Below are positions 1 to 52,634 of a DNA stretch of 52,634 bases, piece after piece. The translations under genes and the position numbers were made by a program. This stretch comes from Microbacteriaceae bacterium (lineage in GTDB: Bacteria; Actinomycetota; Actinomycetes; Actinomycetales; Microbacteriaceae): contig JAIXXG010000019.1 in NCBI GenBank assembly GCA_027490915.1, positions 1-52,634 on the forward strand, in the 5' to 3' direction. The number at the start of each line of letters is the position of its first letter. Position 1 is the stretch's first letter. Below the pieces are notes generated by a model. That model was given only the letters and a program-made list of their open reading frames with translations, had not been told where the DNA came from and searched no databases.

Positions 1-1
1 C

Positions 2-187
2 AACGCCGGGGGCGTCATCCACCTCGCGCTCACCGAGCGCGGCGAGAGCCCCGAGGCGGTGGCGGCGCGCCTGCACGCGATCGGCGACACGCTCGCCGCC
101 GTGCTGCAGCGGGCAGCGGTCGAGGGCATCACCCCGCTCGATGCGGCCGACGCTCTCGCGCTCGGGCGCGTCGCCGCGCGTCGCTAG
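2..187 (+). CDS. C-terminal end of a Glu/Leu/Phe/Val dehydrogenase-like protein (5'-partial)
   Basis: Only the last 61 codons are inside the window; the reading frame is open from the first bases and stops at TAG 185-187. It begins NAGGVIHLALTERG. An N-A-G-G-V-I stretch followed by a helical tail (ERGESPEAVAARLHAIGDTLAAVLQRA) is typical of the end of amino-acid dehydrogenases of the leucine/phenylalanine/valine type, which oxidatively deaminate branched or aromatic amino acids with NAD+. The catalytic and nucleotide-binding parts lie outside the window, so the substrate cannot be assigned. It is convergent with the transporter gene whose stop codon lies 8 nt downstream. Confidence 0.6.
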   Translation, partial: NAGGVIHLALTERGESPEAVAARLHAIGDTLAAVLQRAAVEGITPLDAADALALGRVAARR

Positions 188-195
188 CCGATCGG

Positions 196-1047
196 CTACA
201 GCGACGCGAGGATGAGCGCGGCAGAGCCGACGCCGAGGCCAAGGATCTGCCAGCGGGTCATGCGCTCGGCCAGGAACACCCGACCGATGATCGCGGTGAA
301 GATCGGGGCCGCGGGCGACAGGATCGCGAGCAGCACGAGGTCTCCGGTCTGCAGCGAGAGCACGAGGAAGAGGTTGCCGAGGATGTCCGTGGCGCCGGTG
401 CCGAGCGCCATCAGCAGGTCACGACGACGGATGCGGCCGGTGAGCAGGCTTCCCCGCGTTCGGATCAGCATCACGATCAGGAGGATGACCGCGACGCTCG
501 TCACCCCGAGACGTGCCCCGACGATCGGCCACAGCCCATCGGCATCGGGAGTCGTGCTGATCGTCACGACGAATCCGGTGAACAGGGTGGCGGCGATGAT
601 CGCCAGCAGCGGGCCGCGGATGCTGGGGCGCACGCCGTCGACCGGCGGCCGGTAGGTGACGAGGAGGATGGCGAGCATGCAGAGCACCAGGCCCGCGAGC
701 CGCAGGGGCGTGATCGGCGCACCCATCACGACGCCCGCGATGGTGAGCCACGCGGTTCCGACCACGGCGAGCACGGCACCGACGATGCCGACCGGGCCGT
801 GCGCGAAGGCGCGGTAGGCGACCGGGAGCCCTGAGCCGCCCAGGAGGCCCGCGAGGAAGCCGACCCAGAAGCCCGCGGTGCTCGGTGTTCCGGGCATGAG
901 CACGGCGAACACGAGCGAGAGCACGATCGTCGTGAACCCGGCGATGGTGACGACGACGGCGACAGGCATCCGCTTGGCGGCCTGCCCGCCGAGCACGTTG
1001 CTGAACGACACCGAGAGAGCGTTGAGGAGGGCGTAGACCACGGCCAT
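196..1047 (-). CDS. DMT-superfamily (EamA-type) membrane transporter
   Basis: 283 residues with about ten hydrophobic segments and short polar loops in two similar halves, the EamA/drug-metabolite transporter architecture. The start MAVVYALLNALSVSFSNVLGGQAAKRM leads straight into TM1, and the last helices (GDLVLLAILSPAAPIFTAIIGRVFLAERMTRWQ) match the usual end of EamA repeat 2 with its conserved L-x-E-R. The ATG at 1047 was chosen because the longer antisense frame upstream has no hydrophobic content. A weak GAAAG precedes it, and a minus-strand TACGCT (1106-1111) could be its -10. The substrate is unknown; relatives export amino acids or metabolites. Confidence 0.85.
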   Translation of the reverse strand: MAVVYALLNALSVSFSNVLGGQAAKRMPVAVVVTIAGFTTIVLSLVFAVLMPGTPSTAGFWVGFLAGLLGGSGLPVAYRAFAHGPVGIVGAVLAVVGTAWLTIAGVVMGAPITPLRLAGLVLCMLAILLVTYRPPVDGVRPSIRGPLLAIIAATLFTGFVVTISTTPDADGLWPIVGARLGVTSVAVILLIVMLIRTRGSLLTGRIRRRDLLMALGTGATDILGNLFLVLSLQTGDLVLLAILSPAAPIFTAIIGRVFLAERMTRWQILGLGVGSAALILASL

Positions 1048-1152
1048 GGGCTGACTTTCGCTGGTGAGGGATGGCCGCCGAACCTGCTCGGGAGTCGCCG
1101 CGTTCAGCGTACCGACCGGGCGGGGGTCGCCGGTGAGGGTACCGTTGCGCGA

Positions 1153-2007
1153 GTGAGCTCCCTCGACGCGGCCTTCGACATCCTGCAGTGCCCGAGCTGC
1201 GGTGCGGCGCTCGCCGCCGCCGACGGGGGAGCGGGCTGCGCCAACCGGCACCACTTCGACCGCGCCCGGCAGGGCTACCTCGGTCTGCGCGCCGCGCACA
1301 AGGGCAAGGGCGCGCCCGCGAGCGGCGACACGGTCGAGATGCTCGAGGCGCGCGAGCGGTTTCAGGGCCAGGGCTTCCACGACGACATCCGGGCGGCGGT
1401 GCTCGCGGCCGTGCCCGGTGCCGAGCCCGCTGGCGCGGGCAGCTGGCTCGCCGACCTCGGCGGCGGAACCGGCTGGTACGCCGCATCGATCCTGGATGCC
1501 CGCCCCGACCTGCGCGGCGTCGTGCTCGACGCCTCCGTGCCCGCGGTGCGCATCGCGGCTCGCGCGCACGAGCGACTGGCTGCGGTCAGCGCCGATGTGT
1601 GGACGGGCATCCCGCTGCGCGACGCCAGCGTCGATGTGGCCCTGCGCATCTTCGCGCCCGGCAGCGCGAGCGAGGTGCGCCGCATCCTCGCACCGGGCGG
1701 CACGGCCGTGGTCGTGGTGCCCGACGCCGACCACATGCGCGAGCTCGGGCACGGCCTCAAGCTGCTGAAGGTGCCGGCCGGCAAGGCGGACGAGGTGGCG
1801 GTGAGCATCCCGGATGCGGCGCTCGTGTCGCGCGAGGAGGTGCGCAGCCGCGTCGAGCTCACGGTCGAGCAGGCGCTCGACGCCGTGTTCATGGGGCCCA
1901 ATGCCTTCCACCAGGATCGCGCGAAGGTCGCCGCCGTGCTCGAGGGCTGGCGCGCCCCGATCTCGGTGACCCTCGCCGTGACCGTGCTCGCCCTGCGCGT
2001 GCCCTGA
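1153..2007 (+). CDS. 23S rRNA (guanine-N1)-methyltransferase, RlmA family
   Basis: 284 residues. The N-terminus carries the RlmA zinc finger: CPSC, then C near residue 29 and HHFD, followed by the family signature ARQGYLGL (usually GYLNL). A class I SAM fold follows, with motif I LADLGGGTGWYAASI and a conserved FAPGSASEVRRILAPGG segment after the Rossmann core. RlmA enzymes methylate N1 of a guanine in helix 35 of 23S rRNA (G745 or G748); RlmAII forms in Gram-positives can confer tylosin-type macrolide resistance, but type I and II cannot be separated here. The GTG start lies 7 nt after TACCGT (1140-1145), so the transcript is probably leaderless. Confidence 0.85.
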   Translation: MSSLDAAFDILQCPSCGAALAAADGGAGCANRHHFDRARQGYLGLRAAHKGKGAPASGDTVEMLEARERFQGQGFHDDIRAAVLAAVPGAEPAGAGSWLADLGGGTGWYAASILDARPDLRGVVLDASVPAVRIAARAHERLAAVSADVWTGIPLRDASVDVALRIFAPGSASEVRRILAPGGTAVVVVPDADHMRELGHGLKLLKVPAGKADEVAVSIPDAALVSREEVRSRVELTVEQALDAVFMGPNAFHQDRAKVAAVLEGWRAPISVTLAVTVLALRVP

Positions 2008-2037
2008 CCACCATCCCAGACACCTTCGGAGACCCTC

Positions 2038-3063
2038 ATGCACCTGCGACCTCTCGGCCCCACCGGAACCCTCGTCGGCGCGTTCGCACTCGGCACTATG
2101 ACATTCGGATCGGAGGCCGACGAGCCCACGAGCCACGCACTGCTCGATGCCTTCGCCGAGGCGGGCGGCACACTGATCGACGGCGCTGACGTCTACAGCG
2201 GCGGCGAGAGCGAGAGCATCATCGGCCGGTGGCTCGCCGCTAACCCGACGACGGCGGAACGGATGGTCATCGCGACGAAGGGCCGGTTCCCGATGGGTCC
2301 GGACGCGAACGACCTGGGCACCTCGCGACGCCACCTCCGCCGCGCGCTCGACGCCTCGCGCCGTCGGCTCGGCGTCGATCACATCGACCTGTACCAGCTG
2401 CACGCGTGGGATCCTCTGACACCGCTCGACGAGACCCTGCAGTTTCTCGCCGACGCGATGCGCTCGGGGGCGATCTCGTACTGGGGTGTCTCGAACTTCA
2501 CCGGCTGGCAGCTGACGAAGGCCGTGCATCGCGCGGCAGCGCTCGGCATGCCCGGACCGGTGACCATCCAGCCTCAGTACAGCCTGCTCGCGCGCGAGAT
2601 CGAGTTCGAGATCGTGCCCGCCGCCCTCGACGCCCGAGTCGGGGTTCTGCCGTGGGGCCCCCTCGGCGGCGGGTGGTTGACGGGCAAGTATCGGCGCGGT
2701 GAGCTGCCCACCGGCGCCACCCGCCTCGGCGAGAATCCCGGTCGCGGCATGGAGGCCGTCGACCGCCGCGGTGCGCAGGAGCGCACGTGGCGCGTCGTCG
2801 ACGCGCTCGTACGGGTCGCCGACGACCTCGGGGTTCCGCCCGCACGGGTGGCACTCGCGTGGCTGGCGCACCGCCCGGGCGTGACGTCGGTGATTCTCGG
2901 AGCGCGGACGGCAGAGCAGCTGGCCGACAATCTCGCCGCTGCGGGTCTCGAGCTCGACGCCGAGCACCGCACGCTGCTGGATGAGGCGAGCGCGCCCGAG
3001 ACCCCCGACTACCCCTACGGCGAGCTCGGCATCGAGCAGCGCTCGCGCGGCATCGGCCGCTGA
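2038..3063 (+). CDS. Aldo/keto reductase
   Basis: 341 residues, the usual AKR length, with a complete TIM-barrel motif set: catalytic Asp/Tyr in LIDGADVYSGGESE, Lys in MVIATKGRF, His in DLYQLHAWDP, then YWGVSNFTGWQ and QPQYSLLAR. The C-terminal VTSVILGARTAEQLADNL is the NADPH-binding segment. The protein reduces an aldehyde or ketone with NADPH; the physiological substrate cannot be inferred. The ATG is preceded by CGGAGA at about 8 nt. It lies 30 nt downstream of the rRNA methyltransferase and may be co-transcribed with it, though the functions look unrelated. Confidence 0.92.
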   Translation: MHLRPLGPTGTLVGAFALGTMTFGSEADEPTSHALLDAFAEAGGTLIDGADVYSGGESESIIGRWLAANPTTAERMVIATKGRFPMGPDANDLGTSRRHLRRALDASRRRLGVDHIDLYQLHAWDPLTPLDETLQFLADAMRSGAISYWGVSNFTGWQLTKAVHRAAALGMPGPVTIQPQYSLLAREIEFEIVPAALDARVGVLPWGPLGGGWLTGKYRRGELPTGATRLGENPGRGMEAVDRRGAQERTWRVVDALVRVADDLGVPPARVALAWLAHRPGVTSVILGARTAEQLADNLAAAGLELDAEHRTLLDEASAPETPDYPYGELGIEQRSRGIGR

Positions 3064-3213
3064 GACGCGCCGCTCGAGGGTGGGGATAGCCCTACTGAGG
3101 TTCGGGGGCGGGCCGCATTCTGCGGCGAGCCCGCGCTCGCGAGGGTGGAGGTACTGCGGCGCACCCGTGCCGACCGGCCTCGCGCCGTGACACCCTGAAC
3201 CCTGGAGAACCTC

Positions 3214-4638
3214 ATGACCACCGCATCCCCCGTTGCCGCGTCGGCACCGGCGTCGGCGCCGCCGGCGCCCGCGCCGACCGACAGCTGGAGCTACGGCGCC
3301 CTGTGGCGCCGCGTTCCCCGCGCGCTCGGCTACCTCGCGCCGACGTTCATCATCGCGATCGCGGTGAGCGCCCTGCTCAACACGTTCATCTCGGGCGCCG
3401 TCAGCCTGCTCGTCTTCGTCGTCGGCATCTTCGCCCTGTCGCTGACCCTGCTCATCGCGCGCTACCTCGGCGCCTTCGAGGTCGCCCGCCTGCGGCTCTC
3501 GGGCGAGGCCCCGATCGCGCAGCCCGACTGGCGGCCCGACCCCACCATGGTCTGGTGGAAGCGCTGGCTGCGCCCGCTCGCCAACGGCCGCTACTGGCTG
3601 AGCCTGCTGCACGGCGCGATCATCGCGCCGATCATCGCGACCGTCAGCTTCGTCGTGCTCGTGCTGTGGTTCACCCTCATCGCGGTCGCGATCGGGCTGC
3701 CGATCCGCGCCCTCGTCGGCGATGTGCCGTGGCTGCGGGCCGATGTGCCGCCCACCGCGGTGCGCATCCTCGGCGAGGCGCTGCCGGTGCTGTTCGCGCT
3801 CGCCGTCGTGCTCGGCGTCATCGCGCTGCTCACGCTGCCCTACGTGCTGCGCGGCCTGACCTGGCTGCACGCGGCGATCGCCCGCCCCTTCCTCGGCCGC
3901 TTCACGAACGAGCAGCTCGAGCAGCAGGTGTCGAGCCTGTTCACCTCGCGCCAGGCGGCCGTCGCCGCCGAGGGCTCGGCGCTGCGCCGCATCGAGCGCG
4001 ACATTCACGACGGCCCGCAGCAGCGCCTCATCCGCCTGCAGATGGACCTCGCCGCCGCCGAGCGCCGCCTCGCCGACGACCCCGAGGCCGCCGCCGGCCT
4101 GATTCAGGATGCCCGCCGCCAGGCGCAGGACGCCCTCGACGAGCTGCGCAACGTGTCGCGCGGTTTCGCACCGCCGCTGCTGCTCGACCGCGGCCTGTTT
4201 GCCGCCCTCGAGTCGCTGGCCACCCGGTCGAGCATCCCTGTGACGCTCGAGTCGGAGCTCGGCGCGACCGCGAACCTGCCCGACGAGGTCGCCCGCACCG
4301 CCTACTTCGTGGCGAGCGAGCTGATCGCCAACGCGGCGAAGCACTCGCAGGCGAGCGCGATCACCCTGAGCGTCACGAACGCCGACGGGCAGCTCACGAT
4401 CGCCGTGTCCGACGACGGTGTGGGCGGCGCGGCCGAGAAGGCCGGGCACGGGCTGGCGGGGCTGCGCGACCGCGCGGCCGGGCTCGGCGGAACCTTCCTG
4501 CTCACGAGCCCCGAGGGCGGCCCGACTCGCGTCGCCGTGACGGTGCCGGTGGCGGGCGTGGGCTCCGCATCCGCCGCCCCGGAGTCGGACGCGACCGCGC
4601 CCACGAAGCCGGCCCCGACCGCCGAGCCGGGTGCCTAG
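3214..4638 (+). CDS. Two-component sensor histidine kinase (HisKA_3 type, membrane sensor domain)
   Basis: 474 residues. The N-terminal half has about four membrane segments (roughly residues 34-56, 58-85, 130-167 and 190-216), consistent with the actinobacterial 'sensor' domain found in NarL-type kinases. The dimerisation/phosphoacceptor helix is ERDIHDGPQQRLIRLQMDL with His at residue 265. The HATPase domain shows an N box (ELIANAAKHS), a G1 box (VSDDGVGG) and a glycine-rich HGLAGLRDRAAGLGG. A Shine-Dalgarno-like TGGAGA precedes the ATG by 8 nt. Its partner is the response regulator immediately downstream. The signal is unknown; the lack of a large extracellular loop suggests sensing at or within the membrane. 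Confidence 0.93.
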   Translation: MTTASPVAASAPASAPPAPAPTDSWSYGALWRRVPRALGYLAPTFIIAIAVSALLNTFISGAVSLLVFVVGIFALSLTLLIARYLGAFEVARLRLSGEAPIAQPDWRPDPTMVWWKRWLRPLANGRYWLSLLHGAIIAPIIATVSFVVLVLWFTLIAVAIGLPIRALVGDVPWLRADVPPTAVRILGEALPVLFALAVVLGVIALLTLPYVLRGLTWLHAAIARPFLGRFTNEQLEQQVSSLFTSRQAAVAAEGSALRRIERDIHDGPQQRLIRLQMDLAAAERRLADDPEAAAGLIQDARRQAQDALDELRNVSRGFAPPLLLDRGLFAALESLATRSSIPVTLESELGATANLPDEVARTAYFVASELIANAAKHSQASAITLSVTNADGQLTIAVSDDGVGGAAEKAGHGLAGLRDRAAGLGGTFLLTSPEGGPTRVAVTVPVAGVGSASAAPESDATAPTKPAPTAEPGA

Positions 4639-4641
4639 GCT
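4636..4641 (+). promoter_or_regulatory. TAGGCT -10 hexamer containing the kinase stop codon
   Basis: TAGGCT lies 7 nt before the ATG of the response regulator (4649). Its first three bases are the TAG stop of the histidine kinase (4636-4638). This would allow separate, leaderless transcription of the regulator in addition to read-through from the kinase. Confidence 0.45.
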
Positions 4642-4648
4642 GAACCCC

Positions 4649-5302
4649 ATGCCAGCCCTTCGCGTCGCCGTCGCCGATGATTCGGTGCTGCTGCGCGAAG
4701 GGCTGGTGCGCGTGCTGCAGGAGGCGGGCGTCGAGGTGGTCGGGGCGTTCGGCGATGCCGACGCGCTGCTCGCCGCGGTGCCCGCCCTCGCGCCCGATGC
4801 GGTCGTGCTCGATGTGCGCATGCCGCCGACGTTCCGCGACGAGGGGGTGCGGGCCGCGATCGCGCTGCGGGCCGCGCATCCCGCGGTCGCGATCCTGCTG
4901 CTGTCGCAGTACGTCGAGGTCGCCTACGCGCAAGAGCTGCTCGCGGCCGGCACGGGCGGGGTCGGCTATCTGCTGAAAGACCGCGTCGTCTCGCTGGACG
5001 AGGTGCGGGATGCTCTCGAACGGGTTGCCGCCGGGGGCACGGTTCTCGACCCCGAGGTCGTGACGCAGCTCATGGCCCGCCGCGTCGACCCCCTGCAGTC
5101 GCTGACGGCCCGCGAGCGCGAGGTGCTCGAGCTTATGGCGCAGGGCCGCACCAACGCCGCCATCGCGGGCGCCCTGTTCATCGGGGTCGGCGCCGTCGAG
5201 AAGCACATTTCGTCGATCTTCGGCAAGCTCGGGCTCGACGACGCGGCGGGCGACCACCGCCGCGTGCTCGCGGTGCTCGCCTGGCTGCAGGCCAGTCAAT
5301 GA
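4649..5302 (+). CDS. LuxR/NarL-family response regulator
   Basis: 217 residues. The receiver domain shows the acidic pair D10-D11, phosphoacceptor D55 (AVVLDVRMPP), a Ser at the switch position (LLLSQ) and K110 (GYLLKDR). A C-terminal LuxR HTH (LTAREREVLELMAQGRTNAAIA, then GAVEKHISSIFGKLGL) binds DNA after phosphorylation by the upstream kinase. The ATG at 4649 was preferred to the in-frame GTG at 4631, which lies inside the kinase gene, because 4649 starts exactly at MPALRVAVADDSVLLREGL and has TAGGCT 7 nt upstream. Confidence 0.92.
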   Translation: MPALRVAVADDSVLLREGLVRVLQEAGVEVVGAFGDADALLAAVPALAPDAVVLDVRMPPTFRDEGVRAAIALRAAHPAVAILLLSQYVEVAYAQELLAAGTGGVGYLLKDRVVSLDEVRDALERVAAGGTVLDPEVVTQLMARRVDPLQSLTAREREVLELMAQGRTNAAIAGALFIGVGAVEKHISSIFGKLGLDDAAGDHRRVLAVLAWLQASQ

Positions 5303-5335
5303 GCGCAGCGCTGCAGGCCCGCTGACCCCCGCCGG

Positions 5336-5423
5336 TCGGAGCAACGACGGAGACAGGCCCGTTCCCCACGCCTCATCAGCCCGGCTGCGGTGTGGAACGG
5401 CCGTGTCTCCGTCGTTGCTCCGA
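5336..5423. repeat. Long inverted repeat between convergent genes
   Basis: The arms 5336-5365 and 5394-5423 are 30 bp each, complementary except for two positions, with a 28-nt loop. The outer 20 bp (TCGGAGCAACGACGGAGACA) are perfect. It sits between two convergent genes and would form a very stable hairpin in either transcript. It has no U-tract, so it may be a bidirectional terminator/3' stabiliser or a copy of a dispersed palindromic repeat. Confidence 0.75.
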
Positions 5424-5433
5424 GAGCAGCGGG

Positions 5434-6711
5434 TCAGTAGCGGGCGAGCACCTCGGCATCGCGGGCGTGCGTGAGCGCGCGGCGCACCGCGTCGAGCGCG
5501 CCGACGGGGTCGGTGTCGAGCAGGCTGCGGGATGCCCGCAACTCGTCGACCGCCTCCTCCAGCCGCGCCCGCGCGCCGGCGGAGCCGCGCTGGCCGATGG
5601 CGTCGCGCGCCGCGAGCACCTGCGCCTCGGTCTGCACCCGCGCGGCGTGGTAGGCCTCGCGGGCGTGCGCGAGCCGCTGCGCCTGCGTGCGCGAGGAGGC
5701 GAGCGCGAGCTCGACCGCATCCATCGCCTGCCGCAGCTCGTCGAGCTGCTCGAGCGGATCGGTCGGGGCGTCGCCCGCCCGACCCGCGTCGCGGCCGGCC
5801 GCCGCACCGGCCGACGCGAGCGCCGCGTCCAGCTCGGCGATCGCGGCGGTGATCGCCGCGCCGGTGTCGCCATCGGGGGCGGCGTCGACCGCGGCGAGAG
5901 CTTCGGTGCGCGCAGCGCGCGCGTCGGCCCGCAGCGCGTCGAGCGCGGCGACCGCGTCGGCCAGCCGTGCGGCCGTCGCGTCGACCTGCTCGAGCGCCTC
6001 CTCGGCCGAGAACAGCAGCCGCTCGGCTTCGGCGATGGTCGCCATCACGCTGCTCGCGGGGGCGGTGCTGCCGGGGGCGGCATCCGCTGCCTGACCCTCA
6101 GCACGGTCGAGTGCGCGGGCGGCGCGCTCGGGAGCGTCGACGGCGGGGCCGAGCGCGGTGCGGGCGTGCTGCTCGAGCAGGGCATCCCGCTGCGTCGTCG
6201 CCGTGGCGAGGCGATCGCGAGCCTCGGCGATGCGCGTGCGCAGGCGATCCAGTCGTTCGGGGGCCGTCGACTCGAGCGAGCGGCGCTGCCGGAAGGCGCC
6301 GGCCTGCTCGTCGAGCAGCCGCTCGATGCGGTCGGCGAGCATCACGATGCGGTCGGCCCGCTCGCGGTTGGCGAGACCCGCCCCGGGGTCGTCGTCGATC
6401 ATGCGGTGAAGGCGGAAGATCTCGTCGCGGTCGGTCTGCGCCCGGCGGAGGGCGGCGCGGTAGTCCTGCGCCGCACGCTCGCCGAACTGGGCGACCGCGA
6501 ACTCGACGTCGGCCTCGCCCTCGGCCAGACGGTCGTCGGCCCGCACGAGCGCCGACCCGGCGCGGCGACGGATGCCCGCCTCGACCTGCGCGGGCCGCGT
6601 TCGTCGTCGGGCGACGACCACGATGCCCCCGATCAGGACGGCCGCGGTCACGACGAGCAGGGTGCCGCCCGCGGCGATGATCGCCGAGATCGCACCGCCG
6701 ATGAGCTCCAC
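5434..6711 (-). CDS. Single-pass membrane protein with long coiled-coil (TPM C-terminal-like)
   Basis: 425 residues. A membrane segment at residues 4-34 (LIGGAISAIIAAGGTLLVVTAAVLIGGIVVVA) is followed by a basic stretch and then a long Ala/Arg/Glu/Asp-rich helical region with heptad periodicity. The block beginning GSALVRADDRLAEGEADVEF, then AVAQFGERAAQDYRAAL, EIFRLHRMIDDDP and LDEQAGAFRQ resembles the C-terminal region of actinobacterial TPM-domain proteins, but no TPM domain is present. The GTG start (6711) has TAGACT 6 nt upstream on the minus strand. It is divergent from the helicase-like gene. Function unknown; a membrane scaffold is a guess. Confidence 0.75.
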   Translation of the reverse strand: MELIGGAISAIIAAGGTLLVVTAAVLIGGIVVVARRRTRPAQVEAGIRRRAGSALVRADDRLAEGEADVEFAVAQFGERAAQDYRAALRRAQTDRDEIFRLHRMIDDDPGAGLANRERADRIVMLADRIERLLDEQAGAFRQRRSLESTAPERLDRLRTRIAEARDRLATATTQRDALLEQHARTALGPAVDAPERAARALDRAEGQAADAAPGSTAPASSVMATIAEAERLLFSAEEALEQVDATAARLADAVAALDALRADARAARTEALAAVDAAPDGDTGAAITAAIAELDAALASAGAAAGRDAGRAGDAPTDPLEQLDELRQAMDAVELALASSRTQAQRLAHAREAYHAARVQTEAQVLAARDAIGQRGSAGARARLEEAVDELRASRSLLDTDPVGALDAVRRALTHARDAEVLARY

Positions 6712-6796
6712 GCCCGAAGTCTAGATGGCGCCCCTGTTCCGGGGCAGACCGCCCGAAATCCCCGGAATGCCGCCGCTCGCGCCCTACAGTGGCGGC

Positions 6797-9700
6797 GTGT
6801 GGCGTGCCGACCGATACGACGATCATGATGACGTCGACCCTGGTGCGAGCGGGCCGAGCCCGCTCGAGCCGTCGTCGGTGCGCTTCGACGACCCGCGCGT
6901 CGCGCCCATGAACATCGCCGAGCCGGTGCGCGAGCGCTGGCGCGCCGAGCTCGCCCGGGTCGGCGGGCTCAGCACGCTGCTGCACTTCGACGACGACCCG
7001 CGCGGGCGCATCGAGCTCGGCACGAGCCACCCCGGGGGTCTGGCGCGCTTCATCGCGGGCAGCCCGACCCTGCTGAGCAACCTCGTGCGCGACGACCTCG
7101 CCCTGCGGCAGGCGCGCGTGGCGGCCGAGCGCATCGCCGACGCGGGCGTCGAGCTCGCGAGCGTGCGCGGCATCGACGCTGTGCAGCTCGGCATCGGGCT
7201 CGTGGCCTGGCGCCACGCGGGCGTCGATCACTGCGCCCCCCTGTTGCTGCGCCCGCTGCGGCTGCGCCGTCGGGGGCGGGATGTCGAGCTCACCCTCACC
7301 GGCACCGTGCGGGTGAACCCGGCGCTCGTGCGGGCGCTCGCCGAGCAGTTCCAGCTGCACCTCGACGAGACCGCCTTCGTCGCCCTCGCCCACGACGGCG
7401 AGGCCTTCAAGCCGAACCCGCCACTCGACCGCCTGCGCGGCCTCACCGCGCACGTCGACGGCTTCTCGATCACCGCGCGCCTCGTCGTCAGCTGCTTCGC
7501 CGAGGTCGGCCCGCAGCTGGTGGCCGATGCGCACGACCTCGCCCACCCCGTGCTCGACGCGCTCGCGGGCAACACGAGCGCCCGCTGGGCCGTCAGCGAG
7601 AGCGCGACGGCGGTCGCGCCGGTGCCCGCCGACCAGCGGCCGCCCGAGACCGACCTGCTGCTGCTCGACGCCGACGCCGAGCAGGAGGCCGTGATCGCGA
7701 GCATCGCGGCCGGCAACTCGCTCGTCGTCAAGACGCTGCCCGGCACGGGCGCGACGCAGACCGTCGTCAACGCGCTCGGCGCCCTCATCGCGCAGAACCG
7801 GCGCGTGCTCGTCGTGAGCCCCCGCCGGGCCACCCTGCGCACGATCGCGCGCCGCCTGGCCGACATCGGCCTCCCCGGGGCGGCGGTGTCGACCGCGACG
7901 CTGCGGCGCGACCTGATCCGCGCGATCGGTCGCAACGAGAAGGCCGAGCGCCCGCGCGTCGCCGACGTCAACGATGCGCTCGTGCGCCTGCGCACCGTGC
8001 TCATCGACTACCGGGATGCCCTCACGCGGCCCGACCCCGATCTGCAGATCAGCGTGCTCGACTGCATCGCCGAGCTGAGCCGACTGCAGCTGCTGCCGAG
8101 CCCGCCGACGACGCGCGCACGGTTGAGCCGCGCGGCCGTCGAGCTGCTGGCTGCGGACCGCCGGGCGGCGGCCGAGGCCATGGTGCAGGCGGCCGAGCTC
8201 GGCCAGTTCAGCTACGGCCCGGGCGACTCGCCCTGGTACGGTGCGCGATTCCGCACCGCGGACGAGGCCGCCGAGTCGCAGCGCATCGCGCGCCGGCTGC
8301 ACCACGAGCTCGTGCCGCGGCTCGTCGAGCGCGGCCGCGCGCTCATCGGCGCGACGCCCATGCGCCCGTTCGAGACGATCGCCGAGCTGAGCGTCGCCGT
8401 GCGCCTGCTGGCCGACCTGCGCGACACGCTCGACAAGTTCCAGCCCGCCGTGTTCGATCGGCCGCTGACCGAGCTCATCGCGGCCACCGCTCCGCGCCGC
8501 GAGGCGGGGTCGATGCCCGCCGCGACGCGGCGCCGCCTGAAGGGTCTGGCCAAGGAGTACCTGCGACCCGGGGTGAGCGTGCCCGATCTGCACGAGGCCC
8601 TGGTGCGCATCCAGCAGCAGCGGGTGCTCTGGCAGCGGTTCGCGCCCAGCGGCATCACGCCCTCGGTGCCGGTCGGCATCGCCGATGTGGCGGTGGCTCT
8701 GCAGGCGGTCGAGCACGACCTGGCCGCTCTCGACGGCCCGCTCGGCCACCACAGCCGCGAGCAGCAGCTGGCCCACCGACCCCTCGTCGAGTTGCACGCG
8801 CTGCTCGAGGGGCTCGCCGCCGAGAGCGACGTGCTCAACAACCTGCAAGAGCGCACCGCGCTCATGCAGCGCCTCGAGCAGTGGGATGTCGGCCCCCTGC
8901 TGAGCGACCTCGCCCAGCGCCACGTGCCGCACGACGAGGTCGCCGCCGAGCTCGAGCTCGCCTGGTGGCGCTCGGCGCTCGAGAGCCTGCTGCAGCAGGA
9001 TCGCGCTCTGCTCGCCGCCGCGCCCGATGTGCTCGAGCGGCTCGAGGCCGACTTCCGTCTCGTGGACGAGGCGCACGCGGCGGGCAGCGCGCAGCTGCTC
9101 GCCTGGCAGCTGGCCGAGAACTGGTCGATCGGCATCACCGACTGGCCCGACGAGGCGGCGGCGCTCAAGGCGATGCTGCGCGCCGGCGATGTCTCGAGCG
9201 AGGCCCTGCAGCGCGAGGCCCCGCACCTGAGCCGCCCGCTCGCACCGGTCTGGCTAGCGTCGCCCTACGACGTGCACCAGGTCAGCGACCGCCTCTCGTT
9301 CGACACCGTGCTGCTGCTCGACGCGGGCGCCGTCACAGTCGCCGAGGCAGCCGGGGCGATCCGTCGCGCCCGCCAGGTGGTCGCGGTCGGCGACCCCGTC
9401 ACGCAGGCGCCCGCCCCCTTCGCGATCGCGGTCGGCGAGCGCGTCGACGACGGCGACGTGGATGCCCGCCACGCGGCCAGCGCCCTCTTCCAGCTGAGCG
9501 AGCTGCTGCCGGCGATGTCGCTCACCCGCTCGTACCGCGCCGGTGGCGAAGACCTCGCCGAGCTCGTCAACCGGCGGTTCTACGCCGGGCGCATCGAGTC
9601 GCTGCCGTGGGCAGGGTCGTTCCTCGGCCACCCGTCGATCGCCGTCGACTACCTCGCCGACGGCCACGGCATGCCCGACGATGACGGCGCCATCGAGAGC

Positions 9701-10582
9701 GTCGACGCCGAGGTGCAGCGCGCGGTCGAGCTCGTCATCGAGCACGCCACCGCTCGCCCGCAGGAGTCGCTCATGGTCGTCACCGCGAGCGCGAAGCACG
9801 CCGCGCGCGTGCACACGGCCGTGCTCGAGGCGCTCGTGCACCGGCCCGACCTGCACGACGTGCTGCTCGGCGACCGCCCCGAGCCCTTCGCTGTGCTGAC
9901 GATCGAGCAGTCGGTCGCCCAGTCGCGCGACCGCGTGATCTTCTCGATCGGGTTCGGCCGCACGCCCCACGGGCGGGTGCTGAGCGAGCTCGGCTCGCTC
10001 TCGCGCGCCGGCGGCGACCGCCTGCTGGCTGTCGCCATGACGCGCGCGCGCCGCTCGCTGCGCATCGTCAGCTGCCTGCGCCCCGCCGACCTCGACGACG
10101 ACCGTCTGACGCACGGCGCGCGCGCCCTCGCCGACCTGCTTGCCGACATCGAGGCGCGGCGCACCGCCGTCGAGCTGCCCGACGACAGCGACCCGATGCT
10201 CATCGACCTCGCGCGCCGGCTCGAGGCCCGCGGCCTGCGCGTCGCGCTCGGGCACCGCGGCAAGCTGCCGCTCGTCGCCAGCCGCGGCGGGTACTGCGTC
10301 GCGGTCGAGACCGACGCCGCGCTCGGGCACCTGAGCCTGCGCGAGTCGCTGCGCCTGCGCCCCGAGCTGCTGCGTCGCCTCGGCTGGCACTACGCGCGGG
10401 TGCACGTCTTCGAGCTGTTCAGCGACCCCGAGGCCGTGGCCGACCGCATCCTGGCGCTCGTCGGGGGAGCCCCGGCCGAGCATCCCGCCGCCCCGACCGG
10501 CATGGCGCCCGCCGCGCCCCGCCCGGCCGCGCCGCGCCCGGCCGACGATCACGCGACCGACGAGCTCGCCATCACCCGCTAG
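6797..10582 (+). CDS. Giant SF1 helicase-like protein with degenerate ATPase motifs (DUF4011/AAA_11-like)
   Basis: 1261 residues. The order matches large DUF4011-type SF1 helicase proteins: an N-terminal domain, motif I near residue 315, a long helical insertion (about 380-780), motifs II-III near 838-870, motifs IV-VI (LTRSYRAGGEDLAELVNRRFYAG, later AMTRARRSLRIV) and a C-terminal nuclease-like fold (ARRLEARGLRVALGHRGKL, VAVETDAALGH, LRRLGWHYARVHVFELF). Motif I reads PGTGATQT, with Ala319 in place of the ATP-binding Lys; motif II reads LLLDAGA in place of DEA; motif III reads GDPVTQ rather than GDPKQ. ATP hydrolysis therefore looks lost although the fold is kept. The GTG at 6797 was chosen because TACAGT lies 6 nt upstream; the frame is open back to 6725. 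Confidence 0.8.
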   Translation: MWRADRYDDHDDVDPGASGPSPLEPSSVRFDDPRVAPMNIAEPVRERWRAELARVGGLSTLLHFDDDPRGRIELGTSHPGGLARFIAGSPTLLSNLVRDDLALRQARVAAERIADAGVELASVRGIDAVQLGIGLVAWRHAGVDHCAPLLLRPLRLRRRGRDVELTLTGTVRVNPALVRALAEQFQLHLDETAFVALAHDGEAFKPNPPLDRLRGLTAHVDGFSITARLVVSCFAEVGPQLVADAHDLAHPVLDALAGNTSARWAVSESATAVAPVPADQRPPETDLLLLDADAEQEAVIASIAAGNSLVVKTLPGTGATQTVVNALGALIAQNRRVLVVSPRRATLRTIARRLADIGLPGAAVSTATLRRDLIRAIGRNEKAERPRVADVNDALVRLRTVLIDYRDALTRPDPDLQISVLDCIAELSRLQLLPSPPTTRARLSRAAVELLAADRRAAAEAMVQAAELGQFSYGPGDSPWYGARFRTADEAAESQRIARRLHHELVPRLVERGRALIGATPMRPFETIAELSVAVRLLADLRDTLDKFQPAVFDRPLTELIAATAPRREAGSMPAATRRRLKGLAKEYLRPGVSVPDLHEALVRIQQQRVLWQRFAPSGITPSVPVGIADVAVALQAVEHDLAALDGPLGHHSREQQLAHRPLVELHALLEGLAAESDVLNNLQERTALMQRLEQWDVGPLLSDLAQRHVPHDEVAAELELAWWRSALESLLQQDRALLAAAPDVLERLEADFRLVDEAHAAGSAQLLAWQLAENWSIGITDWPDEAAALKAMLRAGDVSSEALQREAPHLSRPLAPVWLASPYDVHQVSDRLSFDTVLLLDAGAVTVAEAAGAIRRARQVVAVGDPVTQAPAPFAIAVGERVDDGDVDARHAASALFQLSELLPAMSLTRSYRAGGEDLAELVNRRFYAGRIESLPWAGSFLGHPSIAVDYLADGHGMPDDDGAIESVDAEVQRAVELVIEHATARPQESLMVVTASAKHAARVHTAVLEALVHRPDLHDVLLGDRPEPFAVLTIEQSVAQSRDRVIFSIGFGRTPHGRVLSELGSLSRAGGDRLLAVAMTRARRSLRIVSCLRPADLDDDRLTHGARALADLLADIEARRTAVELPDDSDPMLIDLARRLEARGLRVALGHRGKLPLVASRGGYCVAVETDAALGHLSLRESLRLRPELLRRLGWHYARVHVFELFSDPEAVADRILALVGGAPAEHPAAPTGMAPAAPRPAAPRPADDHATDELAITR

Positions 10583-10615
10583 CCCGCCGCGCCGCCCCGC
10601 CCCCGCCTCTGCTGC

Positions 10616-10706
10616 GTGCGACGAATCACGGAGTTTTGGGCACCCGTGCGCTCCGCATCCGCACGCGGAGCGCCGATCGTGGCCGAGAGTCCGTGATTCG
10701 TCACAC
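10616..10706. repeat. Nested inverted repeat in intergenic region
   Basis: The outer arms 10616-10632 and 10690-10706 match at 16 of 17 positions (core GACGAATCACGGA). The loop holds a second perfect 9-bp palindrome (GCGCTCCGC at 10648-10656, GCGGAGCGC at 10665-10673). It lies between the end of the helicase-like gene and the promoter of the 56-residue gene. It shares an ACGGAG core with the repeat at 5336-5423, so both may belong to one dispersed family. Confidence 0.7.
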
Positions 10707-10734
10707 TCATGTGCAGGGTGGGTACCGTTGAGGC

Positions 10735-10905
10735 ATGACCGATCGGGATGCGCAGCCGCAGCCGCCCGCGCGCCGACGCGCGCCGCGCCGCGTCACGACG
10801 CCGCCCCCGCCGGGGTCGCACGCGGCGCCGGAGCCGGAACCCGCGCGGCACCGGCTCGACGAGAACGACGACCGCCTGCGCGCCGACAAGCCCCCGCACT
10901 ACTGA
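10735..10905 (+). CDS. Small conserved-looking protein ending DRLRADKPPHY
   Basis: 56 residues. The N-terminal two thirds are Pro/Arg/Ala-rich and probably disordered; the C-terminus is RHRLDENDDRLRADKPPHY. From memory, small actinobacterial proteins with an 'NDxRLxxDKPPHW/Y' tail are common near this position, which supports a real gene; I cannot run the comparison. The ATG has TACCGT (10723-10728) 6 nt upstream, the same leaderless arrangement used by neighbouring genes. No domain of known function is visible. Confidence 0.6.
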   Translation: MTDRDAQPQPPARRRAPRRVTTPPPPGSHAAPEPEPARHRLDENDDRLRADKPPHY

Positions 10906-10935
10906 GCGGGGTGCGACGGAGCCCGCTCCCGTCGA

Positions 10936-10998
10936 GCGGCGGCAGCGGCAGCAGCGGCAGCGGCGGCAGCGGAAGCAGTGGCGGCAGCGGCGGCGCGA
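10936..10998. repeat. GGC/AGC low-complexity tract
   Basis: About 60 bp of imperfect tandem GGCAGC units between the small gene and the 3' end of mscL. On the plus strand it would read as Gly-Ser repeats, but no start, ribosome site or gene context supports translation. It may be slippage-prone. Confidence 0.6.
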
Positions 10999-11004
10999 CC
11001 TCGG

Positions 11005-11427
11005 CTACGACGCGGCGTCGCGTTTCGCGAGCAGGTCGCGGATCTCGCTGAGCAGCTCGAGCTCGGTCGGCGGCGCCGGCTCCGCCTCCGTCGCACCGGC
11101 CTGGCGGCGCTTCTCGGCGACCCGGCGCAGATGGTTCATCGGCGCGACGAGCGCGACGTACACCACGGCGGCCACGATGAGGAAGTTCAGCACGGCGCCG
11201 ATGACCGCCCCGAAGTACATGGTCGCCTCCCCGCCCGACAGGGTGGGGATGACGACGGGCAGCGCTTCGGCGAGGGTCTCGGCGTTGAACAGCGCCCCGA
11301 TGGCCGGGTTGATCACGCTGCCGACGAGCGCGTTGACGACGCCCGTGAAGGCGGCGCCGATGACGACGGCGACGGCGAGGTCGATGACGTTGCCGCGCAG
11401 GATGAATTCGCGAAAACCGGTGAGCAT
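11005..11427 (-). CDS. mscL: Large-conductance mechanosensitive channel MscL
   Basis: 140 residues, the normal MscL length. The N-terminus MLTGFREFILRGNVIDLAVAVVIGAAFTGVVNALV is the amphipathic S1 helix followed by pore-lining TM1, with the N-V-I-D-L-A-V signature and Gly/Ala packing positions. TM2 is FGAVIGAVLNFLIVAAVVYVALV. The cytoplasmic tail ends LLSEIRDLLAKRD, the conserved C-terminal bundle helix. MscL opens under membrane tension to release solutes during hypo-osmotic shock. The ATG has TAGCAT (11434-11439) 6 nt upstream on the minus strand. Confidence 0.97.
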   Translation of the reverse strand: MLTGFREFILRGNVIDLAVAVVIGAAFTGVVNALVGSVINPAIGALFNAETLAEALPVVIPTLSGGEATMYFGAVIGAVLNFLIVAAVVYVALVAPMNHLRRVAEKRRQAGATEAEPAPPTELELLSEIRDLLAKRDAAS

Positions 11428-11456
11428 GCCCCGATGCTAGGGGCGGGCCCGGTCGA

Positions 11457-11750
11457 TCAGCTGGCGGCGGCGGGCGCGGCGGCGGATGCGGAGCTCGTGC
11501 TGCCCGAGCCCGACGAGCCGGCCGACCCCGACCCGGACGACCCGGACCCGGACGACCCGCCGCTCGACGACCCGGCGCGGCTGTCGGTTCGGTAGAACCC
11601 CGAGCCGTTGAACGTGACGCCGACGGCCGAGAAGATCTTGCGCAGTCGGCCCTGGCACGTGGGGCACTCGGTGAGCGCGTCGTCGGTGAAGGCCTGCTGG
11701 ATGTCGAACGCCGTCGAGCATTCGGTGCAGCGGTACGAGTACGTGGGCAT
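11457..11750 (-). CDS. FmdB-family zinc-ribbon protein
   Basis: 97 residues. The N-terminus MPTYSYRCTECSTAFDIQQAF with a later CPTCQGRLRKIFSAVGV gives the two CxxC knuckles of the FmdB zinc ribbon, and GVTFNGSGFYRTDSR is the usual motif after it. The last third is a low-complexity Ser/Gly/Ala tail. FmdB proteins are putative regulatory or metal-binding proteins of unresolved role. Unlike many neighbours it has a classical leader: GGAGG is spaced about 7 nt from the ATG, with TATCCT upstream. Adjacent genes are mscL and 5-FCL, a common actinobacterial arrangement. Confidence 0.92.
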   Translation of the reverse strand: MPTYSYRCTECSTAFDIQQAFTDDALTECPTCQGRLRKIFSAVGVTFNGSGFYRTDSRAGSSSGGSSGSGSSGSGSAGSSGSGSTSSASAAAPAAAS

Positions 11751-11798
11751 CGAAGAACCTCCGCCTTCCAGGATACGGCGGCCGGAGCATCCCGTCGG

Positions 11799-12407
11799 TC
11801 AGGGGGTGAAGCGGTGGATGGCCGAGGGGGTGACGACCCCGTCGACACCCTGGTCGTGCGCCTCGCGCGGAAGCTCGTCGAGCACCTCGCTGTCGTGCAC
11901 GATCGCGAAGACGGGCGGGCGGCGATCCATCGAGCCGAGCGTCTTGTCGAAGTAGCCGCGGCCCCAACCGAGCCGCATGCCCGTGCGATCGACCGCGGCG
12001 GCCGGCACGAGGATGAGTCCGACGTCGTTGATCGCGATCGGGCCGAGCAGCTCGGTGGTGGGCACGGGCATGCCGATGACGTCGAGGCCCTCGGCGGAGT
12101 CGGAATCGGCGCCGTCGTACGGCGCCCAGTCGAGCAGGCCGTCGTCGCGCGATACGGGCAGCAGCACGCGGATTCCCTGCTCGGCCGCCCAGGAGAGGAA
12201 GGGCCGCGTCTCGGGCTCATCGCGGGTCGCGAGGTAGCAGGAGATCGCCCGCGGTCCGAGCGCCGAGGCGAGAGCGATCAGCTGGCGGGTGAGACCCTCG
12301 GTCGCGAGCTCCCGCTCGTGCTGCGGGCGGGTGCGGCGCCGCTCGCGCAGCTCGGCCCGCAGGGCGCGCTTCGCGGCGATCGGGTCGCCGTCATGCGCGG
12401 GAGGCAT
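11799..12407 (-). CDS. 5-formyltetrahydrofolate cyclo-ligase
   Basis: 202 residues. It starts with the basic substrate-binding helix AAKRALRAELRERRRTR, then GPRAISCYLATRDEPETRPFL and the signature LILVPAAAVDRTGMRLGWGRGYFDKTL, in which RLGWGRGYFD is the ATP/Mg binding motif. The enzyme converts 5-formyl-THF to 5,10-methenyl-THF with ATP, clearing an inhibitory folate. The ATG at 12407 was chosen because TAGCAT (12415-12420, minus) lies 7 nt upstream; an ATG at 12416 overlaps that hexamer. It is divergent from galU, and the two promoters occupy the same ~40 bp. Confidence 0.93.
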   Translation of the reverse strand: MPPAHDGDPIAAKRALRAELRERRRTRPQHERELATEGLTRQLIALASALGPRAISCYLATRDEPETRPFLSWAAEQGIRVLLPVSRDDGLLDWAPYDGADSDSAEGLDVIGMPVPTTELLGPIAINDVGLILVPAAAVDRTGMRLGWGRGYFDKTLGSMDRRPPVFAIVHDSEVLDELPREAHDQGVDGVVTPSAIHRFTP

Positions 12408-12444
12408 AGTGCCCATGCTAGAGGCACCCCGATACGCTGACCCC

Positions 12445-13335
12445 ATGACGCCCCGAATCACCAAGGCCGTGATCCCCGCCGCGGGGCTCGGCACCCGATT
12501 CCTCCCCGCGACGAAGGCGATGCCGAAGGAGATGCTGCCGGTGGTCGACAAACCGGCCATCCAGTACGTCGTCGAGGAGGCCGTCGGGGCGGGGCTCACC
12601 GATGTGCTCATGATCACCGGCCGCAACAAGACCGCGCTCGAGAACCACTTCGACCGGGTCGGCGAGCTGGAGGCGACGCTCGAGGCCAAGGGAGACACCG
12701 AGAAGCTCGCCAAGGTCGAGTACTCGACCGACCTCGCCGACATGCACTACGTGCGGCAGGGCGACCCGCTCGGGCTCGGCCATGCGGTGCTGCGCGCGCA
12801 CATGCACGTCGGCCGCCAGCCGTTCGCGGTGCTGCTCGGCGATGACATCATCGACCCGCGCGACCCGCTGCTGGGGCGCATGATCGCGGTGCAGGAGGCG
12901 CGGCAGACGAGCGTCATCGCCCTGCTCGAGGTCGACCCCGCGCAGGCCCACCTCTACGGTGTCGCGACGGTCGAGCCGACCGACGATGCCGACGTGGTGC
13001 GCGTCACCGGCCTGGTCGAGAAGCCGGCGCCCGGCACGGCCCCGTCGAACCTCGCCGTCATCGGCCGGTACGTGCTGCGGCCCGAGATCTTCGACATCCT
13101 CGAGCACACCCAGCCCGGCAAGGGCGGCGAGATCCAATTGACGGATGCCCTGCTCGAGCTCGCCCGCGACCCCGACCACGGCGGCGTCTACGGCGTCGTG
13201 TTCCGCGGCCGCCGCTACGACACCGGTGATCGGCTCGACTACATCAAGGCGATCGTGCAGCTCGCCGTCGAGCGCGACGACCTGGGGCCCGAGCTGCGCC
13301 CCTGGTTGCGGCAGTTCAGCGCGGGCATGGAGTAG
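12445..13335 (+). CDS. galU: UTP--glucose-1-phosphate uridylyltransferase
   Basis: 296 residues. The nucleotidyltransferase signature KAVIPAAGLGTRFLPATKAMPKEMLPVVDKPAIQYVVEEA is complete, with GRNKTALENHFD, a PFAVLLGDDIID metal-binding Asp site, VEKPAPGTAPSNLAVIGRYVL and GGEIQLTDAL. GalU makes UDP-glucose from UTP and glucose-1-P for cell-envelope glycans and the Leloir pathway, which could also serve galactose released by the GH36 enzyme in this window. The ATG at 12445 has TACGCT (12433-12438) 6 nt upstream and begins exactly at the conserved N-terminus MTPRITKAVIPAAG. Confidence 0.97.
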   Translation: MTPRITKAVIPAAGLGTRFLPATKAMPKEMLPVVDKPAIQYVVEEAVGAGLTDVLMITGRNKTALENHFDRVGELEATLEAKGDTEKLAKVEYSTDLADMHYVRQGDPLGLGHAVLRAHMHVGRQPFAVLLGDDIIDPRDPLLGRMIAVQEARQTSVIALLEVDPAQAHLYGVATVEPTDDADVVRVTGLVEKPAPGTAPSNLAVIGRYVLRPEIFDILEHTQPGKGGEIQLTDALLELARDPDHGGVYGVVFRGRRYDTGDRLDYIKAIVQLAVERDDLGPELRPWLRQFSAGME

Positions 13336-13338
13336 CCC

Positions 13339-13998
13339 GTGGCGAGCATCCCGACCCTGCGTGACGGGGTCACGGTGCTGCGGCCGATCCGCGTGCGCGA
13401 CGCGCGGGCGCTGGAGGCCGAGCTGATCGAGAGTCGGGCGTGGCTGCGGCCGTGGGAGGCCACGAGCCCGACGGCGCCGATGTCGTGGGATACGAAGGCG
13501 AGCATCCGGAATCTGCTGGCGGCTGCGCGCGCCGGAACGGGCCTGCCGTTCATCATCGAGACGGAGGGGCGGCTCGCCGGCCAGCTCAACGTGAGCGGCA
13601 TGACGTACGGCTCGCTCGCCTCCGCGACGATCGGCTACTGGGTGGGGGCCGGCTTCGCGGGCCGGGGTCTGACGCCGACGGCCGTGGCGCTCGCGACCGA
13701 CCACGTGTTCTTCACCGTGGGGCTGCACCGCATGGAGATCTGCATCCGCCCCGAGAACGGGCCCTCGCTGCGGGTGGTCGAGAAGCTCGGCTTCCGATAC
13801 GAGGGGTTGCGGCGGCGGTACATCCACATCAACGGCGACTGGCGCGACCACTTCTGCTTCGCGCTCACCGTCGAGGAGGTGCCGCAGGGCGTGCTGCAGC
13901 GCTGGCGGTCGGGGAGGGTTCCCCCGGGCGCGGCGGCGATCCCGGAGATCGATCAGATCGCCGCGCGACGCGGCCTCAGCCTGCCGCCGGCCCGCTGA
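13339..13998 (+). CDS. GNAT-family N-acetyltransferase (RimJ/RimL-like)
   Basis: 219 residues. Acetyltransf_3 features include an N-terminal TLRDGVTVLRPIRVRDARALEAE, GQLNVSGMTYGSLASATIGYWVGAGFAGRGLTPTAVALATD (acetyl-CoA pyrophosphate loop), HRMEICIRPENGPSLRVVEKLGFRYEGLRRRYIHINGDWRDH. This matches ribosomal-protein alanine N-acetyltransferase-like enzymes; the protein substrate is unknown. The GTG start lies 3 nt after the galU stop, so translation is probably coupled. It is convergent with the membrane protein at 14038. Confidence 0.9.
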   Translation: MASIPTLRDGVTVLRPIRVRDARALEAELIESRAWLRPWEATSPTAPMSWDTKASIRNLLAAARAGTGLPFIIETEGRLAGQLNVSGMTYGSLASATIGYWVGAGFAGRGLTPTAVALATDHVFFTVGLHRMEICIRPENGPSLRVVEKLGFRYEGLRRRYIHINGDWRDHFCFALTVEEVPQGVLQRWRSGRVPPGAAAIPEIDQIAARRGLSLPPAR

Positions 13999-14037
13999 CG
14001 CGCGGGGCCGGCGGCACGGCTGGGCCCGTCAGGTCGG

Positions 14038-14733
14038 TCAGACCCAGGTGACGGGGATCGTCAGCATGATGCCGACGGCGAAGACGAAGATCGCCGAGCC
14101 GATGATGATCAGGCTGTACTGCACGCGGCGGCTGCGCACGACGGCGGCGACACCGAGCAGGAACAGCGAGATCGCCATGAGCACGGTCGTCAGCGTCAGC
14201 CAGTCGCCGCGGGCGTCGAGCTCGTCGGCCTGCGCCGTGAGGGCGATCGCTTCGTCGCTCTTCTCGCCGTACGCGCCGAACAGCACGTTCTGGTACTCCT
14301 CGTCATCGAGGGGGCTCGTGTAGAACTCCGGGTCGGCGGCGTTCGCCTCGGCGGCGCGCTCGATGGCGGCCCCGAAGTGCTCGCTCACCGCGACGAAGAA
14401 CAGCGCGTCGTACGTCTCGGCGGCGAGGGCCGAGGTCGCCGCGTCGCCGAAGTCGATCTGCGCCTGCAGCTCGGTGAGGCGGGCGAGGGTCTGCGCATCC
14501 TGCACGTACTCCTGGTTGCCCTCGAGGTAGAGCGACTCGGCCTCGGCGGTGGCGCTCTGCGACTGCGACAGCGCCTTGGCGGTCTGGCCGTCGTAGAGCG
14601 CGGCCTGGAACGACACCCAGGCGGTCGCCACCGAGACGATGCCGAGCAGGATGACGATGATCAGCTCGGTGTTGGTGAACAGCCGGGTGAGGGGGTTGGC
14701 AGGGGCGGATGAAGGGGTTTCGGGTGTAGTCAC
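14038..14733 (-). CDS. Membrane protein of unknown function (three TM helices)
   Basis: 231 residues. One TM segment near residues 24-46 (LIIVILLGIVSVATAWVSFQAALYDG), a roughly 120-residue soluble helical region rich in Ala/Glu/Gln, then two C-terminal helices (TVLMAISLFLLGVAAVV and YSLIIIGSAIFVFAVGIMLTI). This layout resembles DUF4337-type proteins, but I cannot confirm membership. The GTG at 14733 was chosen over a longer frame because TACACT (14742-14747, minus) lies 8 nt upstream. It is divergent from the membrane protein at 14804. Confidence 0.75.
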   Translation of the reverse strand: MTTPETPSSAPANPLTRLFTNTELIIVILLGIVSVATAWVSFQAALYDGQTAKALSQSQSATAEAESLYLEGNQEYVQDAQTLARLTELQAQIDFGDAATSALAAETYDALFFVAVSEHFGAAIERAAEANAADPEFYTSPLDDEEYQNVLFGAYGEKSDEAIALTAQADELDARGDWLTLTTVLMAISLFLLGVAAVVRSRRVQYSLIIIGSAIFVFAVGIMLTIPVTWV

Positions 14734-14803
14734 GAGGTCGGAGTGTACAGACACTCCGCCGCCTTCCCGAGCGCCGCGCCCGCCTGCTCGTACGGTGGGC
14801 GGC

Positions 14804-15766
14804 ATGGAGACCACAGGCGGAGGCACGGCGGTACTCATCGCCCTCGCCGCGGTGCTCTGGATGGTCTATCTGATCCCGATCTGGCGGCGCCGTCGCGAGT
14901 ACCTCGCGACCGAGCGCAACGCCATCCGGCTGCAGCAGACGCTGCGCATCATGGCGCACGCCGCGGAGGTTCCCGAGCCGGTGCGCGCCGAGTTGACCGC
15001 CCGCGACGTGGTCGCGCAGCAGCGCTCGCTCGCCGCGCAGCAGCGCGAGCTCGCCGCGATCGAGCGCGCCCGGGCGGCTGCCGCTCAGCGGGCCCTGCGG
15101 GCGCGGCTCACCGAGTCGGCCCCGGGCCTCATGGCCGAGATGGATGCCGCCCGCCGAGGCCAGCGCCGTCTGCGCCGCACCCGGGCGTTCACGTCGCTGA
15201 CGGTGCTGCTCTCGCTCGTCGGCGCGGGTGTCGCGCTCGCGAGCGCCGCGTGGGCCTGGGCGGGGTTCGCCGCCTTCGTCGCGATCAGCGGCGGGATGCT
15301 GCTCTCGAGCCTCGCGCGCGCCCAGCGCCGCCGCACGCAGGTGGTGACCCGCGCGGCCGCCCCCGCGTTCGTCGACCTCGCGCCGGAAGCGCCGCGCGTG
15401 CCGACGGCCGCGCGCCGCGAATGGACGCCCGTGCCCCTGCCCAAGCCCACCTACCTCAGCGCGCCCGTCGTGCCGGCGGGTGCCGCGGCCCCCGCGCTCG
15501 ACCACGCGGCGGCGCTCGCCGCGGCGGCGGCCGAGGCTGAGCGGGCGCAGCGCGCGGCGGCGGCATCGGTCGGCGCGCCTTCCCGAACTTCGGACGCGGG
15601 GTTGCCCGCCGTCGTCGGCGCTCCTTCCCGAACTTCGGACGGGAAGGGGCGGGAGGTCGAGCAGCCGGCGGCGAGTCGCTTCGCTCGTATGGGCGTGATC
15701 GAGGGGCTGCCCGGGCGTGCTCCCGACCTGGACGAGGTGCTGCAGCGGCGGCGCGCCGCGGGCTGA
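14804..15766 (+). CDS. Membrane-anchored protein with coiled-coil and low-complexity tail
   Basis: 320 residues. One TM helix at the N-terminus (GGTAVLIALAAVLWMVYLIPIWRRRREYLATERN) is followed by a helical Gln/Arg/Ala-rich segment, then a hairpin of two membrane helices (SLTVLLSLVGAGVALASAAWAWAGFAAFVAISGGMLL). The tail is Ala/Pro-rich and contains two in-frame copies of VGAPSRTSD 15 codons apart. The C-terminus FARMGVIEGLPGRAPDLDEVLQRRRAAG looks ordered. I do not recognise the family. The ATG has TACGGT (14791-14796) 7 nt upstream. Confidence 0.75.
   Translation: METTGGGTAVLIALAAVLWMVYLIPIWRRRREYLATERNAIRLQQTLRIMAHAAEVPEPVRAELTARDVVAQQRSLAAQQRELAAIERARAAAAQRALRARLTESAPGLMAEMDAARRGQRRLRRTRAFTSLTVLLSLVGAGVALASAAWAWAGFAAFVAISGGMLLSSLARAQRRRTQVVTRAAAPAFVDLAPEAPRVPTAARREWTPVPLPKPTYLSAPVVPAGAAAPALDHAAALAAAAAEAERAQRAAAASVGAPSRTSDAGLPAVVGAPSRTSDGKGREVEQPAASRFARMGVIEGLPGRAPDLDEVLQRRRAAG
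15578..15647 (+). repeat. Two 19-bp direct repeats, one with a palindrome, inside a coding tail
   Basis: The 19-bp unit CCTTCCCGAACTTCGGACG occurs at 15578-15596 and 15623-15641, 45 bp apart and in phase. The second copy is followed by GGAAGG, giving a perfect 8-bp hairpin (CCTTCCCG 15623-15630, CGGGAAGG 15640-15647, 9-nt loop). Confidence 0.7.
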
Positions 15767-15808
15767 TCAGCGTCTCTCACCGAGGCCGTGTTCCCCGACG
15801 ACGGTCGT

Positions 15809-15820
15809 GGAAAGTTTTCC
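15809..15820. promoter_or_regulatory. LacI-type operator candidate in front of lacI-1
   Basis: GGAAAGTTTTCC is a palindrome (GGAAA/TTTCC) around a 2-nt centre, preceded by CGT. It overlaps the expected -35 region of the promoter whose -10 is TACGAT (15836-15841). Its near-match at 16883-16894 in front of the next operon suggests one regulator, most simply lacI-1 itself. Confidence 0.5.
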
Positions 15821-15847
15821 GATTCCGCGAGGAAGTACGATGGCGCA

Positions 15848-16870
15848 ATGCCATCGCCCGAGCCCCGAGGAACGCATGTCACACTCGCGGACATCGCGCG
15901 GCATGCCACCGTGGCCGAGTCGACCGTCTCCAAGGTCCTCAACGGCCGACCGGGCGTCTCGGCGACGGTTCGCGCGCGGGTCGAGCGCAGTCTGCACGAA
16001 CTCGGATACCGGCGCCGGCGGGCCGACGACGCGCCCGGCGCGGCCATCGAGCTCGTGGTCCAGGAGATGTCGGGTCAGTGGGCGCTCGACATCTTCCGAG
16101 GGGTGCAGCGCGTCGCATCCGAGCACCACACGGCGATCATCCTCACCGAGAGATCCCGCCGCGATCGCGGTGAGGAGTGGATCGACCGCGTCATCCAACG
16201 TCGCCCGAGCGGCTTGATTCTCGGGATGTCGCAACTCGATGCGGCGGCGCGGCACCAGCTGGTCGTCCGGGGCGTGCCGTTCGTGATCGTCGACCCTGCC
16301 GCGCTTCCCGACGGGGACTCGCCCGCGGTGTCGTCGGCGAATTGGGAGGGCGGCTTCATGGCGACGCGGCACCTCATCGGGCTCGGCCACCGGGGGATCG
16401 CTGCGGTGACCCTCCCGACGACGCTCATGTTCGCCCGGGCGCGGCACGCGGGCTACCAGGCCGCGCTCGAGCAGAACGGCATCGTCCCTGATCCCGACCT
16501 CACCGTGGTGACGGGGGCCGACCGGGATGAGGGCTTGGCCGCCGGGCTCCGGCTGCTGGATCGCGACCCCCGACCGACCGCGATCGTCGCGGGCAACGAC
16601 CTGCAGGCGATCGGCATCTACGAGGCGGCGCGCAGCCTCGGCCTCCGCATCCCCGACGACGTCTCGGTCGTGGGGTACGACGACATTCCTGCTGCCGAGT
16701 GGCTGTGGCCCGCCCTGACCACAGTTCGCCAGCCGGTCGTTCAGATGGCAGAGCAGGCGGCTCGCATGCTCTTCACGCTCATCGCCGGGCAGCCTCTCGC
16801 GATCACGCGCTTGACGATCGATGTAGAGCTCGTCGCGCGTGGCAGCACGGCGGCGGTCACCGAGGGCTAG
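15848..16870 (+). CDS. LacI-family transcriptional regulator (lacI-1)
   Basis: 340 residues. The N-terminal HTH is [47 protein letters not shown]; the recognition helix begins [11 protein letters not shown] periplasmic-binding-like effector domain follows ([85 protein letters not shown]). It is expected to be a sugar-responsive repressor. The ATG has TACGAT 6 nt upstream and a palindrome over the -35, consistent with autoregulation. The downstream ThuA/oxidoreductase/isomerase operon carries a matching palindrome and is the likely target. Confidence 0.93.
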
Positions 16871-16882
16871 ACGCCCGATCGT

Positions 16883-16894
16883 GGAAATGTTTCC
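16883..16894. promoter_or_regulatory. LacI-type operator candidate upstream of the ThuA operon
   Basis: GGAAATGTTTCC, preceded by CGT like the site at 15809, lies about 130 bp before the ThuA-like gene. A possible -10 (TAGCCT, 16935-16940) lies downstream, so the site would be near -60 relative to the start of transcription; no good -35 is visible. Confidence 0.45.
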
Positions 16895-17027
16895 GGCTGG
16901 CTTGTGCGCATCACGAAAGACCCCGGCCTCTCCGTAGCCTGGGACCCGGCCGTCGCCGTTCGGTGGCCGCTCACTGAAGAGCCGGGAAGGACACGTGGTT
17001 GCGCATGCTCGCACCGGGGCTGCTCCG

Positions 17028-17717
17028 ATGAAGACGGCACTCGTCGTTCGTGGTGGCTGGGACGGTCACCAGCCTGTCGAAGCGACCGAGCGCTTCATCC
17101 CTCACCTCGAGCGCAACGGATACGTCGTCCGTGTCGAGGAGGCGACGGATGTCTACGCCGATGCCGACTACATGGCGACCGTCGATCTCGTCATGCAGGC
17201 GAACACCATGAACACGATCGACCCCGAGCATCTGGCCGGGCTGATCGCCGCGGTGCAGAACGGCACGGGCATGGGGGGATGGCACGGGGGGATCGCCGAC
17301 TCCTATCGAAACAGCGCTGACTACCTGCACATGATCGGCGGTCAGTTCGCGCACCACGCGGCTGTCGAACCGGAGCGACGGACGGGGGAGCAGTCGGACA
17401 ACTACCTCGACTACACCATCCAGATCTCTCCCGATCGACGTGATCATCCCATCGTCGCCGGGCTCGACGACTTTTCGCTCACGACCGAGCAGTACTGGGT
17501 ACTGAGCGACTCGTACAACGATGTCCTCGCCTCCACGACCGTCGCGGCGCGCTCCTTCGACGCGTGGAACCGCCCGGTCGTGAGCCCGTCCGTCTGGACG
17601 CGCGAGTGGGGAAAGGGCCGCATCTTCGTCTGCACCGCGGGGCACCGTGTCGAGGTTCTCGACCATCCGAGCGTGCGCACCATCATCGAGAGGGGATTGC
17701 TGTGGGCAAGCCGTTGA
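17028..17717 (+). CDS. ThuA-like (class I glutamine-amidotransferase fold) sugar-metabolism protein
   Basis: 229 residues. It begins MKTALVVRGGWDGHQPVEATERFIPHLERNGY and contains GGWHGGIADSYRNSADYLHMIGGQFAHH, typical of ThuA/trehalose-utilisation proteins. HPIVAGLDDFSLTTEQYWVLSD and GKGRIFVCTAGHR are the matching later blocks. ThuA proteins act with Gfo/Idh/MocA oxidoreductases on disaccharides or 3-keto sugars, in line with the next gene. I chose the ATG at 17028 because it starts at the conserved core; an in-frame GTG at 16995 has GGAAGGA just upstream and is a real alternative. Confidence 0.85.
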   Translation: MKTALVVRGGWDGHQPVEATERFIPHLERNGYVVRVEEATDVYADADYMATVDLVMQANTMNTIDPEHLAGLIAAVQNGTGMGGWHGGIADSYRNSADYLHMIGGQFAHHAAVEPERRTGEQSDNYLDYTIQISPDRRDHPIVAGLDDFSLTTEQYWVLSDSYNDVLASTTVAARSFDAWNRPVVSPSVWTREWGKGRIFVCTAGHRVEVLDHPSVRTIIERGLLWASR

Positions 17718-18808
17718 GAGTCGGAATCGTCGGGGTGGGAACCATCTCGGGCCAGTACCTTGCCATGCTCGACGCACTCGACGAACTGCACCTCGTCGCT
17801 GTGACCGACCTCGATAGCGCTCGTGCCGAGCAGGTCGCGTCCGAACGTCCCGGAGTCGTCGCCGTGGCGCCGGAGGACCTGGCCGGGCACCCCGATGTCG
17901 ACGTCGTGCTGAACCTCACCACGCCGGCCCAGCACCTCGACGTGGCGCTGGCCGCGATCCACGCCGGCCGTGGGGTGTACGGCGAGAAGCCGCTGGCGAC
18001 GACGGTCGAGGACGGCCGTCGGCTGCTGGCCGCTGCAGCCGAAGCCGGCACTGTGGTCGGGTGCGCGCCCGACACCGTACTCGGCACCGGCATCCAAACA
18101 GCACGCCGAGCCATCGATGACGGCATGATCGGCATGCCGATCGCCGCAACGGCGACGATGGTCACTCCCGGTCACGAGCTCTGGCACCCCGCACCCGATT
18201 TCTACTACCAGCCGGGAGGGGGCCCGCTCTTCGACATGGGGCCCTACTACCTCTCCGCGCTCGTCACGCTCCTCGGCCCGGTTGCTCGGGTGTCGGGCAT
18301 GGCGAGCCGGCGCCGGCCCACGAGGACCATCGCCACGGGCCCGCGTGCGGGGGTGGTCGTTCCGGTCGATGTCGACACGCACGTCACCGCACTGCTGGAG
18401 CACGAGAGCGGCGTGGTGACGACCCTCGTCGTCACGTTCGACGCGGTGGCGACGCGGTCGGCGAACATCGAGGTCCACGGCGAGCGGGGAACGCTCGCCG
18501 TTCCGGATCCCAACCTGTTCGCCGGCCCTGTCGAGCTGCGCGAGCTCGGATCGGCCGACTGGGTCACGCTGGAGCCGAGCGCTGGGTACCGTGACGCGGG
18601 CCGCGGTGTCGGCCTCGTCGACCTGGCGCGGACGGCCCCCGGGGACGAGCCTCGAGCGGGCGGGAAGCTCGCGTTCCATGTGCTCGAGGTCATGGAGTCG
18701 GTTCTGCGCTCCGCCGCCTCGGGCACGTCGGTCGCGATCTCGAGCACGGTCGACCGACCTGCCCCGGTGCCCCTCCAGGACCTCCCCCGACGAAAGGACC
18801 TCGCATGA
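17702..18808 (+). CDS. Gfo/Idh/MocA-family oxidoreductase
   Basis: 368 residues. The dinucleotide-binding motif is VGIVGVGTISGQYLAML and the catalytic-lysine motif is GVYGEKPLATTVEDGR. The C-terminal alpha/beta domain has PDFYYQPGGGPLFDMGPYYLSALVTLLGPV with the expected D-x-G-x-H/Y-type arrangement. It should oxidise or reduce a sugar or inositol carbon with NAD(P). The GTG start overlaps the ThuA stop by 16 nt and follows AGAGGGG, indicating translational coupling; the stop overlaps the next start by 4 nt. ThuA plus Gfo/Idh/MocA is a recurrent pairing in disaccharide 3-oxidation pathways. Confidence 0.92.
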   Translation: MGKPLRVGIVGVGTISGQYLAMLDALDELHLVAVTDLDSARAEQVASERPGVVAVAPEDLAGHPDVDVVLNLTTPAQHLDVALAAIHAGRGVYGEKPLATTVEDGRRLLAAAAEAGTVVGCAPDTVLGTGIQTARRAIDDGMIGMPIAATATMVTPGHELWHPAPDFYYQPGGGPLFDMGPYYLSALVTLLGPVARVSGMASRRRPTRTIATGPRAGVVVPVDVDTHVTALLEHESGVVTTLVVTFDAVATRSANIEVHGERGTLAVPDPNLFAGPVELRELGSADWVTLEPSAGYRDAGRGVGLVDLARTAPGDEPRAGGKLAFHVLEVMESVLRSAASGTSVAISSTVDRPAPVPLQDLPRRKDLA

Positions 18809-20439
18809 CCGGGCAGCCCAACACCTCGTCGACGCCGGCGGCTTCGGCCCCGCCCCGAACCGCGTACCTCGTCGCGTCGGGAGATCTGCGGGAGTCCGCC
18901 AACATCGCCGGATGGCCGGCGCAGGTGGAGCTCGAGAGCTCACTCTCGCGCTGTCTCGGTGAACTCGGGTGGACGCTGGTGCGTGCCCACCAGGTCGACG
19001 AGCAGCGTGGGCACGGATTCATCGCCAGTCAGCGCGAAGGGTTCGATGTCTTCGCGACCATCCCGCCCGAGGCGCCCCTGGTCGTCGCCGAAGCGATCTG
19101 GCAGTACTCCCACCACGTCCTCGGGGGCTTGCGGTCTCATCGGGGTTCGATCCTGACGGTCGCCAACTTCTCGGGTCAGTGGCCGGGACTCGTCGGCCTC
19201 ATGGGTCTCAACGCCGGTTTGACGAAGATGGGCGTTGCCTACTCGACGACCTGGTCGGTCGACTTCACCGACGAGTGGTTCCTCGGGTGCCTGCGCGAGT
19301 GGGTCGAGACGGGAACCGTCACGCACGACACCGGCCACGCGCGACCTCTCGACAGGCTGCCGAATCGACCGGAGGTGGAGCTCGGTCGCGCACTCGCCGT
19401 CGACCTGCAGCGGCGCAAGGCGATCATCGGGGTCTTCGATGAGGGCTGCATGGGAATGTACAACGCGATCATCGACGATGAGATCCTCAACCCGACGGGC
19501 ATCTACAAGGAGCGACTCTCGCAGTCGGCGCTCTACGCGGAGATGCTCACGGTCTCGGAGGACGAGACCGATGCCGCGATGTCGTGGCTGGTCGATGCCG
19601 GCATGACGTTCCGCTTCGGTTCGGACGAGGCGACCGAGTTGACGCCGCGACAGGTGCGTCTGCAACTCGCGATGTACATCGCGGCCGCGCGGCTCGCAGA
19701 CGACTTCGGTCTCGATGCTGTGGGCATCCAGTACCAGCAGGGCCTGAAGGATCTTGTTCCGGCGTCTGACCTGGCCGAGGGCCTGCTCAATTCGACCGAG
19801 CGTCCTCCCGTCCGCTCTCGAGACGGTCGCAGGATCGTCTTCGACGGAAGGCCGCTCCCGCACTTCAACGAGGCCGACGAGGGCGTGGCGGTCGACGCGG
19901 TCGTCACCGATCGGGTCTGGCGGGCGCTCGGTCTCGAGCCCGACAACACCCTCCACGACGTGCGGTGGGGGGAGGAGTTCGACGGCGCGTTCGTCTGGGT
20001 GTACGAGATCTCGGGGTCCGTTCCGGGGTCGCACCTCGGCGGCTGGCAGAACGCCGAGGGCTGGCGTCAGAATCCGGTCTACTTCCCCGCGGGAGGATCG
20101 ACGGTCAACGGCGTCTCCCGCCCCGGCCCTGTCGTGCTCTCGCGCGTCTTCGTCGCGGAGGGCGCGTTGCATGTCGACCTCTTCCGCGGCACGGTCGTCG
20201 AGCTGCCGGCAGCCGAGACGCAGAGGCGCAAGGAGGCCACGAACCCCGAGTGGCCGATCGCGCATGTCGTTCTGTCAGGCGTGACGCGCGACCAGTTCAT
20301 GGCCCGGCATCGTGCGAATCATGTGCAGCTCGTCTACGCGCCCGATGAGGCCACCGCAGACCGGGCGCTCTGGGCGAAGGCGGCCATGTTCGACGCCATG
20401 GGTGTTCGCGTGCACCTCATCGGCGACATCAGCGACTAG
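18805..20439 (+). CDS. L-fucose isomerase-like protein
   Basis: 544 residues, close to but shorter than E. coli FucI (about 590). The N-terminal part carries IPPEAPLVVAEAIWQYSHHVLGGLRSHRGSILTVANFSGQWPGLVGLMGLNAGLTKMG, and KAIIGVFDEGCMGMYNAIIDDEIL follows. The C-terminal domain has GVTRDQFMARHRANHVQLVYA, a stretch I associate with fucose-isomerase-like proteins. FucI/AraA-fold enzymes interconvert aldose and ketose with a divalent metal. The exact sugar is unclear, and weak overlap with textbook FucI metal motifs makes a divergent member likely. Starts with a 4-nt overlap on the preceding gene; ends tail-to-tail, overlapping the GH36 gene. Confidence 0.75.
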   Translation: MTGQPNTSSTPAASAPPRTAYLVASGDLRESANIAGWPAQVELESSLSRCLGELGWTLVRAHQVDEQRGHGFIASQREGFDVFATIPPEAPLVVAEAIWQYSHHVLGGLRSHRGSILTVANFSGQWPGLVGLMGLNAGLTKMGVAYSTTWSVDFTDEWFLGCLREWVETGTVTHDTGHARPLDRLPNRPEVELGRALAVDLQRRKAIIGVFDEGCMGMYNAIIDDEILNPTGIYKERLSQSALYAEMLTVSEDETDAAMSWLVDAGMTFRFGSDEATELTPRQVRLQLAMYIAAARLADDFGLDAVGIQYQQGLKDLVPASDLAEGLLNSTERPPVRSRDGRRIVFDGRPLPHFNEADEGVAVDAVVTDRVWRALGLEPDNTLHDVRWGEEFDGAFVWVYEISGSVPGSHLGGWQNAEGWRQNPVYFPAGGSTVNGVSRPGPVVLSRVFVAEGALHVDLFRGTVVELPAAETQRRKEATNPEWPIAHVVLSGVTRDQFMARHRANHVQLVYAPDEATADRALWAKAAMFDAMGVRVHLIGDISD

Positions 20440-22565
20440 GCGGGCTCGTCGGCAGTGAGCTCCACGGCCATCCCGGAGCGCGGGGGGAGAATCGGGGGGC
20501 GCAGGCCGACGACGGCGAGCTCGTGGCCGGTGATCCGCGTCTGTTCGCGTGCCCACAGCAGCGGCGTGCGGCCCGTGCCGTCGACCGGGGTCTCCCCGAG
20601 GGGGACGACGCGGTAGACGAGCCGGGGGTCGAGGCCCGGAAGCCGAACGCGACCGGGGGGTGCTGTGGGCCCGGATGCGGTCTGAATGATGGTGAAGACG
20701 GCCCGGCGCCGGTCGGGTGCCACCACGCCGCGCACATCGAGGCCGGGATCGGTGTCGTCGACGTCGACGCGCCGACCGGTCGCGAGCAGCGTGCGGGTGT
20801 CCTTGGCGATCCGGATCCAGCGCTCCAGAGCGCGAAGCTCTTCGTCCGTCAACGCCCCGAGATCGAGCTCGAGCCCGAAGTGCCCGAGCAGAGCGACCAT
20901 CGAGCTCAGGGCGACGGCGGCGGGGCCACCAGCAGTGCGTGCGAGGGACACATGCGCCCCGATCATCTCCGGCGGCACGACCAGGCCGGTGTATCGCTGG
21001 ATGGAGAGCCGTTCCACCGGATCGAGCTCGTCGCTCGCCCAGATGCGGTCCACCCGGGAGAGCATCTCCAGGTCGACTCTCGCACCGCCTGAAGCCGATG
21101 CTTCGATCTCGAGGTCAGGGTGTGCCGCTCGCACCTCATCGATCAGCTCGTAGACCGCCACCGTCTGGGCGCGAGCGATCGACGAGCCCCCCGGTCCGTC
21201 AGCGGCATCGACCAGGTCTCGATTGTGGTCCCACTTGAGAGCGGCGACCGGGTACTCCGAGAGGATCGCCTCGATGCGGCCGAGCACATACGCTCTGGCG
21301 TCGGCGCGGGTGAGATCCAGAACCTGCTGCCCTCGGGAGGGGGGCGGCAGCTGGACGCGACCCCGCACCATCCAGTCGGGGTGTCTGCGCGCCAGGTCGC
21401 TGTCTAGATTGACCATCTCGGGCTCGATCCAGAGGCCGAACTCCATGCCCGCGCGAGTGACTCGATCCACGAGCGGATGCAGTCCCTCCGGCCAGATCGT
21501 CGCATCGACCTCCCAATCACCGAGGCCGGTGCGATCGTGTCGCCGCCCGCGGAACCAGCCATCGTCGAGGACGAATCGTTCGACCCCCAGGTCGGCCGCT
21601 CGGTCGATGAGTCGCCACAGTCGCTCGCGATCGACATCGAAGCCCAGGGCCTCCCAGGTGTTGAGAGTCAGTGGGCGCGGTCGCGCAGGATGCTCGGGCC
21701 GGCTGCGCCACTCTGCATGGAAGCGCTCCGAGAGGTGCGACAGCCCGTCTCCCCACGACCCGATGGCCCAGGGCGACCGATACTCGTCGCCGGGGCTGAG
21801 CACGACCTCGCCGGGATCGAGCAGCTCTCCGGCGGTGATGATGCTCCAGCCGTCCATCCCCCGCTCCGCGGCGAGCCGGTGATTGCCGCTCCAGGCGAGA
21901 TGCACGCCGTGAACGCGACCACGCTCGAACCCGAAGCCGACGCGTCCTGCGGCGAGCAGCAGTGTGGAATCCGAGCCGGGTCGCCCGCGTCTGCTCTCTC
22001 TCACATGGGCGCCGATCGCGAAGGGGAGTCGCTGGGGGGCTCGCTCGCGACCCCATCGCCCTGCCGTATCCAGAATCTCGTGGGCGTCGTCGGGAACGGG
22101 GAAGGTGAGGTGCGCCGAGTGCACGGTGTACGCCGACGTGCCGTCATTGCGGACGCTGAATCGCTGCCACAGCAGACCAGCCGATCCCAGGCGGAGCTCG
22201 TGAACGGCGGAGAGCCCGCGTTCGTCGTCGGCGAGCGCGATGCGGGCGCTGTGGTGGGCGTCGTCGACGTCCACCGTGACGACGGACCACAGCGTGCTGA
22301 TGTCGCGCGAGTCACGATGGCCCGCCCAGCCCGGCGCGCCGTGCCACCCCGCAGCGGCCGTCGGGATCAGAGACGGCCGAACGGGCGTGTCGAGCCCGCC
22401 GGTCGCCCGCTGCGGCACTGCGGCCTGGGCCAGGTCATCGAGGGTGGGGCTGTCGTGCGCGAGCTCTTCTCCCCAGTGAACGATGACAGGGCCCTCTGCC
22501 GGGCGGAGATCGACGACAACGCTCGTCTCCGAGCGGTAGAGGTGGATGAGCGGTTCGCGGCTCAC
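20436..22565 (-). CDS. Alpha-galactosidase, GH36 family
   Basis: 709 residues. An N-terminal beta-sandwich leads to the barrel with LTLNTWEALGFDVD, VERFVLDDGWFRGRRHDRTGLGDWEVD, GLWIEPEMVNLDSDLARRHPDWM, the nucleophile motif ALKWDHNRD (Asp446) and the acid/base motif ASGGARVDLEML (Asp498), then WASDELDPVERLSIQRY. GH36 retaining enzymes remove alpha-galactose from melibiose/raffinose-type glycosides. No signal peptide, so cytoplasmic. The GTG at 22565 overlaps the SMR stop by 4 nt, making this the last gene of the 13-gene operon. Its own stop shares CTAG with the stop of the convergent isomerase-like gene. Confidence 0.93.
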   Translation of the reverse strand: MSREPLIHLYRSETSVVVDLRPAEGPVIVHWGEELAHDSPTLDDLAQAAVPQRATGGLDTPVRPSLIPTAAAGWHGAPGWAGHRDSRDISTLWSVVTVDVDDAHHSARIALADDERGLSAVHELRLGSAGLLWQRFSVRNDGTSAYTVHSAHLTFPVPDDAHEILDTAGRWGRERAPQRLPFAIGAHVRESRRGRPGSDSTLLLAAGRVGFGFERGRVHGVHLAWSGNHRLAAERGMDGWSIITAGELLDPGEVVLSPGDEYRSPWAIGSWGDGLSHLSERFHAEWRSRPEHPARPRPLTLNTWEALGFDVDRERLWRLIDRAADLGVERFVLDDGWFRGRRHDRTGLGDWEVDATIWPEGLHPLVDRVTRAGMEFGLWIEPEMVNLDSDLARRHPDWMVRGRVQLPPPSRGQQVLDLTRADARAYVLGRIEAILSEYPVAALKWDHNRDLVDAADGPGGSSIARAQTVAVYELIDEVRAAHPDLEIEASASGGARVDLEMLSRVDRIWASDELDPVERLSIQRYTGLVVPPEMIGAHVSLARTAGGPAAVALSSMVALLGHFGLELDLGALTDEELRALERWIRIAKDTRTLLATGRRVDVDDTDPGLDVRGVVAPDRRRAVFTIIQTASGPTAPPGRVRLPGLDPRLVYRVVPLGETPVDGTGRTPLLWAREQTRITGHELAVVGLRPPILPPRSGMAVELTADEPA

Positions 22566-22888
22566 CCCGACACCTGGCTTCCGATCTCGATCAGGACGAC
22601 GCCGCCGACAATGGCGGCCACCCCCAGCGCCATCACCCAGGTAAACGGCTCCTTGAACAGCAGGCGGCCGGCGATCGCAGTGAGCACGACGCCGCAGGCC
22701 GTCCAGATGCCGTAGGCGACGCCGATCGGAATCCCCGCGGAGAGCGACAGCGAGAGGAAGCTGAAGGCGGTGATGTAGCCCAGCACGGTAGGTATGAGCC
22801 AGATCCACTTCTTGGTCGAGGCCATCCGCAGCGAGAGCGTCGCCCCCACCTCCGCTCCGATGGCGATCCCCAGGAAGAGCCAGCTCAC
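22562..22888 (-). CDS. SMR-family transporter subunit B
   Basis: 108 residues with four TM helices, the standard SMR size. The essential membrane Glu is present at residue 13 (FLGIAIGAEVGATLSLR), aligned with Glu14 of EmrE, and AGIPIGVAYGIWTACGVVLTAIAGRLLFKE is the TM3-TM4 signature. The GTG overlaps the stop of the paired SMR gene by 4 nt. Two adjacent SMR genes usually form obligate heterodimers (EbrAB/YkkCD type). Its place inside a glycoside operon suggests export of a product, aglycone or sugar derivative rather than general drug efflux, but that is inference. Confidence 0.9.
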   Translation of the reverse strand: MSWLFLGIAIGAEVGATLSLRMASTKKWIWLIPTVLGYITAFSFLSLSLSAGIPIGVAYGIWTACGVVLTAIAGRLLFKEPFTWVMALGVAAIVGGVVLIEIGSQVSG

Positions 22889-23286
22889 CGCGAGACCTCG
22901 ATGGACGGTTCCGCAACGGCCTGGTGCCCCGCTCGAGCCTTCTGGAGGCCGATCTCGACCGCCAGCACCCCCACGACGACGAGGGCGATGCCGCCGAGCA
23001 TCAGCGGCGTCAGCGGGTCGCCGAAGAGCAGGTGCGCGAGCACGGCCGTCGCCATGACTCCGCACGCACCCCAGATCCCGTACGCGACCCCGACCGGCAT
23101 CCCTGCGGCGAGCACGAGCCCCAGCAGGCCGAGAGACGAGGCGTAGCCGATCACGACGACGATGAAGAACAGCGGTTCGTCCTGGGCGGCGCTGAGCGAC
23201 AGCGACGCGCAGACCTCCACGGTGATCGCGATCGCGAGCAGAAGGCCCGCCCGCCACCGTCGCGGGGGAGGCTCCGCGTCGCTCAT
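22885..23286 (-). CDS. SMR-family transporter subunit A (extended N-terminus)
   Basis: 133 residues: an about 12-residue polar, basic N-terminal extension (MSDAEPPPRRWRAG), then four TM helices with the conserved Glu at residue 24 (LLLAIAITVEVCASLSL) and AGMPVGVAYGIWGACGVMATAVLAHLLFGD. The C-terminal tail ends VAEPSIEVSR. The paired copy downstream lacks both extensions, and the cytoplasmic charge difference fits two subunits of opposite topology. Start and stop both overlap neighbouring genes by 4 nt, so it is embedded in the operon. Confidence 0.9.
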   Translation of the reverse strand: MSDAEPPPRRWRAGLLLAIAITVEVCASLSLSAAQDEPLFFIVVVIGYASSLGLLGLVLAAGMPVGVAYGIWGACGVMATAVLAHLLFGDPLTPLMLGGIALVVVGVLAVEIGLQKARAGHQAVAEPSIEVSR

Positions 23287-25625
23287 CGCGTCCCTTCCTC
23301 TCGCTGCGCGTGAACGATGACCTCGTGCGGATCGCGGGGCGGAGTGATCTCGCAGCTCACCACCATCCCGTTCCTGTACGACACCTCGACGGTCGTCCTC
23401 CGCGATGCGTGCAGCAGGAAGTCGACGTCCAGATCGTCCGGCCAGGCCGGCAGGATGTGGAGCACACCGTCGACCTCCTGCAGAAGCATCTCCTGCACCC
23501 CGATCATGCCGCTTCCTCCCCAGTTGTGATCGGGCGTCCAGTCGTGACCGGGGCCCCAGAAGGCCGGGAATCGCAGCGGGCCGTCGCCGAGCTTGAGGCG
23601 GGCGATGCGCAGCGCTTCCTCGGCGAGGCCGAGGCGCGCCGCGAAGATGCCGTCCTGGTGCCAGGAGATGTGGTCGCGCTGGCCGTCGATGTCGGGCGGC
23701 GCGAAGTAGGTTGCGCGCGCGATGTCCAGTTCAGGCCGTCCGACGCCGTATTCGGGGTACGGGAACACCCCGTAAAGCTGCGGCAGCTCGACATTCATCA
23801 CGTCGGACCAGCCCGCAGCCGGCGCCAGAACCTCGACCCCCTCGACAACCCGTCGCGTCGTGGGCGGAACCGTGTCGAGCACCGACTGGTAGTACGCGAC
23901 GGCCTCGTCATCGAGGAGAGCCCGGGCGTCAGTCAGGAGGGCGCGGAGGACGTGCTTCAGCCCGAGCACGGCGTCGGTCGGGTTGATCGCGTCCTTGTAC
24001 GTCTCGAGTGCTGTCGATGGAGAGATCACCAGCGTGCCGTCGAGGGCGAGGTCCCGGCCCGTGACTGAACGATGGCGCATGCGGTAGTGCTCGTCGAAGA
24101 ACCGGACACTGGCGTCGATGAAGGGCAGGTAGGGGCGGATGTCGAGGCCCGTCGCGCGGTGCGATTCGAGGATGAGGTAGCTCATCTCCAACTGGGTCGA
24201 GTAGTGGTAGCGCACCCACGGCCGAGCCAGTTCGGTCGGATCCAGGAACGCGTGCCGCGGGTAGAAGTCGCCCGGGGGGTGATCGCGCGGAGAGTCCCAC
24301 CCCCACTCGTAGCTGATCGGAAGCCCGCCGTCGTCCAGCTGCTCCGCGAATGCCGCCCCGCCATGACCCCAGAGGTGCTCTGTCCGGATGAGGGTGTTGC
24401 CGAGCGCGCGTCGATAGAACTCGAACTGAGGAACGGCGAGGTCGACATCGCCGTTCTTGAGCATGGGCCAATGCACGAGCCGCTGGTTCTGACCGGTGAT
24501 GCTCCCACCGCCCCAGATGCGGAAGTCGGGCGTTGTGACGCCATACTCGTGCCCGGGCACGCTCGAGCGGGCATCCATCGTGAAGAGGCCGCCATTGAAC
24601 TTGGTGGGGAAGTCGCCGTGCGCGTTGCAGCCCAGGAGGTAGCGGAAGAGCGCGAAGTTCCGACCGATCTGCCAGTCAGGGTCCTCCGGCTGAGGGGCAC
24701 CCGGACGGATCTCGACCGCGCTGCGATTCCAGAACTCCGCCCAGAACGCCCGCGCTCTCGCGGAGGCCTCGTCGTGGCGACCGTGACTCGCGACGGAGCG
24801 TTCACGGCACTGCTCGATGAAGGCGTCGGCGTCGACGGACCGGTCGTCGTGGAGGGAGAGCGACAGTGCATGTGCGGTTGCGGGGGGCGCGTCGAGATTC
24901 CACGCGCGGAAGGGGACATCGGCGTAGGAACCGTCCGTCACGGCGCCGGCCCGGAAGCCCGGACCGCCGAGGGCTCCCCCGAAAACCCGGTCGCGCTGCG
25001 GATCCCAGAGCTCGGCCAGGTGCTCGTCCAGCCCTTGCAGCCGTGCCGACTGGGCGAACGAGGTCTCTGGCCGATTGTGGTGGAAGAACAGCACGGCGTC
25101 ATCGACGACGGCGAACTGATCGGCGCGCGTGATGATGTCCTCCGGCTGGCCCAGAACGCTGAAGCACGATCGCCGCTGCTCGTCGGGAACGATGCGGTCT
25201 TCTGCGCGCCACGACTCGAGCGCGGCGGTCGCTCGCACCGGCTGTGAGGCATCGACGTCCACGTACACGACGGGTGACTCGACATCGCACCAGATCGCCA
25301 CGTGCGCGGTCGTGCCGTCGGAGGCGGTGCCGGAGATCATGATGCGCCCGGCATGGAGATCGAGGCGCTGGACGAAGTCGCGGCCCTCTTCTCCGAACGG
25401 GTTCGGGTCGAGCGTCAGCCGCACGCGCGCGAGCTTGAGCATGAGGTTGTTCTCGTCGAAGCTGCCGCTGCGGTCGACCGCGAACCGGATCGCCCCCTCC
25501 TCGACCCAGACCACGGCGCCGACGGAGTGGCCGCCGCAGGGCATCGCGCCCCCGGAGTCCTCCGACGGTGATCGCCAGGTGACGTCGTAGTCGCCTCTCT
25601 GCACCGCGCCCGATCGTTGGCTCAC
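23283..25625 (-). CDS. GH95-like / DUF5703-type glycoside hydrolase, cytoplasmic
   Basis: 780 residues. An N-terminal beta-sandwich (DYDVTWRSPSEDSGGAMPCGGHSVGAVVWVEEGAIRFAVDR) precedes an (alpha/alpha)6 toroid: NFALFRYLLGCNAHGDFPTKFNGGLFTMD, WPMLKNGDVDLAVPQFEFYRRAL, TLVISPSTALETYKDAINPTDAVLGLKHVL, and HNWGGSGMIGVQEMLLQEVDGVLHILPAWPDDLDVDFLLHASR. These blocks fit DUF5703 proteins related to GH95 alpha-fucosidase/galactosidase enzymes. No signal peptide is visible, unlike many secreted members. The GTG at 25625 overlaps the preceding stop by 4 nt. The linkage cleaved is not predictable; an alpha-L-fucoside would fit the fucose-type genes nearby. Confidence 0.82.
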   Translation of the reverse strand: MSQRSGAVQRGDYDVTWRSPSEDSGGAMPCGGHSVGAVVWVEEGAIRFAVDRSGSFDENNLMLKLARVRLTLDPNPFGEEGRDFVQRLDLHAGRIMISGTASDGTTAHVAIWCDVESPVVYVDVDASQPVRATAALESWRAEDRIVPDEQRRSCFSVLGQPEDIITRADQFAVVDDAVLFFHHNRPETSFAQSARLQGLDEHLAELWDPQRDRVFGGALGGPGFRAGAVTDGSYADVPFRAWNLDAPPATAHALSLSLHDDRSVDADAFIEQCRERSVASHGRHDEASARARAFWAEFWNRSAVEIRPGAPQPEDPDWQIGRNFALFRYLLGCNAHGDFPTKFNGGLFTMDARSSVPGHEYGVTTPDFRIWGGGSITGQNQRLVHWPMLKNGDVDLAVPQFEFYRRALGNTLIRTEHLWGHGGAAFAEQLDDGGLPISYEWGWDSPRDHPPGDFYPRHAFLDPTELARPWVRYHYSTQLEMSYLILESHRATGLDIRPYLPFIDASVRFFDEHYRMRHRSVTGRDLALDGTLVISPSTALETYKDAINPTDAVLGLKHVLRALLTDARALLDDEAVAYYQSVLDTVPPTTRRVVEGVEVLAPAAGWSDVMNVELPQLYGVFPYPEYGVGRPELDIARATYFAPPDIDGQRDHISWHQDGIFAARLGLAEEALRIARLKLGDGPLRFPAFWGPGHDWTPDHNWGGSGMIGVQEMLLQEVDGVLHILPAWPDDLDVDFLLHASRRTTVEVSYRNGMVVSCEITPPRDPHEVIVHAQREEGTR

Positions 25626-26587
25626 CCTCGCGCCTCTCGTTCGTCGTCCCAACCGACCGTGGTCCGTTCCCGCTCGAGGGCGGCGACGAGCGCGGTCGTG
25701 GAGGCCCGGAGTCGCGCCGGCGTGACCGGCGACGATTCTCCTCGAAGGACGTTCGCCACAGTGGTCAGGAGCCCGGGCTGCTCCGCCGCTGCCTGCTCGA
25801 GGCGGTGGCCGTCATCGACCGTGACCTCGACGGTTCGCGCGATCCCGTCGACACGGATCGTGCCCCGGGTGCCCAGCACGCGTACCTCATCGCGGCCCCA
25901 CGACCCGCCGGCTGGCTTCAGGTAGTCCACCATGACGGTGGCGATGGCGCCGCCCTCGAGCTCCGCGGTGACGGTCGCGGCGCGGCGCGCCGTGCTTCCC
26001 GCGGGGGCCCCGCGGACCGTGTCGAGAACGCGCACGGTTCCGAGTCGCTGGTTCGTCGCGAGCTGCGCGGCATCGAGGCCGTACCCGGCCGACTGCAGAA
26101 CCAGCCCGCCCGAGCTCTCGTCCAGTGTTCGCCAGGATGCCCACGGGTACGACCGGGAGGCCATCACGGCGATCACCTCGCCGATCTCGCCGTCCGATGC
26201 GATCTCCTGCATCCGCAGATACGAGGCATCCACGAAGGGAGTCGCGCGTTCCCAGATGAACCGGTGTTCCGGGTCAGCCGCGGTGAGGCGGCGGATGTCG
26301 TGAACGGTCGTGGCCGCCGGACGTTCGATCAGGGCGGAGAGGCCCGTACCCACGGCGCGCTCGGCGATCCCGACCTGCATCGTGCGCGGCGTGAGGTCGA
26401 TGACAGCCAGGTGAGCCAGCGGATCGGCGAAGGCGAGGGTCGCCCGTCGAGTGATCTCCTCCGGGCTCAATCCGGTGGGGTCGATCACATGACGAACGAC
26501 CGCGCCCGCGTCGGTGATCTCCGACTCGGAGGGGAGGTGACCCCCGACCCCGACGATCACGAGGCCGACCGGCGTCATTCCGCTCAC
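25622..26587 (-). CDS. Degenerate Gfo/Idh/MocA-like protein
   Basis: 321 residues with a Gfo/Idh/MocA layout but altered key motifs. The N-terminus reads VGLVIVGVGGHLPSESEI, without a normal GxGxxG helix cap, and the residues that usually specify the adenine ribose are missing. The catalytic EKP is ERP (ALIERPAATTVHD), replacing the lysine by arginine. The second domain keeps family features (GEIGEVIAVMASRSYPWASWRTLDESSGGLVLQSAGYGLDAAQLA; LGTRGTIRVDGI). It may be a non-catalytic partner of the intact paralogue immediately upstream. The GTG at 26587 gives the 4-nt overlap seen throughout the operon; ATG 26578 is an alternative. Confidence 0.8.
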   Translation of the reverse strand: MSGMTPVGLVIVGVGGHLPSESEITDAGAVVRHVIDPTGLSPEEITRRATLAFADPLAHLAVIDLTPRTMQVGIAERAVGTGLSALIERPAATTVHDIRRLTAADPEHRFIWERATPFVDASYLRMQEIASDGEIGEVIAVMASRSYPWASWRTLDESSGGLVLQSAGYGLDAAQLATNQRLGTVRVLDTVRGAPAGSTARRAATVTAELEGGAIATVMVDYLKPAGGSWGRDEVRVLGTRGTIRVDGIARTVEVTVDDGHRLEQAAAEQPGLLTTVANVLRGESSPVTPARLRASTTALVAALERERTTVGWDDEREARG

Positions 26588-27582
26588 GAGACCGCACGCA
26601 GACGTTCGAGCAGCGCGACGACCCGGACGATCGCTTCCGGGTCGACCAGGCCTGCCACCTGCTCTCCCCGCGCAAGCCGATGGAGGACATCCCACTGGTA
26701 TCCCGACTCGCGATCGACCTCTCGCCTCTCGACCACGACGGAACCCTCGACCTTCGCGGTCACGTCGAGGCTCACACGCTCGCCCGAGACGATCCCGACA
26801 TCGCGTCGGATCGTCCCGCGCTCGTACGAGACCTCGAGGGAGAGGCGGTAGGGCTGGCCGTCGTCGATGCAGAAGGAGGCGTGAACCGTGCCGATCGTGC
26901 CGTCGTCGTGGGCGAGGAGCACGGTCGCGTTGTCCGCCGTCGGACGACCCGTGAAGAGGCGCGACTGTGCGAGCTGCACATCGCGAACGTTCCCGAACAG
27001 GCGACCGATGTCGGCGAAGAGATAGATGCCCAGCCGCGTGAGAGGAGCGGCGGGCACCTTCTGCGGATCGTCGTACCAGGAGCCGTCGGCCGCCTCGCGG
27101 TAGGAGCACCAGGTCTGCGCGTGGTACGAGACCGGGCGACCGAGATCGAGACGCTTAACCCAGTCATCGATCACGTGCAGATCGCTCGTGGGTGTTGCCG
27201 CTGGCGAGTTGAGAAGCACGGGCACCCCGGCATCGCGGGCTGCGTCGAGCGCGCGGCGCGCCGCGCTGACGCTCGTCTCGAACGGCTTCGTGGTCATGAC
27301 GGCCTTGCGGGCCGCCACGGCCTTCTCGACGAGCGCCCCTCTGCCGTCCGGTCCGACCATGAGGACAACGGCGTCGACGTTCGGATCGGCGAGAACGGCG
27401 TCCACATCCGGATAGGCCGGGACGCCGTAGGCAACTTCTGCTTCATGCGCCCGGTCGGCGTCGAGGTCGCACACGCCGACCAGCTCGCACTCCTGCTCAC
27501 CGCGTCCCGTGAGGAGCTCGTTCTCGATCAGCCAGCGCCCGAATCCGAGGCCGACGACGACGACACGGAGTCTGCTCGTCAC
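26584..27582 (-). CDS. Gfo/Idh/MocA-family oxidoreductase
   Basis: 332 residues. The Rossmann motif is RVVVVGLGFGRWLIENELL, followed by VGVCDLDADRAHEAEVAYG, the VDAVVLMVGPDGRG segment and the catalytic AVMTTKPFETSVSAARR (T-K-P). A later SYREAADGSWYDDPQKVPAAPLTRLGIYLFADIGRLFG replaces the usual GG-x-x-x-D-x-G-x-H region. The NAD(P)-dependent substrate is presumably a sugar or a glycoside carbon. Both ends overlap neighbours by 4 nt; the start is GTG at 27582. It forms a tandem pair with the degenerate homologue. Confidence 0.88.
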   Translation of the reverse strand: MTSRLRVVVVGLGFGRWLIENELLTGRGEQECELVGVCDLDADRAHEAEVAYGVPAYPDVDAVLADPNVDAVVLMVGPDGRGALVEKAVAARKAVMTTKPFETSVSAARRALDAARDAGVPVLLNSPAATPTSDLHVIDDWVKRLDLGRPVSYHAQTWCSYREAADGSWYDDPQKVPAAPLTRLGIYLFADIGRLFGNVRDVQLAQSRLFTGRPTADNATVLLAHDDGTIGTVHASFCIDDGQPYRLSLEVSYERGTIRRDVGIVSGERVSLDVTAKVEGSVVVERREVDRESGYQWDVLHRLARGEQVAGLVDPEAIVRVVALLERLRAVS

Positions 27583-30056
27583 GACGCCGTCCGCAACTGA
27601 AGCCCGTCGAGGGACCCGCCGAGCACGTCGACGCTCTCGCGCAGCGTTCCGTCAGCATCCCGCTGCCGGCGATAGATGCCCCACGCCGTCCCCGCGGCGA
27701 AGAACGTGGAGAACTCCTCGAGGTCGATGCGGGGGGCGAACGACATCCATCCCTCGCGGGCATTCATCTGGAAGCCGGTGAGGGCAATGAGCACCCCGTA
27801 GCTGGCGAGCGACCGGGCGTAGTGGTGACCGCACTCGACCTCGTTCCATGGGTTGCGGCGCCGTCCGTCATGCCGCTCGCGCGTGGTGCGCACCAGCAGC
27901 AGGCCTTCGTCGACGAAGCCCTCGAAGATCAGGTGGCTGGCGACGTGATACTCGATTCCCGTCCACACCTCATCGGAGTAGGGGAAGGGGAGCTTCGGCC
28001 GCCCGCCGTCCGGCCAGGTGCAGAGAACGAGCCCGGCCTCATCGTTCAGTGCGTAGGTGCGCTGCGGGTTGTGGTGCGCCGCCATCGATCGGAGGAAGTT
28101 GTGATCGAAGACCGACTTGATGGCGGCAGAGACGTGATCCGCGGGCAGGATGTGACCGAGGCCGGCGATGTGCGCCAGGGTCTGCCCGAAGACCTGGTCG
28201 GCCAGGCACCCTCGACCGTACTGGTATCGGAACTCGTTCACGTCCTCGATCGCCTGCACGTAGTACTCCCCGCCCCACAGCAGTTCGTCTGTTCGAGCGC
28301 TGCCGCGCTCGAAGGCGGCGCGGTACCGTGCGGCGCTCTCATCATCGCCGAGTGCGCGGGCGATCTCTTCCCCGGCTCGCAAGGCGGCGAGGAAGACCGA
28401 GTTGACCATGGAGTTGGGGCCGTGGAAGTCGATGTCGTACGTGTTGAACTGGTCGGTGTCGAGCACCCCATCGCCGTCCGAGTCCCACCGCTCGAAGGCG
28501 TAGTCGAGGGTGGACTTCGCCGCCGGCCAGAGCTCGGCCAGGAACTCGTCGTCACCGGAGATTCGCCACTCGCGGTACAGCCGAACGAGGGTGCCGAGCT
28601 GCCCATCAGCAGCCGGGACATGGTCATGGCCGGGCATGCCCCAGGGCCGGTAGGAGCGGAAGTTCATCTTCCCGTCCGGGTCGGTCTCGACGAGATACTC
28701 GTTCCGCCGCATCTGGCGCTCGAGCTCGGGGAAGAGATAGGCCACCGATTGCGCGTAGTTCCAGACGTGCGTGCAGGTTCCTTCGCAGCAGCCCTCTTCG
28801 TCGAAGCATCCCTCCCAGGCCAGGAAGCGCCCGTCGTCGAGCCAGATGCAGGTGGGGCTGCGCACGACAGTCGCGGTCGCGGTGACGGCGTCGATGACGT
28901 ACCACGGCAGCGTCGATCCGAACATCGCCCGGTGGAAGTCGCGAGACGCCTGCTCGAGGCGAGGAAGCTCGTCGACCGTGTAGCGCGCAACGGCCCAGGC
29001 GTCAGGGAATCGCGCGTAGCGCTTGCGCACCGTCGGGTACTCCCCGGCCGGGAGCTGGTCGACGTCGTTCTCGCTGCCTCGATAGTCGGAGTCGTACATC
29101 CGGCGGCTCCATGACCGAACGCGGTTCGGAAAATGCCACGCAAGCTCGAACGGGAACACCGCCGTCTCGCCCGGTGCGATCGTCGCGTGGATCGCGAGAG
29201 AGCCGGTCTGGTCGTCGCTGACGTCCGTGCCGTCCTTCTGCACGTATGTCGACTCCGCTTCGAGGCGGCCGTCTGTGCAGAAGTCGTCCCAGAAGTCCTG
29301 AAGACCGTCCCACCAGCCGCCGCGCAGCCAGCTGCGCTTGTGCGAGACCGCGGCCGCCGTCGTCGTGAGCGACATCGTGCCGTAGTACAGACTCTCGGGC
29401 GCGAGATCCTGTGGGCGGAACCACAGCCCGCGGATCACCCCGTCGTCGCGGTACTCATTGCGGTTCTTGCTGGCCGAGTCGAAGCTCTGCCAGGTGTGGC
29501 GGTGGTAGTCGATCATCGATGTCACATTGCCGAGTGATCCGGCGACGCTGACCTCGAGGGGCTCTGTCGAGAGGTTCTGCACGTGATACCGCAACAACGC
29601 GATCGGAAGCCCTGAGTCGTCGGCGTTGAGGGGAACGAAGGGGGTGAACGATTCCATTCGAACATCGACCGGAAGTTCATCGTCGCGGAGGTCGACGGAG
29701 AAGAACGGGTACTCGCCGCGCGCGACCGACGATGCGAAGCGAGGCAGGCCCGCGACCTCGTGGTCCACGAAACCCCGAGCCTTCGAGAAGGGGGGAGTGA
29801 GGCGCGACTCGAGCACTCTCGCCTGCGCCGTCGTGCCCTGGGCGGCGACACGGATCGCGAAGAAGGTATTGGGGTTGAAGTTGCCCTTGCCCGGCGTGTC
29901 GAATATCTCCCAGTCCTTCAGCTGCCCGCGGGCTCCGACGGAGATGTTTCCGGTGCCGATGCCTCCGAGGAGGAAGGCCACCTGATCGCAGTCGCCCGTG
30001 TACTGACGCTGCGAGTCGCGCTCGCCGGTCGGGGTGTCGTCGCCTCGGACGGTCAT
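27579..30056 (-). CDS. GH116-family glycoside hydrolase (beta-glucosidase/beta-xylosidase type)
   Basis: 825 residues, the usual GH116 length. The N-terminal beta-sandwich carries the signature FLLGGIGTGNISVGARGQLKDWEIFDTPGKGN. The (alpha/alpha)6 catalytic domain contains APTCIWLDDG-like SPTCIWLDDGRFLAWEGCFDEEGCCEGTCTHVWNYAQSVAYLFPELERQMR, SYRPWGMPGHDHVPAADGQLGTLVRLYREW, TLDYAFERWDSDGDGVLDTDQFNTYDIDFHGPNSMVNSVFLAALRA and GHHYARSLASYGVLIALTGF. GH116 includes bile-acid beta-glucosidase GBA2 and bacterial beta-glucosidases/xylosidases/GlcNAcases. It is intracellular here, so it would act on imported glycosides. GTG/ATG overlaps of 4 nt on both sides. Confidence 0.9.
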   Translation of the reverse strand: MTVRGDDTPTGERDSQRQYTGDCDQVAFLLGGIGTGNISVGARGQLKDWEIFDTPGKGNFNPNTFFAIRVAAQGTTAQARVLESRLTPPFSKARGFVDHEVAGLPRFASSVARGEYPFFSVDLRDDELPVDVRMESFTPFVPLNADDSGLPIALLRYHVQNLSTEPLEVSVAGSLGNVTSMIDYHRHTWQSFDSASKNRNEYRDDGVIRGLWFRPQDLAPESLYYGTMSLTTTAAAVSHKRSWLRGGWWDGLQDFWDDFCTDGRLEAESTYVQKDGTDVSDDQTGSLAIHATIAPGETAVFPFELAWHFPNRVRSWSRRMYDSDYRGSENDVDQLPAGEYPTVRKRYARFPDAWAVARYTVDELPRLEQASRDFHRAMFGSTLPWYVIDAVTATATVVRSPTCIWLDDGRFLAWEGCFDEEGCCEGTCTHVWNYAQSVAYLFPELERQMRRNEYLVETDPDGKMNFRSYRPWGMPGHDHVPAADGQLGTLVRLYREWRISGDDEFLAELWPAAKSTLDYAFERWDSDGDGVLDTDQFNTYDIDFHGPNSMVNSVFLAALRAGEEIARALGDDESAARYRAAFERGSARTDELLWGGEYYVQAIEDVNEFRYQYGRGCLADQVFGQTLAHIAGLGHILPADHVSAAIKSVFDHNFLRSMAAHHNPQRTYALNDEAGLVLCTWPDGGRPKLPFPYSDEVWTGIEYHVASHLIFEGFVDEGLLLVRTTRERHDGRRRNPWNEVECGHHYARSLASYGVLIALTGFQMNAREGWMSFAPRIDLEEFSTFFAAGTAWGIYRRQRDADGTLRESVDVLGGSLDGLQLRTAS

Positions 30057-30934
30057 GACCGGCCTCCCGGGGGAGGGATGCGAACCGTTCCGACCGCCAG
30101 CCGAGGCCGTTGGTGCTCAAGGATCGGTGAGCCCGGAAGAAGCGCCTCGACGTTCCCCGATGGGTCGACGATCGAGCCGCTTCCGCCGTGGTAGAACTCC
30201 CGCCCATCGAAGCCTGTCATGTTGACGGCGGCGAATGCCCGCCGCAGTCGCACAGCCGAATCGACGGCGTCGGACGGGAAGGAGTGTCGGGACGATCGGG
30301 AGATGTAGTCGGCGCGTCGTGCCGGGTCTTCGAGGTCCGCTTCGGTGGCGGCATCCTTCCGGGTGCCACCGGCGGCCGTGGGGAGGAGAAGGAGATTGAC
30401 CCCCAGATCCGCAAGGATGTCATCCAACCCCCGCACTCCCAGGTCAGCGCAGATCACGATCGCTGCGCGGGCATCACCGATCGGCAGAACGGTGAAACGA
30501 GAGGCGCCGGCGGGTACGTGCCCGATCTCCTCCGTGTCGTCGAAGTAGAGCTCCACGCTCGGTTCGAGGGGCGACTCTCGGGGCGTCACGCGATGCTTGC
30601 GCTGCACGACGAATCGACCGTCCGGCCAGACGGCGTAGTGAGACAGATAGCGGTGACCCTCATCGAGCTCGACGAATCCCGCGAGGACGACCAGGCCGTT
30701 CTCGTGAGCGATCCGCGAGAGCTCTCGGTAGATCGGTCCGTCGCCGGCCGGTTCGGCGGTCGCCAGCACGTCCGGGTACCCGCCGTATCCGCTGGCGCTC
30801 ATCTCCGGGGTGAGCAACAGCTGGGCGCCCAGGGTCGCACCCCGCTGAGCGAGTTCTGCGATCTGGGCGAGGTTGCCGTCGACGTCCCCTGGCTTCGAGT
30901 AGGTCGAACCGATGGCGATCGTGAGTTCGGTCAC
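30053..30934 (-). CDS. Nitrilase-superfamily carbon-nitrogen hydrolase
   Basis: 293 residues with the complete triad: Glu44 in LLLTPEMSASGYGG, Lys113 in VVQRKHRVTP and Cys162 in AAIVICADLGVRG. The superfamily cleaves amides, ureas or nitriles. Nothing in the sequence fixes the substrate, but inside a glycoside operon an N-acyl sugar, N-glycoside or amide-linked aglycone is conceivable. It starts at ATG 30934, overlapping the HEAT-repeat gene by 4 nt, and its stop overlaps the GH116 start by 4 nt. Confidence 0.88.
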   Translation of the reverse strand: MTELTIAIGSTYSKPGDVDGNLAQIAELAQRGATLGAQLLLTPEMSASGYGGYPDVLATAEPAGDGPIYRELSRIAHENGLVVLAGFVELDEGHRYLSHYAVWPDGRFVVQRKHRVTPRESPLEPSVELYFDDTEEIGHVPAGASRFTVLPIGDARAAIVICADLGVRGLDDILADLGVNLLLLPTAAGGTRKDAATEADLEDPARRADYISRSSRHSFPSDAVDSAVRLRRAFAAVNMTGFDGREFYHGGSGSIVDPSGNVEALLPGSPILEHQRPRLAVGTVRIPPPGGRS

Positions 30935-31527
30935 GACGACCCTCCTGGCGTCTCGGGCGTGGTCAGAAGCGTGATCGCCTTGCGCGATTCAAGGGAGAGG
31001 CACCACTCGTCCAGGGTCACCGCGAACTCCAGGTGCGGCAGCGAGTCGCGGGTGCCCACCCGCTGCAGGGCTTTCGCCGCCGCCGCCTTGACGACGAAGT
31101 CCTCCCGAGGGTCGCGCAGCGCGCGGTGGAGTAGCTCGCGCCACGCATCGTCGGCTTGCCCGATCGCCGCGACGGCTAGGATGCACGCTTGTCGCACACG
31201 GCCGCGGCACTGCCACGCGTCGTACTGCTCGGGGGTCGGCGGGGTCTCCCAGACCGCCTCCGTGGCGGCAAGAAGCTCGGCCGCACGAGTGTCGTCGAAT
31301 CCCCCGATGAACTCCTGCACCTGGGGCTGCCCGTAGAGATCACGCTCTTCCTCCATGGCCATGATCGCCCGCAGGTCGTTCAGCCATGCCGGGTCGCCGG
31401 TCTCGCCCATGCCGATGGCCGCCGCGTAGCGCACCCGCCAGTGCGGATGGCGGCCGAGCGCCGCCATCTCCGAAGGCTCGGTGAGCGCCCTCTCCATGAG
31501 CGCGAAGTCGAGAGCGCGCTCGGTCAC
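30931..31527 (-). CDS. HEAT-repeat protein
   Basis: 198 residues of paired helices with HEAT/PBS-lyase-like repeats: MAALGRHPHWRVRYAAAIGMGETGDPAWLNDLRAIM, then RGRVRQACILAVAAIGQADDAWRELLHRALRDP and REDFVVKAAAAKALQRVGTRDSLPHLEFAV. Such solenoids are protein-protein interaction scaffolds. No catalytic residue is apparent. The GTG at 31527 gives a 4-nt overlap with the lyase-like gene. A scaffold encoded among catabolic enzymes suggests a complex or an assembly/regulatory partner, which is inference. Confidence 0.78.
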   Translation of the reverse strand: MTERALDFALMERALTEPSEMAALGRHPHWRVRYAAAIGMGETGDPAWLNDLRAIMAMEEERDLYGQPQVQEFIGGFDDTRAAELLAATEAVWETPPTPEQYDAWQCRGRVRQACILAVAAIGQADDAWRELLHRALRDPREDFVVKAAAAKALQRVGTRDSLPHLEFAVTLDEWCLSLESRKAITLLTTPETPGGSS

Positions 31528-33839
31528 TGTCCGCCTCCGGGTGTCCACGGCGGCACGCCTACCGTCGCGATGGTGAGGTCGTGCACCCGATGCGTGGTCG
31601 CGACCCGGAGATTCGGGCCATCGCGATCGACTGCCACGATGACCTCCTCCTCGACCTCGTAGCCGATGCCCATTCCCCCCGTCATGCCGATCGTTCCCCA
31701 GCCCTCTCCGTCGTAGTGCCCCCGAGGGACGGAGACTCGAAGAATGACCTCCACGCGCTCCGAGTCGTCGAAGCGCTGAGGTACGCGGATGCGCGGAGCG
31801 ATGAGTTCGCCGGAGATGCGGAACGGGGAGAGGTCGACCTCCTCGTCACCCACGAAGAGCCTCGCCTCGTGCATCCCGACCGGAAGGCGGAGCCACGTGG
31901 CCCTGCGCTCCTTGACGACGTCGAGCCGGTACCACCAGTGCTGACCCGCGGGAAGGTCGGCTTCGAGATAGGCGGGCAGGTTCATCGGCACCCGCACATC
32001 GGTCGCACGCAGACGCTGCACGGCGGTGGGGTAGTCGAGATCGCCCTTGGCGTCGGGCACGACCTGGGCGCCCTCGAGTGGAGTGTCCGTCTCGAGCTCA
32101 CGGGAGATCAATGCCACGAAGACACGCTCGAGGTCAGCGCTCTCGGTCGAGAAGTCGATGATCGCGCTTCCGTCGTCAGGCTTGGCGGGCACATGGTCCG
32201 CATGCTCGATGGAGATGTCACTGGCGCCATCGACGTCGACGATCTGGACGGTGACGCCCTCGGCCGTGCGAACCCGAACCCCTCCCTCGATCATGGTCGC
32301 GGAGGGACGCATCACGAATCGGGAGGTGACACGGTGCGGCTCGCCCGAGCGAACGCGGTCGACGATCGTGATGATCCCGCCCTCGTGAAGCTGCGTGAGC
32401 CGGGAGACCTCGAGGACATCAGGGATGTTCTCGCGGTACACCGGAGTGACGTCGGCCCAGGCCCAGCCGCGCGGATCATGCGCGGTCGACGTCACTTGCG
32501 GGTAGTCGAGTGTGGCCCGCATCCCTTCCGCGCCATCGAGGAGGATCACGGAGTGCGCGCCCGCGCAGCCGTCGCCGAAGTTATAGCTCGTCGAGCTGTC
32601 CATGGCCAGGAAGGACACCTCGCGCCACGTGTCGTCGAACTGGAATCGATGGGGAGCGCCCTCGGTGGGGGAGCCGTCAGCCGAGAGCGGCACCCGAAAG
32701 CCGTTCAACAGCACGGCATTGGGGTTGACATGCGCCCGGGTCGGATAGACGGGTTCGGAATCGTCCCACATCTGCATGACGTATCGATCGCCCAGGGGCG
32801 TGGCGAATGCGGCTCCGACGGCCGGTTCATACCAATCCCGCCACGCTGCCGCCGTCTCGAGCGGGTGACTGGCGGGCCACCAGATGAGGGTCCACACCAA
32901 GTCGTCGTAGGCCCACCCGATGCCGATGTCGTAGGTCCAGATCACTTCTTCGTCGAGAACCCGGAAGAACAACTCCTCCCCGGTCCTCTTCGCGCCGTAG
33001 GCGAGGCTCGACCGGACGCCGAACTGGTACCCGTAGTTGTCCCACGGGAGGAGCAGACCACCGGGCATGAACGATCGCGCCATCATGCGCAAGACCGAGA
33101 CAGGGCGGGCCTCCCCGGTGCCGATCGACTCCTCGAGCACACGCGCGAGGCCACCTGCCCGCTCCAGAACCTCGACGGCGAGCGGGATCGCGGGGGCGAC
33201 GACGCAGTTCATGTAGTCGCTTCCCTCGCCGGTGTAACCGCTGGCAGGCAGCTCGGAGAGCATCCCCGGCAGTCTCCGGAGGCCGTCACGCAGCATGATC
33301 TCGGCCATGCGCGGCCCGCCGCCATCCGTGCGGCGGAAGAGGTGCCCCACGACCGTCGACGACAAGACGAGCGACAGCGCCTGATTGTCGACACACTCCG
33401 GCTCGGGCTTGTCCCGCATGCCGTAGTAGAAGTTGACGAAGTGGTACTCGAGCAGTCGCTGGCCGATCGCGTCAGCCTCATCGGCCGTGTAGGCGCCGAT
33501 CGAGCAGAGCCACTGGAAGTACAGCGCTACCTTCGCGTGCGGAAAGGCGAAGCACCAGAAGTGAAACTGGAGTCCGGTCGAGAACGACTGGGGCTCCATC
33601 TTGCGGAGATAGGCGTCGATGATTCCGCGTGCCCGGTCGATGTCGGCGCGCTCTTGCGTGACGACCGCGACGAATGGCACGAACCACCCGAACTGATCGG
33701 GGGCCCGGCGTGCGGAATCGCGAACCATGCGCCAGAGCTCGAACCGGCGCCCATCGTCGGGTCCGAGCGCGAGAAGCTCCGTCCGGAGCGCCGCGAGATC
33801 GTCGAGAAGGAAGGGCTGTGAGCCCAGGAGGTGCCTCAC
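31524..33839 (-). CDS. Large toroid/beta-sandwich protein, possibly heparinase II/III-like
   Basis: 771 residues without a signal peptide. The N-terminal half is helical and (alpha/alpha)-toroid-like (FGWFVPFVAVVTQERADIDRARGIIDAYLRKM; HFVNFYYGMRDKPEPECVDNQALSLVLSSTVVG; LPASGYTGEGSDYMNCVVAPAIPLAVEVLERAGG). The C-terminal half looks beta-rich (SVILLDGAEGMRATLDYPQVTSTAHDPRGWAWADVTPVYRENIPDVLEVSRLTQLHEGGIITIVDRVRSGEPHRVTSRFVMRPSA). This layout resembles heparinase II/III-type lyases, but I do not recognise a diagnostic motif and a non-lyase glycoside enzyme is possible. Its neighbours are the permease gene upstream (4-nt overlap) and the HEAT gene. Confidence 0.6.
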   Translation of the reverse strand: MRHLLGSQPFLLDDLAALRTELLALGPDDGRRFELWRMVRDSARRAPDQFGWFVPFVAVVTQERADIDRARGIIDAYLRKMEPQSFSTGLQFHFWCFAFPHAKVALYFQWLCSIGAYTADEADAIGQRLLEYHFVNFYYGMRDKPEPECVDNQALSLVLSSTVVGHLFRRTDGGGPRMAEIMLRDGLRRLPGMLSELPASGYTGEGSDYMNCVVAPAIPLAVEVLERAGGLARVLEESIGTGEARPVSVLRMMARSFMPGGLLLPWDNYGYQFGVRSSLAYGAKRTGEELFFRVLDEEVIWTYDIGIGWAYDDLVWTLIWWPASHPLETAAAWRDWYEPAVGAAFATPLGDRYVMQMWDDSEPVYPTRAHVNPNAVLLNGFRVPLSADGSPTEGAPHRFQFDDTWREVSFLAMDSSTSYNFGDGCAGAHSVILLDGAEGMRATLDYPQVTSTAHDPRGWAWADVTPVYRENIPDVLEVSRLTQLHEGGIITIVDRVRSGEPHRVTSRFVMRPSATMIEGGVRVRTAEGVTVQIVDVDGASDISIEHADHVPAKPDDGSAIIDFSTESADLERVFVALISRELETDTPLEGAQVVPDAKGDLDYPTAVQRLRATDVRVPMNLPAYLEADLPAGQHWWYRLDVVKERRATWLRLPVGMHEARLFVGDEEVDLSPFRISGELIAPRIRVPQRFDDSERVEVILRVSVPRGHYDGEGWGTIGMTGGMGIGYEVEEEVIVAVDRDGPNLRVATTHRVHDLTIATVGVPPWTPGGGQ

Positions 33840-34690
33840 AGCTTGACGGCTCCCGCCGTCAGTCCGCTGACGAAGAAGCGCATGGAGACGAAGAAGGCGA
33901 TCAGCAGGGGGAGCGCGGCGAGGGCGTAGCCGGCCAGCATCATGCCGTAGTCAAGGCCGGCGGCCGAGGACAGCTTGTAGATGCCGACGGTGATGGTCCG
34001 CATCCCCGGATCGGTCAGCGTCACGAGCGGCCAGATGAAGTCGTTCCAGATGAAGAGGATCACGTTGAGCGACATCAAGGCGACCATCGGCCTCAACAAC
34101 GGCAGGGCGAGATGCCAGAAGATCCGGAGCTCGCTCGCCCCGTCCATCCGCATCGCCTCGAAGAGCTCGCGCGGCTGCCCGTCGACGAAGGTCTTCATCA
34201 CGAAGACCCAGAAGGGCTGCGAGGTTCCCATGCAGAACAGGGCGATGACGAACGGCGTGTTGAGAAGGCCCAGGTTGACCGCCAGGACGAACGACGGAAC
34301 GAGCAGCATGACGCCCGGCATGAACATCTTGATGAAGAGCAGCATGAACAGCGGCCTGCGCAGAGGGAACCGGAGAGCGCTGAAGGCGTACCCGGCGACG
34401 GTCGCTGCGCCCACGGTGAGCACGACGCTCAGTACCGCGTACAGCGCCGTGTTCACGTAGTACGGGGCGATGTAGACGAAAGCCTTCGCGTAGTTCTCGA
34501 CGTGCAGGGGAAGCGTCGGCACGAAGAAGTCGTTGAGGATCTGCTCCAGGTCTTTGAACGAGCCGATGATCGTCAGGTACAGCGGGAAGAGGAGCATCAG
34601 GACGATGGCGACCATGAACAGGTTCTTGAAGACCCCGGCTGCTTCCCACCGGACTCGGCGGGGCCGGCGCGTCGGTTGTGTCGTCGTCAC
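33836..34690 (-). CDS. Sugar ABC transporter permease (CUT1, MalG-like)
   Basis: 284 residues, six TM helices. The EAA loop that contacts the ATPase is LFEAMRMDGASELRIFWHLALPLLRPMVA, and the TM1-2 region (FKNLFMVAIVLMLLFPLYLTIIGSFKDLEQIL) is typical of MalG-type subunits. It forms the channel with the MalF-like subunit 2 nt upstream. No ATP-binding gene is present in the operon, so a shared MsiK-type ATPase encoded elsewhere probably energises it, as is common for actinobacterial CUT1 systems. Confidence 0.95.
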   Translation of the reverse strand: MTTTQPTRRPRRVRWEAAGVFKNLFMVAIVLMLLFPLYLTIIGSFKDLEQILNDFFVPTLPLHVENYAKAFVYIAPYYVNTALYAVLSVVLTVGAATVAGYAFSALRFPLRRPLFMLLFIKMFMPGVMLLVPSFVLAVNLGLLNTPFVIALFCMGTSQPFWVFVMKTFVDGQPRELFEAMRMDGASELRIFWHLALPLLRPMVALMSLNVILFIWNDFIWPLVTLTDPGMRTITVGIYKLSSAAGLDYGMMLAGYALAALPLLIAFFVSMRFFVSGLTAGAVKL

Positions 34691-34692
34691 CG

Positions 34693-35715
34693 TCAGTCCC
34701 GATTCTTGAGGAGCTTCAGTGCGGTCAGAGACAGTGTCAGGGCGACGATGAAGAGGATCAGCCCGAGCGCGTAGGCGTAGCCATAGTCAGGTGCTCCCGT
34801 GTTGGGGAAGGCCTTGAAGTACATGAGCAGGCCGGGGGTCATGATGCCCGAGTGCACCGAGGGGTTGTAGAACACCAGCTGGGTCGCATAGGTGGTGATG
34901 GCTGCGCCGATGACCCCGATGATCGTGAGGCGGAACTGGCCCAGGATGAGCGGGAACTCCAGGGAGACGAACTTGCGGATCGGGCCGACCCCGTCGAGCT
35001 TGGCGGCGTCCCAGATCTCGTCCCCGATCGCCTGGATGCCGCCGAGGTAGATCAGAACGGTGTTCGCGGTGACGAAGGGGATTCCGGTGAGGAGGATGGT
35101 CCACTTGATCAACTCGGGATCTCCGAGGAAGGGAACGCGCCCGAATCCCAGATCGTCGAGGAGGGTGTTGATGGCACCGAAGTCGTAGCCGAGGATGAAG
35201 ATCCAGAGCAGGCTGAAGACGAGCGCCGGAACGACCATCGGCAGCACGATCAGCACGCGATAGAGGTACTGAAGGCGGGCCCCGCGGATGCGGAACATCA
35301 CGACTGCCGTCGCGACCGACGGGATCATGAGGATGAGGCCCGCAACGAGGAAGAAGAGCATGTTGCCGACCGCGAGGTGGAACTCCGGATCGATCAAGAC
35401 CCGACGGAAGTTGTCGAGACCGACGAACACCAGCTCCGGATTGCGGTTGGTCCAGGTGAAGAAGGAGCGGACGAACCCATCGATCGTCGGCACCCAGTCG
35501 AAGATGACATTGCTGATGATGGCGGCCGAGATGAACACCAGACCGATCCAGCTCGAGGGACTCCTCAGGCGGCGCCGCGCTTGACGCGGGGAGTCGTCGG
35601 GATCGAGATCGAGGATCAGTTCTTGGAGCCGCCTCCCGAACGAGCGGGGGGCGCCAGCGGACTGGCGCCCCCCGTCACGTGGGGCGGAGACGGTGGTCTC
35701 AGCCATGTGTGTCAC
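34693..35715 (-). CDS. Sugar ABC transporter permease (CUT1, MalF-like)
   Basis: 340 residues. A cytoplasmic N-terminal region of about 55 residues precedes six TM helices. The EAA loop is EIWDAAKLDGVGPIRKFVSLEFPLILGQFRLT, with the E-A-A altered to D-A-A. The last helices (YGYAYALGLILFIVALTLSLTALKLL) match MalF-type permeases. The start is uncertain: GTG 35715 is nearest to a GGAG upstream (11 nt), ATG 35706 is the alternative. It lies 2 nt after the solute-binding protein gene. Confidence 0.93.
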   Translation of the reverse strand: MTHMAETTVSAPRDGGRQSAGAPRSFGRRLQELILDLDPDDSPRQARRRLRSPSSWIGLVFISAAIISNVIFDWVPTIDGFVRSFFTWTNRNPELVFVGLDNFRRVLIDPEFHLAVGNMLFFLVAGLILMIPSVATAVVMFRIRGARLQYLYRVLIVLPMVVPALVFSLLWIFILGYDFGAINTLLDDLGFGRVPFLGDPELIKWTILLTGIPFVTANTVLIYLGGIQAIGDEIWDAAKLDGVGPIRKFVSLEFPLILGQFRLTIIGVIGAAITTYATQLVFYNPSVHSGIMTPGLLMYFKAFPNTGAPDYGYAYALGLILFIVALTLSLTALKLLKNRD

Positions 35716-35717
35716 TG

Positions 35718-37364
35718 CTAACGCCGCTCCGTCAGGTCGCCCGTCATCGAGTGGTAGTACGTGTTGTACAGACTCTCACGGAGCTGCGCGTAGGCGAGAG
35801 CCCTCTCCTTGGCCTCCTTCTCCTCCTCGGTGGCTGCGTCGAGCTGCGCCTGGGCGTCGGCCGTCGCTGCCGCGAGTGCTGCGGAGTCGGGGATGTCAGC
35901 AGCCCACTCGGGGTAGGCCACCTGGGTGACGAGCTCCTCGGCGGAGATCTCTCCGTTCAGGAACTGGGTGAAGACAACGTCCCAGCCGGCCTTGCCCCAC
36001 TCGATCACGGTGTAGCCGAGGACCTGCTCGGCGAAACCGCCCTCAGGAGCGGGGACCACGAACGGCTGCAGGCTCTCGACGACCCCGACTCCGACGACCG
36101 GCGAGAACGACTGAGCGGTCTCCACGTACTTCGCCTGAGCCTCCGGGCTCGACAGGAACTGCAGGAAGTCGATCGCGACCTCGAGCTTCTCCGGGTCGTC
36201 GGCGAGTGCCGCGTTCACCGTGAAGCCGTACTCGTGACGGCCGGCACCACTCGCGGTTGCCGGACGGTCGACGGCGTACGGCGCAGCCGCCTCCGCCTCT
36301 TCTGCAGTGATCCAGCCCTTGTCGACGGCGTAGTCCAGGGTGTCGGCGCCGAAGTACGGCATCTGGAATAGGCCGTAGCCGTCGGGGAACGAGGACTCGC
36401 CGAGCGAGCCGACGAGCGAGCCGTAGTCCCAGAAGCTGGTCTGCATCAGGGCGGCCTTCCCGCTGGCGAAGGTCAGGGTCTCGGTCTCCGGGGTGTTCTC
36501 GGTCCAGCTGTCCTGGAAGTAGCTCACGTGCTGCTTGATGAGCTTGAACATTGCCGGGTAGTACGGGAGCTCCGTCAGGGGCATCTGCGATCCGCCGGCG
36601 TAGCTCGTCAGGGTGTAGATCTTGTCGTAGAACAGGTCGTTCGACAGGTCTGTCTCGTTGAACTCGTCGGAGAAGAAGTTGTCGGCGTATCGCTCACCGA
36701 AGCCGTAGCCGATCTGCGACACCTTGCCGCCGACGTCGTTGGAGCCCGCGATGGGCGCGACGTCAGGGTTGCCGTCGAGCGCTTCCATCCACTCGAAGAA
36801 CTCCTTGAAGTCCTCAGGGGTGTCTTCGGGGTCGAGGCCAGCCTCGGCCACGAGCGCCTTGTTGAAGATGTACATCCGGCCGGCGAAGACCTCCGGGTTG
36901 CCGTCGTTCGGCACGAAGAGGATCGAATTGGCGTTGACCCCGTTGTCCTCGACCGGGAATGCGCCCTCGCCTCCCACGAACGAGTCGATCCAGGCGCCTT
37001 CCTCGACGTACGCGCTCTCACCGGTGAGGTACTCGCGGAGGTCGAGCAAGTTCGTCGCGAAGGTGGAGCGCTGTCCGGACTTCATCTGGATGATGTCGGG
37101 AGCGGTGCCACCGGCGAAACCGGTCTCGAGGATGCTGCCGTACGACGCGTCCTCCTCACTCTTGATCTCGATCCGAATGTCGGGGTTCGCCGCCTGGTAG
37201 TCGGCGATGATCTGCTGGTAGCCCTCGTAGTAGTTGGTGAGGGAGTCCGGCCCGTGCCAGGTCAGCAGCTCGAGGGTCACTCGGGGTTCCGGTGCTGTGC
37301 ACCCGCTAAGGGCTGTGAGTGCCAATGCGGCACTCACAGCCAGGGCGATCGGCTTGTGGTTCAT
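35718..37364 (-). CDS. Sugar ABC transporter solute-binding lipoprotein
   Basis: 548 residues. It has an n-h-c lipoprotein signal (MNHKPIALAVSAALALTALSGC, lipobox LSGC, lipidated Cys22) and a type I CUT1 binding fold: ELLTWHGPDSLTNYYEGYQQIIADYQAANPDIRIEIKSEE, FAGGTAPDIIQMKSGQ, GRMYIFNKALVAEAGLDPEDTPEDFKEFFEWME, SGKAALMQTSFWDYGSLVGSLGE. At 548 residues it is longer than usual, which fits a larger oligosaccharide or glycoside ligand. A perfect AAGGAGG lies 5 nt before ATG 37364. The promoter and a palindromic operator lie upstream. First gene of the 13-gene operon. Confidence 0.95.
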   Translation of the reverse strand: MNHKPIALAVSAALALTALSGCTAPEPRVTLELLTWHGPDSLTNYYEGYQQIIADYQAANPDIRIEIKSEEDASYGSILETGFAGGTAPDIIQMKSGQRSTFATNLLDLREYLTGESAYVEEGAWIDSFVGGEGAFPVEDNGVNANSILFVPNDGNPEVFAGRMYIFNKALVAEAGLDPEDTPEDFKEFFEWMEALDGNPDVAPIAGSNDVGGKVSQIGYGFGERYADNFFSDEFNETDLSNDLFYDKIYTLTSYAGGSQMPLTELPYYPAMFKLIKQHVSYFQDSWTENTPETETLTFASGKAALMQTSFWDYGSLVGSLGESSFPDGYGLFQMPYFGADTLDYAVDKGWITAEEAEAAAPYAVDRPATASGAGRHEYGFTVNAALADDPEKLEVAIDFLQFLSSPEAQAKYVETAQSFSPVVGVGVVESLQPFVVPAPEGGFAEQVLGYTVIEWGKAGWDVVFTQFLNGEISAEELVTQVAYPEWAADIPDSAALAAATADAQAQLDAATEEEKEAKERALAYAQLRESLYNTYYHSMTGDLTERR

Positions 37365-37453
37365 GCATGCCTCCTTGAATGCGGTTGGGTGGAGCAGTTC
37401 TTGGTCTGACAGGGAGAGGGTGCCCGGCTGGCGCCCTTGTCTTCCTGCCCGTG

Positions 37454-37501
37454 TGGGAAATCGTTTTCCCAGAGTGTGTGCGACGGCGTTGAAGTTGTCA
37501 A
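37454..37501 (-). promoter_or_regulatory. Promoter plus LacI-type operator of the 13-gene operon
   Basis: On the minus strand, TTGACA (37501-37496) is followed after 17 nt by CACACT (37478-37473). Immediately downstream, 37454-37471 is an 18-bp palindrome with half-sites TGGGAAATC and TGGGAAAAC around a central CG, the form used by LacI-family repressors. Binding there would block the promoter. Which of the three LacI proteins binds cannot be said. Confidence 0.6.
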
Positions 37502-37540
37502 GCACTCCGACCCGGTTGCCCGGCTGCGGAAATCTCGTTC

Positions 37541-37588
37541 TTGTCAATCCGGGGTGCGAATGGCAGTCTGACCCCTGAGAAAGCGCTT
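37541..37588 (+). promoter_or_regulatory. Divergent promoter with AAGCGCTT operator
   Basis: TTGTCA (37541-37546), 17 nt, then CAGTCT (37564-37569) makes a plausible promoter for the plus-strand operon starting at 37636. AAGCGCTT (37581-37588) in GAAAGCGCTTAC lies just downstream; this matches the core of CcpA/cre-like operators (AARCGYTT). lacI-2 at the end of this operon has a recognition helix (VSLATASRVLN) close to that of CcpA (VSMATVSRVVN), so it is the likely binder. Confidence 0.5.
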
Positions 37589-37635
37589 ACCCATGGTTGG
37601 GCTGTCGTCCGACCTTGACTACGAGGAGCCCAACG

Positions 37636-38862
37636 ATGTCGTATGCCCAGGTCTTGCACGAGGACGCGCCTCCGCACAGCGACTCACTCCGCGCCACCGC
37701 CAGCCCCCGGAGCCCCCGGGAGATCGGCGTGATCGTCAATGGGGCCACCGGACGCATGGGCTATCGGCAGCACCTCGTTCGATCGCTGCTGGCGATCCGG
37801 GACGGCGGCGGCATCGAACTGCCGGACGGGGAGCGGGTGACGGTACGGCCCCTGCTCGTCGGCCGTGACCACGAGAAGCTTCGCGACCTCGCCCTCCGCC
37901 ACGGCATCGAGGACATCACGACAGACCTGGACGCGGCACTGGCTGACCCTCGCTGGGAGATCTACGGCGACTTCCTTCCGACGCGCGCTCGCGCCGCGGC
38001 ATTGCGCCGGGCGATCGCTGCCGGCAAGGCGATCTACACCGAGAAGCCCTCTGCAGAGACCTATGCAGAGGCTCTGGAAGTGGCGCAGGCAGCGCAGGCC
38101 GCAGGAATCCGCAGCGGGGTCGTCCACGACAAGCTCTTCCTGCCCGGCCTGCAGAAGCTCCGCCGTCTGATCGATTCCGGCTTCTTCGGGCGCATCCTGT
38201 CGGTGCGCGGCGAGTTCGGGTACTGGGTCTTCGAAGGAGACTGGCAACCCTCCCAGCGCCCCAGCTGGAACTATCGGGCAGAAGACGGCGGCGGCATCGT
38301 CGTCGACATGTACCCGCACTGGTGCTACGTGCTGGAGGACCTCTTCGGGGAGATCCGCTCGGTGTACAGCCAGGCCACGACGCACATCCCCGAGCGGTGG
38401 GATGAGGCCGGCGCGCAGTACCGAGCGACCGCGGAGGACGCCGCGTACGGGATCTTCGAGCTCGAGGGCGGCGTCGTTGCGCAGATCAATTCTTCGTGGA
38501 CCGTGCGGGTGCACCGGGACGAGCTCGTCGAGTTCCAGGTCGACGGCACGCACGGCTCGGCGGTCGTGGGCCTCTTCGGAGCGCGCATCCAGCACCGAAC
38601 CGCAACACCCAAGCCTGTCTGGAACCCCGACATCCCCGACGAGCACGAGTATGCGGCCGACTGGGCTCCCCTGCCCACCAATGAGGTCTACCAGAACGGC
38701 TTCAAGCAGCAGTGGATCGACTTCCTGACCGCACACGCGCAGGACCAGCCCTACCGCTTCGATCTGATGAGCGGTGCGAGGGGGATGCTGCTTGCCGAGT
38801 CGGCCCTCGAGTCGCACCGTTCGGGACGGAAAGTGATGCTTCCCACCCGCGGTGGTGCGTAG
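37636..38862 (+). CDS. Gfo/Idh/MocA-family oxidoreductase
   Basis: 408 residues. The nucleotide-binding segment is IGVIVNGATGRMGYRQHLV, with G-x-x-G-x-x-G spacing, after an about 30-residue polar N-terminal extension. The catalytic motif is KAIYTEKPSAETYAEA. The substrate domain has SGVVHDKLFLPGLQKLRRLIDSGFFGRILSVRGEFGYWVFEGDWQPSQRPSWNYRAEDGGGIVVDMYPHWCYVLEDLFGEIRSV. It starts at ATG 37636 with GAGGAG 8 nt upstream. First gene of a unit with DUF993, a TIM-barrel isomerase and lacI-2; the set resembles non-phosphorylating 3-keto-sugar routes such as levoglucosan or C-glycoside catabolism. Confidence 0.9.
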   Translation: MSYAQVLHEDAPPHSDSLRATASPRSPREIGVIVNGATGRMGYRQHLVRSLLAIRDGGGIELPDGERVTVRPLLVGRDHEKLRDLALRHGIEDITTDLDAALADPRWEIYGDFLPTRARAAALRRAIAAGKAIYTEKPSAETYAEALEVAQAAQAAGIRSGVVHDKLFLPGLQKLRRLIDSGFFGRILSVRGEFGYWVFEGDWQPSQRPSWNYRAEDGGGIVVDMYPHWCYVLEDLFGEIRSVYSQATTHIPERWDEAGAQYRATAEDAAYGIFELEGGVVAQINSSWTVRVHRDELVEFQVDGTHGSAVVGLFGARIQHRTATPKPVWNPDIPDEHEYAADWAPLPTNEVYQNGFKQQWIDFLTAHAQDQPYRFDLMSGARGMLLAESALESHRSGRKVMLPTRGGA

Positions 38863-40049
38863 TGGCGGGTCTCACCCTCCTCGATGTCAACGGAGAGGTT
38901 CGCTCCGTCGATCTCCAGGAGCCCTCCGGATTCAATCGCCCAGCGGGGCCTCTGACGAGCCGGTCGGTCTTCGCGGCTGTGCACGTCGTTCCCGTCGTCC
39001 ATGGCGAGAACACCCCGGGGAGTCCGGCGGATGTCGACTGGGACGCCACCCTGGAGATTCGTCGTCGGGTCTACCAGTGGGGGCTCGGGGTCGCTGACGC
39101 GATGGATACCGCCCAGCGCAACATGGGGCTGGACCCCGCCGCGATCAGGGAGCTCATCGCGCAGAGCGCGCAGGTCTCGCGCGAGGAGGGCGGGCGCCTC
39201 GTGGTCGGCATCAACACCGACCATCTGGAGAGTGCCGACGCCACGATCGACGAGATCATCACGGCGTACTGCCAGCAGCGCGATGCGGCGCAGGATGCCG
39301 GTGCCGAGCTGGTGCTCATGGCGAGCAGGCACCTCGCCCGGGCTGCCCGATCGGCTGACGATTACCGGCGTGTCTACGCGACGGTGCTCGCCGGGGCCGA
39401 TCGGCCGATGATCCTCCACTGGCTCGGTCCGGCGTTCGATCCTGCGCTGGGGGGGTACTTCGGCTCGTCCGAGTTCGCCGCAGCGGCCGATACCGTGCTC
39501 TCGATCATCGAGGACAACGTCCCGGCGGTCGCCGGCATCAAGATGAGCCTGCTCGATGCGTCCGCGGAGCAGCACGTGCGTCGTCGGTTGCCGGAGTCGG
39601 TGCGCATGTACACCGGCGACGACTTCAACTACGTCGATCTGATCGGAGGTGACGATCTCGGACTCGACGACCATCACTCGGACGCACTCCTCGGCGCCTT
39701 CGCCGCGATCGCACCCCATGCCTCGGCATCGATCCAGGCCCTCGACGCGAACGACCCCGACGCGTTCCTCCGCATCCTGAAGCCGACGGAGGCGCTCAGC
39801 CGGCACATCTTCTCGGCGCCGACCTTCTACTACAAGACCGGCGTGGCCTTCATGGCCTGGCTGAACGGGCATCAACCGTCGTTCCAGATGGTCGGCGGCC
39901 TCCACGCGGCTCGAAGCCTCCCGCATCTGTCGCGAATCGCCGAACTCGCCAACGCCTGCCGAGCGTTCGAGGACCCGGAGCGGGCCGCCGCCCGCTGGGC
40001 TGCCCTGCTCCAGGTGCACGGCGTCTCCGCTGTCGAGGGGGCACGATGA
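38862..40049 (+). CDS. DUF993 family (dihydrodipicolinate-synthase-like barrel) protein
   Basis: 395 residues. Family blocks include FAAVHVVPVVHGENTPGSPADVDWDATLEIRRRVYQWGLGVADAMDTAQRNMGLD, RLVVGINTDHL, GAELVLMASRHLARAARSADDYRRVYATVLAGADRPMILHWLGPAFDPALGGYFGS, VAGIKMSLLDA and MYTGDDFNYVDLIGGD, consistent with a (beta/alpha)8 fold and a Lys (IKMS) at the position where DapA-like lyases form a Schiff base. The reaction of DUF993 is unknown; a retro-aldol or dehydratase step on a keto-sugar acid is plausible. The GTG overlaps the oxidoreductase stop by 1 nt (TAGTG). Confidence 0.9.
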   Translation: MAGLTLLDVNGEVRSVDLQEPSGFNRPAGPLTSRSVFAAVHVVPVVHGENTPGSPADVDWDATLEIRRRVYQWGLGVADAMDTAQRNMGLDPAAIRELIAQSAQVSREEGGRLVVGINTDHLESADATIDEIITAYCQQRDAAQDAGAELVLMASRHLARAARSADDYRRVYATVLAGADRPMILHWLGPAFDPALGGYFGSSEFAAAADTVLSIIEDNVPAVAGIKMSLLDASAEQHVRRRLPESVRMYTGDDFNYVDLIGGDDLGLDDHHSDALLGAFAAIAPHASASIQALDANDPDAFLRILKPTEALSRHIFSAPTFYYKTGVAFMAWLNGHQPSFQMVGGLHAARSLPHLSRIAELANACRAFEDPERAAARWAALLQVHGVSAVEGAR

Positions 40050-40933
40050 CCGCACCGCATCCGCGTCTGTCGGTGAATCAGGCCACCATCCGGCGGGCCG
40101 ATCTCGCCGGCGCACTGCGATCGGTCGCCGACAGCGGAGTGCAGGCGATCGGGTTGTGGCGAGAACCGGTGCAGGGGGTGGGCCTCGACCGGGCGGTTCG
40201 TCTCGTTCGCGACTCGGGCCTCCGTGTCTCGACTCTCTGCCGGGCCGGCTTCTTCACGATGCCCGACGGTGCGTCGCGACGCGACGCACTCGACGACAAT
40301 CGTCGTGCCATCGATGAGGCGGCCGCGCTCGCCGCTGCCGGGGCACCCGGTTCTCGTGCCGTGCTCGTTCTCGTGGCGGGCGGGCTCGCAGACGGTTCTC
40401 GGGATCTCGTCGCCGCTCGCGGCCGTGTTCGGGACGCGATCGAGGAGCTCGCGCCGTCGGCGGAGAGCGCCGGGGTCACCCTCGCGATCGAGCCCCTGCA
40501 CCCGATGTTCGCATCGGACCGGTGCGTCGTGTCGACCATCGGTCAGGCGCTGGATCTCTGCGCCGGAATTCCGCCGCACGTCGTGGGCGTCGCGGTGGAC
40601 ACGTACCACATCTGGTGGGACCCAACGGTGCTCGCGATGATCGAGCGGGCAGGTCGAGAGGGGCGCATCGCGACGTACCAGGTCTGTGACTGGAACACGC
40701 CGTTGGCCTCTGACGTTCTGCTGAGCCGCCACTATCCCGGCCAGGGCGTGATCGATATCCCGTCGCTGACTCGGGCGGTCGACGATGCCGGGTACACAGG
40801 AGATATCGAGGTCGAGATCTTCAACGAGGAGATCTGGAGCGCGCAGCCGGACCTCGTCGTCGCCGAGACCATCCGCACGTTTGCGGCGGCCATGCCGTCG
40901 GACGAGACCGGGAAAGAATCACCACGGCTCTAG
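40046..40933 (+). CDS. Sugar phosphate isomerase/epimerase-type TIM barrel
   Basis: 295 residues. AP-endonuclease-2/xylose-isomerase-like features are: RLSVNQATIRRADLAGALRSVADSGVQAIGLWREPVQGVG, RVSTLCRAGFFT, ESAGVTLAIEPLHPMFASDRCVVSTIGQALDLC, VVGVAVDTYHIWWDP, and GYTGDIEVEIFNEEIW, with the metal ligands Glu (IEPLHP), Asp/His (VDTYH), and Glu (VEIFNEE) visible. Proteins of this fold isomerise sugars or cleave 3-keto-glycosides. The ATG overlaps the DUF993 stop by 4 nt. Confidence 0.9.
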   Translation: MTAPHPRLSVNQATIRRADLAGALRSVADSGVQAIGLWREPVQGVGLDRAVRLVRDSGLRVSTLCRAGFFTMPDGASRRDALDDNRRAIDEAAALAAAGAPGSRAVLVLVAGGLADGSRDLVAARGRVRDAIEELAPSAESAGVTLAIEPLHPMFASDRCVVSTIGQALDLCAGIPPHVVGVAVDTYHIWWDPTVLAMIERAGREGRIATYQVCDWNTPLASDVLLSRHYPGQGVIDIPSLTRAVDDAGYTGDIEVEIFNEEIWSAQPDLVVAETIRTFAAAMPSDETGKESPRL

Positions 40934-40936
40934 ACT
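40931..40936 (+). promoter_or_regulatory. TAGACT -10 hexamer containing the isomerase stop codon
   Basis: TAGACT lies 8 nt before ATG 40945 of lacI-2. Its TAG (40931-40933) is the stop codon of the preceding isomerase gene, so the regulator may be transcribed alone as a leaderless mRNA as well as with the operon. Confidence 0.4.
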
Positions 40937-40944
40937 CACGCTCG

Positions 40945-41982
40945 ATGAGCGCACGCACGGAGCCTGGTCGAGGGCATGGCACCCCGACGTTGCACGACGT
41001 CGCGCGGATCGCGGGGGTGTCTCTCGCCACGGCCTCTCGCGTTCTGAACGGCTCATCCCGGACGGTCGCGGATTCCTATCGCGAGAGAGTGGAGAACGCC
41101 GCCGCTGAGCTCGGCTACACCGCGAACATCTCCGCGCAGGCCACGGCGAAAGGCACCTCGTCGACGATCGCTCTGCTGGTGGCCGATATCGCCGACCCCT
41201 ACTTCGGGATCATCGCCGCGGGCGTGATGCGCGGAGCGGACGAGGCGGGGCTCGTGGTGACGATCTCGGTCACCGAGCGCGATGACGAGCGCGAGTTGCG
41301 CCTTGTTCGGGCCCTCCGGGGTCAGCGGCCGCGCGGCGTGATCTTCGCTGCGTCGCGCACGACCGAGGTTCCCTCCGGTGGTCTGCAGCGAGAACTCGAC
41401 GCGGTCATCAGTGCGGGAGGACAGGTTGTCGCGCTCGGGCCCGGCATCACGTCGGCTCGGAGCATCCTCATCGACAACCGGGGCGGAGCGCGCGCGCTGG
41501 GAGAGGCGCTCAAGCAGAACGGCTACGACGCGGCCGTCGTTCTCGGCGCACCGGAAGGGACCTACACCTCCGACGAGCGCATCGCCGGCTTCATCGAGGG
41601 ATTCGGGGAGGCCGGCCAAGTGGCGGTGCTTCGTGACGGTCTGACGCGGGTGGCCGGAGAGCGCGCCATGGCCCGCGCGCTCGGTGATGGAGTGCCCCGG
41701 GGCACCGTGGTGTTCGCCGTGACCGATGTCGTGGCGTTGGGCGCCCTGACCGCCCTGCGGAACGCCGGTCGCGCGGTCGGCAGTGACATCGCCCTCGCCG
41801 GTTTCGATGACATTCCCGCTAGCCGCGACGTCACGCCAGCCCTCACCAGCGTGCGGATACCGCTCGAGGACATCGGGTACGCGGCCTTCCGGGCGGCGGT
41901 CGATGACGAGTGGAGCGCACCGGAACCGATGGCCCTCGAGGTGCGTCTCCGGGCGAGCACGCCCCGCCGCTCCGGCGGCTAG
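40945..41982 (+). CDS. LacI-family transcriptional regulator (lacI-2)
   Basis: 345 residues. HTH: TLHDVARIAGVSLATASRVLNGSSRTVADSYRERVENAAAELGY, then a periplasmic-binding-like effector domain (STIALLVADIADPYFGIIAAGVMRGADEAGLVVTISVTERDDE, RPRGVIFAASRT, GYDAAVVLGAPEGTYTSDERIAGFIEGF, DIALAGFDDIPASRDVTPALTSVRIP). It ends the Gfo/Idh-DUF993-isomerase unit and is the best candidate to bind GAAAGCGCTTAC in front of it. The probable leaderless start uses TAGACT 8 nt upstream. It is convergent with the SDR gene. Confidence 0.93.
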   Translation: MSARTEPGRGHGTPTLHDVARIAGVSLATASRVLNGSSRTVADSYRERVENAAAELGYTANISAQATAKGTSSTIALLVADIADPYFGIIAAGVMRGADEAGLVVTISVTERDDERELRLVRALRGQRPRGVIFAASRTTEVPSGGLQRELDAVISAGGQVVALGPGITSARSILIDNRGGARALGEALKQNGYDAAVVLGAPEGTYTSDERIAGFIEGFGEAGQVAVLRDGLTRVAGERAMARALGDGVPRGTVVFAVTDVVALGALTALRNAGRAVGSDIALAGFDDIPASRDVTPALTSVRIPLEDIGYAAFRAAVDDEWSAPEPMALEVRLRASTPRRSGG

Positions 41983-41998
41983 GGCTCCGTCCGAGCGC

Positions 41999-42760
41999 TC
42001 AGCGAGGGGCCTGGGTGGGCCGTGTGCGAAGGTGCGAGAACCCGCCGTCGACGAGGAGCTCTGTGCCGGTGATCCCGGCTGATCGCCGGTCGCTGAGGAA
42101 GACGATCGCGCGAGCGACCTCGTCCGGCTGAATCATGCGCCCGATGGCCTGCCGGGCATCGAGGGCCGCTTTCTCTGCCACCGGATCGGGAAAGCGCTGC
42201 AGCATCCTGTCGACGAACGCCGTGTGCACGGTTCCGGGGCTCACGCAGTTCACGCGGATGCCGTCCGTAACGTGGTCGGTGGCCATGGCGTGCGTCAGCG
42301 CGAGCACCGCGCCTTTCGACGCGCTGTAGAGCGCTCGCTGCGGCAGGCCGTGCCGCGCCGCGATCGAGCAGACGTTGATGATCGCGGCCGCGTCTGAGCG
42401 GCGAAGCGCGGGGAGCACGGACGACGCCATGCGTGCCATTCCGGTCACGTTCACGTCGAGCACCGTGGCCCACTCGTCGTCGTCGACCGATTCGATCGTT
42501 CCGACGGCACTGATGCCCGTGTTGTTCACGAGCACATCGAGGCCCCCGAATGCGTTCAGCACCTGCTCGACCGCGCTGTCGATCTCCGCACGAGAACGGA
42601 CGTCGGCCCGGACGACGAGCTCCGCCTCACCCGCCGGGCCGTCGGCGACGTCGAGGATCGCGACACGGGCTCCTCCGGCGACGAACTCGTGCACCGTTGC
42701 CGCTCCGATGCCCGAGGCGCCTCCCGTGACGAGGACGCGGAGCCCTGCAACGCCGCTCAT
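41999..42760 (-). CDS. Short-chain dehydrogenase/reductase
   Basis: 253 residues. The classical SDR motifs are complete: cofactor TGGASGIGAA, VLDV-type Asp in ARVAILDVADG (an Asp after beta2 suggests NAD(H)), NNTG, the catalytic Ser (INVCSIA), Tyr-x-x-x-Lys (ALYSASKGA) and VNCVSPGTVHT. It resembles L-fucose, L-rhamnose or 2-keto-3-deoxy-fuconate dehydrogenases, which would pair with the fuconolactonase-type gene upstream. ATG 42760 overlaps that gene's stop by 4 nt. Confidence 0.92.
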   Translation of the reverse strand: MSGVAGLRVLVTGGASGIGAATVHEFVAGGARVAILDVADGPAGEAELVVRADVRSRAEIDSAVEQVLNAFGGLDVLVNNTGISAVGTIESVDDDEWATVLDVNVTGMARMASSVLPALRRSDAAAIINVCSIAARHGLPQRALYSASKGAVLALTHAMATDHVTDGIRVNCVSPGTVHTAFVDRMLQRFPDPVAEKAALDARQAIGRMIQPDEVARAIVFLSDRRSAGITGTELLVDGGFSHLRTRPTQAPR

Positions 42761-43623
42761 GCCGGAACCGACGCGAGCCGAGCGGTGTCGAGGCGGTAGA
42801 CCTCGATCGCGGTCCCGCTCCATACGCGAGCGGTCTCGTGCTCGGGATACTCCGCCAGAACCGAGCGCAATCCCTCTACGGCACGGCTGTAGCCGCCCGA
42901 GAGCTCGACGACCGGCCAGTCGCCGCCGAACATGAGTCGCTTCGGACCGAAGGTCTGCCACGCGAACTCCACGGCCTCGTGGAGATCGTCGATCGTCCAC
43001 GACCCGGGGTCAGAGCCTCCAGCGGTCAGGCCCGACAGCTTGGCGGTCACGTTCGGCGAAGCCGCGGCGGCCTCCATCGACCGCTTCCACCGAGACAGAT
43101 CGCCGCCCAGCGGGGGCTTCATCAGGTGGTCGAGGACGATCCGCGCGTCGGGATGAGCGTCGATGACGTCGAGGGCAGCGCTGAAGTGCTCCGGGGTGGT
43201 GCCGACCAGGTCGAGCGCCAGGCCCGCGGAAGCCACCCGTTCCACGCCATCGAGGAACTCGCGACGGCTCATCCACGCCCCGTCTGGCCGGTCGTGCGTC
43301 AGGTTTCGGATGCCGACGACAAGGGGGTCGGCGGCGAGCTCGCCGAGAGTCGGTTCTCCCTCCTCCGCGCGATGGAGCGGGACGAACGCGACGACACCGA
43401 CGATGCGCCGGTCGCTGGCGGCAACCGCGAGCATGTGCGCGGTGTCGCGCGCGTCATCGTCGGCCTGCACGAGGATCGAGGCAGAGACACCGACGTGGTC
43501 CGCGGCTCGCCGGAACTCGGCCTGCTCGAAGTCGCGATAGAGGATGCCCGCTTCCGGGGTCAGCCAGGCGTAGGGCGATTGCCCCAGGCTCCACACGTGC
43601 TGGTGGGCGTCGATCGTCATCAT
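42757..43623 (-). CDS. Amidohydrolase 2 family, L-fuconolactonase-like
   Basis: 288 residues. It begins MMTIDAHQHVWSLGQSPYAWLTPEAGILYRDF, with the HxH metal site and W-x-x-P/Y features of COG3618 lactonases. Other features are: ILVQADDDARDTAHMLAVAASDRRIVGVVAFVPLHR, ARIVLDHLMKPPLGGDLSRWKRSM, and a C-terminal LMFGGDWPVVELSGGY carrying the catalytic Asp. COG3618 members hydrolyse sugar-acid lactones (L-fuconolactone, L-rhamnonolactone) or pyrone dicarboxylates. ATG 43623 has a strong GGAGGAG 6 nt upstream; ATG 43620 is adjacent. The operator palindrome at 43676-43695 lies just upstream. Confidence 0.88.
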   Translation of the reverse strand: MMTIDAHQHVWSLGQSPYAWLTPEAGILYRDFEQAEFRRAADHVGVSASILVQADDDARDTAHMLAVAASDRRIVGVVAFVPLHRAEEGEPTLGELAADPLVVGIRNLTHDRPDGAWMSRREFLDGVERVASAGLALDLVGTTPEHFSAALDVIDAHPDARIVLDHLMKPPLGGDLSRWKRSMEAAAASPNVTAKLSGLTAGGSDPGSWTIDDLHEAVEFAWQTFGPKRLMFGGDWPVVELSGGYSRAVEGLRSVLAEYPEHETARVWSGTAIEVYRLDTARLASVPA

Positions 43624-43675
43624 GGCCGGCTCCTCCGCGCTGTCGCGCTGCCCACGATATCGGGGGCGGAGGCCG

Positions 43676-43695
43676 GTGGTCAAACGTTTGCGCGT
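43676..43695. promoter_or_regulatory. LacI-type operator overlapping the end of lacI-3
   Basis: GTGGTCAAACGTTTGCGCGT has a perfect 10-bp core CAAACGTTTG (43681-43690) centred on CG. It overlaps the lacI-3 stop codon and precedes the amidohydrolase-SDR pair. Its GTGGTCAA(A/T)CG half-site is also present at 47497-47516. Confidence 0.55.
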
Positions 43696-44717
43696 GCGGG
43701 TGCGTGCGGGTTCGGCGGACGCGTGGACTCCCGCTCGTGAAGCCGGGGTGCGGGCGAAGAAACGACGGTGTCGCTCACCGTGCCTGCTTCGATGAGCCCA
43801 CGCAGAGCGGTGACCGCGGCGGCACCCAGGGCGCCGAGAGGCATCTCGATCGTCGTGAGCGGGGGCCAGGTGTGCTGAGCCCCCGGTGCCTCGTGGATCG
43901 CGATGACCGACATGTCATCGGGAACGGCGACGCCTCGACTCCGGAGCTCTGTGAGGACTCCGAACGCAGCGTTGACGTTGGCTACCGCGATCGCGGTCGG
44001 GGGGATGCCTGCAGCGAGGAGATCGGCGACCGCAGCGGCGCCCTGTTCGACAGCGAACCCGCGCCGGGAGATGCGATGCTCGGGCAACGAGCCGCCGAGA
44101 CCCTGGAGCGCTGCCGAAAAGCCCTCCAGTCGCCGGGCGGAGTTCTCCGAGCCCGGGAGGCCGCCGGCGAAGGCGATGTCACGATGTCCCAGGCCCCAGA
44201 GGTGCTCCGCTGCCACTCGCCCGCCGGCCGCGTCGTCCAGGAGGACCGATCCCGACTCCCGGGGGTGGCTCGAGTTGACGAAGACCGCAGGAGTGGAGCC
44301 GCCGGTCAGGCTCGTGAGCGCGTCCGGGCTCAGCCCGTCACTCGCCTGGACGATGACCCCGTCGACTCTCCCTTCGTGGACCAGCCGAGGGATGGCGTCC
44401 GGGTTCGTCAGCAGCCCCTCCGCTCGGGCGAGGAGCGTCAGATAGCCCTGCCGTGCCGCTTCCTCCTCGACCGCGTCGAGCAGGTCGATGTAGATGGGGT
44501 TCGCGAGGTCGGGGAGCACCACGCCGATGACGTGCGTGCGGGAGTTCTTGAGGGCTCGTGCGGCGAAGTTCGCGCGGTACCCCAGTTGAACGGCGGCATC
44601 TCGGATGCGCTGACGAGTCTCGTCGGTCGCTCGCGTGTCGGGGGCATCATTGAGCACCCGGGAGACCATGGAGGTCGAGACGCCAGCCAGAGCTGCGACT
44701 TCGCGGAGCGTCGCCAT
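43680..44717 (-). CDS. LacI-family transcriptional regulator (lacI-3)
   Basis: 345 residues. HTH: TLREVAALAGVSTSMVSRVLNDAPDTRATDETRQRIRDAAVQLGY; the recognition helix STSMVS resembles that of PurR (STTTVS), whose operator core is also AAACGTTT. Effector domain: VIGVVLPDLANPIYIDLLDAVEEEAARQGYLTLLARA, GVIVQASDGL, LWGLGHRDIAFAGGLPGSENSARRLEGF. It sits between the CaiB-MaoC genes and the amidohydrolase-SDR pair and has candidate sites in front of both. ATG 44717 has TAGGCT (44724-44729) 6 nt upstream on the minus strand. Confidence 0.93.
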   Translation of the reverse strand: MATLREVAALAGVSTSMVSRVLNDAPDTRATDETRQRIRDAAVQLGYRANFAARALKNSRTHVIGVVLPDLANPIYIDLLDAVEEEAARQGYLTLLARAEGLLTNPDAIPRLVHEGRVDGVIVQASDGLSPDALTSLTGGSTPAVFVNSSHPRESGSVLLDDAAGGRVAAEHLWGLGHRDIAFAGGLPGSENSARRLEGFSAALQGLGGSLPEHRISRRGFAVEQGAAAVADLLAAGIPPTAIAVANVNAAFGVLTELRSRGVAVPDDMSVIAIHEAPGAQHTWPPLTTIEMPLGALGAAAVTALRGLIEAGTVSDTVVSSPAPRLHERESTRPPNPHAPARANV

Positions 44718-44723
44718 GGCGCA

Positions 44724-44729
44724 AGCCTA
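44724..44729 (-). promoter_or_regulatory. TAGGCT -10 hexamer containing the MaoC stop codon
   Basis: On the minus strand TAGGCT begins with the TAG stop of the MaoC gene (44729-44727) and ends 6 nt before ATG 44717 of lacI-3. A third example in this window of a stop codon built into the -10 of the next gene. Confidence 0.45.
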
Positions 44730-45188
44730 GGTCAGACCCGTTCCCCGCCGATTGACGATGTAGATGTGGACGAGCGAGAGCACCGTCGCACCATGCTGGT
44801 TGCGAGCCGTCACCAGCTCGTCGATGAAACCGACCTCGGTGTCTCGTCGGGGATGGGGCCTGATGTCGGTGATCTCGGCGGTCGCCGTGATGGTGTCGCC
44901 GATGAACACCGGTGCGATGAACCGGATGCGGTCATACCCGTAGCTCATGGACTCCGGGTTGATGTCACCCGCCGTCATTCCCACTGCCACCGAGAGGACG
45001 AGGGTGCCGTGGGCGATGCGCTGACCGGCCGGCTGGGTCGCCATCCACTCCGCGTCCATGTGGTGGGGATAGAAGTCTCCCGTCTGACCCGCGTGCAGGA
45101 TGATGTCCGCTTCGGTGATCGTGCGTCCTGTCGAGGTTCGAGACTCTCCGATCGTGTAGTCGTCGAGGTAGCGGGCCACTGTTCTCAT
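44727..45188 (-). CDS. MaoC-family (R)-hydratase-like dehydratase
   Basis: 153 residues, a single hot-dog domain. The catalytic dyad region is [18 protein letters not shown] (Asp and His), followed by [19 protein letters not shown] and [25 protein letters not shown], the MaoC overhang. It should hydrate or dehydrate an enoyl-CoA or similar thioester. Encoded with a CaiB-type CoA transferase, it implies a CoA-dependent branch for an acid. The ATG overlaps the solute-binding-fold gene by 4 nt. Confidence 0.92.
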
Positions 45189-46315
45189 GCGGCGTCTCCT
45201 ATCAGGGGGGCGAGAGCGTCGAGCTCGCGGGCGAGGTCAGTGGCGCTCTTCCGCTCGACGATCGCTCGATGGATAGCCACGCTCGCCGCGTCCTGCAGAT
45301 CGATGAAGCGAGGATGACGGGGCCGGAGATAGGCGGATTCCAGGGTCGCCCGCGTGCTGCGGAAGAAGTCGAGCGTCGCCGCGTTCAGCGCGTCGTCCTC
45401 CCACGCGGCAGCGTGCCCGGGCTGACCGCCTCCGTCGAAGTAGGCGCCACTCTGCGTCTCGGCGGACGCGAGCCAGAAGGCATGGGCGATTGCCTCGGCC
45501 AGGTGGGAGCTCGACGCAGAGACGGCGATGCCCGCCCCGCCGAGCAGAGCGCCCTGGAGCCGTCCGTCGATCGTCGGGATGTCGTGGTAGCGGAGGCGAT
45601 GCCGCCGAAAGCCCTGCCGGCTGTAGTTCGAGTAGCCGAAGAGCAGGGGAGCGTAGATGGCAGGGGAGTCAGAGGCGAGGTCGTCAGCGACCTGGATGGG
45701 ATTGGACTCCGCGTGCCGGGGGTCGACGCACTCGGAAAGCCGGATGAGCAGGTCGAGAGCGAACTCGACGGCGTCGAGGGAGAGGAATGTGCCCGGTGAC
45801 TCCATCGCTGCTTCACCCCATCCCCCTGCCACCGTGATCAAGCTGGAGAAGGCATCGATGGGCTTGTACGGCCAGGCGACTCGGCCTTCCCGTGCCAGCT
45901 CGAGAACCCCATCCCAGTCCGTCGGCGGCACGGGGAGCTGATCGGGGCGCGATGCCGAGACCTGCGCGGCCGCGTCGGAGGCGAGCCCCCACTGCCTGTC
46001 CCGATACTGATAGCTCTCGAACGATCGACCGACGCTGCGGGATGCGAGCTCAGAGAGCGCTTCGTCGAAGCCCGCCCCGTCGAGCGGAGCGAGCAGGCCC
46101 TCCTCGGCAGCGTGCGGAACGTGCGGGTGGTCGATGACGAGCAGATCGTTCTCTCGGGCGAGCTGCTCGAGAGGCTGGTCGCCGAAGGCCTGGAGACTCC
46201 GGTAGCTCCAGACCACCTCGACGTCGGGCGCGACGGCTCGGTACGCCTTCGCGGCCTCAGCGACGCTGCCGAAGCCGCGGTCGTGCTCCCACGTCACCCC
46301 TCGCAGCGTGATCAT
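45185..46315 (-). CDS. Solute-binding-protein-fold protein lacking a signal peptide
   Basis: 376 residues. The body looks like a type I ABC solute-binding protein: [99 protein letters not shown] and [25 protein letters not shown]. It starts directly at [17 protein letters not shown] with no hydrophobic leader and no lipobox, and the 4-nt overlap with caiB fixes this start, so it should be cytoplasmic. There is no permease beside it. Role unknown: an intracellular ligand-binding subunit or carrier for the CaiB/MaoC pathway is an inference. Confidence 0.85.
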
Positions 46316-47478
46316 GCGTCGCCTCCGCGATCGAGTCCGAACTCGCTCTGCACCGAGAGCGAGTCCTCACCGAGCTTGGGCGCGGCCTTTGTGCTGGTCA
46401 GGCGTTCGCCGTCGACCCTGATGGGCGACCGCGTCGTCGTGATCGCGATCCCCCCTCTGACAACGGTCTGGGTCATGTCGATCGCCGCGAAGCCCTCTGA
46501 CTCCACGAGTTCATCCAGGGTCAAGACGGGCGCGCACCACACATCCGCGGCGTCGAGGATCGCGAGCCAGTGTGCAGTGGAGTTCTGCTTCAAGCGCTCG
46601 GAGAGATGTGCCTCGGCGGTATCGCGGTGCGTCCAGCCATCGTCGGGTCTGGTCAGGCGTTCGAGCTCGGGAATCTCGAGCAGTGCCCCGAGGCGGGGGA
46701 GCGGGTTCATCGCGAGCGCGAGGTATCCGTCTGCAGTGGGATACGTGCCGTACGGGGCGGCAAGGAACGCGTGGGCGGAACGGTCGCTGCCGCGTCGTAC
46801 GCTCAGCGTCGGGTCATTGAGCCGCGTGCTCAGCAGCTCGAACTGCAAGTCGAGCATGGACTCGAGGAGGCTCGACTCCACGAGTCCGCCTCGACCGGTG
46901 CGCTCCCTCCGCAGGAGGAGGGCGCAGACACCCTGTGCGATGTGGCAACTGAGGAGGTGGTCGGCGATCGACACGCCGACGGGCACCGGGCCGTCGTCCC
47001 CGGAGCCCGAGAGCCAGGGAAGACCGGAGATCGACTGCGCGAGGAGGTCTTGGCCGGGGCGGTCGCGCCACGGGCCCGAGTCGCCGTACCCGCTCGCGCT
47101 GGCGTAGACAATGCGCGGGTTGAGCTCGGCAACTGTGGCGTAGTCGAGTCCGATCCTCTCCATGACCCCGGGCCGGAAGTTCTGCACGATCACGTCGGCG
47201 CGCTCGACCAGTCGTTGCACGATGGCCAGGTCACGGGGGTTCTTGAGGTCGGCTGCGAGCGACTGCTTATTGCGGTTCATCGCGTGGAACGAGACCGAGT
47301 CGCCATCGATCCACCGGTTGCCGAACGCCAGCGTCCGGCCGATGTCCCCGGACTGCGGGCGCTCGATCTTGATGACTCTCGCCCCGAGGTCGGCCAAGCG
47401 AAGTGCCGCGACGGGACCAGCGAGAAACTGGCTGAAGTCCAGGACGAGGATTCCCTCGAGGGGCAGGTCGCCGGTCAT
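46312..47478 (-). CDS. CaiB/BaiF family CoA-transferase
   Basis: 388 residues. Class III CoA-transferase motifs: LPLEGILVLDFSQFLAGPVAALRLADLGARVIKIERPQSGDIGR, NRNKQSLAADLKNPRDLAIVQRLVERADVIVQNFRPGVMERIGLDY, the catalytic Asp in WRDRPGQDLLAQSISGLPWL, and VPVGVSIADHLLSCHIAQGVCALLLRRERTGRGGLVESSLLE. It transfers CoA between carboxylic acids. I chose ATG 47478 because GAGG lies 4 nt upstream and it begins the conserved core; ATGs 9-18 nt upstream are possible. First gene of the CaiB, binding-fold, MaoC, lacI-3 unit. Confidence 0.93.
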   Translation of the reverse strand: MTGDLPLEGILVLDFSQFLAGPVAALRLADLGARVIKIERPQSGDIGRTLAFGNRWIDGDSVSFHAMNRNKQSLAADLKNPRDLAIVQRLVERADVIVQNFRPGVMERIGLDYATVAELNPRIVYASASGYGDSGPWRDRPGQDLLAQSISGLPWLSGSGDDGPVPVGVSIADHLLSCHIAQGVCALLLRRERTGRGGLVESSLLESMLDLQFELLSTRLNDPTLSVRRGSDRSAHAFLAAPYGTYPTADGYLALAMNPLPRLGALLEIPELERLTRPDDGWTHRDTAEAHLSERLKQNSTAHWLAILDAADVWCAPVLTLDELVESEGFAAIDMTQTVVRGGIAITTTRSPIRVDGERLTSTKAAPKLGEDSLSVQSEFGLDRGGDA

Positions 47479-47496
47479 GGTGCCTCGCATCATTGG

Positions 47497-47520
47497 GTGA
47501 ACAATCGATTGACCACAGTA
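47497..47520 (-). promoter_or_regulatory. CaiB-operon promoter with LacI-type operator
   Basis: TACTGT (47520-47515, minus) is a plausible -10. Immediately downstream, 47497-47516 is a palindrome with a perfect core CAATCGATTG (47502-47511) flanked by GTG/CAC. The GTGGTCAATCG half-site repeats the GTGGTCAAACG half-site at 43676, pointing to lacI-3 as the common regulator. Confidence 0.55.
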
Positions 47521-47635
47521 GTGGAGATTCGCGACGAACGTGCAAAACATCGTCGAGACGCCCGGGAAAACCTTTGCTCTTTGAACCGCATCGTCGTACC
47601 GTGCGAGACGATCACTGCCGAGAGAAGAGGGTCAC

Positions 47636-48745
47636 ATGGCGATCACCTGGCCGGAGCGGCATCCGCACCCCGCCTACACCTTTGCGATGCCCAGCGTTCT
47701 ACGCCCGATCGTCGTGATCGGTGCGGGCGGGATCGTGCGGGACGCGCATCTTCCCGCTTATCGCCGCTACGGATTCCCCGTGCACGGGATCGTCAACCGC
47801 ACGCGCAGTCGCGCACAGGCCCTCGCCGACGAGTACGGCATCGAGCACGTCTACGACGATCTCGCAGAGGCCATCAGAAGCGCTCCATCTGACGCGGTGT
47901 TCGATATCGCACTGATGCCCGAGCAGTACGAAGCCACTCTGGCGGCTCTTCCTCGGGGATCGGGGGTCTTGATTCAGAAGCCGCTGGGTCACGACGGCGC
48001 GCAGGCCCGCAGGATCGTCGCGATCTGCCACGAGCGCGAGCTCGTCGCAGCGGTCAACACACAGCTTCGGTTCGCTCCCTATATCGAGCAGGCGCGACGT
48101 GCGATCGCCGAGGGCCAGATCGGAGAGCTCGTCGACGTCGAGATCCGCGTCACCGTCCGTCAACCCTGGGAGCTCTTTCCTCACGTCTTCGCATTGCCCC
48201 GCCTCGAGCTGAACATGCACAGCGTCCACCACCTCGACCTCGTGCGGTCGTTCCTCGGGGATCCCAGCGATGTGATGTGCGTCACGCTGCCGCACCCCGA
48301 GCGCCCCTACGCCAACTGTCGATCAACGATCCTGATGCGCTATCGCGAGCGGCCCGTGCGCGTCGTGGTGGCGACGAATAATGAGCATAACTTCGGGCCG
48401 ACCTACGAGGAGAGCTTCGTCAAGTTCGAGGGGACGAGCGGTGCGATCCGCGTGCAGCTGGGCCTCCTGCTCGACTACCCACGGGGCGGACAGGACACCT
48501 TGGAGATCGCCCGCCACGATCGCAGGGAGGCGGGGTGGCAGCCGTTGCCCTTCGAGGGTTCGTGGTTTCCCGACGCGTTTGCGGGTTCGATGAGTGCCTT
48601 GCAGCGCGCTCTGGCCGGGGACGTCAGCGGTCTTCCCACCTCCGTCGACGACGTACTGAGAACCATGGACGTGATCGATGCCGCACACCTCTCGAGCGAT
48701 TCGGGTGGAGTCGTTCCGGCCTACGACGGCGGGCGACGATCCTAA
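47636..48745 (+). CDS. Gfo/Idh/MocA-family oxidoreductase
   Basis: 369 residues. Rossmann motif: RPIVVIGAGGIVRDAHLPAYRRYGFPVHGIVNRTRSRAQALADEYG. The catalytic segment is GVLIQKPLGHDGAQARRI (Q-K-P). The second domain has the typical NTQLRFAPYIEQARRAIAEGQIGELVDVEIRV and a conserved LELNMHSVHHLDLVRSFLGDPSDV, with two histidines near the active site. ATG 47636 has AGAAGAGGG 4-8 nt upstream. It is divergent from caiB, so its regulation may share the region around 47500-47600. The substrate is presumably a sugar or sugar acid. Confidence 0.9.
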   Translation: MAITWPERHPHPAYTFAMPSVLRPIVVIGAGGIVRDAHLPAYRRYGFPVHGIVNRTRSRAQALADEYGIEHVYDDLAEAIRSAPSDAVFDIALMPEQYEATLAALPRGSGVLIQKPLGHDGAQARRIVAICHERELVAAVNTQLRFAPYIEQARRAIAEGQIGELVDVEIRVTVRQPWELFPHVFALPRLELNMHSVHHLDLVRSFLGDPSDVMCVTLPHPERPYANCRSTILMRYRERPVRVVVATNNEHNFGPTYEESFVKFEGTSGAIRVQLGLLLDYPRGGQDTLEIARHDRREAGWQPLPFEGSWFPDAFAGSMSALQRALAGDVSGLPTSVDDVLRTMDVIDAAHLSSDSGGVVPAYDGGRRS

Positions 48746-48801
48746 GCACAGCCCGCACGACAGGAGCCGCTCCGCGTTTCGAGGCACCCCCGCGGCGGTG
48801 G

Positions 48802-48807
48802 TAATGT
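48802..48807 (+). promoter_or_regulatory. -10 box of tRNA-Ala
   Basis: TAATGT lies 13 nt before the 5' end of the tRNA, a normal spacing. I see no convincing -35. Confidence 0.4.
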
Positions 48808-48820
48808 GGTCGAGCCGTAC

Positions 48821-48896
48821 GGGCCTGTGGCGCAGTTGGTAGCGCGCTTCGTTCGCAATGAAGAGGTCAGGGGTTCGAATCCCCTCAGGTCCACCA
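48821..48896 (+). tRNA. tRNA-Ala (anticodon CGC)
   Basis: 76 nt including encoded CCA. Acceptor GGGCCTG pairs with CAGGTCC and contains the G3-U70 wobble pair that identifies alanine tRNAs. The D arm is GCGC/GCGC, the anticodon stem is CTTCG/TGAAG, the anticodon CGC lies at 48854-48856, and the T arm is AGGGG-TTCGAAT-CCCCT, with discriminator A. It reads GCG codons, heavily used in this genome. Confidence 0.97.
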
Positions 48897-48936
48897 TCAC
48901 AACATTTTTGCTCCCCGGTGAGGGCGCCTCGAGGCC

Positions 48937-49449
48937 CTAGGTCCCTGAGGCTCCCGGTGTCAACTCAGACTCGATGTAGTCGCGGGTGGCGCGGCTCACC
49001 GCCCGGAGGTAGGCGATCACGGTCGCGCGCTGCTCCGCGTCGAGGTCGGCGGCGATCGCGTCAAGAGCGGCGAACAGGGGTTGCAACTCGCCGATGATCA
49101 TGCCGACCGAGTCGGCGTCGGCGTGCAACTCGACGCGGCGCCGGTCGAGGGCAGACCGTTCCCTCCGCACATGCCCAGCCGACTCGAGGCGGTCGACGAG
49201 TTCGGTCGCGGATGCGGGGGTGATGCCGAGGCGGCGCGCCAGCTCGTTCGGCCCGAGCGGCGCGGGCGCTGACATCAGATGCCCCATCGCGTCGTAGTCG
49301 GTCTGCTTCATGTGCAGGTGCCGGGCGAGAGCAGCATCGAGCTCGCCCGTGACGCGCGTCGCTTCGCGGAACGCCCACGAGACGTCATCCGCCGCCGTCA
49401 GCGCGCGCTCGGCGAGTTCCTCGGGGTCGGGGGTCCAGGTTTCGGCCAC
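48937..49449 (-). CDS. MarR-family transcriptional regulator
   Basis: 170 residues. Winged helix: MKQTDYDAMGHLMSAPAPLGPNELARRLGITPASATELVDRLESAGHVRRERSALDRRRVELHADADSV, including the D-R-R wing. N- and C-terminal helices form the dimer interface. MarR proteins are usually ligand-relieved repressors of a divergent transporter, here the MFS gene. The GTG at 49449 has TAGACT (49461-49456, minus) 6 nt upstream; that hexamer overlaps the MFS promoter. Confidence 0.93.
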   Translation of the reverse strand: MAETWTPDPEELAERALTAADDVSWAFREATRVTGELDAALARHLHMKQTDYDAMGHLMSAPAPLGPNELARRLGITPASATELVDRLESAGHVRRERSALDRRRVELHADADSVGMIIGELQPLFAALDAIAADLDAEQRATVIAYLRAVSRATRDYIESELTPGASGT

Positions 49450-49450
49450 C

Positions 49451-49479
49451 TTGACAGTCTAGACGACAGACAATACGTT
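49451..49479. promoter_or_regulatory. Interlocked MFS and MarR promoters
   Basis: On the plus strand TTGACA (49451-49456), a 17-nt spacer and TACGTT (49474-49479) form a near-ideal promoter for the MFS gene. On the minus strand TAGACT (49461-49456) is the -10 of the MarR gene. The 8-bp palindrome GTCTAGAC (49457-49464) lies in the spacer and covers both; it is a candidate MarR contact site. Confidence 0.6.
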
Positions 49480-49485
49480 TACCGA

Positions 49486-51039
49486 ATGACACGGAAAACG
49501 AATGAAAGGAACCCCATGTCGGAACTGTCAGCCCCTCGACTCCGGATGCTGCTCATCGCCCTGTGCGTCGCACTCGCTCTCGTGGTCGCCGGCAACTCTG
49601 CTCTCGCGATCGCCCTGCCCGACATCGCCGCCGACCTCGAGGCGACGCAGAGCGACTTGACCTGGATCATCGACGCCTATGCCCTGGCCTTCGCCGCACT
49701 CTTGTTGCCCGCCGGTATCGCGGCCGACCGCTTCGGTCGCCGCACGACGCTGACGGTGGGCCTGGTCGTCTTCGCGGTCGCCAATGTCGCCTCGGCCTTT
49801 GCCGCCGACCCCGAGACCTTCATCGCCTGGCGAGCCGTTGCCGGCGCGGGGGCTGCCGCCGTCTTCCCGGTCACGCTCTCCGCCCTCGTCGACGCCTACC
49901 CAGCCGAGCGCCGAGCGTTCGCCGTGGCCGTGTGGTCGGCCGTGAGCGCCGCCGGTGCGGTACTCGGAACCCTCGTGGCGGGTGGCCTGCTGGAGGTGCT
50001 GGAGTGGCCGAGTATCCAGTTGACCTTCGGCATCATGGGCGCCGCGCTCATCATTCCCACGCTGTGGCTCGTCGCCGAGAACCGCCGCCCCGGCCTCTCG
50101 CTCGACCCGTGGGGAGCGCTCTGGTCGGCAGTCGGTCTCGCCGCGCTGGTGTGGGCGATCATCGAGACCCCGAAGCTCGGATTCGCCGACCCGCTCGTGA
50201 TCGGTGCCTACCTGGTGGCGGTCGCGGCGCTGACGGCGTTCGTGGTGCACGAGCATCGCACGCGCGAGCCCGCCCTCGACGTGCGGCTCTTCCGGTCGCG
50301 CGGACTCAGCACCGGATCGCTGATCGTCTCGCTGCAGTTCTTTGCCTCTCTCGGGTTCTTCGTGATCTCGCCGCAGTACCTGCAGATCGTTCTCGAGCTG
50401 ACCCCGCTCGGGGCGGCCGTCGCCCTGCTCGCCGTCGCCGTCGGAGTCGGGCCGGGCACGGGAGTATCGACCGCGCTCATCCGGCGGTTCGGCCCGACGG
50501 TGCCGGGAACCCTCGGGCTCGCGGTCATGGCGGCGGGCTTCGCCCTCATGGCCGGGATGCTCGCCACGGGCGACCCGAATCTCTGGCTCGCCGGCCTCGG
50601 GGTCTTCGTGTTCGGCTTCGGGTTCGGCCTGGCCGTCACCCCGGGAACGGTGCTCATCATCGACGGCCTGCCCGCAGAGCGCCGCTCGGTCGCGAGCGCC
50701 GTCAACGACATCACGCGCGAGGTCGGCGGCGTCATCGGCATCGCGATTCTCGGCACGGTGCTCGCCGCGGTCTACACGGCGAGCCTCACGGTGCCCGACG
50801 GTCTGCCCGACGAACTGGTCGAGGTGGTCGAGGAGAGCGCGGGCGCGGGCCTCGCGATCGCGGAGGAGGCACCGTTCGGCGGCGACGAGCTGGCGGAGGA
50901 GGTGCGCTCGGCGTTCGAGCAGGGCACGGCGTCGACCCTCTGGGTGGCGGCCGGCGTGACCCTCGCCGGGGCCGCGCTCGTCGCCGTGCTCGGCCCGCGC
51001 GGGCGGCGGTCAGAGGATGCCGACCTCTCGGTTCACTGA
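49486..51039 (+). CDS. MFS transporter, DHA2-like (14 TM) efflux pump
   Basis: 517 residues from ATG 49486. Signature blocks: ALVVAGNSALAIALPDIAADLEATQSDLTWIIDAYALAFAALLLPAGIAADRFGRRTTLTVGL (motif A in the TM2-3 loop) and GAGAAAVFPVTLSALVDAYPAERRAFAVAVWSAVSAAGAVLGTLVAGGLLE (motif C region). About 14 helices; likely a proton-coupled drug or metabolite exporter. Start choice: ATG 49486 sits 6 nt after TACGTT (leaderless), while ATG 49516 has AAAGGA 5 nt upstream and begins MSELSAPRLRM. Both are plausible and could both be used. Confidence 0.93.
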   Translation: MTRKTNERNPMSELSAPRLRMLLIALCVALALVVAGNSALAIALPDIAADLEATQSDLTWIIDAYALAFAALLLPAGIAADRFGRRTTLTVGLVVFAVANVASAFAADPETFIAWRAVAGAGAAAVFPVTLSALVDAYPAERRAFAVAVWSAVSAAGAVLGTLVAGGLLEVLEWPSIQLTFGIMGAALIIPTLWLVAENRRPGLSLDPWGALWSAVGLAALVWAIIETPKLGFADPLVIGAYLVAVAALTAFVVHEHRTREPALDVRLFRSRGLSTGSLIVSLQFFASLGFFVISPQYLQIVLELTPLGAAVALLAVAVGVGPGTGVSTALIRRFGPTVPGTLGLAVMAAGFALMAGMLATGDPNLWLAGLGVFVFGFGFGLAVTPGTVLIIDGLPAERRSVASAVNDITREVGGVIGIAILGTVLAAVYTASLTVPDGLPDELVEVVEESAGAGLAIAEEAPFGGDELAEEVRSAFEQGTASTLWVAAGVTLAGAALVAVLGPRGRRSEDADLSVH

Positions 51040-51042
51040 CGA

Positions 51043-51259
51043 GCACGTCGTGCTTGCGGTACCCGGTCGGCTTTGGACTCAGGGCCGGCTGGGTGCCGCG
51101 ATGCGGCCGTACGCTTATCCGACGGGCTGAGCCACGCACGCCAACCCGGTCGACGCCGCGGCAGGCCTCGACCTCCTGCCCGAGGGCACACCGCACCCAC
51201 CGGGGTGGCTCAAGGTCGAGCAGTTCTTGCTGACCGACCGGCAACTGTCGACTGCCTGA
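51043..51259 (+). pseudogene. Possible remnant of an unidentified gene
   Basis: One frame of this 300-bp gap reads like protein: TDEHVVLAVPGRLWTQGRLGAAMRPYAYPTG, an in-frame TGA at 51128-51130, then ATHANPVDAAAGLDLLPEGTPHPPGWLKVEQFLLTDRQLSTA and a stop at 51257-51259. There is no clear start. The composition looks like real protein on both sides of the stop, suggesting a decayed or truncated gene downstream of the MFS gene. I do not recognise the family. The stretch 51260-51343 holds the hairpin described separately and no gene. Confidence 0.3.
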
Positions 51260-51285
51260 AGCCTTGTGGGAACATCACCACACTT

Positions 51286-51333
51286 CTATCGTGCAAATCG
51301 AAGAACTCTTGTTTCTTCAGATCAGCACGATAG
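51286..51333 (+). promoter_or_regulatory. Nested hairpin in the leader of the lipoprotein gene
   Basis: Perfect 9-bp outer stem CTATCGTGC (51286-51294) / GCACGATAG (51325-51333), with an inner GAAGAA / TTCTTC stem. It lies in an unusually A/T-rich stretch and ends 10 nt before ATG 51344, next to the ribosome-binding region. Could be a regulator site or an RNA structure. Confidence 0.45.
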
Positions 51334-51343
51334 GCAGGCGGTG

Positions 51344-51835
51344 ATGGTCAGTCGTTCTCCTCGCGCCTTAGCGTCGGCCGGTGCAGCCGTCGTCGTGTCG
51401 GCGGCAATGATGGCCGCGTGTGCCAGCCCGCTCGACGGTGGACCGTCGGAGCCCTCCTCGGTTTCCGACACGCAATCGAGTGCTCTCGCTGATGGGGTGA
51501 TCAGCGCCGACGAGTACGAGGAGGCGTTCTCCCGCTATCGCAGCTGCCTGGAAGGCGCAGGATACGCACTCGTCATGCAGGGCACTGAGAATCAGAGCTA
51601 CCAGTTCGGAATTCCCGCTGAAGCCGTGGAGAGCGGGGTCGACGCGCGGTGCTACGAGCGGGAGTTCCGGCAGGTCGACATTCTCTGGCAGTTGTCGCAC
51701 CAAGACACTTCCGAGGCGACCGAGGCCATGAGGGAATGCCTACGGGCGGTGGGGATCGAGCCGGAGCGAGATACCGAGACAGTAGCTCGACAACTGGCCG
51801 AGGCCGGAATCTCCATCGAGAACTGCGTTCCCTAA
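51344..51835 (+). CDS. Small secreted lipoprotein, family unknown
   Basis: 163 residues. A signal peptide (MVSRSPRALASAGAAVVVSAAMMAAC) ends in a lipobox-like M-A-A-C, followed by a Ser/Pro-rich linker. The mature domain is acidic and helical, with SADEYEEAFSRYRSCLEGAGYALVM and a C-terminal TSEATEAMRECLRAVGIEPERDTETVARQLAEAGISIENCVP, and four cysteines after the linker (RSC, ARC, REC, ENC) that could form two disulfides. I do not recognise the family. ATG 51344 follows GGCAGGCGG. Confidence 0.7.
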   Translation: MVSRSPRALASAGAAVVVSAAMMAACASPLDGGPSEPSSVSDTQSSALADGVISADEYEEAFSRYRSCLEGAGYALVMQGTENQSYQFGIPAEAVESGVDARCYEREFRQVDILWQLSHQDTSEATEAMRECLRAVGIEPERDTETVARQLAEAGISIENCVP

Positions 51836-51911
51836 CGGTTACGACCGTGCTGCTCGCGGACGATCGGCCGCTGACCGTCGGCACGACGGAGGCGCCCGCT
51901 ACGCTCGCGGC

Positions 51912-52634
51912 ATGACCACCCCGCCTGCGACTGACGCCGTGCTGCAGTGGATGCTCGAGACCGACCCGGCGCTGCGCTGGCAGGTCGAGCGCGATCTGCT
52001 CGATGAGCCGTCCGCCGTGTGGGAGGCGACGCGCACCCGCGTCGCGACCGAGGGCATGGGCGCGCGCCTGCTCGCGCACCAGGATGCCGACGGGCAGTGG
52101 GCGGGCGGCGCGTACTTTCCGGCCGACTTCGACTGGGACAGCGAGGAGGCCAACGACGGCCAGCCCTGGACGGCCACGACCTGGTCGCTGAACACCCTGC
52201 GCGAGTGGGGGCTCGACGCGGCGGCGCTCGCCGGTACTGCGGGGAAGCTCGCCGCGAATGCGCGCTGGGAGTACGACGACCTGCCCTACTGGGGCGGCGA
52301 GGTCGACGCCTGCATCAACGGCTTCACCCTCGCCAACGGCGCCTGGCTCGGCAGCGCGAGCCCGCGCGATGCGGCTGCGGCCGACGTCTCCGCGATCGCG
52401 CGCTGGTTCGCCGAGCACCAGCTGCCCGACGGCGGCTGGAACTGCGAGTGGGTCGAGGGCTCGGTGCGGTCGAGCTTCCACTCGACGCTCAACGCGCTGA
52501 AGGGCATCCTCGATTGGGAGATCCGCACCGGCGACGACAGCCTGCGCGCGGTGCGACACGGCGCAGGAGTACCTGCTGAGCCGACGGATGCTCTACCGCG
52601 CCTCGACCGGCGAGCACGTCGGCCCGTGGGTCGA
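51912..52634 (+). CDS. Squalene-cyclase/prenyltransferase-like toroid protein, 3'-partial, apparent frameshift
   Basis: It begins MTTPPATDAVLQWMLETDPALRWQVERDLLD, with QDADGQWAGGAYFPADFDWDSEEANDGQPWTATTWSLNTLREWGLD, YDDLPYWGGEVDACINGFTLANGAWLG and HQLPDGGWNCEWVEGSVRSSFHSTLNALKGILDWE: repeats with QxxDGxW and GGW motifs of the alpha/alpha-barrel terpenoid-cyclase/prenyltransferase fold. The frame breaks at about 52551-52560; the continuation (AQEYLLSRRMLYRASTGEHVGPWV) lies in another frame, as if 2 nt of a CG repeat were missing. The window ends before the stop. ATG 51912 has TACGCT (51900-51905) 6 nt upstream. Real function unknown; many actinobacterial homologues lack a terpenoid context. 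Confidence 0.75.
   Translation, partial: MTTPPATDAVLQWMLETDPALRWQVERDLLDEPSAVWEATRTRVATEGMGARLLAHQDADGQWAGGAYFPADFDWDSEEANDGQPWTATTWSLNTLREWGLDAAALAGTAGKLAANARWEYDDLPYWGGEVDACINGFTLANGAWLGSASPRDAAAADVSAIARWFAEHQLPDGGWNCEWVEGSVRSSFHSTLNALKGILDWEIRTGDDSLRAVRHGAGVPAEPTDALPRLDRRARRPVGR

Follow-up and report, generated by a model that had tools for sequence, protein, structure and literature searches.

Is a helicase-like gene with altered ATPase motifs a damaged copy of an enzyme, or does it encode a protein that is kept for something other than catalysis? The question is raised by a locus in the window, the 52,634-nt stretch of a Microbacteriaceae contig analyzed here. Its named relatives put this stretch within or close to Microcella. 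The initial annotation described a 1261-residue protein in which motif I reads PGTGATQT, with Ala319 in place of lysine, motif II reads LDAGA and motif III reads GDPVTQ. All of these, and the coordinates given for the gene, were found in the sequence. The gene and its upstream region comprise:

6797 to 10582, forward strand: degenerate helicase–nuclease coding sequence, GTG start, open throughout its 1261 codons
6785 to 6790, forward strand: candidate −10-like hexamer TACAGT, 6 nt 5′ of the GTG
5434 to 6711, reverse strand: divergent neighbor encoding a TM and coiled-coil protein, read in the window

The GTG start is likely to be correct, since the GTG and the codons that follow it align in 17 of 17 Microcella orthologues; many of the Microcella frames start just three codons 5′ of it. 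A TAnnGT element at exactly 6 nt 5′ of the GTG was likewise present in all 17, suggesting leaderless transcription from a candidate start at the helicase-like gene. The divergent coiled-coil membrane gene had been claimed to share overlapping promoters with it. The neighboring gene does exist; it adjoins the helicase-like gene in the majority of Microcella and in several further Microbacteriaceae and is absent from the Curtobacterium loci. A sigma-70 promoter scan returned zero matches.

The protein consists of a DUF4011-like domain, an SF1B helicase core of the Upf1/Dna2/Ighmbp2 type that carries a helical insert of 430 residues, and, at the C-terminus, a nuclease fold of the Vsr-like (MTES_1575) type:

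6929 to 7651, forward strand: N-terminal DUF4011-like domain, residues 45–285, matching Pfam DUF4011 weakly here and clearly in intact orthologues
7907 to 9196, forward strand: all-helical insert between motifs Ia and II, residues 371–800, defined by AlphaFold2 and conserved in dead members
10202 to 10441, forward strand: MTES_1575/Vsr-like nuclease fold, residues 1136–1215, lacking the catalytic Asp (P1158) and with an invariant D1173

The DUF4011 model (PF13195) gave 15.7 bits, under the Pfam gathering score of 22.2, compared with 29 and 47.5 bits for intact orthologues and 23.4 for L036; the conserved residues of the domain are H78-P79-x-G81, W138 and N174. Similarly, MTES_1575 (PF18741) gave 25.5 bits, under its gathering score of 38.2, compared with 71 and 122 bits for the intact orthologues L040 and L162. 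The AlphaFold2 model of residues 40–1239 (pLDDT 92.4, pTM 0.81) has two RecA-like domains arranged as in Upf1 and Dna2. Foldseek matched the model with E-values as low as 5e-13, and VIA-align superimposed the helicase core on Ighmbp2, Dna2 and Upf1 with Z-scores of 20–21 over 435–517 residues (rmsd 4.0–5.3 Å). A profile made from 70 orthologues and searched against solved chains likewise found Smubp-2 (E 1e-15), Upf1, Dna2 and Sen1, with E-values from 1e-15 to 1e-8. The helical insert folded by itself reached a pLDDT of 91.5; searched alone, it matched nothing in Foldseek at E ≤ 0.001 and reached a VIA Z-score of at most 6.8.

The motif positions of the window protein were read against intact relatives:

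7739 to 7762, forward strand: motif I (Walker A) position, PGTGATQT, Ala319 in place of Lys
9317 to 9331, forward strand: motif II position, LDAGA (DEAS in intact relatives)
9389 to 9412, forward strand: motif III position, GDPVTQAP (GDERQLPP in intact relatives)
9530 to 9538, forward strand: motif IV, SYR, Arg914 kept
9911 to 9931, forward strand: motif V position, SVAQSRD (RVQGDERD in intact relatives)
10034 to 10051, forward strand: motif VI, AMTRAR, Arg1083 kept

Motif II is altered, as had been reported, but in a different register: FDVVIFDEAS of the intact relatives aligns with FDTVLLLDAG, placing Leu841 at the position of the metal-binding Asp and Asp842 at that of the catalytic Glu. 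The Q of GDPVTQ is also one residue off register, the motif III Gln position being occupied by Thr869. Motifs IV–VI had been described as retained, which applies to the arginines of motifs IV and VI but not to motif V, where QGDE has become VAQS. As for the nuclease-like C-terminus, the fold is retained, including Asp1173, but retention of its function found no support: IDL...E.DG of the intact relatives reads LPL...ETD in the window protein, with the proline at position 1158.

These changes are clade-wide. Among the 114 Microbacteriaceae orthologues having column 319, none has Lys (G 79, A 25, S 6, Q 2, Y 1, L 1), and the catalytic Asp of the nuclease is replaced by Pro, Gly or Arg; in family f1, the Walker A Lys was found in 0 of 40 sequences and the Asp of IDL in 0 of 41. 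A sequencing error or point defect could be ruled out, because the lysine is missing from all 114 orthologues and also from a 92%-identical one. Intact forms are confined to other families, where they occupy the same locus wherever this was checked.

We then considered the order as a whole, counting one genome per species. The gene was found in families f13 and f17, which were left out of the motif reading. Of 122 genomes fetched, 121 had the P-loop column (65 genera, 18 families); the Walker A Lys was lost in 114 of these and kept in 7, and the motif II DE was kept in seven of the order genomes. The Lys-bearing genomes, with intact motors, belong to families f5 (2/2) and f18 (5/7), so that intact and dead forms stand side by side in f18. 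Elsewhere, several catalytic positions have been lost jointly, in ways that vary by family. The motif II Asp is mostly kept and the Glu lost in f3, f9, f14 and f20; f1 and f6 have lost the Asp and have an Asp at the Glu position; and f4 has no recognizable P-loop. The Actinomyces oris orthologue has PPGSDVAGT as its P-loop and LDAS as its DE box. Since the motif IV and VI arginines are also gone in f3, f4, f9, f14 and f20, any mode of nucleic-acid binding cannot be common to all members. The nuclease Asp is lost in many families and kept in some, in which nuclease activity may survive. Outside the order, motifs were read in a few homologues, and these had intact motors except in f25 and in f35 (13 rows), the latter with Arg at the Walker A Lys position. 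Long paralogues, present in some related genomes only, keep all motor residues (9/9), while a search of the window's own genome for a second homologue or a compensating active copy found none.

In a gene tree built with the motif columns omitted, the sequences clustered for the most part by GTDB family, the pattern expected under vertical descent. At least 4 changes of Lys state are needed on the FastTree tree, compared with 2 on a smaller tree from IQ-TREE with an unresolved deepest split, so that the number of independent losses is uncertain, being two or four depending on the tree. A loss within the f5/f18 group (L163, L164) was present on both.

The gene was present in 59 of 60 relatives and, in the order sample, in all 119 genomes that were at least 95% complete, matching at E ≤ 1e-60 and including one reduced genome of 0.8 Mb. 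Beyond the order it is sparse: in the class sample, f35 and a few other families have full-length relatives and most families have none, and in the phylum sample a strong match was found in 5 of 60 genomes, three of them from the order. L227 and L228, from the phylum sample but outside the order, have intact motors and no mscL or fmdB neighbor. Its convergent neighbors across Microbacteriaceae are mscL, fmdB, a 5-formyltetrahydrofolate cyclo-ligase (FCL) gene, galU and an acetyltransferase gene, of which the following were assigned in the window:

11008 to 11427, reverse strand: mscL, convergent syntenic neighbor (Pfam MscL, synteny)
11463 to 11753, reverse strand: FmdB-like zinc ribbon, syntenic neighbor (Pfam Zn_ribbon_8, synteny)
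11799 to 12362, reverse strand: 5-formyltetrahydrofolate cyclo-ligase, syntenic neighbor (synteny)
12442 to 13335, forward strand: galU-like nucleotidyltransferase, syntenic neighbor (synteny)

In many other families, mscL and/or fmdB also flank the gene, so the chromosomal site (mscL-fmdB-FCL) is mostly fixed. Three of the seven intact order members, all bearing GKS, were checked for their location: L040 and L041 are at the same site, and L042 has fmdB only. An annotated Actinomyces oris record, in which the gene is labeled DNA helicase, shows the same arrangement. Comparison of neighborhoods across families revealed no conserved upstream partner gene, the TM and coiled-coil neighbor being limited to part of Microbacteriaceae. 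PADLOC defence models had zero hits among nine window neighbors, and the idea of a new defence island at the locus was rejected on this basis. Dead copies on plasmids and phages are rare; the sole near-full-length plasmid match was on a 415 kb Actinomyces replicon, which bears the usual mscL-FCL neighborhood.

The helicase-like protein is under purifying selection, in the range of its neighbor genes, which bears out the earlier statement that it is kept under selection as a protein. Using the Nei–Gojobori method, for which only relative values are meaningful in these GC-rich genomes, we obtained a dN/dS of about 0.12 for the closest orthologue pair (dS 0.38), with the lowest values, about 0.05, in the RecA2 and nuclease regions. 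Other pairs at 83–87% identity gave 0.14–0.22, compared with 0.09–0.19 for galU and 0.16–0.28 for mscL. Identities in RecA1 and the insert were 0.63 and 0.37 among intact orthologues, 0.54 and 0.21 among long intact paralogues, and 0.32 and 0.34 among deep dead lineages. Since RecA1 fell from 0.63 to 0.32 and the insert only from 0.37 to 0.34, the extra constraint on the motor has been lost and that on the insert has not. Consistent with this, the insert profile gave 465 and 442 bits for L052 and L218, the most degenerate proteins, compared with 488 for the intact L040. Conservation in the deep dead lineages is highest in the nuclease fold (0.45), despite two changed catalytic positions.

The ATP site is therefore dead in most lineages of a protein that is universal in the order sample, syntenic, under selection and of defence-type ancestry. 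On balance, and at somewhat better than even odds, we favor the view that the protein has become a pseudoenzyme, namely an SF1B helicase–nuclease that is catalytically dead, is inherited vertically as a core protein of the order and acts as an ATP-independent nucleic-acid clamp or scaffold. Its present role is probably structural and nucleic-acid-handling, within housekeeping.

Other explanations were weighed against this view. That the gene is a pseudogene decaying under relaxed selection might be suggested by catalytic motifs that have drifted, unlike between families; this was rejected as already contradicted by reading frames of 1200 codons that are unbroken in nearly all genomes, by the dN/dS values of the closest pair and by the universal retention of the gene. 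It is also very unlikely that the protein is an unconventional NTPase in which other residues stand in for the Walker A lysine. PGTG-x-TQT is nearly invariant in Microbacteriaceae apart from x, and 99 of 114 orthologues retain Lys312, which immediately precedes the P-loop, but intact orthologues also have Lys312, which is therefore not compensatory. Moreover, motif II has lost its carboxylates and motifs III and V their glutamines, the entire loop is missing in other families, and in E. coli PriA a K>R change in the Walker A motif alone abolishes ATPase activity (as cited in PMC4504706).

The initial annotation proposed a structural or defence-related sensor, and of these the structural half is favored. 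An ATP-independent anti-phage sensor or effector that has become core immunity of the order is improbable, though less so than an NTPase. Its nearest named relatives are the defence proteins ProA, Hhe and PDC-S37, and we keep defence as a rival because in P. aeruginosa a core DUF4011 gene marks the right flank of the defence hotspot cDHS1 (PMC10250203). However, a purely defensive role is disfavored by the presence of the gene in every sampled order genome, even the reduced one, its apparently vertical tree, its fixed site among housekeeping neighbors free of PADLOC hits, and the rarity of dead copies on plasmids and phages. A more serious, if still doubtful, possibility is that the protein serves, much like RecC alongside RecB and RecD, as the catalytically inactive subunit of a heteromeric enzyme, with the active partner encoded at another locus. 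This is a special case of the favored pseudoenzyme view, and our confidence in the two overlaps. The dead helicase and nuclease folds and the retained helical insert resemble the double inactivation of RecC (PMC1185551), but neither the neighborhood comparison nor the search of the window's own genome for a second homologue revealed a partner.

The clamp or scaffold could have arisen as follows. An active DUF4011/SF1-helicase/Vsr-nuclease protein resembling ProA and Hhe would have been fixed beside mscL-fmdB in an ancestor, a step supported by synteny and the tree, and its chemistry lost later, because intact motors occupy the same site where checked. The losses themselves are seen in the alignments, and they affect the Walker A Lys, both carboxylates of motif II, the glutamines of motifs III and V and, in many families, the nuclease Asp. 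That purifying selection has kept the whole fold is shown by dN/dS and the confident model. Without ATP turnover, we infer that the protein became a binder or scaffold. Nucleic acid might bind in the cleft between RecA1 and RecA2 and at the dead nuclease fold, as the modeled fold and the two arginines retained in Microbacteriaceae suggest, and we would guess that the conserved helical insert, which has no convincing structural match, docks partner proteins together with the N-terminal domain. The role might resemble that of RecC in RecBCD or of Deinococcus PriA, within a housekeeping DNA or RNA process.

We give about even odds to the full scenario, in which a fixed defence-type helicase–nuclease lost its chemistry in most families to become a universal core protein that serves an actinobacterial DNA or RNA machine as a scaffold or RecC-like component and goes under the mistaken annotation of DNA helicase. 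In RefSeq, at least one orthologue bears that name although its P-loop is gone. The protein, 1200–1600 residues long, occurs in all genomes sampled from a large bacterial order, and the libraries searched contained neither a family model devoted to it nor a description of its function; among the DUF4011 papers in the library searched, no title or abstract dealt with actinobacteria. Because intact and dead forms coexist in f18, the transition from an active defence-type enzyme to a core pseudoenzyme can be traced at one locus.

Among named systems, the best-scoring models were ProA (NCBIfam NF058533; 304.8 bits against an equivalog cut-off of 1500, which was not reached) and PADLOC PDC-S37 (305.4 bits, a library model with no stated cut-off). 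Both share the order of DUF4011, SF1 helicase and MTES_1575-type nuclease with the window protein, which differs in lacking the catalytic residues and in being a core rather than a patchy gene. Hhe (NF042953) has the same domain types and gave 128.7 bits, below its equivalog cut-off of 2000; motor residues are retained in the long DUF4011 paralogues with higher Hhe scores. With Upf1-like SF1B helicases (Ighmbp2/Smubp-2, Upf1, Dna2), the protein shares the fold of the helicase core, but it has A319, L841/D842 and T869 in place of the Walker A Lys, motif II DE and motif III Gln, a large helical insert, and a Vsr-like rather than Dna2-type nuclease. The two functional parallels lie on other branches, RecC belonging to the RecB/UvrD branch and not the Upf1-like one, and PriA to a different superfamily. 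RecC has established partners, whereas none is evident in the neighborhood of the window protein, and D. radiodurans PriA has a K>R change inside one phylum and no nuclease domain. Nevertheless, RecC combines helical inserts and non-catalytic roles with helicase and nuclease domains that have both been inactivated and given new roles (PMC1185551). In D. radiodurans PriA, the Walker A and B motifs have been lost clade-wide in a conserved helicase that has no ATPase activity but still binds DNA and interacts with DnaB (PMC4504706), and it is these two precedents that make a scaffold role plausible for the protein described here.

Within window 6785-6826, all 17 of 17 Microcella orthologues carry the hexamer TAnnGT 6 nt upstream of the GTG start codon, and the opening 30 nt of the helicase-like gene (GTGTGGCGTGCCGACCGATACGACGATCAT) are almost unchanged among them at the DNA level. 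From sequence, this arrangement looks like a leaderless promoter followed by an mRNA whose first stretch is also constrained. The divergent neighbour, for which no Pfam family was found, adjoins the helicase-like gene in only part of the Microbacteriaceae.

Window 5434-6711, (-): gene for a TM plus coiled-coil protein
NZ_CP116225.1, 4191-8504: helicase-like orthologue of Actinomyces oris (L229, PGE45_RS12785)

The A. oris gene product is named DNA helicase in RefSeq, yet the encoded protein lacks a P-loop. Its 415 kb replicon is labelled a plasmid and bears the usual chromosomal neighbours mscL, SAF, FCL and glp. The Curtobacterium flaccumfaciens orthologue (CP121450, L138) is broken into five frames, probably by indel errors in the assembly.

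In families f6 and f7 (L036, L038, L039, L171 and L178), the ATP site is dead and the nuclease positions D1158 and E1171 are mostly kept; judged from these residues, the proteins may act as ATP-independent nucleases. Family f35 (L147 and L149-L160; 13 loci fetched) is a second group with an altered ATP site, outside the order containing Microbacteriaceae. Arg replaces the Walker A Lys, and motif II is degraded as well; these changes probably reflect an inactivation that was either independent or shared and ancient. Family f18 holds both versions, dead (L163, L164) versus intact (L042, L161, L169, L184, L215), and is the best place for studying the transition from intact to dead.
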